Source: Clostridiaceae bacterium (GTDB lineage Bacteria > Bacillota > Clostridia > DSM-8532). From it: a stretch of DNA of 64,000 nucleotides. The stretch covers positions 1 through 64,000 of the forward strand of contig JAAXZX010000004.1 in assembly GCA_012719645.1 (NCBI GenBank), written 5' to 3'. A program made the position numbers and the translations under genes. The notes under the pieces are model-generated. The model made no database searches. It saw nothing but the letters and a program-made list of their open reading frames with translations, and was not told the DNA's origin. Shown piece after piece: positions 1 through 64,000 of the stretch; the first letter of the stretch is position 1; every line of letters starts with the position of its first letter.

Positions 1-25
1 CATATCTCATTTCTCACATCTAATG

Positions 26-345
26 AGATTGCTTCGTCGCTTCGCTCCTCGCATAAAGGCTCGCAAGGGCTTACGAGGAGACGTGCTGTTCAGCCTCGAC
101 TGACTCCGCAGGAGCAGATGAAGTTGTATGCGAAATGCGCGGATCGAGCGGGAAAAAACAACCGGATGTTGTTTTTAGCCGGCAGTCGCACGGATGCGAC
201 GTTGCCGGCGGCCCTGCGAGATTAAGCATGAGCATGTACAACTTCCTGCGACGAGGACTGAAGGAGAGCCTGAACAGCACGGCTATGATACGAATAACCG
301 GGGAAGCGCAGCAGAGATTGCGCACTTCGCTTGCAATGACAACTC
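26..345. repeat. Nested palindromic intergenic element, copy 1
   Basis: Contains GAGATTGCTTCGTCGCTTCGCTCCTCGCA (dispersed GTCATTGCGAG..GCAATCTC type), arms CGTGCTGTTCAGCCTC (82-97) and GAGCCTGAACAGCACG (266-281), and an inner hairpin GCCGGCAGTCGCACGGATGCGACGTTGCCGGC near 179-211. A homologous inverted copy lies at about 53.29-53.56 kb. Confidence 0.7.
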
Positions 346-461
346 GAAAGACCTGCCAGGGTAATGCCGCGTACCTTTACATATCAAACAGATGTTTGAT
401 AAAATGGTGTCGGAAAGCCGAAAATACTAATGAGAAGCAAATACTTACGAGGAGCGGGATA

Positions 462-2441
462 ATGCCAGAGAAACAAAAGCAGGTTTACGGAAATGAAAGC
501 ATTACTTCCCTCAAGGGGGCGGATCGCGTCCGGCTGCGTCCCTCGGTCATCTTCGGCTCTGACGGGCTGGACGGATGCGTGCATTCATTCTTTGAAATAC
601 TGGCCAACTCCATCGATGAAGCCCGGGAGGGCTACGGAAGCGTCATCCGGGTCATAAGACACGCGGATTGTTCCATAACAGTGGAGGACCAGGGCCGGGG
701 CATCCCCCTGGATTTCAATCCCAAGGAACAGCGATATAACTGGGAACTGGTATACTGCGAGCTCTATGCCGGGGGAAAGTACATGAACAATACCGGCGAG
801 AACTACGAGTTTGCCCTGGGGCTTAACGGCCTCGGAGCATGCGCCACCCAGTACAGTTCCGAGTACATGGATGTAACAGTATTTCGTGATGGGTACAGGT
901 ATGAACTGCATTTTGAAAAGGGCAACAATATCGGGGGCCTTAAAAAAGAGAAGTGCGATTATGAGCATACGGGCACCATACAGAAATGGAAGCCGGACCG
1001 GGAGGTCTTCACCGATATAAGGATACCCCTCGAGCGTTTCAGGGATATCCTGAAAAGGCAGGCCGTGGTCAATGCCGGGCTGGTTTTCGAACTCATCGAC
1101 GAAGAAAGCGGGACCGCCGAAAGGTTCTGCTATGAGAATGGCATCATAGACTATGTAAATGAGCTGGGGCAGGGGAAGAACCTGACCCAGGTGCAATTCT
1201 TCGAAGGATTCGCGAAAGGCCGCGACAGGGAGGACAAGCCCGAATACAAGGTCAGGATGCAAACTGCCTTTTGCTTTAACAACGAGGTCAGCCGCATCGA
1301 GTACTACCATAATTCCAGCTGGCTGGAATACGGCGGCGCGCCCGACAGGGCCGTAAAGGCGGCCTTTGTAAGCGAACTGGACAAATACCTGAGAAACGGC
1401 AACAAGTACAATAAAAACGAGAGCAGGATTACCTTTGCGGATATTGAGGACAGCCTGATCCTCGTCACAAATACCTTCTCCACCATGACCAGCTATGAGA
1501 ACCAGACCAAAAAGGCCATCAGCAACAGGTTTATCCAGGAAGCCATAACCGACTTTCTTAAGCAGCAGCTTGAGATTTATCTGATTGAGAACAGGGAAGA
1601 TGCCGAGAAGATCGCGTCCCAGGTCCTGGTCAACAAGCGGAGCCGCGAAACCGCCGAAAGGGCGAGGATCGATATAAAAAAGAAGCTCGGGAAAACCCTG
1701 GACGTGTCCGCAAGGGTCAAGAAGTTCGTGGACTGCCGGAGCCGTGATGTGAGCAAGCGCGAACTGTATATTGTGGAAGGTGATTCCGCCCTCGGATCAT
1801 GCAAAATGGCCCGTGACAGCGAGTTCCAGGCCATAATGCCTGTCCGGGGCAAGATACTTAACTGCCTGAAAGCGGAATACGACAACATCTTCAAGAACGA
1901 AATCATAGTGGACCTGATAAAGGTTTTAGGGTGCGGCGTTGAGATAAAGACCCGCCATAACAGGGATCTGAACACATTCGATATGGACAGCCTGAAATGG
2001 AGCAAGATCATAATCTGCACCGATGCCGACGTGGACGGCTTCCAGATCAGGACACTGCTCCTGGCCATGATATACAGGCTGATTCCTTCGCTGATTGACG
2101 CAGGGAAGGTATATATCGCCGAGTCGCCGCTCTTTGAGATCAATACAAAGGAAGGAACCTGGTTTGCCTATTCCGAAAAGGAAAAGGCCCAGATCCTGAA
2201 ACAACTGAAAGGCCAGAATGTGGTCATCCACCGGTCCAAAGGGCTTGGCGAAAACGATCCCGAGATGATGTGGCAGACCACCATGAACCCGGAAACCAGG
2301 CGTCTTATTAAAGTGACGCCCGATGAGGCCGAGGAGACCAGGAGATACTTCAACCTCCTCCTGGGGGACGACCTCCAGGGCCGCAAGGACTTTATCGCAA
2401 AATACGGACATGAATATATGGATGCCATAGATGTAATCTGA
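462..2441 (+). CDS. parE: DNA topoisomerase IV subunit B / GyrB-family ATPase subunit
   Basis: GHKL motifs (ILANSIDEA, EDQGRGIP), Toprim YIVEGDSALGSCKMARDSEFQAIMPVRGKILN and DADVDGFQIRTLLL. The real start is ATG 462 with GGAGCGGG upstream; the upstream part of the ORF is repeat sequence. Confidence 0.9.
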   Translation: MPEKQKQVYGNESITSLKGADRVRLRPSVIFGSDGLDGCVHSFFEILANSIDEAREGYGSVIRVIRHADCSITVEDQGRGIPLDFNPKEQRYNWELVYCELYAGGKYMNNTGENYEFALGLNGLGACATQYSSEYMDVTVFRDGYRYELHFEKGNNIGGLKKEKCDYEHTGTIQKWKPDREVFTDIRIPLERFRDILKRQAVVNAGLVFELIDEESGTAERFCYENGIIDYVNELGQGKNLTQVQFFEGFAKGRDREDKPEYKVRMQTAFCFNNEVSRIEYYHNSSWLEYGGAPDRAVKAAFVSELDKYLRNGNKYNKNESRITFADIEDSLILVTNTFSTMTSYENQTKKAISNRFIQEAITDFLKQQLEIYLIENREDAEKIASQVLVNKRSRETAERARIDIKKKLGKTLDVSARVKKFVDCRSRDVSKRELYIVEGDSALGSCKMARDSEFQAIMPVRGKILNCLKAEYDNIFKNEIIVDLIKVLGCGVEIKTRHNRDLNTFDMDSLKWSKIIICTDADVDGFQIRTLLLAMIYRLIPSLIDAGKVYIAESPLFEINTKEGTWFAYSEKEKAQILKQLKGQNVVIHRSKGLGENDPEMMWQTTMNPETRRLIKVTPDEAEETRRYFNLLLGDDLQGRKDFIAKYGHEYMDAIDVI

Positions 2442-2556
2442 TAGAGGTTGGAGGTGGGAGGTTAGAGGTGAGAGGCAGGAGGTTGGAGCATTAGAAGGCT
2501 TCGAAGCCAAACTTGCTATTTCTAATATCTTACTTCTCACATCCCACATCTTGCAC
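2442..2556. repeat. GA-rich intergenic hairpin element
   Basis: GAGGTTGGAGGTGGGAGGTTAGAGGTGAGAGG...GGCTTCGAAGCC...TTCTAATATCTTACTTCTCACATC; related sequence at 1-25 and 53434-53521. Confidence 0.5.
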
Positions 2557-2582
2557 CAGTTTTCTATTAAGGAGAACCAAAG

Positions 2583-4763
2583 ATGCAGGTCAATTATACC
2601 GAACAACCGATTATCGATACTCTTAAAACAAATTATATGCCCTATGCCATGAGCGTCATAGTCTCACGTGCCATACCGGAGATTGACGGGCTGAAACCGT
2701 CCCACAGGAAACTCCTGTACACCATGTACAGGATGGGCCTTCTGAAGGGAAACAAGACAAAATCCGCCAACGTGGTGGGGCAGACCATGAAGCTTAACCC
2801 CCACGGGGATCAGGCCATATATGAAACCCTTGTCCGTATGACCACGGGAAACATGGCCCTTCTGCATCCGCTCATAGAATCCAAGGGCAATTTCGGGCGC
2901 GTCTATTCCCGCGACATGAAATATGCCGCACCCAGGTACACCGAGGTGAAACTGGCTGATATAGCCGAGGCGCTGTTCAGGGATATCGACAAGGATACCG
3001 TCGATTTCGCGGACAATTACGACGGTACCATGAAGGAGCCTGTCCTTTTGCCCACTGTCTTCCCGAATATCCTTGTAAACCCCAACCAGGGCATTGCCGT
3101 AGGCATGGCCAGCAACATATGCAGTTTCAACCTGCGGGAGGTATGCGAGGCAACAATAGCCTATATACAGAACGATAACGTGGATTTGCTGGATTACCTG
3201 AAGGCGCCTGATTTTCCCACCGGCGGCCAGATCCTGGTAGACCGGGCCGAGCTTTCAAAGATATATGAAACAGGCAGGGGTTCTTTCAGGATACGTGCCC
3301 GCTACCGTTTCGACAAGAAAAACAGCTGCATTGAAATCTATGAAATTCCCTACACAACAACATCCGAAGCCATCATAGAAAGCATAGCCGAGATCATCAA
3401 GAGCGGAAAAATCAAGGATATTATCGATGTCCGCGATGAAACAGACCTGGATGGGCTGACCATAACCATCGACATCAGGCGCAGCGCCGACCCTGATGAA
3501 ATCATGAACAAGCTTTTCAGGCTTACCACGCTGCAGGACAGCTTCAGCTGCAACTTCAACGTGCTGGTGGACCAGAAGCCCGTGGTCCTCGGCGTATACG
3601 GGATACTGGACCATTGGATACAGTTCAGGATGAACTGCATAAGGCGCAGGTCGCAGTTCGATATACGAAAGAAAAGCCAGCGCCTTCACCTCCTGACCGG
3701 CCTTTCAATGATACTGCTCGATATCGACAAGGCCATAGCGATCATCCGCAAAACCGAAAAGGACGCAGAGGTAATCCCCAACCTGATGAAAGGGTTCCAG
3801 ATTGACAGGGAACAGGCTGAGTTCATAGCCGAGATCAGGCTGAGGAACCTCAACAGGGAATATATCCTCAGGCAGACCTCGGATATTGAGAAACTCAAAA
3901 GCGAGATTGAGGACCTGAAGGATATAATCGCCCGTGAAGAGCGGGTCCTGGACATTATCTGCCAGGAACTGCGCGAGATCTCGGAAACCTATGGCGTGGA
4001 CAGGAGGAGCGATATCATAAGCGAGGATGAGGTTGAGCATATCACCGAGGAAAAGCTCATTGAAGACTATAATGTGCGGCTGTTCTTGACCCGGGAAGGA
4101 TATATCAAGAAGATACCGCTGGTTTCCCTGCGTTCCGCCGGCGAACAAAAGCTGAAGGATGAGGACTCCATCCTGATGGAACAGGAGACCCGGAACAAGG
4201 CAGAACTGCTCCTGTTTTCAAACAAGGCTTCGGTTTACAAGATGAAGGTCCATGAGCTTTCGGACAGCAAGGCCAGCATGCTTGGGGATTACCTGCCGAA
4301 TATCCTGGGCCTTGAGCCCGATGAAAGGATCATCTGCATGCATGCCACCGATGATTATTCGGGGTACCTGCTCTTTGCGTTTGAGAACGGAAAGGTTGCC
4401 AAAATAACTTTATCAAGCTATGCCACAAAGCTGAACCGGAGAAAGCTGACCAAGGCCTACAGCCAGCTTTCACCGCTGGCGGCCATGCGCTATATAGCCG
4501 AGGACCAGGATTTCGCAGCCTTAAGCAGCATTGATAAACTGCTTGTATTCAATACATCCGATATCAGTCCCAAGTCCACAAGGGATTCCCAGGGGGTACA
4601 GGTGTTAAGGTCAAAGAAAGGGAGCGTCCTGGTCGGCTTCAGACCGCTGAGCGAGCTTGCCCTCACGGATCCCGAGTATTACCGGGCAAAAATTCCGGCA
4701 ATCGGATGTTACCTGAAGGATAAGGACAAGGAAGACAGGCAGGTCAGCCTGTTTGGGGCTTGA
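2583..4763 (+). CDS. parC: DNA topoisomerase IV subunit A / GyrA-family
   Basis: YMPYAMSVIVSRAIPEIDGLKPSHRK, AAPRYTE active-site Tyr region; follows parE; SD AAGGAGAACC. Confidence 0.92.
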   Translation: MQVNYTEQPIIDTLKTNYMPYAMSVIVSRAIPEIDGLKPSHRKLLYTMYRMGLLKGNKTKSANVVGQTMKLNPHGDQAIYETLVRMTTGNMALLHPLIESKGNFGRVYSRDMKYAAPRYTEVKLADIAEALFRDIDKDTVDFADNYDGTMKEPVLLPTVFPNILVNPNQGIAVGMASNICSFNLREVCEATIAYIQNDNVDLLDYLKAPDFPTGGQILVDRAELSKIYETGRGSFRIRARYRFDKKNSCIEIYEIPYTTTSEAIIESIAEIIKSGKIKDIIDVRDETDLDGLTITIDIRRSADPDEIMNKLFRLTTLQDSFSCNFNVLVDQKPVVLGVYGILDHWIQFRMNCIRRRSQFDIRKKSQRLHLLTGLSMILLDIDKAIAIIRKTEKDAEVIPNLMKGFQIDREQAEFIAEIRLRNLNREYILRQTSDIEKLKSEIEDLKDIIAREERVLDIICQELREISETYGVDRRSDIISEDEVEHITEEKLIEDYNVRLFLTREGYIKKIPLVSLRSAGEQKLKDEDSILMEQETRNKAELLLFSNKASVYKMKVHELSDSKASMLGDYLPNILGLEPDERIICMHATDDYSGYLLFAFENGKVAKITLSSYATKLNRRKLTKAYSQLSPLAAMRYIAEDQDFAALSSIDKLLVFNTSDISPKSTRDSQGVQVLRSKKGSVLVGFRPLSELALTDPEYYRAKIPAIGCYLKDKDKEDRQVSLFGA

Positions 4764-4824
4764 ACCGTTCAATCAGACTTTTACCCCTGGATCCTGTATA
4801 GGATAAATGTAACAGGAGGTAATC

Positions 4825-5418
4825 ATGGACGATATTGTCCGCATACGCAGATGTCTGGCTGGGGAGAGAGAGGCATTCGAACCCCTGGTATCCAAATATA
4901 AGAACCTTGTTTACGGGATAGCGCTGAATATCCTGTATAACAAGGATGAAGCGGCTGATGTTACCCAGGAGGTCTTTATGAAGGCATGGGCAAACCTGGG
5001 CCGCTTTAACCCGGAATACAGCTTCAAGGCATGGATCGCCCGGATTGCCGTGAACCACAGCATCAATGTCAACCAGAAGCACAAGCGTTCTGCGGCCGCC
5101 GCATGGGATGAGGAGGCTGTCCGCCGCATCCCGGCTGACAGCGGTCTCCCCGAGGAAGAGCTTCTGTTCAGGGAGGAGCAGGACAGGGTAAAGCAGGCTG
5201 TCGATTCCCTGCCGGAGATGTACAGGCTGATTGTCGTACTGTTTCACCAGCAGTCCCTGTCCTATGACGAGATATGCCAGGTAACCGGCTATCCGCTAAG
5301 CATAGTCAAAAACCGGCTGTACCGAGCAAGGAAGATGCTTTGTGAAAGGCTCAGGGAATACTATGAAAGTGCCGGGGAGGAGGAAGCTTCATGGGCTGTG
5401 AAAAAGCATGGGAACTGA
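4825..5418 (+). CDS. ECF-type RNA polymerase sigma factor
   Basis: Sigma-70 regions 2 and 4: DVTQEVFMKAWANL, LPEMYRLIVVLFHQQSLSYDEICQVTGYPLSIVKNRLYRARKML; SD CAGGAGGT. Confidence 0.93.
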   Translation: MDDIVRIRRCLAGEREAFEPLVSKYKNLVYGIALNILYNKDEAADVTQEVFMKAWANLGRFNPEYSFKAWIARIAVNHSINVNQKHKRSAAAAWDEEAVRRIPADSGLPEEELLFREEQDRVKQAVDSLPEMYRLIVVLFHQQSLSYDEICQVTGYPLSIVKNRLYRARKMLCERLREYYESAGEEEASWAVKKHGN

Positions 5419-5927
5419 TGATGAGCCGGCTTGACGGCGAGCTTGGGAAACGTGATTCGATGATCCTGGAGAATCATCTCAGGATCTGCCCCGAGTGCCG
5501 AAGGCAGATGGCTGCGCTTGACGCGGCTCTCCTGGAACTGGAGATGTCAGGACCTGCCGCTCCCGAATCAATTGAGCAAAACGTGATGAAGAAGATCTGC
5601 GGCGCCAGGAATAAGGAAACAGCCTCGCTTCTCCCTTATGTCGTCCTGCCCGCGGCGTTGCTTACGGGGGCACTTGCCTTTATTCTGTATGAATTCCGTA
5701 CAGCCGGCATGATGGACCTGATCGTTAAGGCCGCCCGCGCCATTGAGCTTTTCTATAGAGTGTTCGAATCAATGACCGGTGTTTTGAGACTTCTCCTTAA
5801 TAACCCATATACGGGCGTAATCATGATGATAACAGGCATCCTGCTGTTTGCCGGCATCATTGTCCTAATCTCCGTGCAGTTTTGGAAAAAGGGCAATAGT
5901 TCAGTATACTGGAGGACAACGAAATGA
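5391..5927 (+). CDS. Zinc-finger anti-sigma factor with TM segments
   Basis: MGCEKAWELMMSRLDGELGKRDSMILENHLRICPECRRQ (zf-HC2 H-x3-C-x2-C) plus two hydrophobic segments; overlaps the sigma gene. Confidence 0.88.
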   Translation: MGCEKAWELMMSRLDGELGKRDSMILENHLRICPECRRQMAALDAALLELEMSGPAAPESIEQNVMKKICGARNKETASLLPYVVLPAALLTGALAFILYEFRTAGMMDLIVKAARAIELFYRVFESMTGVLRLLLNNPYTGVIMMITGILLFAGIIVLISVQFWKKGNSSVYWRTTK

Positions 5928-7162
5928 AAAGAAGGCGTTTCTGTTTTATAATAGCAATCCTGGCAGCCCTGCTGCTGGCCGGTTCGGTAATCGTACTGGC
6001 CGCAGGCAGCAGTCCCTCAGTCAACACCGGTGAAATCCATGATGATGATTTTATCGCGGAAGGGGATTCAGTTACCAACGACGGGATCATAACCGGAGAC
6101 CTTCTGTCATTTTCGCAAAGACTGACCGTGAGAGGCGGGGTTGAAGGAGACATCATAGCCTTTGCAACCGATATCTATATCGGCGGGGAAGTAGGCGGAA
6201 GCATAAGGGCCGTGGGATCCAACATAAGCATATCCTCCAGGGTTTCCCGCAATGTAATGCTGGCAGGTTCCAGCTGCATACTTGATAACGGCTCTTCTGT
6301 AGCCAGGAATGTTTACCTGGTCGGCAATGTTGTAAAAAGCCTTGGCACTGTGGAGGGAACAACAAATATCTTCGGCTCCGATATTACCCTCGGCGGTGTT
6401 TACAACGGCGACGTGGTTATACACAATACGGCTGAGAAGGGCAGCTTCAGCATGCAGCCGGGGACTGTGATCAGAGGGAAGCTGACATATAAGGGTGCAA
6501 CCGAGTTCCATCTGCCAAGTTATGTCCAGGTAGGGGACTATGAATTCGTAAAAACCAGCCCGGCAGAGTCCGGGCGTGCGCAGGGGCTTAGCCTGGGGAG
6601 CATTATCAAAAGGATCACCACCCTGGCTGTGTATTACCTGTTGGCACTTCTTCTGTTCAGGCTGTTCCCGAGGTTTTTTGTCCGGTCGGGAAGTTTCATA
6701 TCCCAGAAGCCTTTCGCGGCAGCCGGAATCGGCATTGCCACCCTGGGAACCCTTGTTGGCGCTTTGCTCCTGCTGCTGATCATCATCCTGCTGGTCATGA
6801 CAATTCTTGAATTTTCAGTTCTCGGCTTTACCAGCCTTGCATTGCTCTTCTTCGGGCTGGTTACCGTTGTGTTTGCCGATATCCCGGTTTCATTATGGCT
6901 CGGGGGGATGATGTTAAGAAAAACCGGCAGCGTGCCCGCAAGGCTAGCGGTGGGACTGGCCGTTATCAGCGCCGTGAAGCTGGTTTTGGACCTGCTGAGC
7001 GTCATTCCGTCGGTGGGTTCTGTTTTCGGAGTTATTGGATTCCTGGTCAGAGCTGCCGTCTGGCTGTTGGGCACAGGAGCAATCCTCAATACGCTGTATT
7101 CCATGCTGAAGGCGGCCAACCAGCAGGCCGAGGCAGAGGAACTGGGGATAACAGAAGAATAG
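5924..7162 (+). CDS. Polymer-forming (bactofilin-like) beta-repeat membrane protein
   Basis: Signal peptide, repeats GDSVTNDGIITGDLLSFSQRLTVRGGVEGDIIAFATDIYIGGEVGGSIRAVG, C-terminal TM region; ATGA overlap with anti-sigma gene. Confidence 0.8.
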   Translation: MKRRRFCFIIAILAALLLAGSVIVLAAGSSPSVNTGEIHDDDFIAEGDSVTNDGIITGDLLSFSQRLTVRGGVEGDIIAFATDIYIGGEVGGSIRAVGSNISISSRVSRNVMLAGSSCILDNGSSVARNVYLVGNVVKSLGTVEGTTNIFGSDITLGGVYNGDVVIHNTAEKGSFSMQPGTVIRGKLTYKGATEFHLPSYVQVGDYEFVKTSPAESGRAQGLSLGSIIKRITTLAVYYLLALLLFRLFPRFFVRSGSFISQKPFAAAGIGIATLGTLVGALLLLLIIILLVMTILEFSVLGFTSLALLFFGLVTVVFADIPVSLWLGGMMLRKTGSVPARLAVGLAVISAVKLVLDLLSVIPSVGSVFGVIGFLVRAAVWLLGTGAILNTLYSMLKAANQQAEAEELGITEE

Positions 7163-7258
7163 CGTCCTGCGTGTCTATCCGCCTTTGCCCTGTACAAATG
7201 GAACAACTTCTGGTATGTTTGATTTAAGGACTTACCCATATATATACAGAGGCGAGAG

Positions 7259-7804
7259 ATGGATAACAAAATATCTTCGATCATAAAAAGATCACTCAGG
7301 GTTACCTCCGGATATATCACGGCGTTCCTTATTATGTGCGCGCTTTCGGCAAGTGTTTTCGGGCTGGCGCGGGAAAATACCCCGCAAGCCATGCCCTGGC
7401 TTTCCTTTGCCACTTTCCTGGTCCTTTTCTTTGCTGTCTATAACGAAATGCGCAGCCTGGCGGTTAAGGAAAGCAGACCCCAGTACAATATTAATCCCTC
7501 GAAATTCAAAGGACTGCTCTACGGCGCGCTTGGGGTAATTCCCATATTGCTTGTTCAACTTATCATAATTGCCATCAGGGTTACCGAACCGTACGCGGTA
7601 TTCCGGAGGCGCATATTCCAGCTGGTGTCCGGACCGCTGTACTGGCTTGCAAGGATTCTTGGCAACGAGATCTGGCACTATTTCCTTGCTGTTGCTTCCA
7701 TTATCATAATAGCCTTTTTAGGATACTTTGCGGGGCATAAAAAATTCTACATCACCGCATGGCTGAGGGAAACGCTGGGCACAAAGAAAAGCAAAAAAGC
7801 GTAG
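7259..7804 (+). CDS. Hypothetical membrane protein
   Basis: Several hydrophobic helices; SD GGCGAGAG. Confidence 0.7.
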   Translation: MDNKISSIIKRSLRVTSGYITAFLIMCALSASVFGLARENTPQAMPWLSFATFLVLFFAVYNEMRSLAVKESRPQYNINPSKFKGLLYGALGVIPILLVQLIIIAIRVTEPYAVFRRRIFQLVSGPLYWLARILGNEIWHYFLAVASIIIIAFLGYFAGHKKFYITAWLRETLGTKKSKKA

Positions 7805-7885
7805 GCCGGACATGCATGTTTTGTTATATGTCCAACCTGTCCCTGAATATTGATAGTACAAACAGGAAACAGGGACGGGGTATCG

Positions 7886-8599
7886 ATGATATTACTGATA
7901 AAAAGAAGAAATGCTGCGCTGATCCTGCTTATACTTGTTCTTTCAATCGCCGTATTCAGCCTGGAAGGGTCGGACGACCCGTTGGCGCTGGCGGCAAACA
8001 GGCAGTATAAGGCCACAGTGATATTGGATCCGGGGCACGGAGGCGAAGACCCGGGCGCTGTAAGCAATTATTCCGGGATTGCGGAAAAGGATATAAACCT
8101 GAGGATAGCCCTGCTGCTTAAGGAATTATTGGAGGAAGACAATTACCGCGTCATCATGACTCGCCAGGAGGACGTCCTCAACTACAAGCCCGGGACAAAG
8201 AACATAACCGAGAAAAGAAGGCAGGACCTGACAGGCAGGAGGAAGCTCATAGATAACTCGGGAGCGGACATCGTTGTAAGCATCCACCTGAATAAGTTCG
8301 AAGAACCGCAATACTATGGCGCGCAAGCCTTTTATCCCCCCGGCTCGCCCGAAAGCGAACGCCTGGCTGTGTGTATGCAGAATGCCTTAAAGGAGCATGT
8401 GGATCCTTCCAACAACCGGAAAGCGCTTGTAAAGAAGGAGCGCATCGTCATCCTGAGGGACCTGGTGGTGCCCACTGCTCTTGTGGAATGCGGCTTCCTG
8501 TCCAACTCCCGGGAAGAGGCTCTTCTCAGGACACCGGACTACCAGGAAAAAATCGCCAGGGCGCTTAAGATGGGAATAGACCAATACTTTGCCGAATAG
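7886..8599 (+). CDS. cwlD: N-acetylmuramoyl-L-alanine amidase, CwlD-like
   Basis: ATVILDPGHGGEDPGAV, DIVVSIHLNKFEEPQYYGAQAFY, TALVECGFLSN (Amidase_3 motifs); N-terminal TM. Confidence 0.88.
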   Translation: MILLIKRRNAALILLILVLSIAVFSLEGSDDPLALAANRQYKATVILDPGHGGEDPGAVSNYSGIAEKDINLRIALLLKELLEEDNYRVIMTRQEDVLNYKPGTKNITEKRRQDLTGRRKLIDNSGADIVVSIHLNKFEEPQYYGAQAFYPPGSPESERLAVCMQNALKEHVDPSNNRKALVKKERIVILRDLVVPTALVECGFLSNSREEALLRTPDYQEKIARALKMGIDQYFAE

Positions 8600-8719
8600 A
8601 TCCGTCATACAGCGGCAATCCTCGCCAGTCACCACTTGACGATACAGCTTGATTGAAGGATATAATAGGAGTGGTGCTGTTGTACGGGCATTATTCCACA
8701 AAGGATGGAGCGTGTCTTT

Positions 8720-9730
8720 ATGTATTATGAATACAGCCTATACGCTGTGCCTGCAATACTGGTTACCGGATTGGCAGCCTGGCTTTACCTCAAGTGGAGG
8801 GGACTGGCAGAGGGAACCAGGTTACGGAATTTGGTTTACGGCACAGCCACAGCCATCCTCATAGCATTGCTGATGCCTGTCACGGCAAGGCTGTTCTATC
8901 ACCGGGCGGGATTGCCGGTTGCAGCTTCATTGATAGCAGCCTTCGCATCTCTTGCCATAGCGGCAGGTCTCGTCCTGTATCTGGCGCATATCGTCGCAGC
9001 AAGCAAGGAAAAAGAGGGGGAAAAAGCTGCAGGTTACCAGGGTTCTGTTGCAGGTGCCCTGCAGGAATCGGCGGCAGCCCTTGAGGAACTGAGGACACCG
9101 CCTGAAGCACCCCATGAGGTCCTGCAGTCGCCCACCGAAACACAGCATGAAGACCTGCGTATACTGCCTGAAACATCCCACGGGGAACAGTTGACACCGG
9201 ATGAAGTACATGACGCCGGCCTGCAGGTTTTGGATGAAACTCTTTATGAAGACCTGGAGATAATTGAAAAACCCCTGGAAGATCTGCAAATACTGCCTGA
9301 AACATTCCAGGCGGACAAGCCGGAGCCGTCGGAAGAACCTTATGAGGAATTGCAGCCGCCGGAAGAGCCTTGGGAGGAGCCGCAGACACCATACCAAGTG
9401 CATCAAGTTGAGGCAGAAACCGTTGACACGGCGCAGATTATTGATAAAATTGGAGATGATGAACATCTCCCGGAGCAGGATAATGTCGATGCGTTGCTGA
9501 CTTCCGCCATGGAGTTCAAGATGGGCGGCAGTTATCCCGAAGCGGTTTCATGCTACCGCAGGGCCTTGGAATACATACAGGATAAAGAGCTTTTGACCTG
9601 GGTAGTTATAGATTTGTGCGGTTTGGCGAAGATTTTGAAAGATGATTCCATAATCCAGGATGTTCTTGATTCCGAGCAGGGAAAAATGCTGGATTCTGGC
9701 ATCATAACCGAAATCTTGAACAATATCTGA
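8720..9730 (+). CDS. Membrane-anchored acidic low-complexity protein with TPR-like C-terminus
   Basis: Three N-terminal TM helices, degenerate LxILPET-type Pro/Glu repeats, C-terminal MGGSYPEAVSCYRRALEYIQDKELL. ATG 8720 preceded by SD AAGGATGGAG. Confidence 0.65.
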   Translation: MYYEYSLYAVPAILVTGLAAWLYLKWRGLAEGTRLRNLVYGTATAILIALLMPVTARLFYHRAGLPVAASLIAAFASLAIAAGLVLYLAHIVAASKEKEGEKAAGYQGSVAGALQESAAALEELRTPPEAPHEVLQSPTETQHEDLRILPETSHGEQLTPDEVHDAGLQVLDETLYEDLEIIEKPLEDLQILPETFQADKPEPSEEPYEELQPPEEPWEEPQTPYQVHQVEAETVDTAQIIDKIGDDEHLPEQDNVDALLTSAMEFKMGGSYPEAVSCYRRALEYIQDKELLTWVVIDLCGLAKILKDDSIIQDVLDSEQGKMLDSGIITEILNNI

Positions 9731-9857
9731 CAAATATATTATTTTTCGTTGAACTCGCCGGTTATTATTGTTATTATAAATAATAATAACTCATCCGTTC
9801 CCGCTGGTGGAACGGGATAGCAATAAATTGCATAACCGCGTTAGGGGGTAGCTGGGG

Positions 9858-10826
9858 ATGAAAACCACTCAGCAAATCGTTGGACTGCCCGTCATTAGTA
9901 TTTCGGACGGAAATGAAATTGGCATGGTCAAAAATGTCATAATCAATGCCGCGAAGGGGACTGTGGATTTCTTTGTAATCGACAGCGGAGTGAGGTCTCT
10001 GGCAGGAGGTGTTATTCCTGCCGGAAGGGTTCTTGGCATCGGCGAATATGCCCTGACGATTCAGGAACCTGACGACATCAGCGATATTGTAAAGATTCCC
10101 GCAGCTATTGAACTGATCCAGAAGAATATCACAGTAAAGGGAACGAGGGTTCTCACAAAGAAGGGAAGCCTTTTGGGCGAAGCCGGAGATATCTATATCA
10201 ATGAGGATGACGCAAGCTACGCTATTACCGGTGTTGAGTTTATCCCGGGAAAACCGGACATGAAGAGCGGCATCATCCCGAGAAGCAGCATTATCACGTT
10301 CGGCAAGAACCTTCTTGTTGTTAACGACGATGTAATGGATATGATGCTGGAAGCTCCCCATGATATCGGTTCCCTGGCTGGACAGCAGGGAGGCATTGAG
10401 GCAACAGCGGAATACAAATCCGAGGAAATGGGGGGAACCGATTTTTTTCTAGATAAGGCCGCCCCTGAGGAAACATATAGGCCTGAGGAAAGCGGCCCGG
10501 CTGCGGAGATTCCTGTCGGGGAACAGCACGATGACCTGTTCAGGCTGGATAACGGCAATGGACAGACCTTTGCAAGCCAGACCGAGCCGGCAGCCACCAA
10601 TGTTGCCCAGGCCGAAGCCAAGCCCGATGAGGCGGAAATGACCGCTGCCGAGCTTTTCGAATACAGGCAGAAGCAGTATTTGCTTGGCAAAAAGGTTACA
10701 AAGACCATTTACAGCAGCTCGGGCGGCATCATCGCGGAAGCCGGCGAGATCATAACTGAGAGCATGATCGATACGGTGAAGCGCGAAGGGAAACTGATTG
10801 AACTGGTAATGAACTACGAAGGATAA
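9858..10826 (+). CDS. PRC-barrel domain protein
   Basis: QIVGLPVISISDGNEIGMVKNVIINAAKGTVDFFVID and second unit KKGSLLGEAGDIYINEDDASYAITGVEF. Confidence 0.8.
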   Translation: MKTTQQIVGLPVISISDGNEIGMVKNVIINAAKGTVDFFVIDSGVRSLAGGVIPAGRVLGIGEYALTIQEPDDISDIVKIPAAIELIQKNITVKGTRVLTKKGSLLGEAGDIYINEDDASYAITGVEFIPGKPDMKSGIIPRSSIITFGKNLLVVNDDVMDMMLEAPHDIGSLAGQQGGIEATAEYKSEEMGGTDFFLDKAAPEETYRPEESGPAAEIPVGEQHDDLFRLDNGNGQTFASQTEPAATNVAQAEAKPDEAEMTAAELFEYRQKQYLLGKKVTKTIYSSSGGIIAEAGEIITESMIDTVKREGKLIELVMNYEG

Positions 10827-10833
10827 CGCGACA

Positions 10834-10864
10834 AACCGGGTCAGGGTTGCCTGATCCGGTTTTT
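10834..10864 (+). terminator. Intrinsic terminator after PRC-barrel gene
   Basis: AACCGGGTCAGGgttgCCTGATCCGGTTTTTT hairpin plus T tract. Confidence 0.85.
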
Positions 10865-10947
10865 TAAGATCTGACGGGCGTTCCCCGCAGAGCCCTTATG
10901 GTTTACATGCAGGGCGCCCATTTCAGAATCCTGGTGGAGTGATACAA

Positions 10948-12246
10948 ATGCGGAAACAAACAAAAAAACCGGCATGGATTCTTTTTGCTCTGCTTCAGGC
11001 CTTCCTGGGATCATGCACAGGTATTTTTGCTTTGTCAGGGTACCAGATCGACAGACTGCCGGAAGTTGCATACGTGAACAGCATTAACATCGGCGGCCTG
11101 AATTATGAGGAAGCCAGGGCCCGCCTTGCGGATTATAATGATTTTCTTATGAGCAAGGGCAAGGTAGTGGCAGAAGTAGGCCAGGACCGCCACACCATCT
11201 CCTATGATCAGATCGATGCACGCATTGACGTGGACAAAACGCTGGACAGGATCTTCGGCGAGTTGTCTGGTAATGCCGTAAACGTATTCATTGCGGGCGA
11301 AAGCGCCCGGACGGACCATGAGCCTGTCGTGACATTCAATGCGGGCAAGCTTTCAGCCGAAACCGAAAAGATATTCAGCCAGTATAACCGTGATCCGGTT
11401 CCAGATTCCTACAGGATCGAGGACGGCAGCCTCGTATACTCTCCCGAAGTCAGCGGGATCAGGGTTGATTATGAAGCCCTGGAGAAAAGGATAGGCGACC
11501 ATCTTAATTCCCTGAGCCAGGATGCACTGGTAATCCTGCAGGATGATCCTGAAATCTTTGTTGCTGTTGCCTCCGACCCGGGAGGGAAGAAGGAAGAGTT
11601 CAGGTTTATTGTTTCAAGCTCGGTCATAAAGCTTGGCGAGACTGACGGGAATGTGGAGGAAGAAATCCTGACAGGACTCAACGGGAATATTATCCCGCCT
11701 GGAGGAATGGTGCAGCTTTCGCAAATGCTTGATCTGGGCGGCCTGGCTCTGGAAGGCAGGCAGGACCTGCTAAACCGGGCAGCAACAGGGGTATACCAGG
11801 CTTTCCTGCCCATAAAGGGTATAACGCCGGTAAACAGGAGGCCGTCGGATATGGCCCTGCCCTATGCCGAACCGGGTCTTGAGGCGGTAATAAGCGGCGA
11901 GAACGGCGACCTTGTCCTTGAAAATGCAACGGGACAAACCCTTATGCTCCTTTGTGAGATAAAGGATAAGTCCCTTAACTGTTATGTTATTTCGCCGGAA
12001 GATATACCCAGCGGTGTTCTTGTGGCATATAAAAAGGATATAGTTGATCCTCCGGTAATCTACTCTGTGAACGGTGAACTCAAAAAGGGCGAGAGCAGGA
12101 TCGTATCGGAAGGGCGTGAAGGCTTTACCATCCAGGTGGAGCGCATAATCGGCAACGACAGGGAAGTCCTTTATACGGACAAATACGATCCTGTCAGCCG
12201 GGTGGTGGAAGTAGGCGACAGCCCTCTGCAGAAGGGATCAAAGTAA
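10948..12246 (+). CDS. VanW-like / PG-binding family protein with G5-like C-terminus
   Basis: TM then INIGGLNYEEARARL repeat; central GNIIPPGGMVQLSQMLD...AATGVYQAFLP VanW-like; C-terminal GESRIVSEGREGFTIQVERII. Confidence 0.65.
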   Translation: MRKQTKKPAWILFALLQAFLGSCTGIFALSGYQIDRLPEVAYVNSINIGGLNYEEARARLADYNDFLMSKGKVVAEVGQDRHTISYDQIDARIDVDKTLDRIFGELSGNAVNVFIAGESARTDHEPVVTFNAGKLSAETEKIFSQYNRDPVPDSYRIEDGSLVYSPEVSGIRVDYEALEKRIGDHLNSLSQDALVILQDDPEIFVAVASDPGGKKEEFRFIVSSSVIKLGETDGNVEEEILTGLNGNIIPPGGMVQLSQMLDLGGLALEGRQDLLNRAATGVYQAFLPIKGITPVNRRPSDMALPYAEPGLEAVISGENGDLVLENATGQTLMLLCEIKDKSLNCYVISPEDIPSGVLVAYKKDIVDPPVIYSVNGELKKGESRIVSEGREGFTIQVERIIGNDREVLYTDKYDPVSRVVEVGDSPLQKGSK

Positions 12247-12264
12247 TCATTCGGTCTGTATCTC

Positions 12265-12948
12265 CTATTTTGCGAAGTTATGCTTCCCGATCCTGGTGAC
12301 AATGGGTCTGCTCCAGATCCATTTGCTGGTTGCAGTGGTCGGATTGTAATAGTAAATGCAGCCATAGGTTGGATCCCAGCCGTTCATGGCATCCCTTGCC
12401 GCTTTTATCGCGGTGGCGCTGGGTTCCAGGTTTATCTGCCCGTCGGTGACGCAGTCAAATGCCCCTGGCTGGTATACGACGCCGGGGATGCTGTTGGGAA
12501 AGCGGCTGTCCTTTACCCTGTTCAGCACAACTGCCCCAACGGCAACCATGCCCTCATAGGGCTCTCCGCGGGCTTCCGCATGGATGACATGGGCCAGAAG
12601 GTCCAGGTTCTTATCAGCAGGCGTACTGGCGGCAGGGAATATTCCCATGGCTGCCAGTGTTTGTTTTCCGGCGATTCCGTCTACCTTGAGGCCGTTTTTG
12701 GCCTGGAACCAGCGTACGGCCCTGTAGGTCTGGTAGCCGTACTTGCCGTCAATAGCTCCGTTGTAATATCCCCAGTTTTTCAGCTTCCTCTGTATCTGGA
12801 TGACTTCCTGCCCGCTGGACCCGTAATATGAGAGGGCGGCCCTGTGGTATTCCTGGATTTCCATGGCCCGCGTGGAGCCGGCAAGCCCGGCGACGAGGAC
12901 TATGAACAGAACAAAACAGACCCATGCGTAGACCACATGCTTTTTCAT
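12265..12948 (-). CDS. sleB: Spore cortex-lytic enzyme SleB (cell wall hydrolase)
   Basis: PG_binding_1 (GQEVIQIQRKLKNWGYYNGAIDGKYGYQTYRAVRWFQ) plus Hydrolase_2 (LAHVIHAEARGEPYEGMVAVGAVVLNRV...PGVVYQPGAFDCV). Confidence 0.93.
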   Translation of the reverse strand: MKKHVVYAWVCFVLFIVLVAGLAGSTRAMEIQEYHRAALSYYGSSGQEVIQIQRKLKNWGYYNGAIDGKYGYQTYRAVRWFQAKNGLKVDGIAGKQTLAAMGIFPAASTPADKNLDLLAHVIHAEARGEPYEGMVAVGAVVLNRVKDSRFPNSIPGVVYQPGAFDCVTDGQINLEPSATAIKAARDAMNGWDPTYGCIYYYNPTTATSKWIWSRPIVTRIGKHNFAK

Positions 12949-13017
12949 GAGTACCTCCCGATTCAAGTATTCATGATCAAAGCATCTGCAAAAGACAGAA
13001 AAATATGCATGAGCCTG

Positions 13018-13260
13018 TCAGCGGCCAAAGAGATCCAGGTCAAGGCCGCTTATGAAAATCAATATCAGGATTCCTATCAGCAGCTTGTCGTTACAGTAGT
13101 TATCTGTCAGCAGCAGGACGATGAGAACAAGGAGTATGATATCGTCCTGCCTGAGGTTTCTCAAAAATGAAGGCACGGACGGGCGCCTGTGAAAGTCTGC
13201 CGCATCGTATTTTGGAAGATTCTCGGGGACATTTGGGAAAGGGATTGCCTTTAAACCCAT
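13018..13260 (-). CDS. Small hydrophobic hypothetical protein
   Basis: RNLRQDDIILLVLIVLLLTDNYCNDKLLIGILILIFISGLDLDLFGR; start uncertain. Confidence 0.55.
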   Translation of the reverse strand: MGLKAIPFPNVPENLPKYDAADFHRRPSVPSFLRNLRQDDIILLVLIVLLLTDNYCNDKLLIGILILIFISGLDLDLFGR

Positions 13261-13276
13261 TGTTTCCACTATACAC

Positions 13277-13651
13277 TCACCCCTCGGTCCGGGTCTGGTT
13301 CCCCGGAGTGATCGCATTGATGACAGCCACTATTTTCAGAAGCTGTATGCACGATGCGCAGCTGGATCGCCTCGCCGGGCTGAGGAACGGTTGTATGGAA
13401 GCGAGAAGGTTTATTCTCGAATCCGAAACATTGTTGAACGAATCGAGCATTTCCCGTGCCTTTGACAGGATGCCGAGGTTATCCCGCATTGCGTCTGTAT
13501 TGAAGGCTTGCGCCAGGGAAGAACCCGAACCGGATTGATAGAACTCAGCGTCTTCCTGCGCGCCATCGCCGGGACCGGGAGAATTCTGCGAAGCGCCGAA
13601 CATCTGGGCTATCTGCTTGATTGCCCTGTCCAGATCATCTGCCATGAACAT
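13277..13651 (-). CDS. Hypothetical protein
   Basis: Co-directional with sleB and adjacent small ORFs; amphipathic helical sequence. Confidence 0.55.
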   Translation of the reverse strand: MFMADDLDRAIKQIAQMFGASQNSPGPGDGAQEDAEFYQSGSGSSLAQAFNTDAMRDNLGILSKAREMLDSFNNVSDSRINLLASIQPFLSPARRSSCASCIQLLKIVAVINAITPGNQTRTEG

Positions 13652-13663
13652 CGCCTCCCACAG

Positions 13664-13972
13664 CTATTTTAACATCTGCCTGATCCGCTGTGCGATGACC
13701 GCCCCGTCCGGTCCCAGCACCTGGATCAGTTTTTGCAGGTCCCTTTCGGTAATGGTTCCCTTTAACTCGTCCATGTTGATCCCCATCTGTTTCAGCCTGG
13801 CCGGGTTGTACTCATCCATTCTGGCCAGGATTTCATCCCTGTCTATATTGCCGAGTCTTCTCCTCAGCTCCTGGGGGCTTTCGGTGCGCAGCATCTCAAG
13901 AACCTTCTCGAGTTTTTTTCTCGCGATCCTTCCGTCAATCTTGTCAAACAAGCTATAGTTTCCATCGGGCAT
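13664..13972 (-). CDS. Hypothetical helical protein
   Basis: MPDGNYSLFDKIDGRIARKKLEKVLEMLRTESPQELRRRLGNID...; 12 nt from next ORF, operon-like. Confidence 0.6.
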   Translation of the reverse strand: MPDGNYSLFDKIDGRIARKKLEKVLEMLRTESPQELRRRLGNIDRDEILARMDEYNPARLKQMGINMDELKGTITERDLQKLIQVLGPDGAVIAQRIRQMLK

Positions 13973-14096
13973 TGGCGTCCACCTGCCGAACAGTCTCTGT
14001 ATTCAATTGTATGCGCTGAAAACCCGATTGTTGCAAAAAGAAACCGGGCTGTATGATCGGCCCGGTTCTCATGCGGCTTTTCGCGTTATCAGGAAT

Positions 14097-15293
14097 TCAG
14101 CCTTCATTGGACAGGATATCACTGAACACAGGTATGAATTCATCAATTTCCTTTTTAGTGATGATGAGCGGCGGAAGCAGGCGGATAATGCTGTCCCCGA
14201 CATTTCCTACAAGGAACCCCTGTTCAAGGCATTTCATATTGACAGCCTTTGCCACAGGCTTTGCAAGCTCTATCCCCACCATGAGCCCTTTTCCGCGCAC
14301 CTCCCTGATCATGGGGTTATCTTTTTTCAGCCCGTTGAGGGAATCCATCAGGTACTGCCCCATACGCTCCGAGTTTTCGCAGAGTTTTTCGTTGAGGATG
14401 GTGGAAAGTACGGCATATCCTGCCCGGCAGGCCAGGGGATTTCCGCCGAAGGTGGACCCGTGGTCTCCCGGTTCGAAGGCGCTGGCCACAAAATCCCTGG
14501 CGCAGAGCGCCCCGATTGGGAATCCGCCAGCCAGGCCCTTTGCCAGTGTGAAGATATCAGGTTCAACATCATAGTGCTGGTATCCGAACAGTTTGCCGGT
14601 CCTGCCCAAACCGCACTGTACCTCGTCAAAAATCAGGAGTATATCCTTTTGATCGCACAATTCGCGGACTCCGCGCATGTACTCATAAGTGGTGGGGTTC
14701 ACACCGCCTTCCCCCTGGATCGGCTCAATCATTACCGCGCATGTATTAGGAGTGACGGCCTTTTCGAGGGCTTCAGGATCGTTTATGGGAACGCTTTGAA
14801 ACTTGGGCGTCAATGGGCTGTAGTTCTTCTGGTACTTGGCCTGCCCGGTAGCCGCAAGGGTTGCAAGGGTCCTTCCATGGAATGATTTTTCCAGCGTAAT
14901 AATCTCATATTTTTCAGGGTAACCCTTTTTCCTGTAATAGAGCCGTGCCAGTTTTATGGCGCCCTCATTGGCCTCGGCGCCCGAGTTGGCGAAAAATACC
15001 CTGTCGGCGCAGGAATTCTCCGCTATGAGTTGTGCCAGCTTTGCCTGGTACTCAATATAGTACAGGTTCGAGCAGTGTATAAGCTTCGAGGCCTGATCGC
15101 TTATAGCCTGGACCAGGGCAGGATGGGAATGCCCCAGGGCGCTGACGGCTATTCCGGCAAGGAGGTCGGTGTATCTTTTTCCGTCAATATCCCACAGATA
15201 CATGCCTTCTCCTCTCTCAAAACACACCGGAGCCCGGCTGAATGTGTTCATATAATACTTTTTGTCCAGTTCAACGATTTCGTTAAGTCGCAT
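14097..15293 (-). CDS. argD: Acetylornithine aminotransferase
   Basis: Class III aminotransferase: FANSGAEANEGAIKLAR, IFDEVQCGLGRTGKLF, FTLAKGLAGGFPIGA; start ATG 15293 with AAGGAGGT upstream (longer ORF spurious). Confidence 0.93.
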   Translation of the reverse strand: MRLNEIVELDKKYYMNTFSRAPVCFERGEGMYLWDIDGKRYTDLLAGIAVSALGHSHPALVQAISDQASKLIHCSNLYYIEYQAKLAQLIAENSCADRVFFANSGAEANEGAIKLARLYYRKKGYPEKYEIITLEKSFHGRTLATLAATGQAKYQKNYSPLTPKFQSVPINDPEALEKAVTPNTCAVMIEPIQGEGGVNPTTYEYMRGVRELCDQKDILLIFDEVQCGLGRTGKLFGYQHYDVEPDIFTLAKGLAGGFPIGALCARDFVASAFEPGDHGSTFGGNPLACRAGYAVLSTILNEKLCENSERMGQYLMDSLNGLKKDNPMIREVRGKGLMVGIELAKPVAKAVNMKCLEQGFLVGNVGDSIIRLLPPLIITKKEIDEFIPVFSDILSNEG

Positions 15294-15328
15294 GGGCGAC
15301 ACCTCCTTGCCTAATAAATATACACCAA

Positions 15329-15346
15329 TATGCATAAATATGCAAT
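15329..15346. promoter_or_regulatory. Putative ArgR (ARG box) site upstream of argD
   Basis: TATGCATAAATATGCAAT, near match to TNTGNATWWWWATNCANA. Confidence 0.55.
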
Positions 15347-15518
15347 ACTGTACTTTATGACATACAAAGCCGTCAAAAAAGCCCTCATATTGTATATTTA
15401 ACATTATTAACGCCGGTTTGTGTATATGATATAATTTGACGGATGGGTGAGATTTGTTTGAGCAGATCATAATATGAATGAATTCCGGATGGATTTTGAT
15501 AAAAAAGAGGGCTGATGC

Positions 15519-15845
15519 ATGAACGGCAATATGAAAGATATCGTAAAGCGGATAATAGAGTTGGAGCATAATGCCCAGAACCAGATCAGGCTGGGCGAGG
15601 ATGAGGCTGAAAAGATACGCCAGTCCGGCCAGGAGGAGTGCCGGCAGATGGAAGCCCGCATCATGGAGATGGCGGAAAACAAGATAAAGCAGATCCAGGC
15701 AAAGGGCAACAGGGAAAAGGAGGACAGGATCATCCGCATCTATGAGGACACTGCCCTGAAAATGCGACTGATGGAAGAGAACGCGGAGCAAAACAGGCAA
15801 AACTGGGAAGACGAAATATTTGACCGTATTATAAGAGGTGAATAA
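15519..15845 (+). CDS. V-type ATP synthase peripheral stalk subunit (G/H-like)
   Basis: Charged coiled coil ELEHNAQNQIRLGEDEAEKIRQSGQEECRQMEARI; first in V-ATPase operon. Confidence 0.75.
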   Translation: MNGNMKDIVKRIIELEHNAQNQIRLGEDEAEKIRQSGQEECRQMEARIMEMAENKIKQIQAKGNREKEDRIIRIYEDTALKMRLMEENAEQNRQNWEDEIFDRIIRGE

Positions 15846-16903
15846 TGCTGTTTTCGGCTATTAAGTACGGCGCTGTGTCCGGAAAAACACGGGCCATGGC
15901 CGGAAAGCTCCTCAAGCCGCGCGATTACGAGGAAATAATGCAAAAGAGGAGCGTGAGAGAGGTCGCGGCCTATTTAAAATATAATACGGGTTATTCTGCA
16001 GTCCTGGCTGATATCAACGAAGCTGAAATCCACAGGGGGCAACTGGAGAACATACTAAAGCTTCAATATATCAATGACTACAAAAAACTCATGCGCTTTT
16101 CCAGCGGCAGCCAGAGGGAGTTTATCAACCTTCTCTACCTTAAGATGGTGATTGAAAACCTGAAGCTGCTATTAAGGTTATTTGAAGCCGGAAATGCCGA
16201 TCCGTCCATCCTGGAGGAGTCCCTTCCGTTCCTGTCGCGGTATGATGACCTGGATATACAGAAACTCGCGCTGTCCAGGAGCCTTGAGGAGTTCATCGCC
16301 GGGCTCAGGGGAACAGATTATGCCGAGGTCATGAGGCCTTACGCTTCCATGGATAAGGGTACCAGGCTCTTTCACCTTGAGATGGCCCTTGACCTTTATT
16401 ACCTGCGGAAAGTTCTAGACATGTCCACCGGGCTTTTAAACGGGGATGACAAGCGGACCGCCATGGAATTGAACGGCATCGAGATCGATATCTTCAATAT
16501 CTTCTGGATTTACAGGATCAGGAAGTCTTTCAGTTTCGACAAGGAACTGGTATATACCTATATAATTCCTTCCTGGTACAGGATAAAGCGCGCGGAAATA
16601 GATGGGCTGATTTCCGCCAAAAACACCGATGAGTTTCGCCAGGTGCTTGGGAAAACGCCCTACGCCGGTTTTTTCGCCGACGATGAACCGGGGGCTTTCG
16701 AGCGGCGCTATACCGAGTATCTGTACGAGATTCACAGAAAGCGGTTTATACAGCAGCCCTTTTCGGTTGCGTGCATAATATCGTACCTGAAACTGAAGGA
16801 ATTTGAACTAAACAATATAATCTCCATCATAGAGGGAATCAGGTACAGTCTGCCGCCGGAAGAGATCCGGAAATTCATCACGGGCGTCAGGTTTGATTCC
16901 TGA
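15845..16903 (+). CDS. ntpC: V-type ATP synthase subunit C
   Basis: AVSGKTRAMAGKLL, EFELNNIISIIEGIRY typical of V-ATPase C/d subunit; position in operon. Confidence 0.9.
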   Translation: MLFSAIKYGAVSGKTRAMAGKLLKPRDYEEIMQKRSVREVAAYLKYNTGYSAVLADINEAEIHRGQLENILKLQYINDYKKLMRFSSGSQREFINLLYLKMVIENLKLLLRLFEAGNADPSILEESLPFLSRYDDLDIQKLALSRSLEEFIAGLRGTDYAEVMRPYASMDKGTRLFHLEMALDLYYLRKVLDMSTGLLNGDDKRTAMELNGIEIDIFNIFWIYRIRKSFSFDKELVYTYIIPSWYRIKRAEIDGLISAKNTDEFRQVLGKTPYAGFFADDEPGAFERRYTEYLYEIHRKRFIQQPFSVACIISYLKLKEFELNNIISIIEGIRYSLPPEEIRKFITGVRFDS

Positions 16904-16924
16904 GGAAGGGAAGTGTGAGGCGTT

Positions 16925-18850
16925 ATGGCTGTTGTACCAATGAAGTATATCAATGTCATGGGGCCCGTTCAGATATTTGACAGGTTTGTTCTGGAACATG
17001 TTATCAACAAGGACATCCAGATAGAGCCTTCCTATAAGACTATCCGCACCCATGGACTGATTCCTTTTGAGGATGATCCCACCTATGACCGCCTGAAGAA
17101 GCGCATGCGCATACTGAACGAGAGAATCGGAGCCAAAGCGGAACCCTTTGACCAGGACAGCCTGGTGAGGGAAGTCCTCGAGGATTTCGACCCTGATGAA
17201 ACCCTTTCCTATATAGAAACCCTGGAGAAGAGGTTTGACGAGCACAAATCGGCCATGGCGCACCTGAAGACGGAGATCCAGGAGAGGGAACAGATCATTA
17301 AGCAGATCCATCCCGTTTCAGAGCTTGAGGTGGACATTAATGAGATGTTCAGCTTCAGCTTCATGAAATTCCGTTTCGGTTCCATGCCCAGGGAAAACCT
17401 GGAAAAGAAAAAGAATTACCTGGATTCGCTGGATGTCATTTATGTGCCTGTATCCGAGGAGGACGACATAGTGTGGCTCTCTTATTTCATGCCTGCCCAG
17501 GTCGCCCCGGTCATCGATAATGTCTTCTCTGCCCTCGGATTTGAAAGGGTCAGGATATCGGACCAGGTTCATGGTGTACCGCGGATTGCCCTGGAGAAGC
17601 TGTCAGGCGAGGTTATTGAACTGAAAAATGAAATGGAGCACGAGGAAAGCGAGTTAAAGAGCTTCATGGAAAGGGAACGCACGCGCTTTTCAAAGCTCTA
17701 TTCTAAAGTGCTTTACCGTGCGAAAATAAACGAGATCAGGTCGCTTGCCGCACACATCGGCGATACGTTCGTGCTTGTCGGGTGGCTGCCGCGTAAGGAT
17801 TATCCGGCCTTCGAGAATAAGATTGGTTCCATTGACAAAATTGTCCTGTCCAGCGAGGATCCTCAATATGTAGTGACGTCAAAACCGCCCACTCTGATCA
17901 GGAATAAGGGGATATTCAAGCCCTTTGAATCCTTTGTGACCCTCTATGGCCTTCCCTCGGCCAGGGAGGTGGATCCCACAAAGCTTCTTACCCTCACCTA
18001 TATCCTCATGTTCGGCTTCATGTTCGGAGATGTGGGGCAGGGACTGGTGATTGCCCTGGTAGGAGCATATGCGTACTTCGCCAGGAAGATGTCCTTCGCC
18101 GGCATCCTCATGTGGCTCGGGGCTTCCTCAACCATCTTCGGCTTCCTGTACGGCAGCGTATTCGGCAGCGAGGAACTCATAAAGCCTATTTTCATAAGCC
18201 CGCTGCATGACAAGGACAGCATCATGAACATCCTGATCATCTCGGCTGTTTATGGCGCCTTCGTCATACTTGTTTCAATAGCGGCAAATATCATAAACAG
18301 CTACCGTGCCAGGGACTGGGGACGCATGCTTTTTGACAAGAACGGCATCGCCGGGCTGCTCTTTTATGGCGGGATCATAGTCTGCACTGTAATCTCGCTC
18401 CTGGCAGGACGGGTTGTGATTACAACGGCAGCGGTGGTGGTTGTTGTAATCATCCCGATGCTGATGCTCGTATTCAGGGAACCCCTGGAGAACCTGATAA
18501 AGCGCAGGGATCACATCATGCCCCGGGAAAAAGGCATGTATTTCGTGGAATCAGCCTTTGAAATCTTTGAAACTCTGCTGAACTTCTTCAGCGGGACCCT
18601 GTCCTTCCTGCGTGTGGGTGCTTTTGCCCTCAACCATGCAGGGCTTTCCCTGGCGGTCTGGTCTCTTGCAGGGATGATGTCGGGCTTTGGCGGGATTATC
18701 GTGGTGATCATAGGAAACCTTCTCACCATTGTCCTGGAAGGGCTTATTGTAGGGATCCAGTGCCTGCGTCTTGAGTATTACGAAATGTTCGGCCGCTTCT
18801 ATGGCGGTGAAGGCAATGAATTCAAGCCTGTAAGGGTAACCGAGGAATAG
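16925..18850 (+). CDS. ntpI: V-type ATP synthase subunit I
   Basis: Cytoplasmic N-half and multi-TM C-half; LTYILMFGFMFGDVGQGL, SFLRVGAFALNHAGLSLAVWSLAG. Confidence 0.95.
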   Translation: MAVVPMKYINVMGPVQIFDRFVLEHVINKDIQIEPSYKTIRTHGLIPFEDDPTYDRLKKRMRILNERIGAKAEPFDQDSLVREVLEDFDPDETLSYIETLEKRFDEHKSAMAHLKTEIQEREQIIKQIHPVSELEVDINEMFSFSFMKFRFGSMPRENLEKKKNYLDSLDVIYVPVSEEDDIVWLSYFMPAQVAPVIDNVFSALGFERVRISDQVHGVPRIALEKLSGEVIELKNEMEHEESELKSFMERERTRFSKLYSKVLYRAKINEIRSLAAHIGDTFVLVGWLPRKDYPAFENKIGSIDKIVLSSEDPQYVVTSKPPTLIRNKGIFKPFESFVTLYGLPSAREVDPTKLLTLTYILMFGFMFGDVGQGLVIALVGAYAYFARKMSFAGILMWLGASSTIFGFLYGSVFGSEELIKPIFISPLHDKDSIMNILIISAVYGAFVILVSIAANIINSYRARDWGRMLFDKNGIAGLLFYGGIIVCTVISLLAGRVVITTAAVVVVVIIPMLMLVFREPLENLIKRRDHIMPREKGMYFVESAFEIFETLLNFFSGTLSFLRVGAFALNHAGLSLAVWSLAGMMSGFGGIIVVIIGNLLTIVLEGLIVGIQCLRLEYYEMFGRFYGGEGNEFKPVRVTEE

Positions 18851-18944
18851 GTTTCCGAAACCCGCGGGTGGTAAGGTATTCAGCTGCTTGAACGCAGTTT
18901 TGATAAATCAGTAAACAAGACAAATAACAGTGGAGGTTGTTATT

Positions 18945-19379
18945 ATGGAATTCTTTGTTGTGTCAGCCGTTGTACTTTGCCTCAGCATGGTAGGCCTTGG
19001 CGTGAAATGCATACAAAAAGGGATAAAGGGTGAGAGTGTAAGGAAGATTCTGAGGTTCCATGTGAGTACGCTTTTCAGCGTGGTTGCGGCCGCTTTCATA
19101 TTCATTCTCCTGGGCGGTGTAACAGCAAACGCCGCTTCGGCTGATGCCGCAGCCGCAGCCTCGGCATCCTCGGAAGGGCTGAGATATATCGCTGCAGCCC
19201 TGTCTACGGGCCTGGCGGGCATAGGCGCCGGCATCGCCGTATCGGCTACAGGGTCGGCTGCCCTCGGCGCGTTGAGCGAGGATCCCAAGATCCTGGGCAA
19301 GGCCCTTGTGTTTGTAGGTCTTGCTGAAGGTATCGCCATCTATGGCCTGATCATCTCCATTATGATCCTTAACGCCTGA
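18945..19379 (+). CDS. ntpK: V-type ATP synthase subunit K (c-ring)
   Basis: ALSTGLAGIGAGIAVSATGSAALGALSEDPKILGKALVFVGLAEGIAIYGLIISIMIL. Confidence 0.93.
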   Translation: MEFFVVSAVVLCLSMVGLGVKCIQKGIKGESVRKILRFHVSTLFSVVAAAFIFILLGGVTANAASADAAAAASASSEGLRYIAAALSTGLAGIGAGIAVSATGSAALGALSEDPKILGKALVFVGLAEGIAIYGLIISIMILNA

Positions 19380-19434
19380 TTTATCCGGCGAACGGATCCG
19401 GGGATGTACAGGCAGCAAGGCACGGTGTTATAGT

Positions 19435-19743
19435 ATGAGGTTTTTTCTTATCAGCGACAATATTGATACCAGGGCAGGCATGAGGCTTGCCGGGATCGAG
19501 GGCGTTGTGGTCCACCAGCGCGGAGAGATAGAGGAAGCATTCAGGACGGCGGTCCAGGATGAGAGCGTTGGCATCATCCTGATCACCGAACTTCTGGCAC
19601 AGCAGGCTGACGATCTTATACGGGAGTACAGGCTGAGCCACACAAAACCCCTGATTGTTGAGATCCCCGACAGGCATGGTACAAGGCGCCCTGCCGACCA
19701 CATCATGCGGTACGTCAACGAGGCTGTAGGTCTGAAGGTTTAG
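19435..19743 (+). CDS. V-type ATP synthase subunit F
   Basis: About 100 aa; DNIDTRAGMRLAGIEGVV...VGIILITELLAQQADDLI; operon position. Confidence 0.88.
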   Translation: MRFFLISDNIDTRAGMRLAGIEGVVVHQRGEIEEAFRTAVQDESVGIILITELLAQQADDLIREYRLSHTKPLIVEIPDRHGTRRPADHIMRYVNEAVGLKV

Positions 19744-19800
19744 CCCGGCGGCAGCACGCCTGGTGCAAATATTGTCGGTTTATGAACTTGAGGTGTTTAT

Positions 19801-20397
19801 ATGGAGAATGCGCTTGAAAAGCTCGGAAGGTTCTCCGAGATGGTAATGCAGGAAGCCTACCGCAAAAAGAAGGAACGAATCCGGCAGGCCATGCAGGAAA
19901 AAAAGGAGATTATCTCATCATCGGAGATCCAGTACCTTCAGAAGGCTTACGAGAAGATACAGGAAGCGTTAAGAAAGTTTGAAAGGAAGCATAATGAAGA
20001 GATTTCAAAGGCCATTGTGGAGAGCAAGGAAGCCCTGTTCAACAGGCGCGAAGAGATTATAAGCTCGGTTTTTGCCAACGTGAGGAAACGCATTGAGGAG
20101 TTTGCCGGCAGCAGCGGCTATCCTGACCGCATGGAAAAGGAATTGGAAAATGCCCTCAGGCAGGCCGGCGAAGGGAAGATCATCGTTACGGCCAGTGCAA
20201 AGGATATGGAGCTTTTCAGCGGCATCAGGACCAAACTGGGAGAGGACTTCGACTTGCAGGAAAGCGATGAGGACATAATCGGCGGTTTCCTGGTAATGAA
20301 CAGGGACAAAGGTTTGGTCTGGGATCATTCATATTTAAGCAGGCTGAACAATGAAAGGGCGTCATTCCTTGAAAGAATTCCGCTGAGCATTGAATAG
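19801..20397 (+). CDS. ntpE: V-type ATP synthase subunit E
   Basis: Coiled-coil N-terminus, IIGGFLVMNRDKGLVWDHSYLSRLNNER near C-terminus. Confidence 0.88.
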   Translation: MENALEKLGRFSEMVMQEAYRKKKERIRQAMQEKKEIISSSEIQYLQKAYEKIQEALRKFERKHNEEISKAIVESKEALFNRREEIISSVFANVRKRIEEFAGSSGYPDRMEKELENALRQAGEGKIIVTASAKDMELFSGIRTKLGEDFDLQESDEDIIGGFLVMNRDKGLVWDHSYLSRLNNERASFLERIPLSIE

Positions 20398-20528
20398 AAG
20401 CCGCATTTTTCGGAATGCATTTGTTTTTCCAAGGTACATGCAATGATATTCGAAAAGCCTAAAAGGCGGCTAACAGAGTGGGAGGCAGCAAGGAAGCAGG
20501 CTAAATGCCAGTTTAGAAGGTGGAATGA

Positions 20529-22322
20529 ATGGGAGAAACATCACAGGGAACCATTTATGGAATAAACGGACCTGTTGTCAGGGTGCGCGGGGACCATCCG
20601 TTTCAGATGATGGAGATGGTGCTGGTAGGGCATGAAAGGCTTATAGGTGAGGTTATCCGCATACTGGAGGATGAAACCATCGTCCAGGTCTACGAGAACA
20701 CTACCGGCCTCAGGCCCGGGGAGCCGGTTATTTCCACGGGAAGGCCCCTTACAGTTAAGCTGGGCCCCGGGATAATCGGCAATATCTTTGATGGTATCGA
20801 GAGGCCGCTTACATCCATAGCTGAAAAAACCGGGCCTTTTATCGGCCGCGGTACAGTCATGGACAACCTTGACGCCGAGAAGCTCTGGGACGTGAGGATC
20901 CTTGTGCGTTCCGGGCATATACTGAAGCCTGGCAGGGTTATTGCCGAGGTACAGGAAACTCCGTCAGTTGTTCACCGCATCATGGTGCCGCCGGGTATTG
21001 AAGGCGTGGTGGATGAAGTGGTCAAAGACGGAAGATACCCAATCACCAAGCCCCTTGTCCGGATAAAGAATGGAAAGGCGATACATGACCTGACCATGGT
21101 TCATGAATGGCCGGTCCGTATACCAAGGCCATATAGCAGGAGGCTGCCCACCAATGAGCCGCTTGTTACCGGGCAGCGAGTCATAGACAGCCTGTTTCCC
21201 ATGGCCAAGGGGGGCGCCGCGGCCATCCCCGGAGGTTTCGGGACAGGGAAAACCCTCACCCAGCACCAGCTGGCCAAATGGTCCGATGCCGACATCATAG
21301 TATATGTGGGCTGCGGTGAGCGCGGTAATGAGATAACCGAGGTCCTGGAGGACTTCCCGAAGCTCATAGATCCCCGTAACAACAGGCCCCTGATGGAAAG
21401 GACAGTGCTCATAGCCAATACGTCAAACATGCCGGTGGCGGCGCGTGAAGCCTCCATTTATACAGGAATCACCCTTGCCGAGTATTACAGGGACATGGGC
21501 TACCATGTGGCTGTAATGGCAGACTCGACCTCCCGATGGGCCGAGGCACTGAGGGAGATTTCGGGAAGGCTCGAGGAGATGCCGGCCGAGGAAGGATTCC
21601 CGGCCTACCTGCCATCCCGGCTCTCGGAGTTCTATGAGAGGGCGGGAATGGTTGAAACCCTGAATGCCTCCACGGGCTCAATATCCATTATAGGCGCAGT
21701 ATCACCCCAGGGAGGCGATTTTTCCGAACCTGTTACACAGAATACAAAGAGGTTCATCCGCTGTTTCTGGGCGCTGGATAAATCCCTGGCCTATACGCGC
21801 CACTATCCCGCCATAAACTGGACCGACAGCTACAGCGAATACACCGAGGATCTTCGTGACTGGTATAACAAAAATACCGCACCGGATTTCATGGAGAAGC
21901 GCGAAAGGATAAGCCGGATCCTCCAGGAAGAAAGCAAGCTGCTTGAAATTGTCAAGCTGATCGGAAGCGATATCCTTCCCGATGAACAGAAGCTGGTCCT
22001 GGAATCGGCAAGGGTCATAAGGCAGGGCTTCCTGCAGCAGAACGCATATCATGAGCAGGATACCTACGTCCCCATAATCAAGCAGTACCATATGATGAAG
22101 AGCGTGCTCCGCCTACATGACCAGGCGGCTAAGCTGGTGGCGAAAGGGATACCCGTATCCGTCATAAGGAAGACCGGCGTTTTTGAAGAGGTTGTCAAGG
22201 CTAAATATACCATACCCAACGATGACATGGAGGCGTTTGAGGAACTGGATTCACGGATTGAGTCCGTACTCTCCGGTATTGATGAAGACTACAGCGGCAC
22301 CGAAAGGAGGAGACATGCATGA
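20529..22322 (+). CDS. ntpA: V-type ATP synthase subunit A (catalytic)
   Basis: Walker [49 protein letters not shown]. Confidence 0.97.
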
Positions 22323-23725
22323 ACCTGGAATATATAGGACTAAAGGAGATTTCAGGTCCTCTTGTGGTGCTTGAAGGCGTTGAGAACCCATCATTCGAGG
22401 AAATGGTCGAAGTCACCGTGGGCAGGGAGAAACGCCTGGGGCGTATTGTTGAAATAAACGGAGATATATGCGTTGTCCAGGTATTTGAAGGAACCCACGG
22501 CATTTCCCTGACCAATACCCGGACAAGACTCCTGGGGAAACCCCTGAAGATTGCCCTTTCCAAAGAGATCCTGGGCAGGGTGCTCGACGGTGCAGGACGC
22601 CCTGTGGACGGGCTTGGCGAGATCTATCCCGAAAAGTACCTGGATGTCAACGGGCAGCCCATCAATCCTGTCAGGAGGGAGTATCCGAGGAATTATATAC
22701 AAACGGGCATATCCACCATCGACTGCCTGACCACCCTGATCCGCGGCCAGAAACTGCCTATTTTCTCAGGCAGCGGCCTTCCCCACAACCAGCTGGCTGT
22801 GCAGATTGTGAAGCAGGCCAAACTTGCCGGTGAAAGCCATGATGATTTCGCAATTGTTTTTGCCGCTATGGGCGTAAAGCATGACGTGGCCGATTACTTC
22901 AAAAACAGTTTCAGGAGCAGCGGAGTGCTTGACCGTGTGGTAATGTTCCTGAACCTGGCCAATGATCCGGTTGTTGAGCGCATAGTCACGCCCAGATGCG
23001 CCCTTACTGCCGCGGAGTATCTTGCGTTCGAAAAGGATATGCATGTACTTGTCATCCTCACCGATATGACCTCATATGCAGAAGCGCTTCGGGAGATTTC
23101 GTCGTCAAAGGGCGAGATACCATCAAGAAAGGGTTACCCGGGATACCTTTACAGTGACCTGGCTTCCATATATGAGCGAGCCGGCATGATCAGGGGGAAA
23201 AAGGGATCCATCACGCAGATCCCTATCCTCACCATGCCCAACGATGACATCACCCATCCCATCCCGGACCTGACAGGTTATATAACGGAGGGGCAGATAG
23301 TACTGGACCGCGGGCTCGCGTCCAGGGGTGTGTATCCTCCGGTCAGCGTGCTTCCATCCCTGTCGCGCCTCATGAAAGACGGCATTGGCGAAGGCTATAC
23401 GCGTGAGGACCACCCGGGACTGGCAAACCAGCTCTTTGCCGCATACGCCAAGGTCCAGGAGGTTCGCGCGCTGGCATCGGTTATCGGCGAGGACGAACTG
23501 AGCGACCTGGACAAGAAATATATGCGTTTTGGCCGTGCTTTTGAAGCACAGTTCATATCCCAGGAGTTCGGTGAAGACAGGGACATCATACAGACGCTGG
23601 ACCTGGGCTGGCTTCTCTTGGCCCTTCTTCCCCGGGAGGAGCTTGACAGGCTTTCACCTGAACTGGTCGACAAGTACTATAAGGAACCTGATGAAAGCGA
23701 AAGCAGGTTTATAAGATGGATGTGA
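22319..23725 (+). CDS. ntpB: V-type ATP synthase subunit B
   Basis: [75 protein letters not shown] overlap with ntpA. Confidence 0.97.
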
Positions 23726-24336
23726 AGCTTTTTCCTACCAAGGGCAACCTCATAATTGCCAAGAACACCCTGGCCCTTTGCCGCCAGGGTTATGAGCTGC
23801 TGGACAAAAAACGGAATATACTTGTCCGGGAGATGATGAACCTGGTGGAAAAGGCCAGGAAGATCCAGGCTGAGATGCAGGAGACCTTTCAGGAGGCTTA
23901 TCGGGCCCTCCAGCTGGCCAATGTTACCATGGGCATATCGGTGGTGGAGCAGATCGGATACGCGATCCCGGAAGACAGCAGCATAGAAATAAGGGAGCAT
24001 AGCGTCATGGGCGTTGAAATCCCGACCGTGGAGCTTGGAAAAGACGATATGCAGCCCCGATACGGTTTCCGTATGACCAATTCCACATTGGACACAGCCC
24101 GGGAAAAATTCGCAAGGGCTAAATATCTTGCCGCTGAGCTGGCAGAAATAGAAAACGCCGTATATCGCCTGGCTGCCAACATAAGAAGGACCCAGAAGAG
24201 GACCAACGCCCTGAAGAATATAATGATTCCCAGGTACGAAGAGGCTGTCAGAAATATCGTGAACGTGCTTGAGGAGAAGGACAGGGAGGAATTTGGCCGG
24301 CTCAAGGTTATCAAGCGCACCAAGCATGGCGGCTGA
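23716..24336 (+). CDS. ntpD: V-type ATP synthase subunit D
   Basis: [55 protein letters not shown]. Confidence 0.95.
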
Positions 24337-24448
24337 TCTTGAATTTCTCAATTGCCAATCTTTAGGAATTCATATATTCTTGTATTAACTATTATTGCGC
24401 CCAACCCCCAGGGAACATGGGCCGAACCAACAGGAGGAGGGAAAAGAT

Positions 24449-25033
24449 ATGGATGACAAAATAATGGAAATAGCACAGCGAATACGGGGCATGCGCGAAG
24501 ATCTGGACATATCGGCGGCAGAAATGGCAGAACTTCTCGAAATGTCTGAGACAGAATACCTGGAATACGAGTCGGGAAAGCGGGATTTTCCCTTTACATT
24601 CCTCTACAAGACCGCTTCCCGGTTCGGCCTGGATATCAGCGACCTGATCACCGGCACCAGTCCCAGGCTCACGGTTTATACCCATGTAAAGAAGGGCCGC
24701 GGGCTCCCCATCGAGAGGCGCAAGGGTTTCAAATACCACAGCCTGGCTTATCTCTTCAAGAACCGCTATGCAGAGCCTTTCCTGGTAGAGGCTCCCTATG
24801 ACGAAAAAGCGGAGAAGGACGAGATACTTCTAAGTACCCACAAGGGACAGGAGTTCGACTATATACTCTCCGGCTCCCTGCGGGTCAGGATCAATGACCA
24901 TGAGTTCATCATGAATGAAGGGGACGCGGTCTACTACGACAGTTCCAACAAGCATGGCATGGTGGCCGCCGGTGGCCGCGACTGTACCTTTCTGGCGGTT
25001 GTAATCAAGGATATGGACGGGAGGATGGATTGA
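24449..25033 (+). CDS. XRE-family regulator with C-terminal cupin
   Basis: N-terminal HTH ISAAEMAELLEMSETEYLEYESGKRDFPFTFLYKTASRFGLDISDLI; C-terminal cupin GQEFDYILSGSLRVRINDHEFIMNEGDAVYYDSSNKHGM. Confidence 0.88.
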   Translation: MDDKIMEIAQRIRGMREDLDISAAEMAELLEMSETEYLEYESGKRDFPFTFLYKTASRFGLDISDLITGTSPRLTVYTHVKKGRGLPIERRKGFKYHSLAYLFKNRYAEPFLVEAPYDEKAEKDEILLSTHKGQEFDYILSGSLRVRINDHEFIMNEGDAVYYDSSNKHGMVAAGGRDCTFLAVVIKDMDGRMD

Positions 25034-26703
25034 TGGGAAGGCTATATAAGGAGTATGTAATTGAAACGCTGGATGCAGAAGGAAACGTAGCCCATGTAAG
25101 CTTCAGGAAGGATCCGGACTATAATTTCGGCTATGATATCGTAGACAGGATAGCCAGGGAGAATCCCGACAAGCTGGCCATGGTATGGTGCAATGAAGCG
25201 GGTGAAGAAAAGTTTATCACCTTCAGGGAAATGAAAGAGGAAAGCGACCGGACCGCGTCATATTTCCGCAGTCTCGGCATTAAAAAAGGCGATGCTGTCA
25301 TGCTGATCTTAAGACGTCATTACGAGTTCTGGTACTGCATTGTGGCGCTACATAAGATCGGTGCCATTGCCATTCCTGCTACCAACCAGCTTATGACCAA
25401 GGATATAGTATACCGCGTAAATGCGGCAAGCGTGAAAGCTATTGTATGCACTTCGGACGGGCATATTTCCGAACTGGTGGATGAAGCCCAGAAAGAAACC
25501 GAAACCCTTAAGATAAAGATACTGGTCAGAGGCAGGAGAGAGGGTTGGCTGAGCTATGAGGATGGCATAAGGCAGGCTCCTCCTTTCACCCCGCCCGTTG
25601 GCGATGAGCGCCCGAAGGCAGAAGAGATCATGCTTATGTATTTCTCCTCGGGAACCACCGGTTTGCCAAAGATGGTGGCCCATAACCACTATTATTCGCT
25701 GGCCCATATCCCAACTGCGGTTTACTGGCACAATGTAAACCCGGACGGCCTGCACTTTACCGTGTCCGAAACGGGTTGGGGAAAAGCGGTCTGGGGGAAG
25801 ATCTATGGCCAGTGGATCGCGGAGGCGGCCATCTTCACCTTTGATTTTGAGAAGTTCCATGCCGATGAACTGCTCAAGAGGATAAGCAAATACAGGGTGA
25901 CAACTTTCTGCGCGCCTCCAACCATCTACCGTTTCCTGATCAAGGAGGACCTCTCCAAGTATGACCTGTCGTCCCTGGAATACTGCACCACTGCCGGGGA
26001 AGCCCTTAACCCCGAGGTATTCAAACGGTTCAAGGAGCAGACGGGAATAGAGATCAAGGAAGGCTTCGGACAAACCGAAACCACGCTGGTTATTGCCACC
26101 ACCTTATGGATGAAACCCAGGCCTGGATCAATGGGCAGGCCATCACCCCAGTATTCTGTGGATCTCGTCGATGAAAACGGAAACAGCGTAAGCCCTGGCG
26201 AGGTCGGTGAGATCGTCCTGAGGATTGAACCCGAAAGACCTACTGGACTCATGATAGAGTATTACCGCAGCCCGGAGATGACAGCCAAGGCTATCCGCGA
26301 CGGGCTCTACCATACGGGGGATACCGCGTGGAGGGATGAGGACGACTATTATTACTATGTGGGGAGGACCGATGACATCATCAAATCATCGGGCTACAGG
26401 ATCGGCCCCTTCGAGGTGGAGAGCGTCATCATGGAGCATCCCGCGGTTCTCGAGTGCGCCGTGACAGGTGTTCCCGATCCCCTGAGGGGCCAGGTGGTCA
26501 AGGCGACCATCGTTCTTGCAAGGGGATACCAGCCTTCTGATGCCCTGGCTAAAGAGATCCAGGAATACGTCAAGAAGAACACGGCTCCCTATAAGTATCC
26601 GAGGATTATAGAATTCGTTGAGGAATTGCCCAAGACCATCAGCGGCAAGATACGCCGTACCGAGATACGGAAGCGCGACCTGGAGCGCGATGTCAATAAC
26701 TGA
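25033..26703 (+). CDS. AMP-binding acyl-CoA synthetase
   Basis: MYFSSGTTGLPKMVAHNH, EGFGQTETT, GYRIGPFEVESVIMEHPAVLECAVTGVPD, LPKTISGKIRR; TGATG junction with regulator. Confidence 0.93.
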   Translation: MGRLYKEYVIETLDAEGNVAHVSFRKDPDYNFGYDIVDRIARENPDKLAMVWCNEAGEEKFITFREMKEESDRTASYFRSLGIKKGDAVMLILRRHYEFWYCIVALHKIGAIAIPATNQLMTKDIVYRVNAASVKAIVCTSDGHISELVDEAQKETETLKIKILVRGRREGWLSYEDGIRQAPPFTPPVGDERPKAEEIMLMYFSSGTTGLPKMVAHNHYYSLAHIPTAVYWHNVNPDGLHFTVSETGWGKAVWGKIYGQWIAEAAIFTFDFEKFHADELLKRISKYRVTTFCAPPTIYRFLIKEDLSKYDLSSLEYCTTAGEALNPEVFKRFKEQTGIEIKEGFGQTETTLVIATTLWMKPRPGSMGRPSPQYSVDLVDENGNSVSPGEVGEIVLRIEPERPTGLMIEYYRSPEMTAKAIRDGLYHTGDTAWRDEDDYYYYVGRTDDIIKSSGYRIGPFEVESVIMEHPAVLECAVTGVPDPLRGQVVKATIVLARGYQPSDALAKEIQEYVKKNTAPYKYPRIIEFVEELPKTISGKIRRTEIRKRDLERDVNN

Positions 26704-26706
26704 GTC

Positions 26707-26735
26707 TTGCCGGCTCATGAGAAATGCTATATAAT
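26707..26735 (+). promoter_or_regulatory. Putative sigma-A promoter of SRP RNA
   Basis: TTGCCG-N17-TATAAT ending about 7 nt before RNA 5' end. Confidence 0.6.
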
Positions 26736-26741
26736 GATCTT

Positions 26742-27012
26742 TGCCGTGCTAGACGGGGAGGTAGCGGTGCCCTGTATCCGCAATCCGCTATAGCGGAGTT
26801 GAACTCCTGCCCCCGGCATGCAAATGTAAGGTCTGTTATGCGGTTGAGTACAATGAAGATCGGGTCTTGCGCAATTCGGAGCCGTGAACCCCGTCAGGTC
26901 CGGGAGGAAGCAGCGGTAAGCGGTAAGCCGGGTGTGCCGCAAGCCAGCCTGGTCCGAGTATGACGCCCATGGTACGCTTGTATTTGCACTGTCAAAGGCA
27001 GGTGCACGGTTT
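26742..27012 (+). ncRNA. ffs: Signal recognition particle RNA, bacterial large (Bacillus-type)
   Basis: Conserved apical core GTCAGGTCCGGGAGGAAGCAGC, 5' GCCGTGCTAGACGGGGAGGTAGCGGTGCCCTGTA, closing pair GCCGTGC/GCACGG; immediately 5' of dnaX. Confidence 0.92.
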
Positions 27013-27023
27013 ATATATATCGG

Positions 27024-27047
27024 CGAAGCCCTCTGGCTTCGTTTTTG
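27024..27047 (+). terminator. Intrinsic terminator of SRP RNA
   Basis: CGAAGCCctctGGCTTCGTTTTTGTTT. Confidence 0.8.
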
Positions 27048-27138
27048 TTTATTGATCCCTGGTCTTGACATCCCCGGGCTGTTCCTGTGTTATAATGGTA
27101 GGGACAGCAGCATCCAGGATGGGAGCGATGGTGAAGCC

Positions 27139-28809
27139 ATGGCGCATTTGGCATTGTATAGAAAATGGAGACCTCTTTCCTTTGATGACGTTGTTGAACA
27201 GCGCCATATTGTTGAAACCCTCAAAAACAGCGTCAGGAACAATTCCGTTAACCACGCCTATCTTTTCTGCGGAACCCGAGGCACAGGGAAAACCACCATG
27301 GCCAAAATACTGGCCCGTGCTGTCAACTGTTTGGCTCCCGTCGACGGCAATCCGTGCAACCGATGCGATATATGCAGGGGAATCCTTGACGGGGCCATAA
27401 TAGATGTAATCGAGATAGACGCCGCGTCCAACAACGGCGTGGATGATGTTCGCCAGATCAGGGAAGCCGTCATGTATGTGCCGGCTGTTACACGATACAA
27501 GGTCTATATTATTGACGAAGTCCACATGCTGTCATCTGGCGCGTTCAACGCCCTTCTGAAAACCCTTGAGGAACCGCCTGAAAGCGTTATTTTCATCCTT
27601 GCCACCACCGAACCCCACAAGCTTCCGGCAACCATTCTGTCACGCTGCCAGAGATTCGATTTCAAGAGGATAACTGTCGAAGGAATCCGCAGCAGGCTGG
27701 AAACAATCGCAAAAGCCGCTGGCGCCGATTTTGAGCCGTCAGCGCTGACCATGATCGCACGGCTTGCCCAGGGCGGGCTGCGCGATGCCATCAGCCTCCT
27801 GGACCAGTGCATTGCCACGGGTACGGATAAAATCACCAGGGATGTTGTCATTGCCGTTTCAGGGCTGGCGGCCCTGGAGATGATTGACGCGCTGGCGGAA
27901 GCCCTGGTGGACCGGGATATCCCTGGCGCCTTGACATGGATCGATGAAGCCCTGTCAGGAGGGAAGGACCTTGCGCCCCTTTGCGGCCAGCTCGTGGGAT
28001 GGTTTCGCAACCTCATGCTGCTCCAGACCGGCGGGGATGCGCTGAGGCTCGTGGATGCGGATGAAGTGGGCATTGAACGCCTGCGACAAGCGGCAGAGAG
28101 GATAAGCTGCGAGGAAACGGTCGCCATTGTCAGGGAGCTTTCCGAGGCCGAAAGCAGGCTGAAGTGGTCGGAAAACCAGCGTGTGCTTATGGAAGTCACG
28201 GCAGTGAGGGTTTGCACCAGGAACCTTGGCAACGCTGATTTGCCTGAAAGGATAATGCTCCTGGAATCAAGGCTGAGCGACCTGGAAAGAAAGCTGATGG
28301 AGATCCCGGACCGGCCATTGGCGCAAAAGCCCGCGGCCGGGAAGGAACCTGCACGTTCCGAGGTTCCGGACGCCGTTGAAAAGGAGCCGTCCATTTCCGA
28401 AAAGGCCGGAAAAAAGCATGATCCGGATGCAAAAAAGAAGGACGCCGCATCTCTCCGGAATGAACTGGAGGAGTGGCCCAAGGTTCTTGAATACCTGCAG
28501 TCGGCGGGGAAGATGAAGGTCTATGTATATCTGCTGGATACCCGCTGCCTTCTGGCGGACGATTCCACCGCCGTCGTAGTGGTTGGCCGCGATGAGCAGA
28601 TCAAGAAGAACATCCTGTGCAGGCGGGAGAACCTTGAAGCCGTCAGCGAGGCGCTCAATAAAGTGACCGGCAGGTCCATGAAAGTAAAGGTGAAGGACGA
28701 GGCAGAGATCGGGCTGGTTGAACCGGACCCGTCAGTAACCGATCCCATACTGGAAAAAGTAAAACAGTTTGCCATGGATACCGGCCTGAAGCTGGACATC
28801 ACGGAATAA
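27139..28809 (+). CDS. dnaX: DNA polymerase III subunit gamma/tau
   Basis: YRKWRPLSFDDVVEQRHIVETLKNSV, GTRGTGKTTMAKILARAVNC, Zn motif C-x8-C-x2-C-x2-C, EVHMLSSGAFNALLKTLEEPP. True start 27139; the listed ORF start overlaps SRP RNA. Confidence 0.96.
   Translation: MAHLALYRKWRPLSFDDVVEQRHIVETLKNSVRNNSVNHAYLFCGTRGTGKTTMAKILARAVNCLAPVDGNPCNRCDICRGILDGAIIDVIEIDAASNNGVDDVRQIREAVMYVPAVTRYKVYIIDEVHMLSSGAFNALLKTLEEPPESVIFILATTEPHKLPATILSRCQRFDFKRITVEGIRSRLETIAKAAGADFEPSALTMIARLAQGGLRDAISLLDQCIATGTDKITRDVVIAVSGLAALEMIDALAEALVDRDIPGALTWIDEALSGGKDLAPLCGQLVGWFRNLMLLQTGGDALRLVDADEVGIERLRQAAERISCEETVAIVRELSEAESRLKWSENQRVLMEVTAVRVCTRNLGNADLPERIMLLESRLSDLERKLMEIPDRPLAQKPAAGKEPARSEVPDAVEKEPSISEKAGKKHDPDAKKKDAASLRNELEEWPKVLEYLQSAGKMKVYVYLLDTRCLLADDSTAVVVVGRDEQIKKNILCRRENLEAVSEALNKVTGRSMKVKVKDEAEIGLVEPDPSVTDPILEKVKQFAMDTGLKLDITE
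28431..28437 (+). promoter_or_regulatory. Candidate programmed -1 ribosomal frameshift slippery site in dnaX
   Basis: A_AAA_AAG in zero-frame phasing GCA AAA AAG; -1 frame stop TGA at 28461-28463. Confidence 0.6.
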
Positions 28810-28811
28810 AC

Positions 28812-28835
28812 GAAAACCCCGGTTTTCCTTTTTGG
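28812..28835 (+). terminator. Intrinsic terminator after dnaX
   Basis: GAAAACCCCGGTTTTCCTTTTT. Confidence 0.7.
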
Positions 28836-28914
28836 GTTCTGCCCGGCCAAAACGCTGATTCAGGACTTTGATACCCGGGAATATATAAAGTTGAGGATCA
28901 TGGCATTCTAATAC

Positions 28915-28944
28915 TTGACAAAACCGGTATGGTGCTGATATATT
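28915..28944 (+). promoter_or_regulatory. Putative sigma-A promoter of rho
   Basis: TTGACA-N18-TATATT, flanked by inverted repeats 28871-28884 and 28964-28978. Confidence 0.6.
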
Positions 28945-29112
28945 TAGTTTGCTCAGCTCTGAGATATTTCCCGGGTATGAATGTGTATTATCATGAGTGA
29001 ATAGGATAATAATAATTATCTGCTTATCTTTGATATGTTTGAGCCTTTTGAATCGCAATCCATTGAATAAATGCACATATAGTATTCTGTATATTTTACA
29101 AGGCGGTGTTTT

Positions 29113-30987
29113 ATGGAAGACAGATCCATTCTCGAGAAGAAGTCGCTTGAGGACTTGCGTTATATTGCCAAAATGCTGGGTTTGAAGAGCATTTACAAGT
29201 ATCGCAAGAACGAACTCATCGATTACATTGTCAATTCGGCAAATGAAGAAGAAAAAGAAAAAAAGAAGCCTTCCAGGAAGAAGGCTGCCGGGGATGTACA
29301 GGCCGATGCCGGTGAAATAGAAACACGCCGGCCTGAGCCCAAAGCCGAAACCCCGGCAAAGCGCCGCGGCAGGCCTAAAAAAGCCCGGACAGATGAGGAA
29401 GCGAAAGATACGGCTGGTCAGCCCGAATCCTCAGAAGCGCCTGCGACGGCAACCGTTCAGGCAGGAACCAGAGCAGAGTATCCTTCTGAAGAACCAGTTC
29501 CACCTCCCATTTCTCCTGCAGAAGCAGAAATCCCATCCGAGGATAATATAGAAGAACAAACATCCAAAAAGCCATCCCGGATTCATATCAAAAAAGTTGC
29601 AGAGATCAAGAAACCGGATTCCGGCCCGGAGGTTTCAATGACAACCGAGCCTTATATCGAGGGGCTTTCCCCTGATATGGCCGATTCCCAGGTGTATGCC
29701 GACGCGGCAAAAGCTGCTGCAGGGCCTGCGGAAGAAATCCCGGAGATGGAAAAAGACAGGGAAGAAGGCGCGATAGATGGTGAAGCGGCCAGGGAGAGCC
29801 GTTATGTCAGAATTGCCAGGACCAAGGACCTTTCCAAGCTTGAAAGCGATAATCCGGTATCGGGAATTCTTGAAGTTCTCCCGGACGGATATGGTTTTCT
29901 CAGGGGTCATAATTACCTGTCAGGACCCAAGGATATCTATGTTTCACCCTCCCAGATCAGGCGTTTCAATCTGAAAACCGGGGATAAGATAGTCGGCAAG
30001 GGACGTATCCAGAAGGACGGGGAGAAGTTCCAGGCTTTATTGTACGTTACCTCGGTCAATGACGACCCCCCGGAAGCCGCCCTGAAAAGAAAACCGTTTG
30101 ACCAGCTGACTCCTATCTATCCCGACGAAAGAATCACGCTGGAATCTGATCCAAAGGAACTTTCCACCCGCCTGATCGACCTGATAGCCCCCATCGGCAA
30201 GGGCCAGCGCGGACTCATCGTTTCTCCGCCCAAAGCCGGTAAAACCATACTGCTGAAAAAGATTGCAAACGCCATTACCCTCAAGCACCCGGAGATAGAG
30301 GTCATTGTGCTTCTCATTGACGAGCGTCCTGAAGAAGTGACCGATATGCAGCGTTCCATCAAGGGTGATGTGGTTTACTCCACCTTCGATGAACTGCCCG
30401 AGCACCATATCAAGGTCGCCGAGATGGTGCTGGAGAGAGCCCAGAGGCTTGTTGAGCATCATCGGGATGTGGTAATCCTCCTCGACAGTATTACGCGCCT
30501 TGCCAGGGCATACAACCTGACCATTCCGCCTACGGGAAGGACCCTGTCAGGCGGACTTGATCCTGGCGCGCTTCACAAGCCAAAGCGTTTCTTCGGTTCT
30601 GCCAGGAATATTGAAAACGGCGGAAGCCTGACCATTATAGCCACGGCGCTCATAGATACGGGCAGCCGCATGGATGATGTCATCTATGAAGAGTTCAAGG
30701 GAACCGGCAACCTGGAGCTCCACCTTGACAGGAAGCTTTCCGAAAAACGAATCTTCCCGGCCATCGACATCTACCGTTCGGGAACCAGGCGTGAAGAGCT
30801 TCTGCTCACACAGCGCGAACTTGATGGTATCTGGACCATCAGGAAAGCCATGAGCAATCTCGGGACGGCCGAGGTCACCGAGCTTATCATAAGCAGGCTC
30901 CTGAAGACAAAAACCAATGAGGAGTTTGTCAGCGGCATAAATACCGCCCTGCTGCAGAAGGAGAACAACAACTATGGCGCCCTGTAA
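29113..30987 (+). CDS. rho: Transcription termination factor Rho with long N-terminal insertion
   Basis: Rho_N ([29 protein letters not shown]), RNA-binding [31 protein letters not shown], Walker [16 protein letters not shown]. Confidence 0.96.
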
Positions 30988-31003
30988 TTTGCCATAAGGA
31001 TTC

Positions 31004-31032
31004 TTGCAATCCCCCGTATGATGTGGTAGAAT
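31004..31032 (+). promoter_or_regulatory. Putative promoter of rpmE
   Basis: TTGCAA-N17-TAGAAT. Confidence 0.45.
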
Positions 31033-31109
31033 ATCATTCGGCGCTTTTTTAAGGGTCGCAACGATAACGGTTTTGATAAAGAAGCAAGATGTGAGCGAGG
31101 TGAAAGACC

Positions 31110-31310
31110 ATGCGGGAAGGTATCCATCCTAAGTATACAAAGGCAACTGTCCGCTGTGCATGCGGTGAAACCTTTGAGACAGGTTCCACAAAGCCGGAGC
31201 TGCGTGTCGAAATCTGCTCCCAGTGCCATCCCTTCTTTACTGGGAAGCAAAAGCTTGTAGATACCGGTGGACGTGTTGATAAGTTCAAGAAGAAATACGG
31301 AATCAAATAG
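31110..31310 (+). CDS. rpmE: Ribosomal protein bL31 (zinc-ribbon form)
   Basis: [59 protein letters not shown]. Confidence 0.96.
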
Positions 31311-31313
31311 AAA

Positions 31314-31338
31314 GCCGGGTATTGACCCGGTTTTTTAT
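31314..31338 (+). terminator. Intrinsic terminator after rpmE
   Basis: GCCGGGTattgACCCGGTTTTTT. Confidence 0.85.
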
Positions 31339-31433
31339 TATCCTGCAGGAGAATGGCCGGTTAAGCCTGTCGAACATTCCTGCATGGGGCTGCTGGTTCG
31401 GTGAAATGATAGTATCGGTAAGGGGAATGGCAT

Positions 31434-32345
31434 ATGAGCAGGTTTTCAGCTGAAAAAACCAGGTCATACATCCTCATCGCGCTGGGGTGCGTGGTGGTTA
31501 CGTTTGCCATGAATGTATTTCTTATACCATTCAAACTGGCTCCGGGAGGAATATCCGGCTTATCAACCGTGCTGTATTATGTCTTCAACAAGGCTGTCCC
31601 GGTGGGCGCCATGATGCTGGCGTTAAATATCCCGCTGTTCCTTGGAGGATATAAGAGCAAGGGGAAGAGATTCTTCATACGCTCCCTGTTCGGGACAATT
31701 GTTCTTTCGGTACTGGTGGATGCCACGGCGCCCTTTGCAGAAACGCTGGTTACCGATTACCTCGTCAGGTTTGACAGTTCCATGGCTGCCCCTGACCTGC
31801 TTCTGAATGCCCTGGTGGGAGGCCTTATCATGGGCCTGGGCCTGGGAATGGTCCATAAGGAAGGTGCTTCCACCGGCGGTACCGACCTTGCAGCTTCGGT
31901 GTTAAGGAAGTTCTTTCCGCGATTGTCCCTTGGCGAACTGCTGCTGATCCTGGACGGCTTTGTCATCCTTTTTGCCACGATCGTTTTCAGGAGCGTCAAG
32001 CTCGGGCTCTATGCTTCCATCAGCCTTTATCTTTCCACAAAGACCATAGATGCATATATCGAGGGCTTCCATTTCGCGAAAAGCCTGATGATCATATCGG
32101 AGCGCCCCGAAGAAATAGCCGGGCGTCTCCTGAAGGATGTGGACAGGGGCGTGACCGGCCTTAAGGGAATCGGTATGTACAGCAGGGCGGATAAAACTGT
32201 CCTGCTGTGCGTTGTGAAGAAGCAGGAAATGCCCAAGGTCAAGGAGATCGTGAAGCAGTGCGATCCCAACGCCTTCGTTTTATTGAGCGATGTACGGGAA
32301 GTGCTGGGCGAGGGATTTCAACCGCTGCACTCCGATGAAAAATAA
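31434..32345 (+). CDS. YitT family membrane protein
   Basis: FLIPFKLAPGGISGLSTVLYY, C-terminal DUF2179-like GRLLKDVDRGVTGLKGIGMYSRADKTVLLCVVKKQEMPKVKEIVKQCDPNAFV. Confidence 0.9.
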   Translation: MSRFSAEKTRSYILIALGCVVVTFAMNVFLIPFKLAPGGISGLSTVLYYVFNKAVPVGAMMLALNIPLFLGGYKSKGKRFFIRSLFGTIVLSVLVDATAPFAETLVTDYLVRFDSSMAAPDLLLNALVGGLIMGLGLGMVHKEGASTGGTDLAASVLRKFFPRLSLGELLLILDGFVILFATIVFRSVKLGLYASISLYLSTKTIDAYIEGFHFAKSLMIISERPEEIAGRLLKDVDRGVTGLKGIGMYSRADKTVLLCVVKKQEMPKVKEIVKQCDPNAFVLLSDVREVLGEGFQPLHSDEK

Positions 32346-32370
32346 AGCATGCCACGGGAAGGCATGCCGC

Positions 32371-32414
32371 GGGGACGGTTCTACTGGTATACTTTAATGT
32401 CATGGGGACTGTCC
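32371..32414. repeat. REP-like element with GGGGACGGTTCT...GGGGACTGTCC ends
   Basis: ggggacggttctactggtatactttaatgtcatggggactgtcc. Confidence 0.45.
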
Positions 32415-32619
32415 TTTTTGCATACTTCCAACTGTCAGACCGGGCAGACGCGTATGACAGGAACCCGTCGGACTCTCATAGCAAGGTCATTGGCGGGTAA
32501 ATATACACTAACGGCTAAAATCGGCCGAAAACTCTTTTGGAGATATTTACTGACGGCAGAAGCAGCCTGCATACTCATCGGAAATCACTATATTCTTACA
32601 AAGCTGAGGAGGAATTGGC

Positions 32620-33036
32620 ATGTGGTTTTTATATGCCCTGTTGTCGGCGGTATTTGCCGCCCTGACATCCATACTCGCCAAGATAGGAATTGAGGGAATT
32701 AACTCCAATCTGGCAACTGCCATACGCACGGCAGTTGTACTTGTGATGGCATGGGTAATAGTTTTTGTAACGGGAATCCAGAACCAGATAGCCGACATCA
32801 GCAAAAAAAGCTGGTTGTTCCTGGCCTTATCGGGTATTGCCACAGGATTGTCCTGGCTTTGCTATTACAAGGCGCTTCAGATAGGAGAGGCTTCAAAGGT
32901 CGTTCCGGTGGATAAATTCAGTGTTGTCATCACCATGGTGCTTGCTTTTATAATTCTGAACGAGGCGCCAAATGTAAAAACAATCCTGGGCGGCATATTC
33001 ATTACAATCGGCACTTTTATCATGATACTGAAATGA
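32620..33036 (+). CDS. Half-size EamA/DMT transporter
   Basis: 138 aa, about 5 TM; MWFLYALLSAVFAALTSILAKIGIEGI...VVPVDKFSVVITMVLAFIILNEAPN; SD GAGGAGG. Confidence 0.88.
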   Translation: MWFLYALLSAVFAALTSILAKIGIEGINSNLATAIRTAVVLVMAWVIVFVTGIQNQIADISKKSWLFLALSGIATGLSWLCYYKALQIGEASKVVPVDKFSVVITMVLAFIILNEAPNVKTILGGIFITIGTFIMILK

Positions 33037-33499
33037 GTTCTTTTTTAAGCCTTGCCCGGAGATATCCCCTGTCGGTTTCAACAGCTTCGACAAAGAAGCC
33101 CAGGCCATAGTAAAAGCGCATGAGAGCAGTATGCCTGGATGCGGTGTGCAGGGTGACTTCCCGCACACCCTGTGAAATCAGGTACTTGCCTGCGGCATTA
33201 ATCAGGGCTTCGCCGATCCCGATGCCGCGATTGTTGCAGCAAACCGCAAAACGGCTCAAATAGGCCATGTCACCTTGTATATCCAGCCTTAAGGTTCCCA
33301 CAGCCTCATTGTCCATTTCTGCGATAAGGACCGTCTTTTCGGCTATTGCCCGCCTGATGTCGTCGACCGTTTCCTGAAGGGCATCAAGACGGGTCTGCCC
33401 GATGGTCCTGCCATACTCCTGGAATGCCTGCTGCAGAATGGAAAAGACGGGGGCTGCGTCTGATTCCACAGCCCGCCTGATTACGAACGAATAAAGCAT
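33020..33499 (-). CDS. GNAT family N-acetyltransferase
   Basis: LSRFAVCCNNRGIGIGEALINAAGKYLISQGVREVTLHTASRHTALMRFYYGLGF. Confidence 0.85.
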   Translation of the reverse strand: MLYSFVIRRAVESDAAPVFSILQQAFQEYGRTIGQTRLDALQETVDDIRRAIAEKTVLIAEMDNEAVGTLRLDIQGDMAYLSRFAVCCNNRGIGIGEALINAAGKYLISQGVREVTLHTASRHTALMRFYYGLGFFVEAVETDRGYLRARLKKELISVS

Positions 33500-33523
33500 G
33501 GCTCATGTCTCCTTGTGCCCGGA

Positions 33524-34447
33524 TCAGCCCATCAGCTTGACCAGTACCGCTTTTTGGGCGTGGAGCCTGTTCTCTGCCTGATCGAACACGATGGAACGGC
33601 TGCCGTCAATAACCGAATCGGTCACCTCATATCCCCTGTAAGCGGGGAGACAGTGCATGAACAGGGCATCCGGCCTGGCTTTGGAGAACAGTTCGTCGTT
33701 AACCTGGTAGGGCATGAATGCCTGCACGCGTTTTTCCTTTTCTTCCTCCATACCCATGCTGACCCAGGTATCGGTATATACGACATCCGCATCCTTTGCG
33801 GCTTCAATGGGATCGGTCGTGAGCACTACCTTTGCGCCGGTTTCGGCGGCTGCTTCCTGGGCTCTGCTTATTGCGACGGGATCGCAGGAATAGCCTTCCG
33901 GGGTTGCCGCGGTTATGTCCATTCCAACCTTGGCGCAGCCGATGAGAAGGGAGTTGGCTACATTATTCCCGTCACCGAGGTAGGCCAGCTTCAGGCCCTT
34001 GAACTTGCCCTTTTTCTCCTTGACAGTCTGAAGGTCGGCCAGCACCTGGCAGGGATGATAGCTGTCTGTCAGGCCGTTTATAACGGGAATTGTACCGCAC
34101 TCAGCGAGGGTTTCCACATCGCTCTGCCTGTATGTTCTGATCATGATACCGTCTATGTAACGGGACAGGGTTTTTGCCGTGTCGGCCATGGTTTCGCCCC
34201 TGCCCAGCTGGATATCATTGGCGCTGAGGAAGAGGGAGTATCCTCCCAACTGGTACATGGCCACCTCAAAAGATACCCTGGTGCGGGTTGAGGCCTTGGA
34301 GAAGATCAGACCCAGGGTTTTTCCCTTCAGAAGATGGTTGTGCCTGATGCCGTTTTTATTCTCGTATTTCAGTTTCTCGGCCATGGACAGTGTCTCCAGG
34401 ATCTCTTCGCTTGTCCAGTCGGCTAAGCATAAAAGATGTTTTACCAT
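33524..34447 (-). CDS. argF: Ornithine carbamoyltransferase
   Basis: SKASTRTRVSFEVAMYQLGG, MIRTYRQSDVETLA, HPCQVLADLQT, MHCLPAYRGYEVTD; ATG 34447 with AAAGGAATGG upstream. Confidence 0.95.
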   Translation of the reverse strand: MVKHLLCLADWTSEEILETLSMAEKLKYENKNGIRHNHLLKGKTLGLIFSKASTRTRVSFEVAMYQLGGYSLFLSANDIQLGRGETMADTAKTLSRYIDGIMIRTYRQSDVETLAECGTIPVINGLTDSYHPCQVLADLQTVKEKKGKFKGLKLAYLGDGNNVANSLLIGCAKVGMDITAATPEGYSCDPVAISRAQEAAAETGAKVVLTTDPIEAAKDADVVYTDTWVSMGMEEEKEKRVQAFMPYQVNDELFSKARPDALFMHCLPAYRGYEVTDSVIDGSRSIVFDQAENRLHAQKAVLVKLMG

Positions 34448-34550
34448 TGTCAACCATTCCTTTCCGCATAACGCTGCAAGTCTCGCCGGAAACCGGTTAA
34501 TCCGGCCTGTTAAGCACAATGTGATTCCTGATTGTATTATTATACATTCA

Positions 34551-34568
34551 AATGTATAAAAATGCAAC
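34551..34568. promoter_or_regulatory. Putative ArgR (ARG box) site upstream of argF
   Basis: AATGTATAAAAATGCAAC, next to palindromic TATACATTCAAATGTATA. Confidence 0.5.
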
Positions 34569-34713
34569 AGTAATCTTTCAGCTGCGCCGTACCCGTTTTC
34601 TCCTGCCTCTCTGTTGGTAATTAATGAGTATAAGCATAAAGAACCAAGATGCCGATTAATAATTTGAATCCTGTTTGCTGTACGCAAGAGAAAGAGCTAA
34701 AGCTGGTGATGTA

Positions 34714-35541
34714 ATGGATCTCGCAACAATATTCGGGATGGTTCTGGGCATAGCATGCGTAGCCTATGGTATTTTAAGCGGCGGTGAGATCTCGTCCTTT
34801 ATTGACGCAGGTTCCATAGCCGTTACGTTTGGAGGCGGACTGGCATGCACAATAATGTCTTTTCCGCTCTCTGATACCATAAAGGCGCTGAAGGCAATAC
34901 CTCTTGTCTTCAAACCGCCCAGGTTTGATCCCTTTCAAACCATTCAACTTTTGGTTGAGCTTTCCCAGAAAGCGCGCAGGGAAGGCTTGCTGGCGCTGGA
35001 ATCCGCACAGGAAGACATAAAGGACGATTACCTGAAAAAAGCCCTGGAACTGGTTGTGGACGGTATTGAAGCTGAAATGGTCAAGACATCCATGCAGTTT
35101 GAAATAGACAGTATGGTGGTACGGCACAGCGTTGTACAGGCCTTCTTCAAAACACTGGCAGCACAGTTCCCGTCCTGGGGTATGATCGGTACGCTGATGG
35201 GACTTGTAAACCTGCTCAAGGGCATGGATGACCCGTCAAACATCGGGCCCGCGATGGCCCTCGCGATCATCACCACCTTTTACGGAAGCGTTCTGGCAAA
35301 CTTCATATGCAACCCGATTGCAACCAAATTGCAGGGAAGCAGCGCGGAGGAGATCAGGATGAGGGAGATGATCATGGAAGGCATCCTGTCCATCCAGTCA
35401 GGTGAAAACCCGCGTTTGATGGAGCATAAACTGAAGACATTCCTTTCTCCTGATCAGAAGCTGCAGTATGAAAGCATGGTTATCAGGGAAAGAGAAAAGG
35501 ATAGAGGAACCGAAAGAGAGATGGGAACAATCCAGGAGTAA
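34714..35541 (+). CDS. motA: Flagellar motor stator protein MotA
   Basis: DAGSIAVTFGGGLACTIMSFP, AAQFPSWGMIGTLMGLVNLLKGMDDPSNIGPAMALAIITTFYGSVLAN. Confidence 0.92.
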   Translation: MDLATIFGMVLGIACVAYGILSGGEISSFIDAGSIAVTFGGGLACTIMSFPLSDTIKALKAIPLVFKPPRFDPFQTIQLLVELSQKARREGLLALESAQEDIKDDYLKKALELVVDGIEAEMVKTSMQFEIDSMVVRHSVVQAFFKTLAAQFPSWGMIGTLMGLVNLLKGMDDPSNIGPAMALAIITTFYGSVLANFICNPIATKLQGSSAEEIRMREMIMEGILSIQSGENPRLMEHKLKTFLSPDQKLQYESMVIREREKDRGTEREMGTIQE

Positions 35542-35643
35542 TACCTCCAGGCTGTTGCCTGACGTACTGGAAAGCAGCTGGTTTTGGCACAGCACACGGC
35601 AGCAGGTTTTGACATGTTCAACAGGATTGGGGTGAGTTGATCC

Positions 35644-36423
35644 TTGGCCAGAGGTAAAAAGAACCAGGAAGATTCTTCGGGTGCACCGGAATGGATGACC
35701 ACCTACAGTGATATGGTCACGCTGCTGCTGACCTTTTTTATCATGCTCTTTGCCATGTCGACAGTCGATAAGGCCAAGTTTACCGATGTCGCCAAATCCC
35801 TGTCCAATTCGCTGCTGAACCTGAGCACTGGGGATTCCATCCTGGATTCCAGCGGAAAGAGCATTATTACCGTTGATTTCGTCAATCCCAGCAATAAGAA
35901 CCTGCCTGAGCAGAATGAGAAATACATAGAGAGCGCCGAGGAAATGGTCATTGATGCCCAGAGGCAGATTTACGAAATGGAGATGGATATCGCCAAAGAG
36001 GAATTACGAGAGGCCGTGGAGCAGCAGGGCATAGGCGACAAGGTGGAAATCATCGAGGAGAAGGACTTCATTATAGTACGCCTTGAATCAGAACTCTTTT
36101 TTGATTCAGGAAGGGCCGAAATAAGGCCCGAAGCATATCCCGTGCTTGAACAGATGGCCGAGATCCTGAAAAACATGGATAATGAGATCCTGGTATCGGG
36201 GCATACCGATAATGTTCCCATAAACACGCCCCTGTTCAGGTCCAACTGGGAGCTTTCGACGGCCCGCGCCACCACGGTAGTCAGGTATTTCACCGAAACC
36301 CTGGGGCTGGATCCGGTGAAGTTCACAGCTACCGGCAACGGGGAGTTCCGGCCCATTGCGGATAACAGCACCCCCGAAGGGCGGCAGCGGAACAGGCGCA
36401 TTGAGATAATGATAATGAAATAA
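35644..36423 (+). CDS. motB: Flagellar motor stator protein MotB (OmpA-type)
   Basis: PEWMTTYSDMVTLLLTFFIMLFAMSTVDKAKF plus OmpA ILVSGHTDNVPINTPLFRSNWELSTARA; TTG start. Confidence 0.93.
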   Translation: MARGKKNQEDSSGAPEWMTTYSDMVTLLLTFFIMLFAMSTVDKAKFTDVAKSLSNSLLNLSTGDSILDSSGKSIITVDFVNPSNKNLPEQNEKYIESAEEMVIDAQRQIYEMEMDIAKEELREAVEQQGIGDKVEIIEEKDFIIVRLESELFFDSGRAEIRPEAYPVLEQMAEILKNMDNEILVSGHTDNVPINTPLFRSNWELSTARATTVVRYFTETLGLDPVKFTATGNGEFRPIADNSTPEGRQRNRRIEIMIMK

Positions 36424-36476
36424 GACCGGGAAATGTATTATAATGGTATCCGTGAATCCTTATCCGGGAGAGATCT

Positions 36477-36680
36477 ATGGATACCATTGTAAGCGAGATT
36501 GCCAAAACCCGTATGATGAAGGATGTTAATGATGCCCTTACAGCATACGGGTTGTCTGTTTCCAATATAGAATTCGATTCAAGCGTCAATTTTTCAGTGA
36601 TTATAGAACTGAGCATACAGGGTGTGTCTGAAAGCAGCAATTTGAAAAACATAGCTGTCCCTGAAGGGACAGCATGCTGA
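36477..36680 (+). CDS. Small hypothetical protein
   Basis: 67 aa ORF with SD GGGAGAG and promoter-like TATAAT upstream. Confidence 0.4.
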   Translation: MDTIVSEIAKTRMMKDVNDALTAYGLSVSNIEFDSSVNFSVIIELSIQGVSESSNLKNIAVPEGTAC

Positions 36681-36743
36681 TCCGGCAATGGCTGCAAAGC
36701 GCCGCAAAGCAGCCATGCCCAAATAAAACTGATTGTGTAAAGG

Positions 36744-36950
36744 TCATTCCACGGCAGGTGCGTCTCTGAATAGCAGACTGATGGAATAAAGCCCCGCAAC
36801 TCCCACAAGAGAGTATACTATTCTGCTTCCAAGGGTCGCCGTTCCAAATATGCCTGCTACCAGGTCGTATTGAAAAAGGCCTACCAGCAGCCAGTTAAGA
36901 GCACCTATGATGACCAGTAAGAGCGCTATTCTGTCAAATGGTGTTCTCAT
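36744..36950 (-). CDS. DUF378-family small membrane protein
   Basis: MRTPFDRIALLLVIIGALNWLLVGLFQYDLVAGIFG...SRIVYSLVGVAGLYSI. Confidence 0.85.
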   Translation of the reverse strand: MRTPFDRIALLLVIIGALNWLLVGLFQYDLVAGIFGTATLGSRIVYSLVGVAGLYSISLLFRDAPAVE

Positions 36951-37219
36951 ACTCCCGACTCCTTTACAATAATTTCGGGCGCGTTCTACGCCTTCATTCA
37001 TTTATTCTGTACAGACAAAACAGAATTAATGCGCTGCAATACTTGTAAATCATAACGGATGGGCTGCGATGACCGTTTCCGGTTGAATCGGCGGGAAATT
37101 GCGGCATTTCCTGCATGATTTTGCAAGGTCTTGTGAAGAGCGGGTTTTTGTGTGGTATAATATTAGCGTTTTTAAATTATCAGGTTTATATGTGCTGTAA
37201 AGAAAGGGAGGCAAAAGCT

Positions 37220-37444
37220 ATGGCAAGTTTCTGGGATCAAGAGGTTTTACTGGGCAAGTTTGTAAAAAACAGCCGTGAGGAGATCCACATAAAGCGTGTC
37301 AGCAAGAACGGAAGGGAGTATGTTGATATTCGAACCTTCTGGTATGACGGCCAGAGCGATGAGTTCCGTCCGAGCCAGAAAGGGCTTGCCATTCCCCTTG
37401 AGTTTGTAGGCGAGCTTAAGAACATACTGGATAACGTGGAATAA
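37220..37444 (+). CDS. YdbC/PC4-like seryl-tRNA-family ssDNA-binding coactivator homolog
   Basis: KRVSKNGREYVDIRTFWYDGQSDEFRPSQKGLAIPLEFVGELKNIL; true start ATG 37220. Confidence 0.8.
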   Translation: MASFWDQEVLLGKFVKNSREEIHIKRVSKNGREYVDIRTFWYDGQSDEFRPSQKGLAIPLEFVGELKNILDNVE

Positions 37445-37624
37445 AGCTTCAACCGCGCCCACCGGAGAAATCCGGCGGGCGCGGTATATCAGAACCGCAC
37501 AGGCTGCCGGCAGGCAAAGAGAAGGTGCGGATGTAATAAAATATGCATGGGGCGTTACAAATGTGAAAGCAGTCCCACTATCCGCCGGGAAACCCGGAAG
37601 TAAGCCAGCAAGGGGTGCCGATGG

Positions 37625-38380
37625 GTGAAACCGCTTAACATTCCTTATATTCCTGGAAGTCCAGTGACTGCCATGCTCGTATCCCATAACATGCCCGACG
37701 GGATGCTGAGCCTCCTCAGGAAACTTGTACCCACAGTAATTCCGGTCATGGATCTGGCAGGCCTTCCCGCCCCGGTAAGGAGCCATCCGGATATGCAGAT
37801 GGTCATACCCGCCGAAGGGGTTATAATCCATGCCCCCGACCTCCATCACGAAACTGCGGAACGCCTCAGAGCCCTTGGATTCCTTTTGGTGCCAGGTGAA
37901 AAATCGCCCGCCGGAAGCTATCCCTGGGATATTCCGTATAATGTGGCCGTTATAGGCCGCCATGCATTTCTGAACACCAGGTATGCCGACCCGGTTGTTC
38001 TCGGGTGGCTGAAAAAAACCGGCAAAACAATATCCCATGTGAACCAGGGCTACGCGAAATGCTCTGTATGCATCCTTAACGAAAACGCCGTAATAACATC
38101 CGACCCTGGTATCTGCAGTGCCGCCCGTGCAAATAATATAGACGTTCTTCTGATTCCGCCGCAGAAATCCATATCCATCACCGGTTATGCTTATGGTTTC
38201 ATAGGGGGTTCAACCGGCCTTGTTTCAGGAAAGAAACTGGCAATATGCGGTGATATGGATACCCTTGAGAGCGCCGAATCCATCCTTTCGTTCCTTCAAA
38301 AACATGGCATAACGCCCGTAACGCTTGGCGCGGGCGCTGTCCGGGATCTGGGCAGCCTTATACCTTTATGTACCGTATAA
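37625..38380 (+). CDS. DUF6873-like (GME fold) conserved protein
   Basis: Conserved clostridial family by eye: HVNQGYAKCSVCILNENAVITSDPGI...YGFIGGSTGLVSGKKLAICGDMDTL; GTG start. Confidence 0.65.
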   Translation: MKPLNIPYIPGSPVTAMLVSHNMPDGMLSLLRKLVPTVIPVMDLAGLPAPVRSHPDMQMVIPAEGVIIHAPDLHHETAERLRALGFLLVPGEKSPAGSYPWDIPYNVAVIGRHAFLNTRYADPVVLGWLKKTGKTISHVNQGYAKCSVCILNENAVITSDPGICSAARANNIDVLLIPPQKSISITGYAYGFIGGSTGLVSGKKLAICGDMDTLESAESILSFLQKHGITPVTLGAGAVRDLGSLIPLCTV

Positions 38381-38426
38381 CGGACAATAAGGGCTACATA
38401 TACTACACCTGAAAGGATGTGAGAGA

Positions 38427-39257
38427 ATGCCATCCTTCAGGGTTGACTACATGAAGGACAGTAAAGGATTGGCCCATTACATCGAGAAAAGAATGGCCCC
38501 GAAAGCCTTGCAGGGAGTTCGGATCCGATATGAGGAAAACAGCATTGTCATTATTGTAGGGGGATACCTGAGAAGAAACGGCAGGAGATACTCCTGCATG
38601 ATCCGCCAGCTTTCGGATTCCCTTGCCGATTATATCCTAAAGTCCTATGAGAAGGATATCCTGTCAAGGATCATCAACCGCATCTGTGACGGGCTGCCGA
38701 AGAGCGACCTGGATGAGATAAGCCGCATTGCCTGCAAAATCCTGTATCCCGAAAATACCGCCGAAAAACATATAAGCGACAGGCGCAGGCTCATTTCCGA
38801 CAAGATCTCGGAGTATCTGAAAACCTCCCGCAACCTTACCCTGGACGGTTTCATCACCTTCAGGCTGGGTGATTATGTAAAGAAGCTTGAGGCAGAGGTA
38901 GACCGGGCTATCAGGCAGTACTTTGTCGAAAAGCAGTATGAAGAGTATATAAGCCTCCTGACCACATTCATCCGCATGCAGTGCCCGAAAGTCCCCGAAC
39001 TGCATGTTTTTGCCCAAAGCGATGGCTCCTACAGGATTGAGGGCACAGGCCCATTTGAAATACCTGATGAAATCACAAGTAGTTACGGCATCGAGAAAGG
39101 CCGGCCAGTCATCCATGATGATGACTTTATGATTGGATTCCTGCTTACCTGCGCTCCCATTAGGATTTTTATCCATAATGCCGATAAATTTAAAAACAAG
39201 GAATTACTGAATACCATAAAAACCGTATTCTCGGAGTGCGTGCTGGTGAATGACTGA
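38427..39257 (+). CDS. ytxC: Putative sporulation protein YtxC
   Basis: About 276 aa, DGFITFRLGDYVKKLEAEVDRAI region typical of YtxC. Confidence 0.8.
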   Translation: MPSFRVDYMKDSKGLAHYIEKRMAPKALQGVRIRYEENSIVIIVGGYLRRNGRRYSCMIRQLSDSLADYILKSYEKDILSRIINRICDGLPKSDLDEISRIACKILYPENTAEKHISDRRRLISDKISEYLKTSRNLTLDGFITFRLGDYVKKLEAEVDRAIRQYFVEKQYEEYISLLTTFIRMQCPKVPELHVFAQSDGSYRIEGTGPFEIPDEITSSYGIEKGRPVIHDDDFMIGFLLTCAPIRIFIHNADKFKNKELLNTIKTVFSECVLVND

Positions 39258-39373
39258 TTTTCGCCATTTTTATCGCGCCGGAAACGGTAAATTGGCATGA
39301 AAGCATTGTATGGGAAGAATAAATTGTTGTATAATGTAACATGAATCTTAGTGGGTAAGGTGGGGTAATCCAG

Positions 39374-40453
39374 TTGGCATTCAAAGTGTTTCAGTCCGTT
39401 ATATCAAAAATTCGTGAAACCATTGGTAACGATTTTGGCATTACTGACGGAAACGGCACTGTCATCGCGAGCACCATTGAAGAAGAAATCGGGATGATCC
39501 ACGATCAATGCTCCGATTTTCTTACGTCCAACGCAATGTACATTGAAAAGCCCGGCCTGGTGATGAAAAAGATAGAGATCAACGGCCGGCTGGACTTTGT
39601 GTTGTACCTTGTGAGCGATCATCCGGACAGGAAGAAGTATGCCGAACTGATTGCAATAAGCCTTGAAAATGCCAAGCTCTACTATGATGAAAAGTATGAC
39701 CGCAACAATTTCATGAAGAATATCCTGCTGGGCAATATCCTGCCCGGGGATATCACCATCAGGGCGAAAGAACTGAGGATCAAGACCGAGTCCAGGAGAA
39801 TCGTCTACCTGATCCGGACCGAGAAAACCCGTGAACTGTACGCCTACAACATTATCCAAAGCCTTTTTCCAAACAATACGAGAGACTATATCATACTTCT
39901 GGATGACCAGAACACGGTTCTTGTGAAAGAGCTCAAAGAGCGTGAGGAAAGCGATGAAATCCACAAGAAGGCGCGTATTATCATCGATACCTTGAGCAGC
40001 GAGCTCATGATCAAGGCCAGTATCGGCATAGGAACCGTGGCCGACTCCCTCAAGGATGTGGCGAGGTCCTACAAGGATGCCCAGACAGCCCTGAAGATCG
40101 GCCAGATTTTTGAGGCTGATAAGAATATTGTTGACTACAACAACCTGGGAATAGGCCGCCTGATCTATCAACTTCCTACTACGCTCTGCCGCCTGTTTCT
40201 CAATGAGGTCTTCAAGGAGGGAGTCCTGGAAACCATAGACTCCGAGACCATGATGACCATCCAGAAATTTTTTGAGAACAATCTAAATGTGAGTGAAACC
40301 TCGCGTCAGCTTTTCATACATAGGAATACCCTGGTCTATCGCCTTGACAAGATTCAGAAAATAACCGGGATGGATTTAAGAAATTTTGACGACGCTATCT
40401 ATTTCAAGGTGGCCATGATGGTCAAGCGTTATCTTGACGAAGTATCCAAATAA
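39374..40453 (+). CDS. CdaR-like sugar-diacid / PucR-type transcriptional regulator
   Basis: N-terminal diacid_rec SVISKIRETIGNDFGITDGNGTVIAST; C-terminal HTH FFENNLNVSETSRQLFIHRNTLVYRLDKIQKITG; TTG start. Confidence 0.88.
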   Translation: MAFKVFQSVISKIRETIGNDFGITDGNGTVIASTIEEEIGMIHDQCSDFLTSNAMYIEKPGLVMKKIEINGRLDFVLYLVSDHPDRKKYAELIAISLENAKLYYDEKYDRNNFMKNILLGNILPGDITIRAKELRIKTESRRIVYLIRTEKTRELYAYNIIQSLFPNNTRDYIILLDDQNTVLVKELKEREESDEIHKKARIIIDTLSSELMIKASIGIGTVADSLKDVARSYKDAQTALKIGQIFEADKNIVDYNNLGIGRLIYQLPTTLCRLFLNEVFKEGVLETIDSETMMTIQKFFENNLNVSETSRQLFIHRNTLVYRLDKIQKITGMDLRNFDDAIYFKVAMMVKRYLDEVSK

Positions 40454-40483
40454 AAAGCCATCCCAGACCGTGGGGGGATACTT

Positions 40484-41170
40484 TTGATAAAGTTTGTAGA
40501 CACTACGAAGATTTACTCAAACGGTGCTGTTGGCGTTAAAAACATCACTTTGAGCATCGAAAAGGGAGAATTTGTTTTCGTTATAGGCGCCAGCGGCTCA
40601 GGCAAATCGACATTTCTGAAACTGATCATGCACGAAGAAACCCCGACCGAGGGGGAAGTGTATGTAAACGGATACAGCGTACATAATATGCCCAGGTCAG
40701 AGATTCCATATCTCAGGCGCAGCCTGGGCGTTGTCTTTCAGGATTTCCGCCTGCTTCCCAACAAAACAGCCTATGAGAATGTGGCTTTTGCCATGCAGAT
40801 CGTCGAAGCCCTGCCCCGTGAGATCAGGAGGCAGGTTCCGCTGGCCCTTGGGCTTGTGGGCTTAAGCAAGAAAGCAAAGGCCTATCCAGGCCAACTGTCC
40901 GGTGGTGAGCAGCAAAGGGTCGTCCTGGCACGCGCCCTGGTCAACAACCCTGCCGTCCTTATTGCTGACGAGCCTACCGGCAATCTCGATCCGAAAACAT
41001 CCCTTGAAATCATGGACCTTTTGGACGAAATCAACCAGCGGGGCACAACGGTCATAGTCGCCACCCATGAAAAAAGCATCGTGGACGCCATGAAGAAACG
41101 TGTCATCATGTTGGACAGGGGCGAACTTGTAAGTGATGTGAAGAGAGGTCAGTATACAAATGAAGATTAG
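40484..41170 (+). CDS. ftsE: Cell division ATP-binding protein FtsE
   Basis: IGASGSGKSTFLKLIM, LSGGEQQRVVLARALVNNPAVLIADEPTGNLD; upstream of ftsX. Confidence 0.95.
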   Translation: MIKFVDTTKIYSNGAVGVKNITLSIEKGEFVFVIGASGSGKSTFLKLIMHEETPTEGEVYVNGYSVHNMPRSEIPYLRRSLGVVFQDFRLLPNKTAYENVAFAMQIVEALPREIRRQVPLALGLVGLSKKAKAYPGQLSGGEQQRVVLARALVNNPAVLIADEPTGNLDPKTSLEIMDLLDEINQRGTTVIVATHEKSIVDAMKKRVIMLDRGELVSDVKRGQYTNED

Positions 41171-42071
41171 AACGCTCAGACTGCTGACAAGAGAAGGCGC
41201 GGCAAATGTTTACAAGAATAAACTGATGTCCGCCGCATCCATGGTAACGATAACCACCACCCTTTTTATTCTTGGGCTGGTTCTTTTAATCATAGTCAAC
41301 GTGATAACCAACCTGGAGGCAAAAAAACGCGATCTGCAGGTCAAGTTCTACCTGAGAGTTGAAACCACGCGGCTGGAGCAGGAAGAGGTGGCCATATTCA
41401 TTGAAAACTGCAGGGCTACGGGCGTGGTTACCGCATACGAGTATGAATCCAGGGAGCAGGCTTATGAAAACGCGAAAAAAAACCTGCAGAACGAATCGCT
41501 TATGGAAGGGCTGACTCCTGATAACTTTTCAGAGGGGTATTTTGTTACCCTTGCCAACCCCAACGACAGCGACCAGTTTATCGCGAAACTGAAGCTTCTA
41601 AGCGGTGTCAACCCCAAATGGATAACCTACCCCAAGCAGGAACTTGAAAGAATTACCGGGATCGTCCGGGTTTTCAACTATGCAGCCATATTCGTCCTTG
41701 TGGTACTTATGGTCATATCCATCCTCCTGATCTCCAATACCATCCGCCTTACGGTTTTCGCCAGGAGGAAGGAAATAGAGATCATGAAGTATGTTGGGGC
41801 CAATGACTGGTTCATCCGCTTCCCGTTTATCATTGAAGGCATGATCATCGGGCTTTTGGGAGCGCTGCTTGCCTACCTTCTGACATCCCAGGCCTATGGC
41901 TGGATCGTGGACGGTTTGAACAACCTGTTTTCCAGCATCATGATCACGAACCTGGAACTGATGAAGTTTGACCAGTTTGCGATCAGGATTTTGGTGGTAA
42001 ATATTATATTCGGAATGACTATTGGAGTTATTGGAAGTTTTATGTCGGTGAAGAAGCACCTGGACGTATAA
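41160..42071 (+). CDS. ftsX: Cell division protein FtsX
   Basis: FtsX topology; VVLMVISILLISNTIRLTVFARRKEIEIMKYVGANDWFIRFPFIIEGMIIGLLGALLAY. Confidence 0.94.
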   Translation: MKIRTLRLLTREGAANVYKNKLMSAASMVTITTTLFILGLVLLIIVNVITNLEAKKRDLQVKFYLRVETTRLEQEEVAIFIENCRATGVVTAYEYESREQAYENAKKNLQNESLMEGLTPDNFSEGYFVTLANPNDSDQFIAKLKLLSGVNPKWITYPKQELERITGIVRVFNYAAIFVLVVLMVISILLISNTIRLTVFARRKEIEIMKYVGANDWFIRFPFIIEGMIIGLLGALLAYLLTSQAYGWIVDGLNNLFSSIMITNLELMKFDQFAIRILVVNIIFGMTIGVIGSFMSVKKHLDV

Positions 42072-42222
42072 AGCTGTCCCATTGTTCCCAGGATGCTTTT
42101 TATTCACCAAAATAGCATGAAAACATTGTCATACTGCCAGAAAAATGATATATTCAACTTGCAGGTTACGTAATTTGCACAATTGAAGTGCAATTTAAAC
42201 CTTCAAGCGGAGGCGAGTACAT

Positions 42223-43368
42223 ATGACGAAAAGAATACTGGCTTTTGTCCTGGCAATTTGTCTTACAGCAGCATTTGGACTGACAGCCAGGGGGGCCAGC
42301 ACTCTGGATGAAGCCAAAGCAGAACAGAAAAGGCTCCAGAATGAAAAGAAATCGCTTGAGCAGCAAAAAAAACAGGTATCCCAAAACCTGATCAACAACA
42401 AGCAGGTTCGTGACAGTATAATCGCCGATCTTGAAGCCAAGGGATACGAAAAGGCACAGATTGAGGAAAAGATCAGGGAAATCGAGAGTGCCATCCAGAC
42501 CCTGGAGCAGGCCATCCGGGATGCACAGGCTGAATATGACCGGCAGCTGAAGCTGTTCCAGGACAGGTTCGTAGTGCTGTACATACGTTCCAGGATAGGC
42601 GCGGACGAAAGTGAACTCGCCCAGTGCAAAGATATTGAAGATTTCTTCCGTTGCCTGCATACCATGGAAGTTGTTTCGCAAGCTGACCAGGACCTGATGG
42701 ACAGCATCATGAAAAAAAAGCAGGAAATAGAGGAACTCAAGGCACTCAAGGAGCAGGAGGAGCAGAACGCGCAGGAACAGTTGGAAAGAAGCCTGCAAGA
42801 GCTCCATGAACTTGAGGTGTCCCGTTCCCAGGCAGAGGAAAGGATTAAGACCGACGAGCAGACGCTGGCAAGGATAGCAAAACAGGAAGACCAGCTTGAG
42901 AAGGAAGACAAGGAATTAGGGGAACTCATCAAGAAGCTGATGTCCACCGGGAAATATACCGGTGGCCCCATGCAGTGGCCTCTTCCCGGCTATACGAAGA
43001 TATCCTCATACTTCGGGAACAGGCTGCACCCGATCCTTAAGGTGTACAGGTTCCACAGCGGAATTGATATAGGCGCTCCCCAGGGTACATATATCCATGC
43101 CGCTGCCAGCGGAAAGGTCATATGGTCAGGATGGCGCAGCGGTGGTGGCGGGAATACCATAATCATTGACCACGGCGGTGGAATAGCCACCCTGTATCTT
43201 CACATCATGCAAGGCGGCCTCCTGGTTAAGGAAGGCCAGGTGGTGGCGGCAGGCGATGTCATCGCGAAAGTTGGAAGCACCGGATTGTCTACGGGACCCC
43301 ACCTGCATTTTACGGTGAAAAAGAACGGGGAAAGCGTTGATCCGCTGCAGTACGTTTCACCCAAGTAA
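42223..43368 (+). CDS. Coiled-coil M23 peptidase (EnvC-like murein hydrolase)
   Basis: Signal peptide, long coiled coil, LytM HPILKVYRFHSGIDIGAPQGTYIHAAASGKVIWSG...GLSTGPHLHFTVKKNGESVDP. Confidence 0.93.
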   Translation: MTKRILAFVLAICLTAAFGLTARGASTLDEAKAEQKRLQNEKKSLEQQKKQVSQNLINNKQVRDSIIADLEAKGYEKAQIEEKIREIESAIQTLEQAIRDAQAEYDRQLKLFQDRFVVLYIRSRIGADESELAQCKDIEDFFRCLHTMEVVSQADQDLMDSIMKKKQEIEELKALKEQEEQNAQEQLERSLQELHELEVSRSQAEERIKTDEQTLARIAKQEDQLEKEDKELGELIKKLMSTGKYTGGPMQWPLPGYTKISSYFGNRLHPILKVYRFHSGIDIGAPQGTYIHAAASGKVIWSGWRSGGGGNTIIIDHGGGIATLYLHIMQGGLLVKEGQVVAAGDVIAKVGSTGLSTGPHLHFTVKKNGESVDPLQYVSPK

Positions 43369-43391
43369 GCTCGGAAACTTTGGAATTGACT

Positions 43392-43420
43392 AAAGGATAT
43401 CCGTTTGGGTATCCTTTTTA
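43392..43420 (+). terminator. Intrinsic terminator after M23 gene
   Basis: AAAGGATAtccgtttggGTATCCTTTTT. Confidence 0.75.
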
Positions 43421-43524
43421 ATTGAATACATGAACGGTCCGAAGGCTTCATAGGATGTAGAATGGAGGCCCTTGCAGCCCCGAAAGGCAGGCGTCGGGAC
43501 TTTGGATACGGAAAGGGATGCGGC

Positions 43525-44793
43525 ATGAAAGACAAATCATTGATTATAAAAATAACAGCAATCATTCTGATATGTTCGGCGCTGTCCTTTTTCGCCGGCT
43601 ATTTTGTTTCTGTGGGGACGCTTGTTTCATGGGAGAACGTTCTGGCGCGCCCCATTTCAGGCTGGTTCAGGCAACAGTATGCCCTGTTCTTCGATGAGGA
43701 CGAGGTTGATATAGAGAATATCGAGGCATTCAACCGGGTAAAGGATCTGCTTATGAGCAGGTATTACAAGCCTGTTGACGTAAACGCCCTGCTGGAGAGG
43801 GCCATAAAAGGCCTGGCGGAAGGGGTGGACGATCCCTATACCGTTTATTATAACCCCGAGGAAATGAAGCAGTTCATGGAAGAGTCTTCGGGCAATTACC
43901 AGGGCATAGGCGTCCTGGTCAGCATGGATGAGAATTACCTTCTGACCGTGTCCGAGGTTTTTCCGGATACGCCCGCAAAGGAAGTTGGCATCAAGAAGGG
44001 CGACAAGATCGTAAAGGTTGACGGGGAGGATGTAACCGCCATCAGGGACGCAGACATCATAGTCAAGAAAATAAAGGGCCCTCCCGGAACTGTGGTCAAA
44101 ATCACGGTTTTCCGCGAGGATATAATGGATTATATAGACTTTGACATAACCAGGCAGACCATAAATGTTTCCTATATCTCCAGCAGGATGCTGGATGACA
44201 AAATCGGATACATCCGCATCAAGCAGTTTGATAATGACATTTCCCAGGATTTCCGGAACCATATGAACAGCCTTTTGGCCCAGGGGATGAAGGGACTGGT
44301 TATCGACCTCAGGGACAATCCCGGGGGAGATTACCATGAGGTGGTAAAGATCTGCGACATGCTTCTTCCAAAAGGGCTGATCGTCTACGTGGAAGACAGG
44401 TTTGGCGGCAGGCGTGAAGAGGTTTCCGACAGCAACCATGTGGATATTCCAATGAGTGTCATTATTAACGGCTACAGCGCCAGCGCTTCCGAGATCATGT
44501 CCGGGGCGCTGAAGGACTACGGTAAGGCCGTCATCGTAGGGACCAAATCCTTTGGAAAGGGCCTGGTCCAGCAGATTGACATGCGTTTCATCAATGGTGC
44601 AGGATTGAAATATACCATTGCCAGGTATTTTACCCCATCGGGCGTGAGCATCCAGGATGCGGGAGGGGTTGAGCCGGATATAGAGGTCGTGCTTGACGAG
44701 GAATTCAAAAACACATCCCTGGACGATATCCCCGCCGAGAAGGACAACCAGCTCCAGGCTGCCATTGCCGAGGTCAGGAAACAGATTCGCTGA
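43525..44793 (+). CDS. S41 C-terminal processing peptidase
   Basis: PDZ plus GLVIDLRDNPGGDYHEVVKICDMLLPKG, NGYSASASEIMSGALKDYGKAVIVGTKSFGKGLVQ. Confidence 0.95.
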   Translation: MKDKSLIIKITAIILICSALSFFAGYFVSVGTLVSWENVLARPISGWFRQQYALFFDEDEVDIENIEAFNRVKDLLMSRYYKPVDVNALLERAIKGLAEGVDDPYTVYYNPEEMKQFMEESSGNYQGIGVLVSMDENYLLTVSEVFPDTPAKEVGIKKGDKIVKVDGEDVTAIRDADIIVKKIKGPPGTVVKITVFREDIMDYIDFDITRQTINVSYISSRMLDDKIGYIRIKQFDNDISQDFRNHMNSLLAQGMKGLVIDLRDNPGGDYHEVVKICDMLLPKGLIVYVEDRFGGRREEVSDSNHVDIPMSVIINGYSASASEIMSGALKDYGKAVIVGTKSFGKGLVQQIDMRFINGAGLKYTIARYFTPSGVSIQDAGGVEPDIEVVLDEEFKNTSLDDIPAEKDNQLQAAIAEVRKQIR

Positions 44794-44868
44794 TCCCTGC
44801 ATATATTGGACGCCATGGCTGAATACCCTTGGTTATGGCAGGCCATAATATCCCATGGGGTGATTGGA

Positions 44869-45027
44869 ATGACGAAGAAGGATGAACAGCTCAAACTTGA
44901 AATAGCAAAGGAGCTGGGTTTATACGACAAGATCAGGGAACACGGATGGAAAAGCCTGAGCCCGAAAGAAACAGGCCGTATAGGGGGCATACTGTCCAGG
45001 AAAAAGAAATCGACACAGGCAGGGTGA
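44869..45027 (+). CDS. Small acid-soluble spore protein, SspF/alpha-beta-like
   Basis: KLEIAKELGLYDKIREHGWKSLSPKETGRIGGILSRKKK. Confidence 0.78.
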   Translation: MTKKDEQLKLEIAKELGLYDKIREHGWKSLSPKETGRIGGILSRKKKSTQAG

Positions 45028-45031
45028 TGGG

Positions 45032-45778
45032 ATGTACGAGGGTTTTGCCGAGGTCTACGACAGGCTGACGCGGGATATTGAGTACGGGAAATGGGCTGAT
45101 TATCTGGAATCAGCCTTTCTTAAATTCGGGGATAAACCCCGGCTGGTACTGGAGCTGGCATGCGGCACTGGCAGCCTGGCCATCGAAATGGCCAAAAGGG
45201 GATACGACATGATCGGCCTGGATATATCCTGCGACATGCTGTCCATAGCAAAAGAGAAGTCCTTAAGTCGCGGGCTCGATATTCTTTTCATCAACCAGGA
45301 CATGCGAAGCTTCGAGCTTTATGGCACGGTTGATGCAGTGATATGCATGCTTGACTCCATGAATTACATTACCGATAGAACTGACCTGGAGCGTGTTTTC
45401 GGGCTGGTCCGCATGTATCTTAATCCGGGCGGACTCTTTATTTTCGATATCAACAGCGAGTACAAGCTGTCGGGTATATTGGGGCAGAACACCTTTTACG
45501 AACTGGATGACGACATATCATGGATTTGGCACAATACATACGACCCGTCCCGCAGGCTGAGCACCTTTGAGCTTACCTTCTTCCGGAAGACTGGTAATGG
45601 TTTGTACGCGCGGTTTGATGAAACGCATATTGAGCGTGCCTGGTCCGACGAAGAGATCGCTGATGCCCTTGAAAAGGCGAGTATGGAACTGCTCGGCAGG
45701 TTCGGGAACCTTAGCTTCAGTCCCCCTTCGCCGGAAGAAGAGAGGATCTTTTATATAGCCAGGAAAGAATCTCCATAA
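45032..45778 (+). CDS. Class I SAM-dependent methyltransferase
   Basis: LVLELACGTGSLAIEMAKRGYDMIGLDISCDMLSIAK. Confidence 0.9.
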   Translation: MYEGFAEVYDRLTRDIEYGKWADYLESAFLKFGDKPRLVLELACGTGSLAIEMAKRGYDMIGLDISCDMLSIAKEKSLSRGLDILFINQDMRSFELYGTVDAVICMLDSMNYITDRTDLERVFGLVRMYLNPGGLFIFDINSEYKLSGILGQNTFYELDDDISWIWHNTYDPSRRLSTFELTFFRKTGNGLYARFDETHIERAWSDEEIADALEKASMELLGRFGNLSFSPPSPEEERIFYIARKESP

Positions 45779-45864
45779 AGCCAGGCATGATATGCTATAA
45801 TATCCCTGAGGCTTTCAGCGGGTAAACCGCGGCATGTATCACTTCATATTTGCCAATGGCATGA

Positions 45865-46317
45865 GTGTTGGAGGAAACAGTGTTGGGAAGACGACAAGCA
45901 CGCGAACATGCGATGAAACTGCTATATCAGGTACAGATCCGCAAGGACGATCTTGACGGTCAAATACAGACATATATGGAAGAAGAGGCGATCCTGGAAT
46001 CGCCTGAGCGCGAATACATCGAGGATGTTGTCAAGGGCGCCGTAAACAGGCAGGATGAGATCGACGGCATTATCTCGCGCCATGCGAAGGGCTGGACCAT
46101 TTCCAGGATGCCCAAGGTGGACCTGGCCATCATGAGGCTCTGCATATACGAAATGCGCTGGCGGAAGGACATCCCTGTAAACGTATCGATAAACGAGGCT
46201 GTGGAATTGGCTAAGAAATACAGCGGAGAACAGTCCAAAACCTTTGTGAATGGCGTTTTGGGAAAGGTTTGGAGTGAGTTCTCCCAGGAAACCGGGGAAC
46301 CCAATGAACACGAATAG
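45865..46317 (+). CDS. nusB: Transcription antitermination factor NusB
   Basis: RRQAREHAMKLLYQ, LAIMRLCIYEMRWRKDIPVNVSINEAVELAKKYSGEQSKTFVNGVLGKV; start may be GTG/TTG nearer to RRQ. Confidence 0.93.
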   Translation: MLEETVLGRRQAREHAMKLLYQVQIRKDDLDGQIQTYMEEEAILESPEREYIEDVVKGAVNRQDEIDGIISRHAKGWTISRMPKVDLAIMRLCIYEMRWRKDIPVNVSINEAVELAKKYSGEQSKTFVNGVLGKVWSEFSQETGEPNEHE

Positions 46318-47530
46318 CCTTACGGTAAGGGAGCTTACAGCATATATCAAGCAGATGATCGACAGCGACATGCTGCTTTCAAACTTATGTGTCACAGGTG
46401 AGATTTCCAATTTCAAGCTTCACAGTTCCGGCCACATGTATTTTTCCCTGAAGGATCAGGACGCAGTAATCAGATGCGTAATGTTCCGGACCTACAACGC
46501 CCGCATGAAGTTCATGCCAGAGGAGGGCATGAAGGTCATAGTCAGGGGATATGTTTCGGTGTACGCCCCCGGCGGCACCTATCAGCTATATGCGGAGGAC
46601 ATGCAGCCCGATGGGACGGGGAGCCTGTACCTGGCTTTTGAGCAACTGAAACAGAAGCTTGAGGCACTGGGGTGGTTCGCCCAGGAGCGAAAGAAGCCCA
46701 TTCCCCGGCTGCCCCGTGCCATAGGCATTGTCACCTCGCCCACAGGGGCAGTTATCCGCGACATGCTGAATATCCTGCAGAGAAGGTACCCAAACATCCG
46801 GGTCATCATCTATCCTTCGGCCGTCCAGGGGCCGGAAGCACCGGTGCAGCTTATCAGGGGGATCAGGTATTTCAATGAAGCGCAGAATGTGGATGTCATC
46901 ATAATTGGAAGGGGCGGCGGATCAATCGAGGATCTCTGGCCCTTCAACGATGAGGGGCTCGCCCGGGCGATCCATGAATCAGGCATACCGGTCATCTCTG
47001 CCGTAGGTCATGAAACCGATTTTTCCATATCCGATTTCGTAGCAGACCTGAGGGCTCCAACCCCTTCCGCGGCAGCCGAGCTGGTGATCCCGGAAAAGGC
47101 GCTTTTAAAGGAGCGGCTCGCGATATATGAGAAGAACCTGGTCAGCAGCCTGTTGATGAAGCTGAAGAGGGAGAGGGAAAGGATAGCCGGCCTGTCATCC
47201 GCAAGGAGCATTGCCCGGCCTTTCGAGAGGATTTACACATTGAGGCAGCAACTGGATGGCAAACACCGGGAACTGATTCTGATAGGCAGGTCGAAGCTTG
47301 AAAGGCGCCGGTCTGCCCTGGGCAGCCTTGCCGGAAGGCTTGACGCCTTAAGCCCGCTTACGGTACTGTCACGGGGATATGCCATCGTCCAGAAGGCGGA
47401 TGGCAGCGTTGTAAAATCCATCCAGACCATGAAACCGGGGGAAAGGATAACGGTCAGGGTAGCCGACGGCCGGTTCAAGGCGCTGTTCGAGGAAGCGCTG
47501 GAGGCCTTTCCCGACAGGGTTGGGCAATGA
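46304..47530 (+). CDS. xseA: Exodeoxyribonuclease VII large subunit
   Basis: VTGEISNFKLHSSGHMYFSLKDQDAVIRCVMF; RGGGSIEDLWPFNDEGLARAI; ISAVGHETDFSISDFVADLRAPTPSAAAELV. Confidence 0.96.
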   Translation: MNTNSLTVRELTAYIKQMIDSDMLLSNLCVTGEISNFKLHSSGHMYFSLKDQDAVIRCVMFRTYNARMKFMPEEGMKVIVRGYVSVYAPGGTYQLYAEDMQPDGTGSLYLAFEQLKQKLEALGWFAQERKKPIPRLPRAIGIVTSPTGAVIRDMLNILQRRYPNIRVIIYPSAVQGPEAPVQLIRGIRYFNEAQNVDVIIIGRGGGSIEDLWPFNDEGLARAIHESGIPVISAVGHETDFSISDFVADLRAPTPSAAAELVIPEKALLKERLAIYEKNLVSSLLMKLKRERERIAGLSSARSIARPFERIYTLRQQLDGKHRELILIGRSKLERRRSALGSLAGRLDALSPLTVLSRGYAIVQKADGSVVKSIQTMKPGERITVRVADGRFKALFEEALEAFPDRVGQ

Positions 47531-47563
47531 GATGTGAATGGAGTGTGGGGTATGACAGGGATG

Positions 47564-47806
47564 CAAGATAGCCAGGAAAACAGGAACCTTACCTATGAAG
47601 AGGCCGCAGGCGAACTGGAAAAAGCCATAGCCGTGCTAGAGAAAGGGGATCTTCCCCTGGAGGAATCCATACAGGTCTTTGAAAAGGCTATTGGGCTGGT
47701 TCGCCTGTGCAATATGAAGCTGGATGAGATTGAAAAGAAGATCACCATTCTGGTTGAGGGAAAGGACGGAGTCAGGGAAACCGATTTTGAGCCTGACGCG
47801 GGATGA
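47564..47806 (+). CDS. xseB: Exodeoxyribonuclease VII small subunit
   Basis: LTYEEAAGELEKAIAVLEKGDLPLEESIQVFEKAIGLVRLCNMKLDEIEKKI; start uncertain (several in-frame ATGs). Confidence 0.92.
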   Translation, partial: QDSQENRNLTYEEAAGELEKAIAVLEKGDLPLEESIQVFEKAIGLVRLCNMKLDEIEKKITILVEGKDGVRETDFEPDAG

Positions 47807-48693
47807 TGGAGTATATTCAGGAATACAACCGGTACAGGAACCTAATTGAGGAATGGATCGGAAATCGTATAACCGTCCCCGGCCTGCCTGAGAGAAACCT
47901 TTTCGAAGCAATGAGATACAGCCTCATGGCAGGAGGAAAAAGGCTGCGTCCCGTGCTGTCGCTGGCAGTCTGCGACATGCTTGGGGGCGACATGGAGGAT
48001 GTCCTGCCCTTTGCCTGCGCCATTGAACTTATACATACTTATTCCCTGATCCATGATGATCTGCCGTGCATGGACAACGATGACTTCAGGAGAGGGAAGC
48101 CCACCAATCACAAGGTTTTCGGCGAAGCAAAGGCCGTTCTCGCAGGCGACGCGCTCCTCAACACAGCCTGTGAGATAATGCTGGACGAAGTGCTTGCCGA
48201 CAGGGATGAACCCCATATAAAAGCTGCAGCGGCGCGCATAATCATGGAAGCCGCGGGAGCCTCGGGCATGGTTGCGGGGCAGGTAATCGACCTGGAGTCC
48301 GAGGATGTCCCTGTTTCCTACGAGGTCCTGTGCCGTATGCACAGTCTTAAGACAGGTGCGTTGATCCGTGCCGGCATCCTTTCGGCGGCCAGGCTCTGCA
48401 AGGCTGATGAAAAGACCTGGGACGCCCTGGACCGCTATGGACGGCATATCGGGCTGGCCTTTCAGATTAAGGATGACCTTCTGGATCTCGAGGGCGACGC
48501 GGCGGTAACCGGAAAGAGCACCGGCAGCGATGAAAAAAAACATAAATCAACCTTTGTGACCATTCTTGGGGCAAAGAAGGCGAAAGAACTGCTTGAAGAA
48601 ACTGTCCGGGAGGCTGTCAGAGCCCTGGAGAACCTGAAGAATGCCGGTTTTTTAGCCAGGACTGCAGCCTATATCGCCGAAAGAGAGAAATAA
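47803..48693 (+). CDS. ispA: Farnesyl/geranyl diphosphate synthase
   Basis: IHTYSLIHDDLPCMDNDDFRRGKPTNHKVFGEA (first Asp-rich motif), LAFQIKDDLLDLEGD (second). Confidence 0.95.
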   Translation: MMEYIQEYNRYRNLIEEWIGNRITVPGLPERNLFEAMRYSLMAGGKRLRPVLSLAVCDMLGGDMEDVLPFACAIELIHTYSLIHDDLPCMDNDDFRRGKPTNHKVFGEAKAVLAGDALLNTACEIMLDEVLADRDEPHIKAAAARIIMEAAGASGMVAGQVIDLESEDVPVSYEVLCRMHSLKTGALIRAGILSAARLCKADEKTWDALDRYGRHIGLAFQIKDDLLDLEGDAAVTGKSTGSDEKKHKSTFVTILGAKKAKELLEETVREAVRALENLKNAGFLARTAAYIAEREK

Positions 48694-48742
48694 AGACCGC
48701 ATGATGTTCTTGCATAATGGCGGCAGTTAGTTTTCAGGAGAG

Positions 48743-49186
48743 ATGCAAGTGACTTTTTTTGAGGAGATCATTAACAATAAGGCCTTGACACTGCCTGTTC
48801 TGTCCTGGTTCCTGGCCCAGTTATACAAATTCCTGCATTGCCTGGTGGTCAACAGGAAAATTGATTTTATGAAGTTTGTAAGCTCGGGGGGAATGCCCAG
48901 TTCCCACAGCGCCATTTCGGTCTGCCTGGCCACCATCATGGGGATGCAGTATGGCTTCGGGTCGGGTATTTTTGCCCTTGCAGTCATATTTGCGCTGGTT
49001 GTCATGGCCGACGCGGCGGGGGTGAGAAGGGCTGCGGGCAAACAGGCCGCCCTGCTCAACAAGCTGGCCAACTCCACCAGGGAGTTCCGGGCCGAAAAGG
49101 ACCTGAAGGAGCTTATAGGGCATACGCCGGTGGAAGTGTTGGCGGGGGCCGCATTGGGCATCCTGGTTGCGATAGCCTTTGCATAA
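48743..49186 (+). CDS. Divergent PAP2 family protein (YuiD-like)
   Basis: SSGGMPSSHSAISVCLATIMGMQYGFGSGIFALAVIFALVVMADAAGVRRAAGKQA...LKELIGHTPVEVLAGAALGILVA. Confidence 0.93.
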   Translation: MQVTFFEEIINNKALTLPVLSWFLAQLYKFLHCLVVNRKIDFMKFVSSGGMPSSHSAISVCLATIMGMQYGFGSGIFALAVIFALVVMADAAGVRRAAGKQAALLNKLANSTREFRAEKDLKELIGHTPVEVLAGAALGILVAIAFA

Positions 49187-49207
49187 CACCCCGGTTTGAT
49201 GTATAAT
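49179..49207 (+). promoter_or_regulatory. Putative promoter of OLE-like RNA
   Basis: TTGCAT-N17-TATAAT, about 14 nt before closing stem. Confidence 0.55.
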
Positions 49208-49213
49208 AATCAT

Positions 49214-49840
49214 CAAGATCATCAGGATGGCGCAGTATCCTAGTCAGTACTGCCTGGTTCGAAGACGGGCCTAAAAATCCGTTAAAGGGCATATCGATGA
49301 AGTTCCTTGTGCCGGCTTGTTACGCCCAGTGATGGGTCGGTGCTGGGAGTTAAGGTTTTGGGGCAGCCTGCAATGGCATGCAGGTGCGGACCCCTTTACC
49401 GCGGAGACCCTCATTCGTGGGAGACAGATTGCCTGCTTCGTGCAGTAAAAATCTTGACTACGATGGGGGATAGAACCTGTTTTGCGGTATCACTTTTGGT
49501 GCTGTGAGCAGTGTAGCCTGCCTTGAGTGCGGACCGGAGGATAGCGGATCAGGTGTTTATGTGCTGGCCGGCACATGAGCATTATCGCTGCTTGAAACCT
49601 TCCGTGCAAAAGAGGCTAGAACCAGGTAAGACTCCCGGGGAAAACCCCTAGGCTGTTGTTATCCAGGTATTCCGGGGATTGCAGTGTGTACTTAGTGGCA
49701 ATCAGGCTTTGAGAAGGGCAACCTCTCAACAGCGGGATTAAAGGGAAACCGCCGGAATGGCGACGTTCCGGTACCCTCTGGGGAAAACCTGCCTGACCTA
49801 AGACGCAAAATTTACTCGGAGTACTGCCATCCTGATTTTT
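49214..49840 (+). ncRNA. OLE (ornate, large, extremophilic) RNA candidate
   Basis: About 620 nt with no credible CDS; termini pair AUCAGGAUGGcgCAGUA (49221-49237) with UACUGCCAUCCUGAU (49822-49836) then U tract; synteny ispA...RNA-small membrane protein-dxs-tlyA matches OLE loci. Confidence 0.8.
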
Positions 49841-49918
49841 GTTGATTATTGCAAGAGAAACGTGTTATCGTTTCTCTTTGCTTTGATTGTTCGATTATTT
49901 TCCGAAAGCAGGATTTTT

Positions 49919-50569
49919 GTTTTGGGTAAAACGGACACCGAAAAGAAATATATGAAACAACTGGATAAGTATAAGAAGACCTCCAGGCAGAACATTCCGG
50001 TAAAAAGGAAAGCCGGCTTTGAAAAAAAGCATGTTCTATGGGGGATTTTTATTACCTGCGTTTCTTTTGCGCTGTCCATGCTGGTACTCTTCGCGTCTTC
50101 CGGGCTCCTGGGCTCAGCGCAGCCTGTCTTTGCCTTCATCGTAGTGCTGGTTATCATCGTCGCGGGAGTCGTATTCGATGTTATCGGCATTGCTGTCACG
50201 GCAGCCGATGAAACACCGTTTCATTCCATGGCGTCAAAGAAGATAAAGGGGGCCAGGCAGTCCCTGGTCCTGCTTCGCAACGCCCCGCGCGTGTCCAGTT
50301 TCTGCAATGATGTGATTGGCGATATATGCAGCGTGGTGAGCGGTGTAGCCGCAACTTCAATCGTTTACAAGGTATTTGCCACAAGCGGCAATATCTCGGT
50401 TATAGAAACCATTACGGGAGCATTGATAGCTGCGTTTACAGTGGGCGGAAAGGCCTTTGCGAAAAATATCGGCATGAACAACAGCAACTATATCGTTTTC
50501 TGGGTAGGCAGGTTTCTGTCCTGCTTCAGTTTCGGCAAGAGAAAAAAAGGTCAGGGGTGTTCTGGTTGA
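49919..50569 (+). CDS. OLE-associated membrane protein OapA candidate
   Basis: About 216 aa, multi-TM basic membrane protein directly 3' of the RNA and overlapping dxs; start uncertain (TTG near 49919 or ATG 49951). Confidence 0.72.
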   Translation, partial: VLGKTDTEKKYMKQLDKYKKTSRQNIPVKRKAGFEKKHVLWGIFITCVSFALSMLVLFASSGLLGSAQPVFAFIVVLVIIVAGVVFDVIGIAVTAADETPFHSMASKKIKGARQSLVLLRNAPRVSSFCNDVIGDICSVVSGVAATSIVYKVFATSGNISVIETITGALIAAFTVGGKAFAKNIGMNNSNYIVFWVGRFLSCFSFGKRKKGQGCSG

Positions 50570-52494
50570 GCCGGAATAATCATACCACGGAGATATTGAA
50601 AAGAGTTTCCGGACCCGAAGATCTGAAAAAGCTGAGCATGCGGGAGTTGAACGCTCTCAGCGGTGAAATACGGGATTTTCTTATAAGTACTGTGTCAAAT
50701 ACCGGGGGACACATTGCCTCCAATCTCGGTGTTGTGGAACTGACCATTGCCCTGCATCGTGTTTTTGATACCCCAAGGGACAGGATCATATGGGATGTGG
50801 GGCACCAGACCTATGTCCATAAGATCCTGACAGGAAGGAAGGAAAGGTTTAATACCCTCAGGCAGATGGACGGCCTTTCTGGATTCCCGAAATCCGCCGA
50901 GAGCGAATTCGATGCCTTCAACACAGGCCACAGTTCCACCTCCATCTCTGCTGCCCTTGGCATGGCCAGGGCCCGGGACCTTAAGGGTGAAAACTACTAT
51001 GTGGCGGCCGTGATAGGTGATGGAGCGCTTACAGGGGGCATGGCCTTTGAAGCCCTCAACGACGCTGGAAATGCCAGGACCAATCTCTTGATCATCCTCA
51101 ATGACAACGGCATGTCCATAGCCCAGAATGTGGGTGGGCTGTCCCGTTACCTGAGCCGGCTTCGCACGAGACCTTTCTACTATAAAACAAGGGAGTCCAT
51201 CCAGTCGCTGATCGACAGGCGACTTCCTAAGACCGGCAGGCATGTGCGCAGGTTCCTGCATCGCATTAAGGCAGCCATGAAGAGTATACTCGTGCCTTCC
51301 ATGTTCTTTGAGGACTTGGGCTTCAGGTATTTCGGCCCCATCGACGGGCATAATCTGCGGGAACTGATCACGGTCCTGGAACATGCCAGGACCATGAAAG
51401 GCCCTGTCCTCGTCCATGTCTGCACGCTGAAGGGGAAGGGGTATAAATACGCCGAGGAAAAGCCAAATGTGTTCCATGGCATAGCTCCTTTCGAGGTTGA
51501 GACCGGCGAATTGAAATCCAACGGCGGCGAAAGCTATTCGGAGGTCTTTGGCAGAAAGATCTGCGCGATTGCCCAAAGCAACCCGGGTGTTGTGGCCATT
51601 ACAGCCGCCATGCCCGACGGTACCGGCCTTAACCGCTTCAGGGAGTCATTCCCCAGGCGCTTCTTTGACGTGGGTATTGCTGAACAGCATGCGGTAACCT
51701 TTGCCGCAGGACTCGCCAAGGGAGGAGTCATACCTGTCGTGGCGATCTACTCCACGTTCCTCCAGCGCGCATATGACCAGATGCTCCATGACGTTGCCCT
51801 GCAGAACCTCCATGTGGTTTTTGCCATAGACCGGGCAGGAGTTGTGGGGGAGGACGGCGAAACCCACCAGGGTATTTATGATATAGCATATATAAAGACG
51901 ATGCCAAACTTTACACTCATGGCGCCCGCGTCGCCAAGCGAACTGGAAATGATGCTGGAGTATGCGGTTATGGAGCACAAAGGTCCTGTCGCTATCCGGT
52001 ATCCCCGCGGGACCGGCAGGGAGACAGATGCCCTGGGGCAGCCCATAAGGCCTGGAAAAGGTTTGGCAGTAAGACAGGGAGAGGATGTTACCATAGTTGC
52101 CGTTGGATATTTCCTGGACAGGGCGCTGAAAACCGCGGACCTCCTTGAGGCCGAAGGCATTAGCTGCGAAGTCATCAACCCCAGGTTTATCAAACCCATG
52201 GACGAGTCGCTTCTCAGGCAGTCCATCAGCAAAACGGGCAGGGTTGTCGTTATGGAGGACGGTATCATAAGCGGCGGTTTCGGCAGCAGCATCCTGGAAT
52301 TCACAAGCAGGGAACGCATCCAGGCTGAAACACTGCTTCTTGGGCTGCCCGATGAGGAGGTGCCCCACGGCTCCAGGAAGCTGATCTACGAAAAGTACGG
52401 GCTGGATCCCCAATCCATGAAGGACCGGATACGGGATTTCCTTGAAGCGTCGGGGGAGGGAGGCCGGGAATGGGCAAGGAACGTCTCGATGTGA
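50566..52494 (+). CDS. dxs: 1-deoxy-D-xylulose-5-phosphate synthase
   Basis: TGGHIASNLGVVELTIALHRVFDTPRDRIIWDVGHQTYVHKILTGR, FNTGHSSTSISAALGMA, IGDGALTGGMAFEALN, FDVGIAEQHAVTFAAGLA; TTG start 50566 with SD AGGGGTG (the ORF start at 50326 is too far upstream). Confidence 0.95.
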   Translation: MSRNNHTTEILKRVSGPEDLKKLSMRELNALSGEIRDFLISTVSNTGGHIASNLGVVELTIALHRVFDTPRDRIIWDVGHQTYVHKILTGRKERFNTLRQMDGLSGFPKSAESEFDAFNTGHSSTSISAALGMARARDLKGENYYVAAVIGDGALTGGMAFEALNDAGNARTNLLIILNDNGMSIAQNVGGLSRYLSRLRTRPFYYKTRESIQSLIDRRLPKTGRHVRRFLHRIKAAMKSILVPSMFFEDLGFRYFGPIDGHNLRELITVLEHARTMKGPVLVHVCTLKGKGYKYAEEKPNVFHGIAPFEVETGELKSNGGESYSEVFGRKICAIAQSNPGVVAITAAMPDGTGLNRFRESFPRRFFDVGIAEQHAVTFAAGLAKGGVIPVVAIYSTFLQRAYDQMLHDVALQNLHVVFAIDRAGVVGEDGETHQGIYDIAYIKTMPNFTLMAPASPSELEMMLEYAVMEHKGPVAIRYPRGTGRETDALGQPIRPGKGLAVRQGEDVTIVAVGYFLDRALKTADLLEAEGISCEVINPRFIKPMDESLLRQSISKTGRVVVMEDGIISGGFGSSILEFTSRERIQAETLLLGLPDEEVPHGSRKLIYEKYGLDPQSMKDRIRDFLEASGEGGREWARNVSM

Positions 52495-53270
52495 TCCTGG
52501 TGAAAAAGGGGTTGTTTGAGAGCAGGGAAAAGGCCAGGCGTGCCATCATGGCCGGTACGGTTTTTGTTGACGGGGAGCGTGTTGACAAGGCCGGTTCCCT
52601 GTGCGATCCGGATTCATCAATAACCATAAAGGATAATCCCGTCCCCTATGTGAGCAGGGGCGGGCTGAAGCTTGAGAAGGCCATCAGGGTTTTCAACGTG
52701 AACCTGGATGGCCTGATCTGCGTGGATGTAGGGGCTTCAACGGGCGGATTCACCGATGTAATGCTTAAAAGCGGCGCCAGCAAGGTTTACGCTGTTGATG
52801 TGGGTTACGGACAGCTTGCCTGGTCCCTCCGCAATGACCCGAGGGTTGTCTGCATGGAAAGGACCAACTTCCGCTATGTAAAGCCTGAAGACATAGGCGA
52901 GCCCGTTGATTTCGGGGCGGTGGACGTTTCGTTTATCTCCCTGAGGCTGATTCTGCCTCCCCTTAAGGCAGTCCTGAAAGAGGGGGCCCGGGCGGTCTGT
53001 CTTATAAAGCCCCAGTTCGAGGCCGGGCGTGAGAAGGTGGGGAAGAAGGGCGTGGTCAGGGATCCCGCCGTCCATGAAGAGGTCATAGCCGCTGTCATTG
53101 ACTCGGCCAGGTCCCTGGGATTCACGGTGGATGGCCTGTCCTGGTCCCCCGTCAAAGGGCCCGAGGGTAATATCGAGTACCTGCTTTGCCTTTCCAACAC
53201 TCAAACCCGCGATGAACCTGAGATCAACATCAAGGAAACCGTCGCCGCCGCCCACCGGGAACTGGACTGA
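52470..53270 (+). CDS. tlyA: TlyA family rRNA methyltransferase (YqxC-like)
   Basis: S4 domain RLDVILVKKGLFESREKARRAIMAGTVFVDG plus FtsJ-like VDVGASTGGFTDVMLKSGASKVYAVDVGYGQL. Confidence 0.94.
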   Translation: MGKERLDVILVKKGLFESREKARRAIMAGTVFVDGERVDKAGSLCDPDSSITIKDNPVPYVSRGGLKLEKAIRVFNVNLDGLICVDVGASTGGFTDVMLKSGASKVYAVDVGYGQLAWSLRNDPRVVCMERTNFRYVKPEDIGEPVDFGAVDVSFISLRLILPPLKAVLKEGARAVCLIKPQFEAGREKVGKKGVVRDPAVHEEVIAAVIDSARSLGFTVDGLSWSPVKGPEGNIEYLLCLSNTQTRDEPEINIKETVAAAHRELD

Positions 53271-53288
53271 AATACCGTTTCCGCATAT

Positions 53289-53560
53289 GTCATTGCGAAC
53301 AGAGCAAATTCCTGTCTTGTCATTGCGAGCCCGGCGAAGCCGGGCGTGGCAATCTCTGCAGTGCTTTTCCCAAGTCATTACGTGTCACAGCCGTGCTGTT
53401 CAGTCTCTCCTTCAGTCCTCGTAAAAGAGAGGTAGGATGTGAGAGATTGGAGGGGTTAGATATATCCCAGTACAGTTCGTTACCATACATTCTAACTTCC
53501 AACCTCCAACTTCTCACATCCGGTATTCGGAGTCAGTCGAGGCTGAACAGCACGTTTTTG
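53289..53560. repeat. Nested palindromic intergenic element, copy 2 (inverted relative to copy 1)
   Basis: GTCATTGCGAGCccggcgaagccgggcGTGGCAATCTC, CCGTGCTGTTCAGTCTC (53391-53407), CGGAGTCAGTCGAGGCTGAACAGCACG (53528-53554); internal GA-rich hairpin 53434-53521. Confidence 0.7.
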
Positions 53561-53773
53561 CTTAAGTCTTTGCGGATCTTTATGTGTCAATATTGGAGGA
53601 CTATGCCGAGATTGCCCCGCTCGGGTTCAGTCACTCCCCGCTAAAGCCGCAGACCCACTTGACCGCGGCCTGATAGGAGTGGTTGATGTTTCGCAGCCGT
53701 GCAACACAGCGACAGGGCTTTACGGGATCCCTGCAAGTACTTGGATTCCATATTTCCGCACAGTCTGCCGTTC

Positions 53774-53945
53774 CCTGTTGATGTCATTGCAAGAACAGCG
53801 CGGCTGCCAATGCAGTAACCAGCAAAACGCAATAGAGATTGACGCGCTTCGCCCGAAGGGTTCCATGCAACATTACCGAAATGTTAGCGGAACGGGGCGG
53901 AGCACGGCAATCTCTTCCTGTTCAGGGTTCACCGCATTAATAACA
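53774..53945. repeat. Degenerate GCAATCTC-type repeat fragments
   Basis: GATGTCATTGCAAGAACAGCGCGGC, AGAGATTGACGCGCTTCGCCCGAAGGG, GGAGCACGGCAATCTCTTCCTGTTCAGGG; no credible CDS. Confidence 0.4.
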
Positions 53946-53950
53946 GGGTG

Positions 53951-55162
53951 TCAACTGCGGAACAGGTATTTTTCGTTTTTGAACATGGAGGCGGCTATCA
54001 GCAGGGACAGCACCACGTATACCAGCGATGTCGCCACCGCCAGGATGAGCCCGGTATAGTTGGTCATCCCGCCCAGTACCAGCTTGAAGGCCGATACGGT
54101 GTTGAGGACAGGGATCAGGTACATATACATCTGTATGTCATTGGGCATTATCATCATTGTGGCATAGGCCGGGATCATCACCACGAACATCAGCATGGAA
54201 AGGTAAGTCTGCCCTTCCTTGAAGGACCTGGCATAGGTACTGATGGCCAGCTGCAGCCCGGAAAAGGTCATTCCCAGGAGAAGGGTTACGATAAGGCACA
54301 GGATCACCGAGCCGCGGTCCATGGTGAAACCGCCAATCTGCCCCAAGCCCATGGTAATGGAAGAGGGATTTATAATAAAGGCAAGGAGCATCCCTATCAG
54401 GGTCGAAATCACGCTGGCAAAGCTGAAAAGGATTATGGTCAGGTATTTCCCGATAAGGATGGACATCCTGCCGGGGCGAGTGGTCAACAGGGGCTCAAAT
54501 GTCATGCGTTCCTTCTCTCCTGCTACAAGGTCGGTTGCAGCCGGTATGCCTCCCACGGCCACCAGCATCGCGATGATCATGGGGAGCAGCATCATCAGCA
54601 TCATATTTCCGTCCCCCGATCTGGCGACATTCTCCGTCTCCACCACAACCGGCGTGAGTATTTCCGGATTGATGCCCAAAGCTTCAAGGCGCTGCTCCGC
54701 AATTGTCCCATTCAGCTTTGTTATTGCCGATCTCAGCGCGCCTACGGCGCCGCCTGAGCGGGATAGCGAATTGTCGTAGTATATTTTCAGGGTGAACGGC
54801 TCTAAGGCTTTTAGCTTATCCTCGAAATCCCTGTCAAGCGATACCACCAGCTTGGCTTTCTTGCTGTTGATGGCCTCCCATGGGTCATCCACCGGATCGA
54901 CTATTGTTATATCCTCGCCCTGCGTTTCAAGGCTCTCCTTCAGGAAGTTCTGGGCGGCAGGACTGTAGCTGTCAGCCGTGAGGGCTACCGTAATATTGGT
55001 CGTCATCTCCTCGCTCATCTTCGCCGTTCCTCTTCCAACGAGCAGGAACAATATGGGCATAAGGAAGATGGGGACAATGATGCTGGAAAACAGCGTCTTG
55101 CGGTCGCGAACGATATCCTTTACTTCCTTCTTGAAAACGATCATTATATGCTTCCATTTCAT
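53951..55162 (-). CDS. natB: ABC-2 type Na+/drug exporter permease (NatB-like)
   Basis: KEVKDIVRDRKTLFSSIIVPIFLMPI, GGIPAATDLVAGEKERMTFEPLLTTRPGRMSILIGKYLTI. Confidence 0.9.
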   Translation of the reverse strand: MKWKHIMIVFKKEVKDIVRDRKTLFSSIIVPIFLMPILFLLVGRGTAKMSEEMTTNITVALTADSYSPAAQNFLKESLETQGEDITIVDPVDDPWEAINSKKAKLVVSLDRDFEDKLKALEPFTLKIYYDNSLSRSGGAVGALRSAITKLNGTIAEQRLEALGINPEILTPVVVETENVARSGDGNMMLMMLLPMIIAMLVAVGGIPAATDLVAGEKERMTFEPLLTTRPGRMSILIGKYLTIILFSFASVISTLIGMLLAFIINPSSITMGLGQIGGFTMDRGSVILCLIVTLLLGMTFSGLQLAISTYARSFKEGQTYLSMLMFVVMIPAYATMMIMPNDIQMYMYLIPVLNTVSAFKLVLGGMTNYTGLILAVATSLVYVVLSLLIAASMFKNEKYLFRS

Positions 55163-55884
55163 CTGCCATCACCTGCCAGTCTTACAAACAGCTCCTCCAG
55201 GCTCTGGGTCCCGTATTTCCCGAGAAGCTCTTCGGTTTCACCGATGTCCACCAGGCTGCCCTTATGGATCACGGCAATCCTGTCACAGAGTTTTTCAACC
55301 TCACTCATGGTGTGGCTGGAGAAGAGTATGGTCTTGCCCGCTTTCTTCTGATCTATCAGGAATGCCTGGACTTCGCGCATGGCGCCCACATCCAGGCCTG
55401 AAGTGGGTTCGTCCAGAAGAAGCACATCCGGGTTATGGACGATGGCCCTGGCAAAGGATGCTTTCTGGCGCATGCCCTTGGAGAGCTTCCCTGCCCTCTT
55501 GTCGAGAAAATCATTCATTCCGAATGCGTCCGCAAGTTCCTGAATTCGTTTTTTGATTTCCCTGACGGGCATATCATTCAGTTCCCCGAAGTACTGTATG
55601 TTTTCATAAACTGTGAGCCGGTCGTACAGGCCGCTTTCTCCCCCGAAAAGGATGCCTACCCTGCCTCTTACCTCCTCAGGCGACTCAACTATATCGATAC
55701 CCGCAAGCCGGGCTGTCCCTGAAGTGGGTTTAAGCATGGTCGCCAGCATCCTGAGGGTTGTGGTCTTGCCGGCCCCGTTCTCGCCCAGAAGGCCGAAAAT
55801 CTCCCCCTCCCGGACCGTGAAGGACAGGTCGTTTACGGCTGTAACATTTCCAAACCTTTTTGTCAGCCCTTTAAGCTCAATCAT
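55159..55884 (-). CDS. natA: ABC transporter ATP-binding protein (NatA-like)
   Basis: GLLGENGAGKTTTLRMLATMLKPTSG, LSKGMRQKASFARAIVHNPDVLLLDEPTSGLD; ATGA overlap with natB. Confidence 0.93.
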   Translation of the reverse strand: MIELKGLTKRFGNVTAVNDLSFTVREGEIFGLLGENGAGKTTTLRMLATMLKPTSGTARLAGIDIVESPEEVRGRVGILFGGESGLYDRLTVYENIQYFGELNDMPVREIKKRIQELADAFGMNDFLDKRAGKLSKGMRQKASFARAIVHNPDVLLLDEPTSGLDVGAMREVQAFLIDQKKAGKTILFSSHTMSEVEKLCDRIAVIHKGSLVDIGETEELLGKYGTQSLEELFVRLAGDGR

Positions 55885-56072
55885 CTATTATCCTCCCGTG
55901 TAAAATGTTTCTGTCCATCATCATACATCAAAATCGGCAGGAAAAACAAACCTTTTTCACAGATTTTGTCTTTCCCTTCCTAACACCGTAATCTGGCTCA
56001 GAAGGCCTTTCGCCCTGTTGGGCAATAGGCTTTGAACACGATGCTTTCCAGGAACTGCGGGATCCTTTGGAT

Positions 56073-56103
56073 AAAAAAGACATAGCCGTAATTCACGGCT
56101 ATG
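56073..56103 (-). terminator. Intrinsic terminator downstream of transglutaminase gene
   Basis: Minus strand CATAGCCGTgaattACGGCTATGTCTTTTTT. Confidence 0.8.
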
Positions 56104-56196
56104 CCGGGTTTTTCAGGTACGATGTTACCGGGTGAAAACAACTTTACGCTCATGTTCGTGACCCAGCGCCGCATCGAAATTAGGCTCCCCCGGGGA

Positions 56197-56805
56197 TCAA
56201 TACTTGTCCGGCAGGTTTCCCTTCAGGTCTTCAATGCTGTCATACTTCCCCAGTGTTTTCAGAATGGTTTTACTGGGGTTTATGTAGACAACAGGATCAT
56301 CATATTCGCCGGCCGTAGTGTCAACCTCCAGCTCGGATGCCTCTTTTTCGAAATCAAATGAGAAATCGTATTCCTCAATGCTTCTGCTGGCATCGAGGCG
56401 CACCCACTTTCCAATCTCCCCGATGTAAACCGCGTTGTAGCCATGAACTACCAGGCGGCCTTCCGGATCGTCCTCATCCTTCCTTACCTGGTAGCACAGC
56501 CCGCATGGAATCCCTGCCGCACGCATGAGGGCGGCAAGCAGGTGAGCCTGGGAGTAGCATGTACCATGACCCTTTTCCAGTACTTCTGATGCCTTGATGG
56601 TGATACTGGTTGCGTCGATATGAAATGAATGGAGAATGTGGTCTCTTACAAACTCGTAGATTGCCTGTGCCCTGGAAATATTATCCCTTAATCCTTCTGT
56701 GATTTGCTCCGCTGTTTCCTCGACAAGCGGGTCATCATAGTCGATAATGTCGTCACATCTTAAATAATCGTCCGGATCCGGCCTTTCAGGCAATGGGTCG
56801 GGCAT
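56197..56805 (-). CDS. Transglutaminase-like domain protein
   Basis: GHGTCYSQAHLLAALMRAAGIPCGLCYQV, VHGYNAVYIGEIGKWVRLDAS (Cys-His-Asp triad). Confidence 0.88.
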   Translation of the reverse strand: MPDPLPERPDPDDYLRCDDIIDYDDPLVEETAEQITEGLRDNISRAQAIYEFVRDHILHSFHIDATSITIKASEVLEKGHGTCYSQAHLLAALMRAAGIPCGLCYQVRKDEDDPEGRLVVHGYNAVYIGEIGKWVRLDASRSIEEYDFSFDFEKEASELEVDTTAGEYDDPVVYINPSKTILKTLGKYDSIEDLKGNLPDKY

Positions 56806-57035
56806 TTTTTCCATCTCCTTGAATCATGAAAATCGGCGGCAAGCCGTCACGCACTGCGCTGACTTGTCCTTCCTTAAATAGTATGCTACCAAACTTCCGG
56901 GTATGTTGCAAGCGATAATGGGATAACAGGCTTTCCCACCAGGAAAATTAAGTGTTATAATGATTGATAAATGTAAGGATTTGATACTGTTCCGCCGCTT
57001 CCGGAATCTTTCCGGCAGGAAAGGGGTAAACAACT

Positions 57036-57647
57036 TTGACGAATAAAAACAAAAATAGAATCCTGCGTGAGGTAATCATCTGGCTGCTGGTCGTATTGAT
57101 ACCGCTGGTCCTGGTGTTTTTCCTCAATATGAAGGTTTTTGCCATATCTGCGGTGAACCAGTATTCCATGAAAAACACGCTTTTCGAGGGAGAACTGGTT
57201 TACTACAACCGCATCAACTATAATATAAATACTATTGAGCGGGGAGATATCATCCTCTTTCTTGCTGACGGCAGGATCAAAGACGGTTTTTTCAGCGAAC
57301 TTGCCATAAAGGTCCAGGACTTCATGGACAAATTCAGGCACGAGTCCCTGCGCGCAAATGAACGTTTGGTCAAGCGTGTCATAGGTATTCCCGGAGATAT
57401 CATCGATATCCATGATGGCCAGGTCTATGTCAATGGCGTAAAGGAAACAGGGGCTTATGTGGCAGGAACAACACAGGCTTCCGGGGAATACCCCATTACA
57501 GTCCCTCCAGGAAAACTTTTTGTCATGGGCGACAACAGGGAGGTCAGCAAAGACGGCAGGAATTTCGGCTGCATTGACGCGCGGTCAGTGGAAGGAAAGG
57601 CTGTCATGATTATCTGGCCCCCTTCCCGTATTGGCAAACCGGAATAG
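57036..57647 (+). CDS. lepB: Signal peptidase I
   Basis: VNQYSMKNTLFEGELVYYNRI (Ser), RLVKRVIGIPGDIIDIHDGQVYVNG (Lys), GKLFVMGDNREVSKDGRNFGCI; TTG start. Confidence 0.93.
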   Translation: MTNKNKNRILREVIIWLLVVLIPLVLVFFLNMKVFAISAVNQYSMKNTLFEGELVYYNRINYNINTIERGDIILFLADGRIKDGFFSELAIKVQDFMDKFRHESLRANERLVKRVIGIPGDIIDIHDGQVYVNGVKETGAYVAGTTQASGEYPITVPPGKLFVMGDNREVSKDGRNFGCIDARSVEGKAVMIIWPPSRIGKPE

Positions 57648-57669
57648 ATAACAGGTGTGAGGTAATGAA

Positions 57670-58710
57670 ATGGAAATGGAAGAGTTGGGAATTGTTGAAC
57701 AAAAACTGCCCGATACCAGGGATTCCGGGCTCATGTATTCCATATCCGCAATCCTGTTTGTGGTTATCGGCAGCCGTCTTGCCCGGCTGGGTCTTCCTAC
57801 GGACCTGTATATTATCCTGTCCGAGGTCCTGATAATTGCCCTTCCTCCGATCCTGCTGGCCAGGATAAAGCATCTGAGCATAGTCCCCACCTTTCGCCTG
57901 AAAAAACCCAGGGCTGTAGAGGTGCTTCTTACGCTCATGATCAGCCCGGTGATGATCATTGCGGGAGCCTGTGCGGGGTTTATCGCACTTATCATCATAA
58001 AGAACACCTTCGGATCGCTTCAGATCGATACCGGTGTCACATCGGTAATGGGAGGCGGAAGCGTCTTATGGTCGGTGTTTTTGATAGGCGTAGTTCCTGC
58101 GGTTTGCGAGGAACTGCTCTTCAGGGGATTGATCCAAAGGGGACTTGAGAGGATGGGAGCAGGCTGGTCCATATTCCTCAGCGGGCTCCTCTTCGGCCTT
58201 TTCCATTTTGATTTTCAGAGATTTGCCGCGCAGACTTTCATCGGCATTATTTCCGCTTACCTGGTATACCGCACCGGTTCCATCATAAACGGCATGATAC
58301 TTCACTTTATGAACAACGGCCTGATCACACTGCTGCTGCGATCGGGCACGTCCGGTGTTCAGCAGCAGAATCCCATGCCCCAGCCGACCACAGACCCGTT
58401 CTCATCCACTGAGTTTGTGAAGCTTGCAGAGCAATATGGCATGTCCCTGTCAGAGTTTCTGAACAGCATGATTATACCGATTTTTATAATCTTCATCGCA
58501 TGCCTTATAGTCATTTTCGGCCTTCTCCTTGTGGTTCGTGCCGTTACCAGGAACAGGGTGGAACAGCCCGGGCGGGATGAGAAGGCCGCCAGGGGGTTGC
58601 TCCTGGGTATTCCCGGCATAGTCCTGGTCCTGACGGTGTACACGGCAATAGGACTTGTGCTGCTGAAGAATCCTGCAGGAGCCGGAATCCTCCGGCTGCT
58701 CGGGCTGTGA
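57670..58710 (+). CDS. CPBP family intramembrane metalloprotease
   Basis: PAVCEELLFRGLIQRGL and SGLLFGLFHFDFQRF motifs; multi-TM. Confidence 0.92.
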   Translation: MEMEELGIVEQKLPDTRDSGLMYSISAILFVVIGSRLARLGLPTDLYIILSEVLIIALPPILLARIKHLSIVPTFRLKKPRAVEVLLTLMISPVMIIAGACAGFIALIIIKNTFGSLQIDTGVTSVMGGGSVLWSVFLIGVVPAVCEELLFRGLIQRGLERMGAGWSIFLSGLLFGLFHFDFQRFAAQTFIGIISAYLVYRTGSIINGMILHFMNNGLITLLLRSGTSGVQQQNPMPQPTTDPFSSTEFVKLAEQYGMSLSEFLNSMIIPIFIIFIACLIVIFGLLLVVRAVTRNRVEQPGRDEKAARGLLLGIPGIVLVLTVYTAIGLVLLKNPAGAGILRLLGL

Positions 58711-58797
58711 CAGGAATTTCCGGGGTTATGGCAGAAAACGGGTTTATCATCGTCAATCAGTGGCAATAATAGATGCAATCGATATCGGGGGAAGAAC

Positions 58798-59676
58798 ATG
58801 CTTGTTGCGGACAAATGGACTCAATACAGGGTGCTGGACGCGGGCGACGGGGAAAAGGTCGAGTATTGGAACGGGTATATCTTAAGGAGACCCGATCCGC
58901 AGGTTATATGGCCATGGACCAAACCACCCGCTATCCGGGAGGATGTCCACGGCATCTACCACAGGAGCAGAAGCGGGGGCGGCCAATGGGAATTTAAAAA
59001 GCCCATGCCTGAAAGCTGGACCATTGCCTATGGCAATCTCAGGTTCAGGGTGGAGCCCACGGGCTTCAAGCATACCGGTCTTTTCCCTGAGCAGGCGGTC
59101 AACTGGGATTGGATGTCCCGCGCCATAACAGAGGCAAAGCGTCCTGTTAATGTTCTGAACCTGTTTGCCTACACGGGAGGCGCCACCTGCGCCTGCCTGT
59201 CCGCAGGAGCCTCGGTCTGCCATGTGGATGCTTCAAAGGGCATGGTTAGCTGGGCGAAGGAAAACATCGGCCTCTCCGGGTTGGCCGAAAAGCCTGTCAG
59301 ATACATTGTGGATGACTGCATCAAGTTTGTCCGTCGCGAGATCCGGCGGGGAAGGAGATACGATGCGATAATCATGGACCCGCCTTCCTACGGCCGCGGC
59401 CCCAGGGGCGAGGTATGGAAGCTGGAGGATGCGCTCTATTCCCTGGTTGATGAGCTAAAGGATGTCCTGTCGGGAAAGCCGCTGTTCTTCCTGCTTAACT
59501 CGTATACAACCGGCTTTTCTTCACAGGTCTCCGCAAATATCCTGGAACTGGCATTAAAGGGCAGGTATGGCGGCAAGGTAACCTGCGGCGAAGTTGGGCT
59601 TCCCATAGACGGGACAAGTTTGGTGCTTCCCTGCGGGACCTTCTCCAGGTGGGAGGCATGTGGTCAGGAAGAATAG
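58798..59676 (+). CDS. Class I SAM-dependent rRNA methyltransferase-like
   Basis: LNLFAYTGGATCACLSAGASVCHVDASKGMVSWAKENIGLSGL, DAIIMDPPSYGRGP. Confidence 0.9.
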   Translation: MLVADKWTQYRVLDAGDGEKVEYWNGYILRRPDPQVIWPWTKPPAIREDVHGIYHRSRSGGGQWEFKKPMPESWTIAYGNLRFRVEPTGFKHTGLFPEQAVNWDWMSRAITEAKRPVNVLNLFAYTGGATCACLSAGASVCHVDASKGMVSWAKENIGLSGLAEKPVRYIVDDCIKFVRREIRRGRRYDAIIMDPPSYGRGPRGEVWKLEDALYSLVDELKDVLSGKPLFFLLNSYTTGFSSQVSANILELALKGRYGGKVTCGEVGLPIDGTSLVLPCGTFSRWEACGQEE

Positions 59677-59768
59677 CAGTAAACTCATATTATGTGGTAT
59701 AATATCATGAAAACTTTACTAAAAAGGCTGTGGCCATATCTTCGGAACGGAGGGAAGAAATCGGATTA

Positions 59769-60131
59769 ATGGATAATGAGTCTATTTTTACACTGGTGGT
59801 TGAGGCATTGTATGAAAAGAAGGCGCGGGATGTTAAGGCCATCGACATCAGTGAACTGACAACGATAGCGGATTACTTCATCGTATGCAGCGGTACGTCC
59901 ATGACCCACATAAAGACCCTTGCCGATCATGTTGAGGAAAAGCTCATCGGACAGAATGTGCAATGCCTTCACCGGGAGGGCTACAACAGCGCCCGCTGGA
60001 TTCTGCTGGACTACGGGGATATCGTAGTTCACATATTCCTTGAAGAGGACAGGGAATTCTACGGACTTGAGCGGCTCTGGCAGGACGGAAAGCCTGTTCC
60101 TTTGGTCGAAACCCAGGAGGCCAATGCCTGA
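59769..60131 (+). CDS. rsfS: Ribosomal silencing factor RsfS
   Basis: YEKKARDVKAIDISELTTIADYFIVCSGTSMTHIKTLADHVEEKL...WILLDYGDIVVHIFLEEDREFYGLERLW. Confidence 0.94.
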   Translation: MDNESIFTLVVEALYEKKARDVKAIDISELTTIADYFIVCSGTSMTHIKTLADHVEEKLIGQNVQCLHREGYNSARWILLDYGDIVVHIFLEEDREFYGLERLWQDGKPVPLVETQEANA

Positions 60132-60227
60132 AACAGCTCATGTCCTTGTATCATAAATCAGGGGGTCCTGCGATTGGGAGGAACCCCGAAGAAGCAATGC
60201 AAATTTTAAACTTGGGAGGCTTATACA

Positions 60228-62669
60228 ATGGGGTACTCTGTAGCGATAGACAGGAAATGGCAGAAAAAATGGGAAGAAACCAATATTTATCGATTTGACA
60301 GGGATAACATCGACAAGAAGCTCTATTGCCTCGAGATGTTTTCATATCCCTCAGGCGCCAAGCTCCATGCGGGCCATTGGTACAATTTTGGCCTTACCGA
60401 TTCCTGGGCTCGTATGAAGCGCATGCAGGGGCATAACGTGTTCCATCCCCAGGGTTTCGACGCATTCGGTCTTCCGGCTGAAAACTATGCCATAAAGACC
60501 GGCATCCACCCCAAGGATTCCACTATGCAGAACATAGCCACGATGGAAGAACAGCTGAGGAGGATGGGTGCCACCTTCGACTGGGATTACGAGGTGATTA
60601 CCTGTCTGCCCGAGTACTATAAATGGACACAGTGGATCTTCCTGCAGCTATTCAAGCATGGCCTGGCATACAGGAAGAACGCGCCCGTGAACTGGTGCCC
60701 GAGCTGCAAGACCGTTCTGGCCAATGAGCAGGTAGTGGATGGCTGCTGCGAGCGCTGCAGTTCCGAAGTGACCAGAAAGAACCTGACCCAGTGGTTTTTC
60801 AGGATTACGAAATATGCCCAGGAGCTCCTGGACTGTCTGCCCGGCCTGGATTGGCCAGAGAAGACAAAGAAGATCCAGACCAACTGGATCGGACGGTCTG
60901 AAGGAGCTGAAATTGAGTTTAAGGTAGCAGACAGCGGCCTGTCCTTCAGGGTGTTCACCACCAGGGCCGACACCCTCTATGGCGTGACATATGTGGTCCT
61001 GGCTCCGGAACATGAGCTGGTGTACAGGATTACCACCGATGCCTGCCGCAGGGCCGTTGATGAATACAGGGAGGCTGCGGCGAAGGCTTCGGAGATCGAC
61101 CGCATGTCCACGGTAAGGGAGAAGACCGGTGTCTTCACAGGCGCCTATGCCATTCATCCCCTCACCGGGGAAAAAGTCCAGATCTGGATTGCCGACTACG
61201 TCCTGGCCGGTTACGGCACAGGCTGCGTAATGGCAGTTCCCGCCCATGACGAGAGGGACTATGAATTTGCGAAGAAGTTCAACCTTGAGATAAAGCGCGT
61301 TATAAAAGGCGCGGAGGGTGTGGATGATGCCCTTCCGTTCGTGGAGGATGGCTTCCTTGTCGGGAGCATGGAGTTTGACGGCCTTTCTTCCGCCGATGCC
61401 AGGGCTGCCATCGTAAAGAAACTTGCGGGCATGAACGCCGGCGAGCCGAAGGTTACATACCGGCTTCGCGACTGGCTGGTTTCCAGGCAGCGTTACTGGG
61501 GGGCGCCAATCCCCATCATATATTGCGATAAATGCGGTATCGTGCCCGTTCCCGAGGACCAGCTTCCGGTGGAGCTTCCATACAATGTGGTATTCACTCC
61601 CGACGGGGAATCGCCTCTTGCCAAGTGCGAGGAATTCATAAACACCACTTGTCCCTGCTGCGGCGGTCCCGCAAAAAGGGATTCGGATACCCTCGACACA
61701 TTTGTGTGCTCATCATGGTACTTCCTGAGATATCCGGACAACAAGAACGACAGGGAAGCCTTCAACCGTGAACTGATCAACAAGATGCTTCCCGTCGACA
61801 AGTACGTGGGCGGGGCCGAGCATGCCGCCATGCACCTGTTGTACGCCCGGTTCTTCACCAAGGCGCTCAGGGATATGGGTTACCTGGACTTTGACGAGCC
61901 CTTCCTGTCCCTGGTCCACCAGGGAGTTATACTGGGCGCGGACGGTCAGAAGATGTCCAAGTCCAGGGGCAACACCGTATCTCCCGACGAATACATTGAA
62001 AGGTATGGTTCTGACGTGTTCCGCACATACCTGGCCTTCGGTTTCAACTACGTGGAAGGCGGACCGTGGAGCGACGAAGGCATCAGGGCCATAGACCGGT
62101 TTATCGCCAGGGTTGAACGGCTGGTCAGGAAGTTCGCCGGGGAAAAGGGAACGCCGGGAAGCGACAGGTTCGGACCCGAGGAGAAGGAATTGAACTATGT
62201 AAGGCATTATGCCATTAAGTGCGCCACCGAGGACACTGAGATCTTCCAGTTCAACACGGCCATCGCGCGTATTATGGAACTGATCAATGCCCTGTATAAA
62301 TACGACGCGTTGGAAAGCAGGAACATGAAGCTGATGGAAGATGCGGTGAAGGACGCCATCCTGCTCATGTCCCCGTTCGCTCCGCACTTTGCCGAGGAGA
62401 TGTGGGAAGTACTGGGATACGAGTATTCGATATTCAACCAGCCCTGGCCGGCCTATGACGAAAAGGCCCTTGTCCGGGACGAAATCGAGATGGCTGTCCA
62501 GATCAACGGCCAGGTAAAATACAAGATAAATGTGCCCCGTGATGCCGACGACAAGCAGATTGAGGAGGCCGCGCTGACCGATGAAAGGGCTGCGGGCTAT
62601 ATTGGCGGAAAGAGCATCGTGAAGGTTATCGTGGTAAAAGGCCGGCTGATCAATATCGTGGTCAGATAG
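60228..62669 (+). CDS. leuS: Leucyl-tRNA synthetase
   Basis: [82 protein letters not shown]. Confidence 0.97.
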
Positions 62670-62713
62670 TGCCGGACATAACGCCAAAGTTATGCAGTTA
62701 GCAAGAAGAGCCT

Positions 62714-62745
62714 GATCCGCCCTGCCTTTTATGCCGGGCGGATTT
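62714..62745. terminator. Intrinsic terminator after leuS
   Basis: ATCCGCCCtgccttttatgccGGGCGGATTTTC. Confidence 0.7.
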
Positions 62746-62766
62746 TCGTAACAGGCCGGAATATTA

Positions 62767-63204
62767 TTGAAAATGCGTGGTGATAGTTTGCAGAATGGCA
62801 ATACCGATGTGATAAGGCTGCTCCAGCCTGCAGTGCTGGCTTTTATAGGGGATGCCGTATTCAACCTTTTCATCAGGGAAAGACTAGTGAGGAAAAAACG
62901 GGCATCCTCCCACAGGCTCCATATTGACGCCACCAGGTATGTCAAGGCAGCCTCCCAGTCCAGGATAGCCAGGGAACTGCAGAAGGAATTCGATGAAGAT
63001 GAAGCCTTCATATTCAGGAGGGGAAGGAACGCGAAGTCCACAACCGTCCCCAAAAACGCGGATCTTCATGACTATCATTACGCCACGGGCCTTGAGGCCG
63101 TTATGGGCTACCTGTACCTGACCGGCCGGAAGGAGAGGCTGGAGAGCATCCTGGAACGGGCGGCGTCCATCATAGAAAGCGATGAAACGGAGAGTCAGCC
63201 ATGA
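62767..63204 (+). CDS. mrnC: Mini-ribonuclease III
   Basis: LQPAVLAFIGDAVFNLFIRERLV, RGRNAKSTTVPKNADLHDYHYATGLEAVMGYLYLTGRKERL. Confidence 0.93.
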   Translation: MKMRGDSLQNGNTDVIRLLQPAVLAFIGDAVFNLFIRERLVRKKRASSHRLHIDATRYVKAASQSRIARELQKEFDEDEAFIFRRGRNAKSTTVPKNADLHDYHYATGLEAVMGYLYLTGRKERLESILERAASIIESDETESQP

Positions 63205-64000
63205 ACAAACAGAAAAAGAAACCAGACAAAAAACCTGTCCGGAAGGATGGGCAGGCTCACGCAAAAAGGCCGCATCCCTACAGGGATCCATACCGCGATA
63301 CGGCGAAAGAGGCCGAACAGGACAGGGAAGACAGGATAGAGGGCAGGAACCCGGCGCTGGAAGCGTTAAGGTCGGGCCGCCCGGTCAACAAGGTTTTTAT
63401 AGAAAAGGACAACCAGGACCCCATCCTTGCCAGGATCGCGTCTTTAGCCAGGGGGAGGGACATCCCCGTCCAATATGTGGACAGAAGGAAACTGGACATG
63501 ATGTCTTCTGCCAGGATACACCAGGGGGTAATCCTTGACGCGGCCCTCAAGGAATATGTCCAGGTTGACGATATCCTCGAAATCGCATCTTCGCGCGGTG
63601 AAGACCCGTTCATTGTCATACTGGACGGCATTACCGACACAAACAACTTCGGTTCAATAATAAGGAGCGCCGAGTGCTCGGGAGTCCATGGCATCATTAT
63701 TCCGAAACGGCGCTCGGCGACCCTTAATGCCACTGTGGCGAAGGTCGCCGCCGGTGCGCAGGAATTCATCGCCATAGCCAGGGTGTCAAACCTTGCCCAG
63801 ACTGTCCGTGACCTGAAGAAGAAGGGCATATGGATAGCCGGGGCAGACCCCGAAGGGGAAAAAGCCTATTATGAAGCCGGGCTGAGAGGCCCCATAGGCC
63901 TTGTCATCGGCAGTGAAGGAGAGGGGATCAGCCGAGTCATAAGGGATGAATGCGACTTCCTCGTGAAGATCCCCATGAAGGGACAGATATCATCCCTGAA
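63201..64000 (+). CDS. rlmB: 23S rRNA (guanosine-2'-O-)-methyltransferase RlmB / TrmH family, truncated by window end
   Basis: Read by hand past the ORF track: [28 protein letters not shown]...[31 protein letters not shown]...[38 protein letters not shown]; ATGA overlap with mrnC. Confidence 0.95.
   Translation, partial: [266 protein letters not shown]

Follow-up and report, generated by a model that had tools for sequence, protein, structure and literature searches.

OLE RNA, a large non-coding RNA of bacteria that resides with partner proteins at the cell membrane, has been linked to stress and energy roles in Halalkalibacterium halodurans (PMC9723947, PMC12265935), where the ole gene has a dedicated promoter and gives an RNA of about 630 nt (PMC9723947). 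Several of its structural elements have been assigned to contacts with protein or with a second RNA. The kink turn sits in J4a/5 (PMC9723947, PMC12286853), helix P13 is the OapB binding site (PMC9723947), and a bS21 site has been described in P6 of the H. halodurans RNA (PMC12054373), while the OLE dimer is held by an A-A contact at L4 and by a kissing loop at L9.3 (PMC12286853). The membrane protein partner OapA has a published, weak similarity to CNNM proteins (PMC11332333), and residues D100 and D104 of this protein are altered in the H. halodurans PM1 mutant (PMC9723947).

On the model built from work in H. halodurans and C. acetobutylicum, OLE RNA would be transcribed abundantly as an RNA of about 630 nt, would fold with the RNA-binding partners OapB and OapC, and would homodimerise through its A-rich and GGCC loops. 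OapA would then anchor the dimer at the membrane, and the resulting RNP would help the cell withstand alcohol, cold, Mg2+, and energy stress (PMC12286853, PMC12265935, PMC9723947). By homology alone, we infer that the RNA described here serves as a membrane-bound stress-response RNP.

The present locus resembles that of H. halodurans in its full-length architecture, its length, its neighbouring genes, and the OapA encoded downstream, and further in that its genome encodes OapB and OapC and that ole has a promoter-like box of its own. It differs from the H. halodurans type in that its P6 lacks the CCUCC mimic and that a hairpin specific to its genus lies between ole and oapA, and from the Rfam consensus in its larger P7 loop. 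With the Clostridium acetobutylicum OLE, solved as a dimer by cryo-EM (PMC12286853), it shares the A-rich L4 loop, the GGCC palindrome, and the kink-turn strand, all of which are intact here as sequence motifs. OLE variants 1 and 2, from the TANB77 and RF39 clades (PMC11332333), belong to the same family as this RNA, which unlike them is full-length, with P7, P8, P9, and the P13 OapB hairpin.

Identity and gene context of the RNA

The window, the whole 64,000-nucleotide stretch of DNA that was analysed, contains a gap between two protein genes that a sequence-only reading had assigned to an OLE RNA. That assignment is borne out by the full-length Rfam match, synteny, OapA, OapB, OapC, and covariation, and the gap almost certainly holds an OLE RNA gene of full length, accompanied by its cognate oapA. 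The locus is organized as follows.

45865-48693, + strand: nusB, xseA, xseB, and ispA, the usual ole neighbours
48743-49186, + strand: DUF212/divergent PAP2 protein (YuiD-like), the upstream neighbour
49178-49207, + strand: probable sigma-A type ole promoter, TTTGCA, 18 nt, TATAAT (-10 box at 49202-49207), from a consensus scan
49211-49846, + strand: ole, full-length OLE RNA gene (Rfam RF01071; structure covaries over 29 genomes)
49853-49878, + strand: hairpin with a T-rich tail after ole, a probable terminator or processing site, shared by all five genomes of the genus
49922-50569, + strand: oapA, 215 aa, with a probable TTG start and AGGA at 49910-49913; CNNM-like
50566-52494, + strand: dxs, the downstream neighbour
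52470-53270: tlyA, next after dxs

The covariance-model search that had been proposed as a check, here a cmscan of the whole window, returns OLE (RF01071) at 49211-49846 (+) over model positions 1-616 of 616, not truncated, with 520.5 bits and an E value of 8.6e-150. This match, one of two families over cut-off in the window, exceeds the curated cut-off of 50 bits by 470 bits. A permissive Rfam scan of the gap alone again recovers OLE and no other credible match; a GHRLOS match at 49638-49713 falls under its own cut-off and is meaningless. The earlier placement at 49214-49840 holds as to position; the Rfam match starts 3 nt before it and ends 6 nt after it, and the transcript probably runs from about 49214 to about 49840. 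The gap sequence folds more stably than its dinucleotide-shuffled versions (z = -5.5, with none of 20 reaching its level), the hairpin-capable segments previously noted are present, and the minimum-energy fold includes the terminal helix. Elsewhere in the window, at 26744-27009 (+), lies a full-length bacterial large SRP RNA (RF01854, 194.3 bits).

The flanking genes listed above are those that the sequence-only reading had named on both sides of the RNA, except that its YuiD-like neighbour is more exactly a DUF212/divergent PAP2 protein. Upstream of nusB, an alpha/beta-type small acid-soluble spore protein gene (44806-45027, +) points to a spore former.

Covariation and structural motifs

The conserved secondary structure of the RNA is backed by covariation. 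With the Rfam pairs mapped to 29 aligned OLE sequences (window and relatives), standard pairs occupy 90.1% of 4802 cells, terminal helix included, against 78.5% in shuffles and 39-48% in slid versions; 106 pairs have changed on both sides, as opposed to 62 in shuffles. The helices and motifs that matter for the comparison with known OLE RNAs are given below.

49221-49230, + strand: 5' strand of the terminal closing helix, supported by covariation and unpaired in the Rfam model
49827-49836, + strand: 3' strand of the terminal closing helix, supported by covariation, then UUUU
49233-49243, + strand: 5' strand, CAG(UAU)CCUAG, of the helix closing the 5' domain, with partner CUAGGCUG at 49648-49655; supported by covariation and unpaired in Rfam
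49264-49283, + strand: hairpin whose CCUAAAAA loop is the counterpart of the A-A dimer contact (L4) in the cryo-EM structure; motif in 29 of 29
49293-49304, + strand: AUCGAUGAAGUU, 5' side of the OapC-bound kink turn; motif in 29 of 29
49354-49400, + strand: helix P6, which in H. halodurans holds the bS21 site; the CCUCC anti-Shine-Dalgarno mimic is missing here
49433-49450, + strand: 18 nt in the P7 loop that the Rfam consensus lacks; relatives carry comparable insertions that vary
49566-49569, + strand: GGCC palindrome in the loop matching L9.3, the kissing loop of the OLE dimer; palindrome in 29 of 29
49750-49772, + strand: hairpin CGCCGGAAU-GGCGAC-GUUCCGGU at the position of P13, by analogy the putative OapB binding site; loop motif in 29 of 29

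The two ends of the RNA had been proposed to pair over about 15 bp, and this proposal is upheld for its outer part. The outer 10 bp show compensatory changes at 9 of 10 pairs, with 87% of cells pairing in relatives. The inner 5 bp (CAGUA with UACUG) are rejected: no pair has changed on both sides in relatives, and both strands are claimed by other conserved helices. Most of the 3' strand is taken up by an 11-bp helix (49666-49676/49815-49825) that is paired in 97% of cells and has 9 of 11 pairs changed on both sides, while the 5' strand has 49653-49655 as its partner, in a helix unbroken in all relatives whose sequence covers the region. The supposed 15-bp pairing therefore consists of 10 bp plus 5 competing bp. 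The helix 49233-49243/49648-49655 is paired in 100% of cells across the 29 sequences; in 13 of them U-A replaces a C-G pair. The Rfam model thus lacks both the terminal helix and the one closing the 5' domain, each of them well supported.

Among the protein-binding elements, the hairpin at the position of P13 (helix 21) has 7 of its 9 pairs changed on both sides. In P6, a CCUCCU mimic of the kind found in H. halodurans is not a family-defining feature. The CCUCC sequence is absent from P6 here and occurs in only 4 of the 29 OLE sequences, so binding of bS21, the gene for which is present in the genome, is uncertain. Altering the mimic with pairing kept did not abolish bS21 binding (PMC12054373).

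Expression, protein partners, and competing explanations

The consensus scan that gave the probable ole promoter found 3 promoter-like sites, where shuffles give 0.8. Of the 27 relatives with readable upstream DNA, nearly all carry TATAAT exactly, no more than 60 nt ahead of the terminal helix; the box reads TACAAT in one and sits further upstream in three genomes of one genus. The hairpin with a T-rich tail that follows ole suggests that most transcripts may stop there and that oapA may be reached by read-through.

OapA has at least four hydrophobic segments and scores 27.0 bits against PF01595 (CNNM), just under the cut-off of 28.4, as is expected from the weak published similarity (PMC11332333). 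Its gene most likely starts at TTG 49922, judging from the sequences of relatives, several of which conserve this TTG and the upstream AGCAGGA and not the later ATG. Asp130 and Asp134 are the sole invariant pair of aspartates spaced by four residues and, matched by this spacing, probably correspond to D100 and D104 of the H. halodurans protein.

Both RNA-binding partners are encoded in the genome. OapB (101 aa, G000:C2) was located by its position between map and infA and then confirmed against PDB 7k9b, "OLE-associated protein B" (E 1.6e-11); a KOW-domain search (PF00467) had returned only L24 and, by length, probably NusG. OapC (85 aa, G000:C125) is encoded upstream of rpsL and matches YbxF (E 1e-11). 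A second L7Ae-family protein (G000:C141) was rejected as OapC and is probably YlxQ, since its gene adjoins nusA and a YlxR-like frame. Ahead of the ybxF/oapC gene (L053:467-2165) lie an aminotransferase-like gene and a methyltransferase-like frame, and rpoC does not directly precede it.

Three other accounts of the gap can be weighed against this evidence. That it holds an overlooked small protein gene draws on its longest ORF, a 66-aa frame with a TTG start at 49307-49507. Counterparts of this frame in relatives stop after 17-96 codons, mostly 17 or 27, the start codon is often missing from them, and substitutions track base pairs rather than codons, which makes a small protein vanishingly improbable. 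No conserved ORF was found in the gap among the relatives, in agreement with the sequence-only reading, which had seen no credible ORF there and had warned that an ORF-only annotation misses the RNA. A protein-only annotation would indeed overlook this gene, and OLE is a case in which RNA models are needed for annotation.

The copy could instead be decayed, a pseudogene whose function has been lost, given that the genome is a draft and that ole has been lost in some lineages. This is very unlikely, as the copy shows no truncation, keeps 146 of the 158 model pairs standard, and has every motif that is invariant in the 29 genomes intact, while oapA has an open frame and shares 79-85% identity with its counterparts elsewhere in the genus. 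The adjacency and joint inheritance of ole and oapA, and the embedding of H. halodurans ole in a larger operon (PMC9723947), would also fit an RNA that serves oapA in cis, as a long leader or regulator, instead of standing on its own. The chance of this is slight: the RNA is closed by its own terminal helix, which in this genus is then followed by a terminator-like hairpin, there is no sign of a start-codon switch, and RNAs of the OLE family are known to be free and abundant. The ole of this window is a real gene and an ordinary member of a known RNA class.

Distribution and loss of OLE and OapA

OLE is found in 29 of 41 genomes and OapA in 31. The OLE core lies just upstream of oapA on the same strand in 75 of 80 named oapA loci, and the remaining five begin within 300 nt of a contig end. 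The nearest named genomes to the window are Thermoclostridium caenicola and related metagenome bins. The same locus is present in the cultured strain T. caenicola DSM 19027. The window adds a complete OLE locus in the Thermoclostridium group.

A closed genome of the same family (G012) lacks both ole and oapA. Its nusB-xseA-xseB-ispA-yuiD-dxs order is intact (L064 about 711-890, genes on the - strand), with 170-180 nt between the yuiD-like gene and dxs. Because this relative lives without both genes, the ole-oapA system is dispensable in the family. G012 carries one MpfA gene, as does each of three OLE-bearing congeners, so the loss came without an extra MpfA. Overall, MpfA occurs in 14 of 31 OapA-positive and 9 of 10 OapA-negative genomes (Fisher p = 0.025, ignoring relatedness), counts that agree with the published anticorrelation between OapA and MpfA (PMC11332333). 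No CorC_HlyC (MpfA) gene was found in the draft genome of the window.

Two genomes have OapA yet no OLE match. In one (G009) the apparent absence is discounted, the contig ending inside ole with 59 nt of the 3' end visible. The other (G030), a 0.9-Mb genome of the same class, encodes an OapA-like protein with 35% identity at L051:2371-2970 (+). Neither the Rfam model nor a P4-P6 core model detected OLE in G030, and a diverged copy could escape both. It is a tentative and rather doubtful proposal that OLE RNA and OapA form a unit that is lost cleanly and that OapA can also persist without the RNA; if true, G030 separates a membrane function of OapA itself from the RNA. Two natural contrasts bear on the long-standing question of OLE function: closely related genomes that differ in having the RNA, and the possible case of OapA on its own. 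The oapA-like gene of G030 sits between prolyl-tRNA synthetase-like and infC-like genes.
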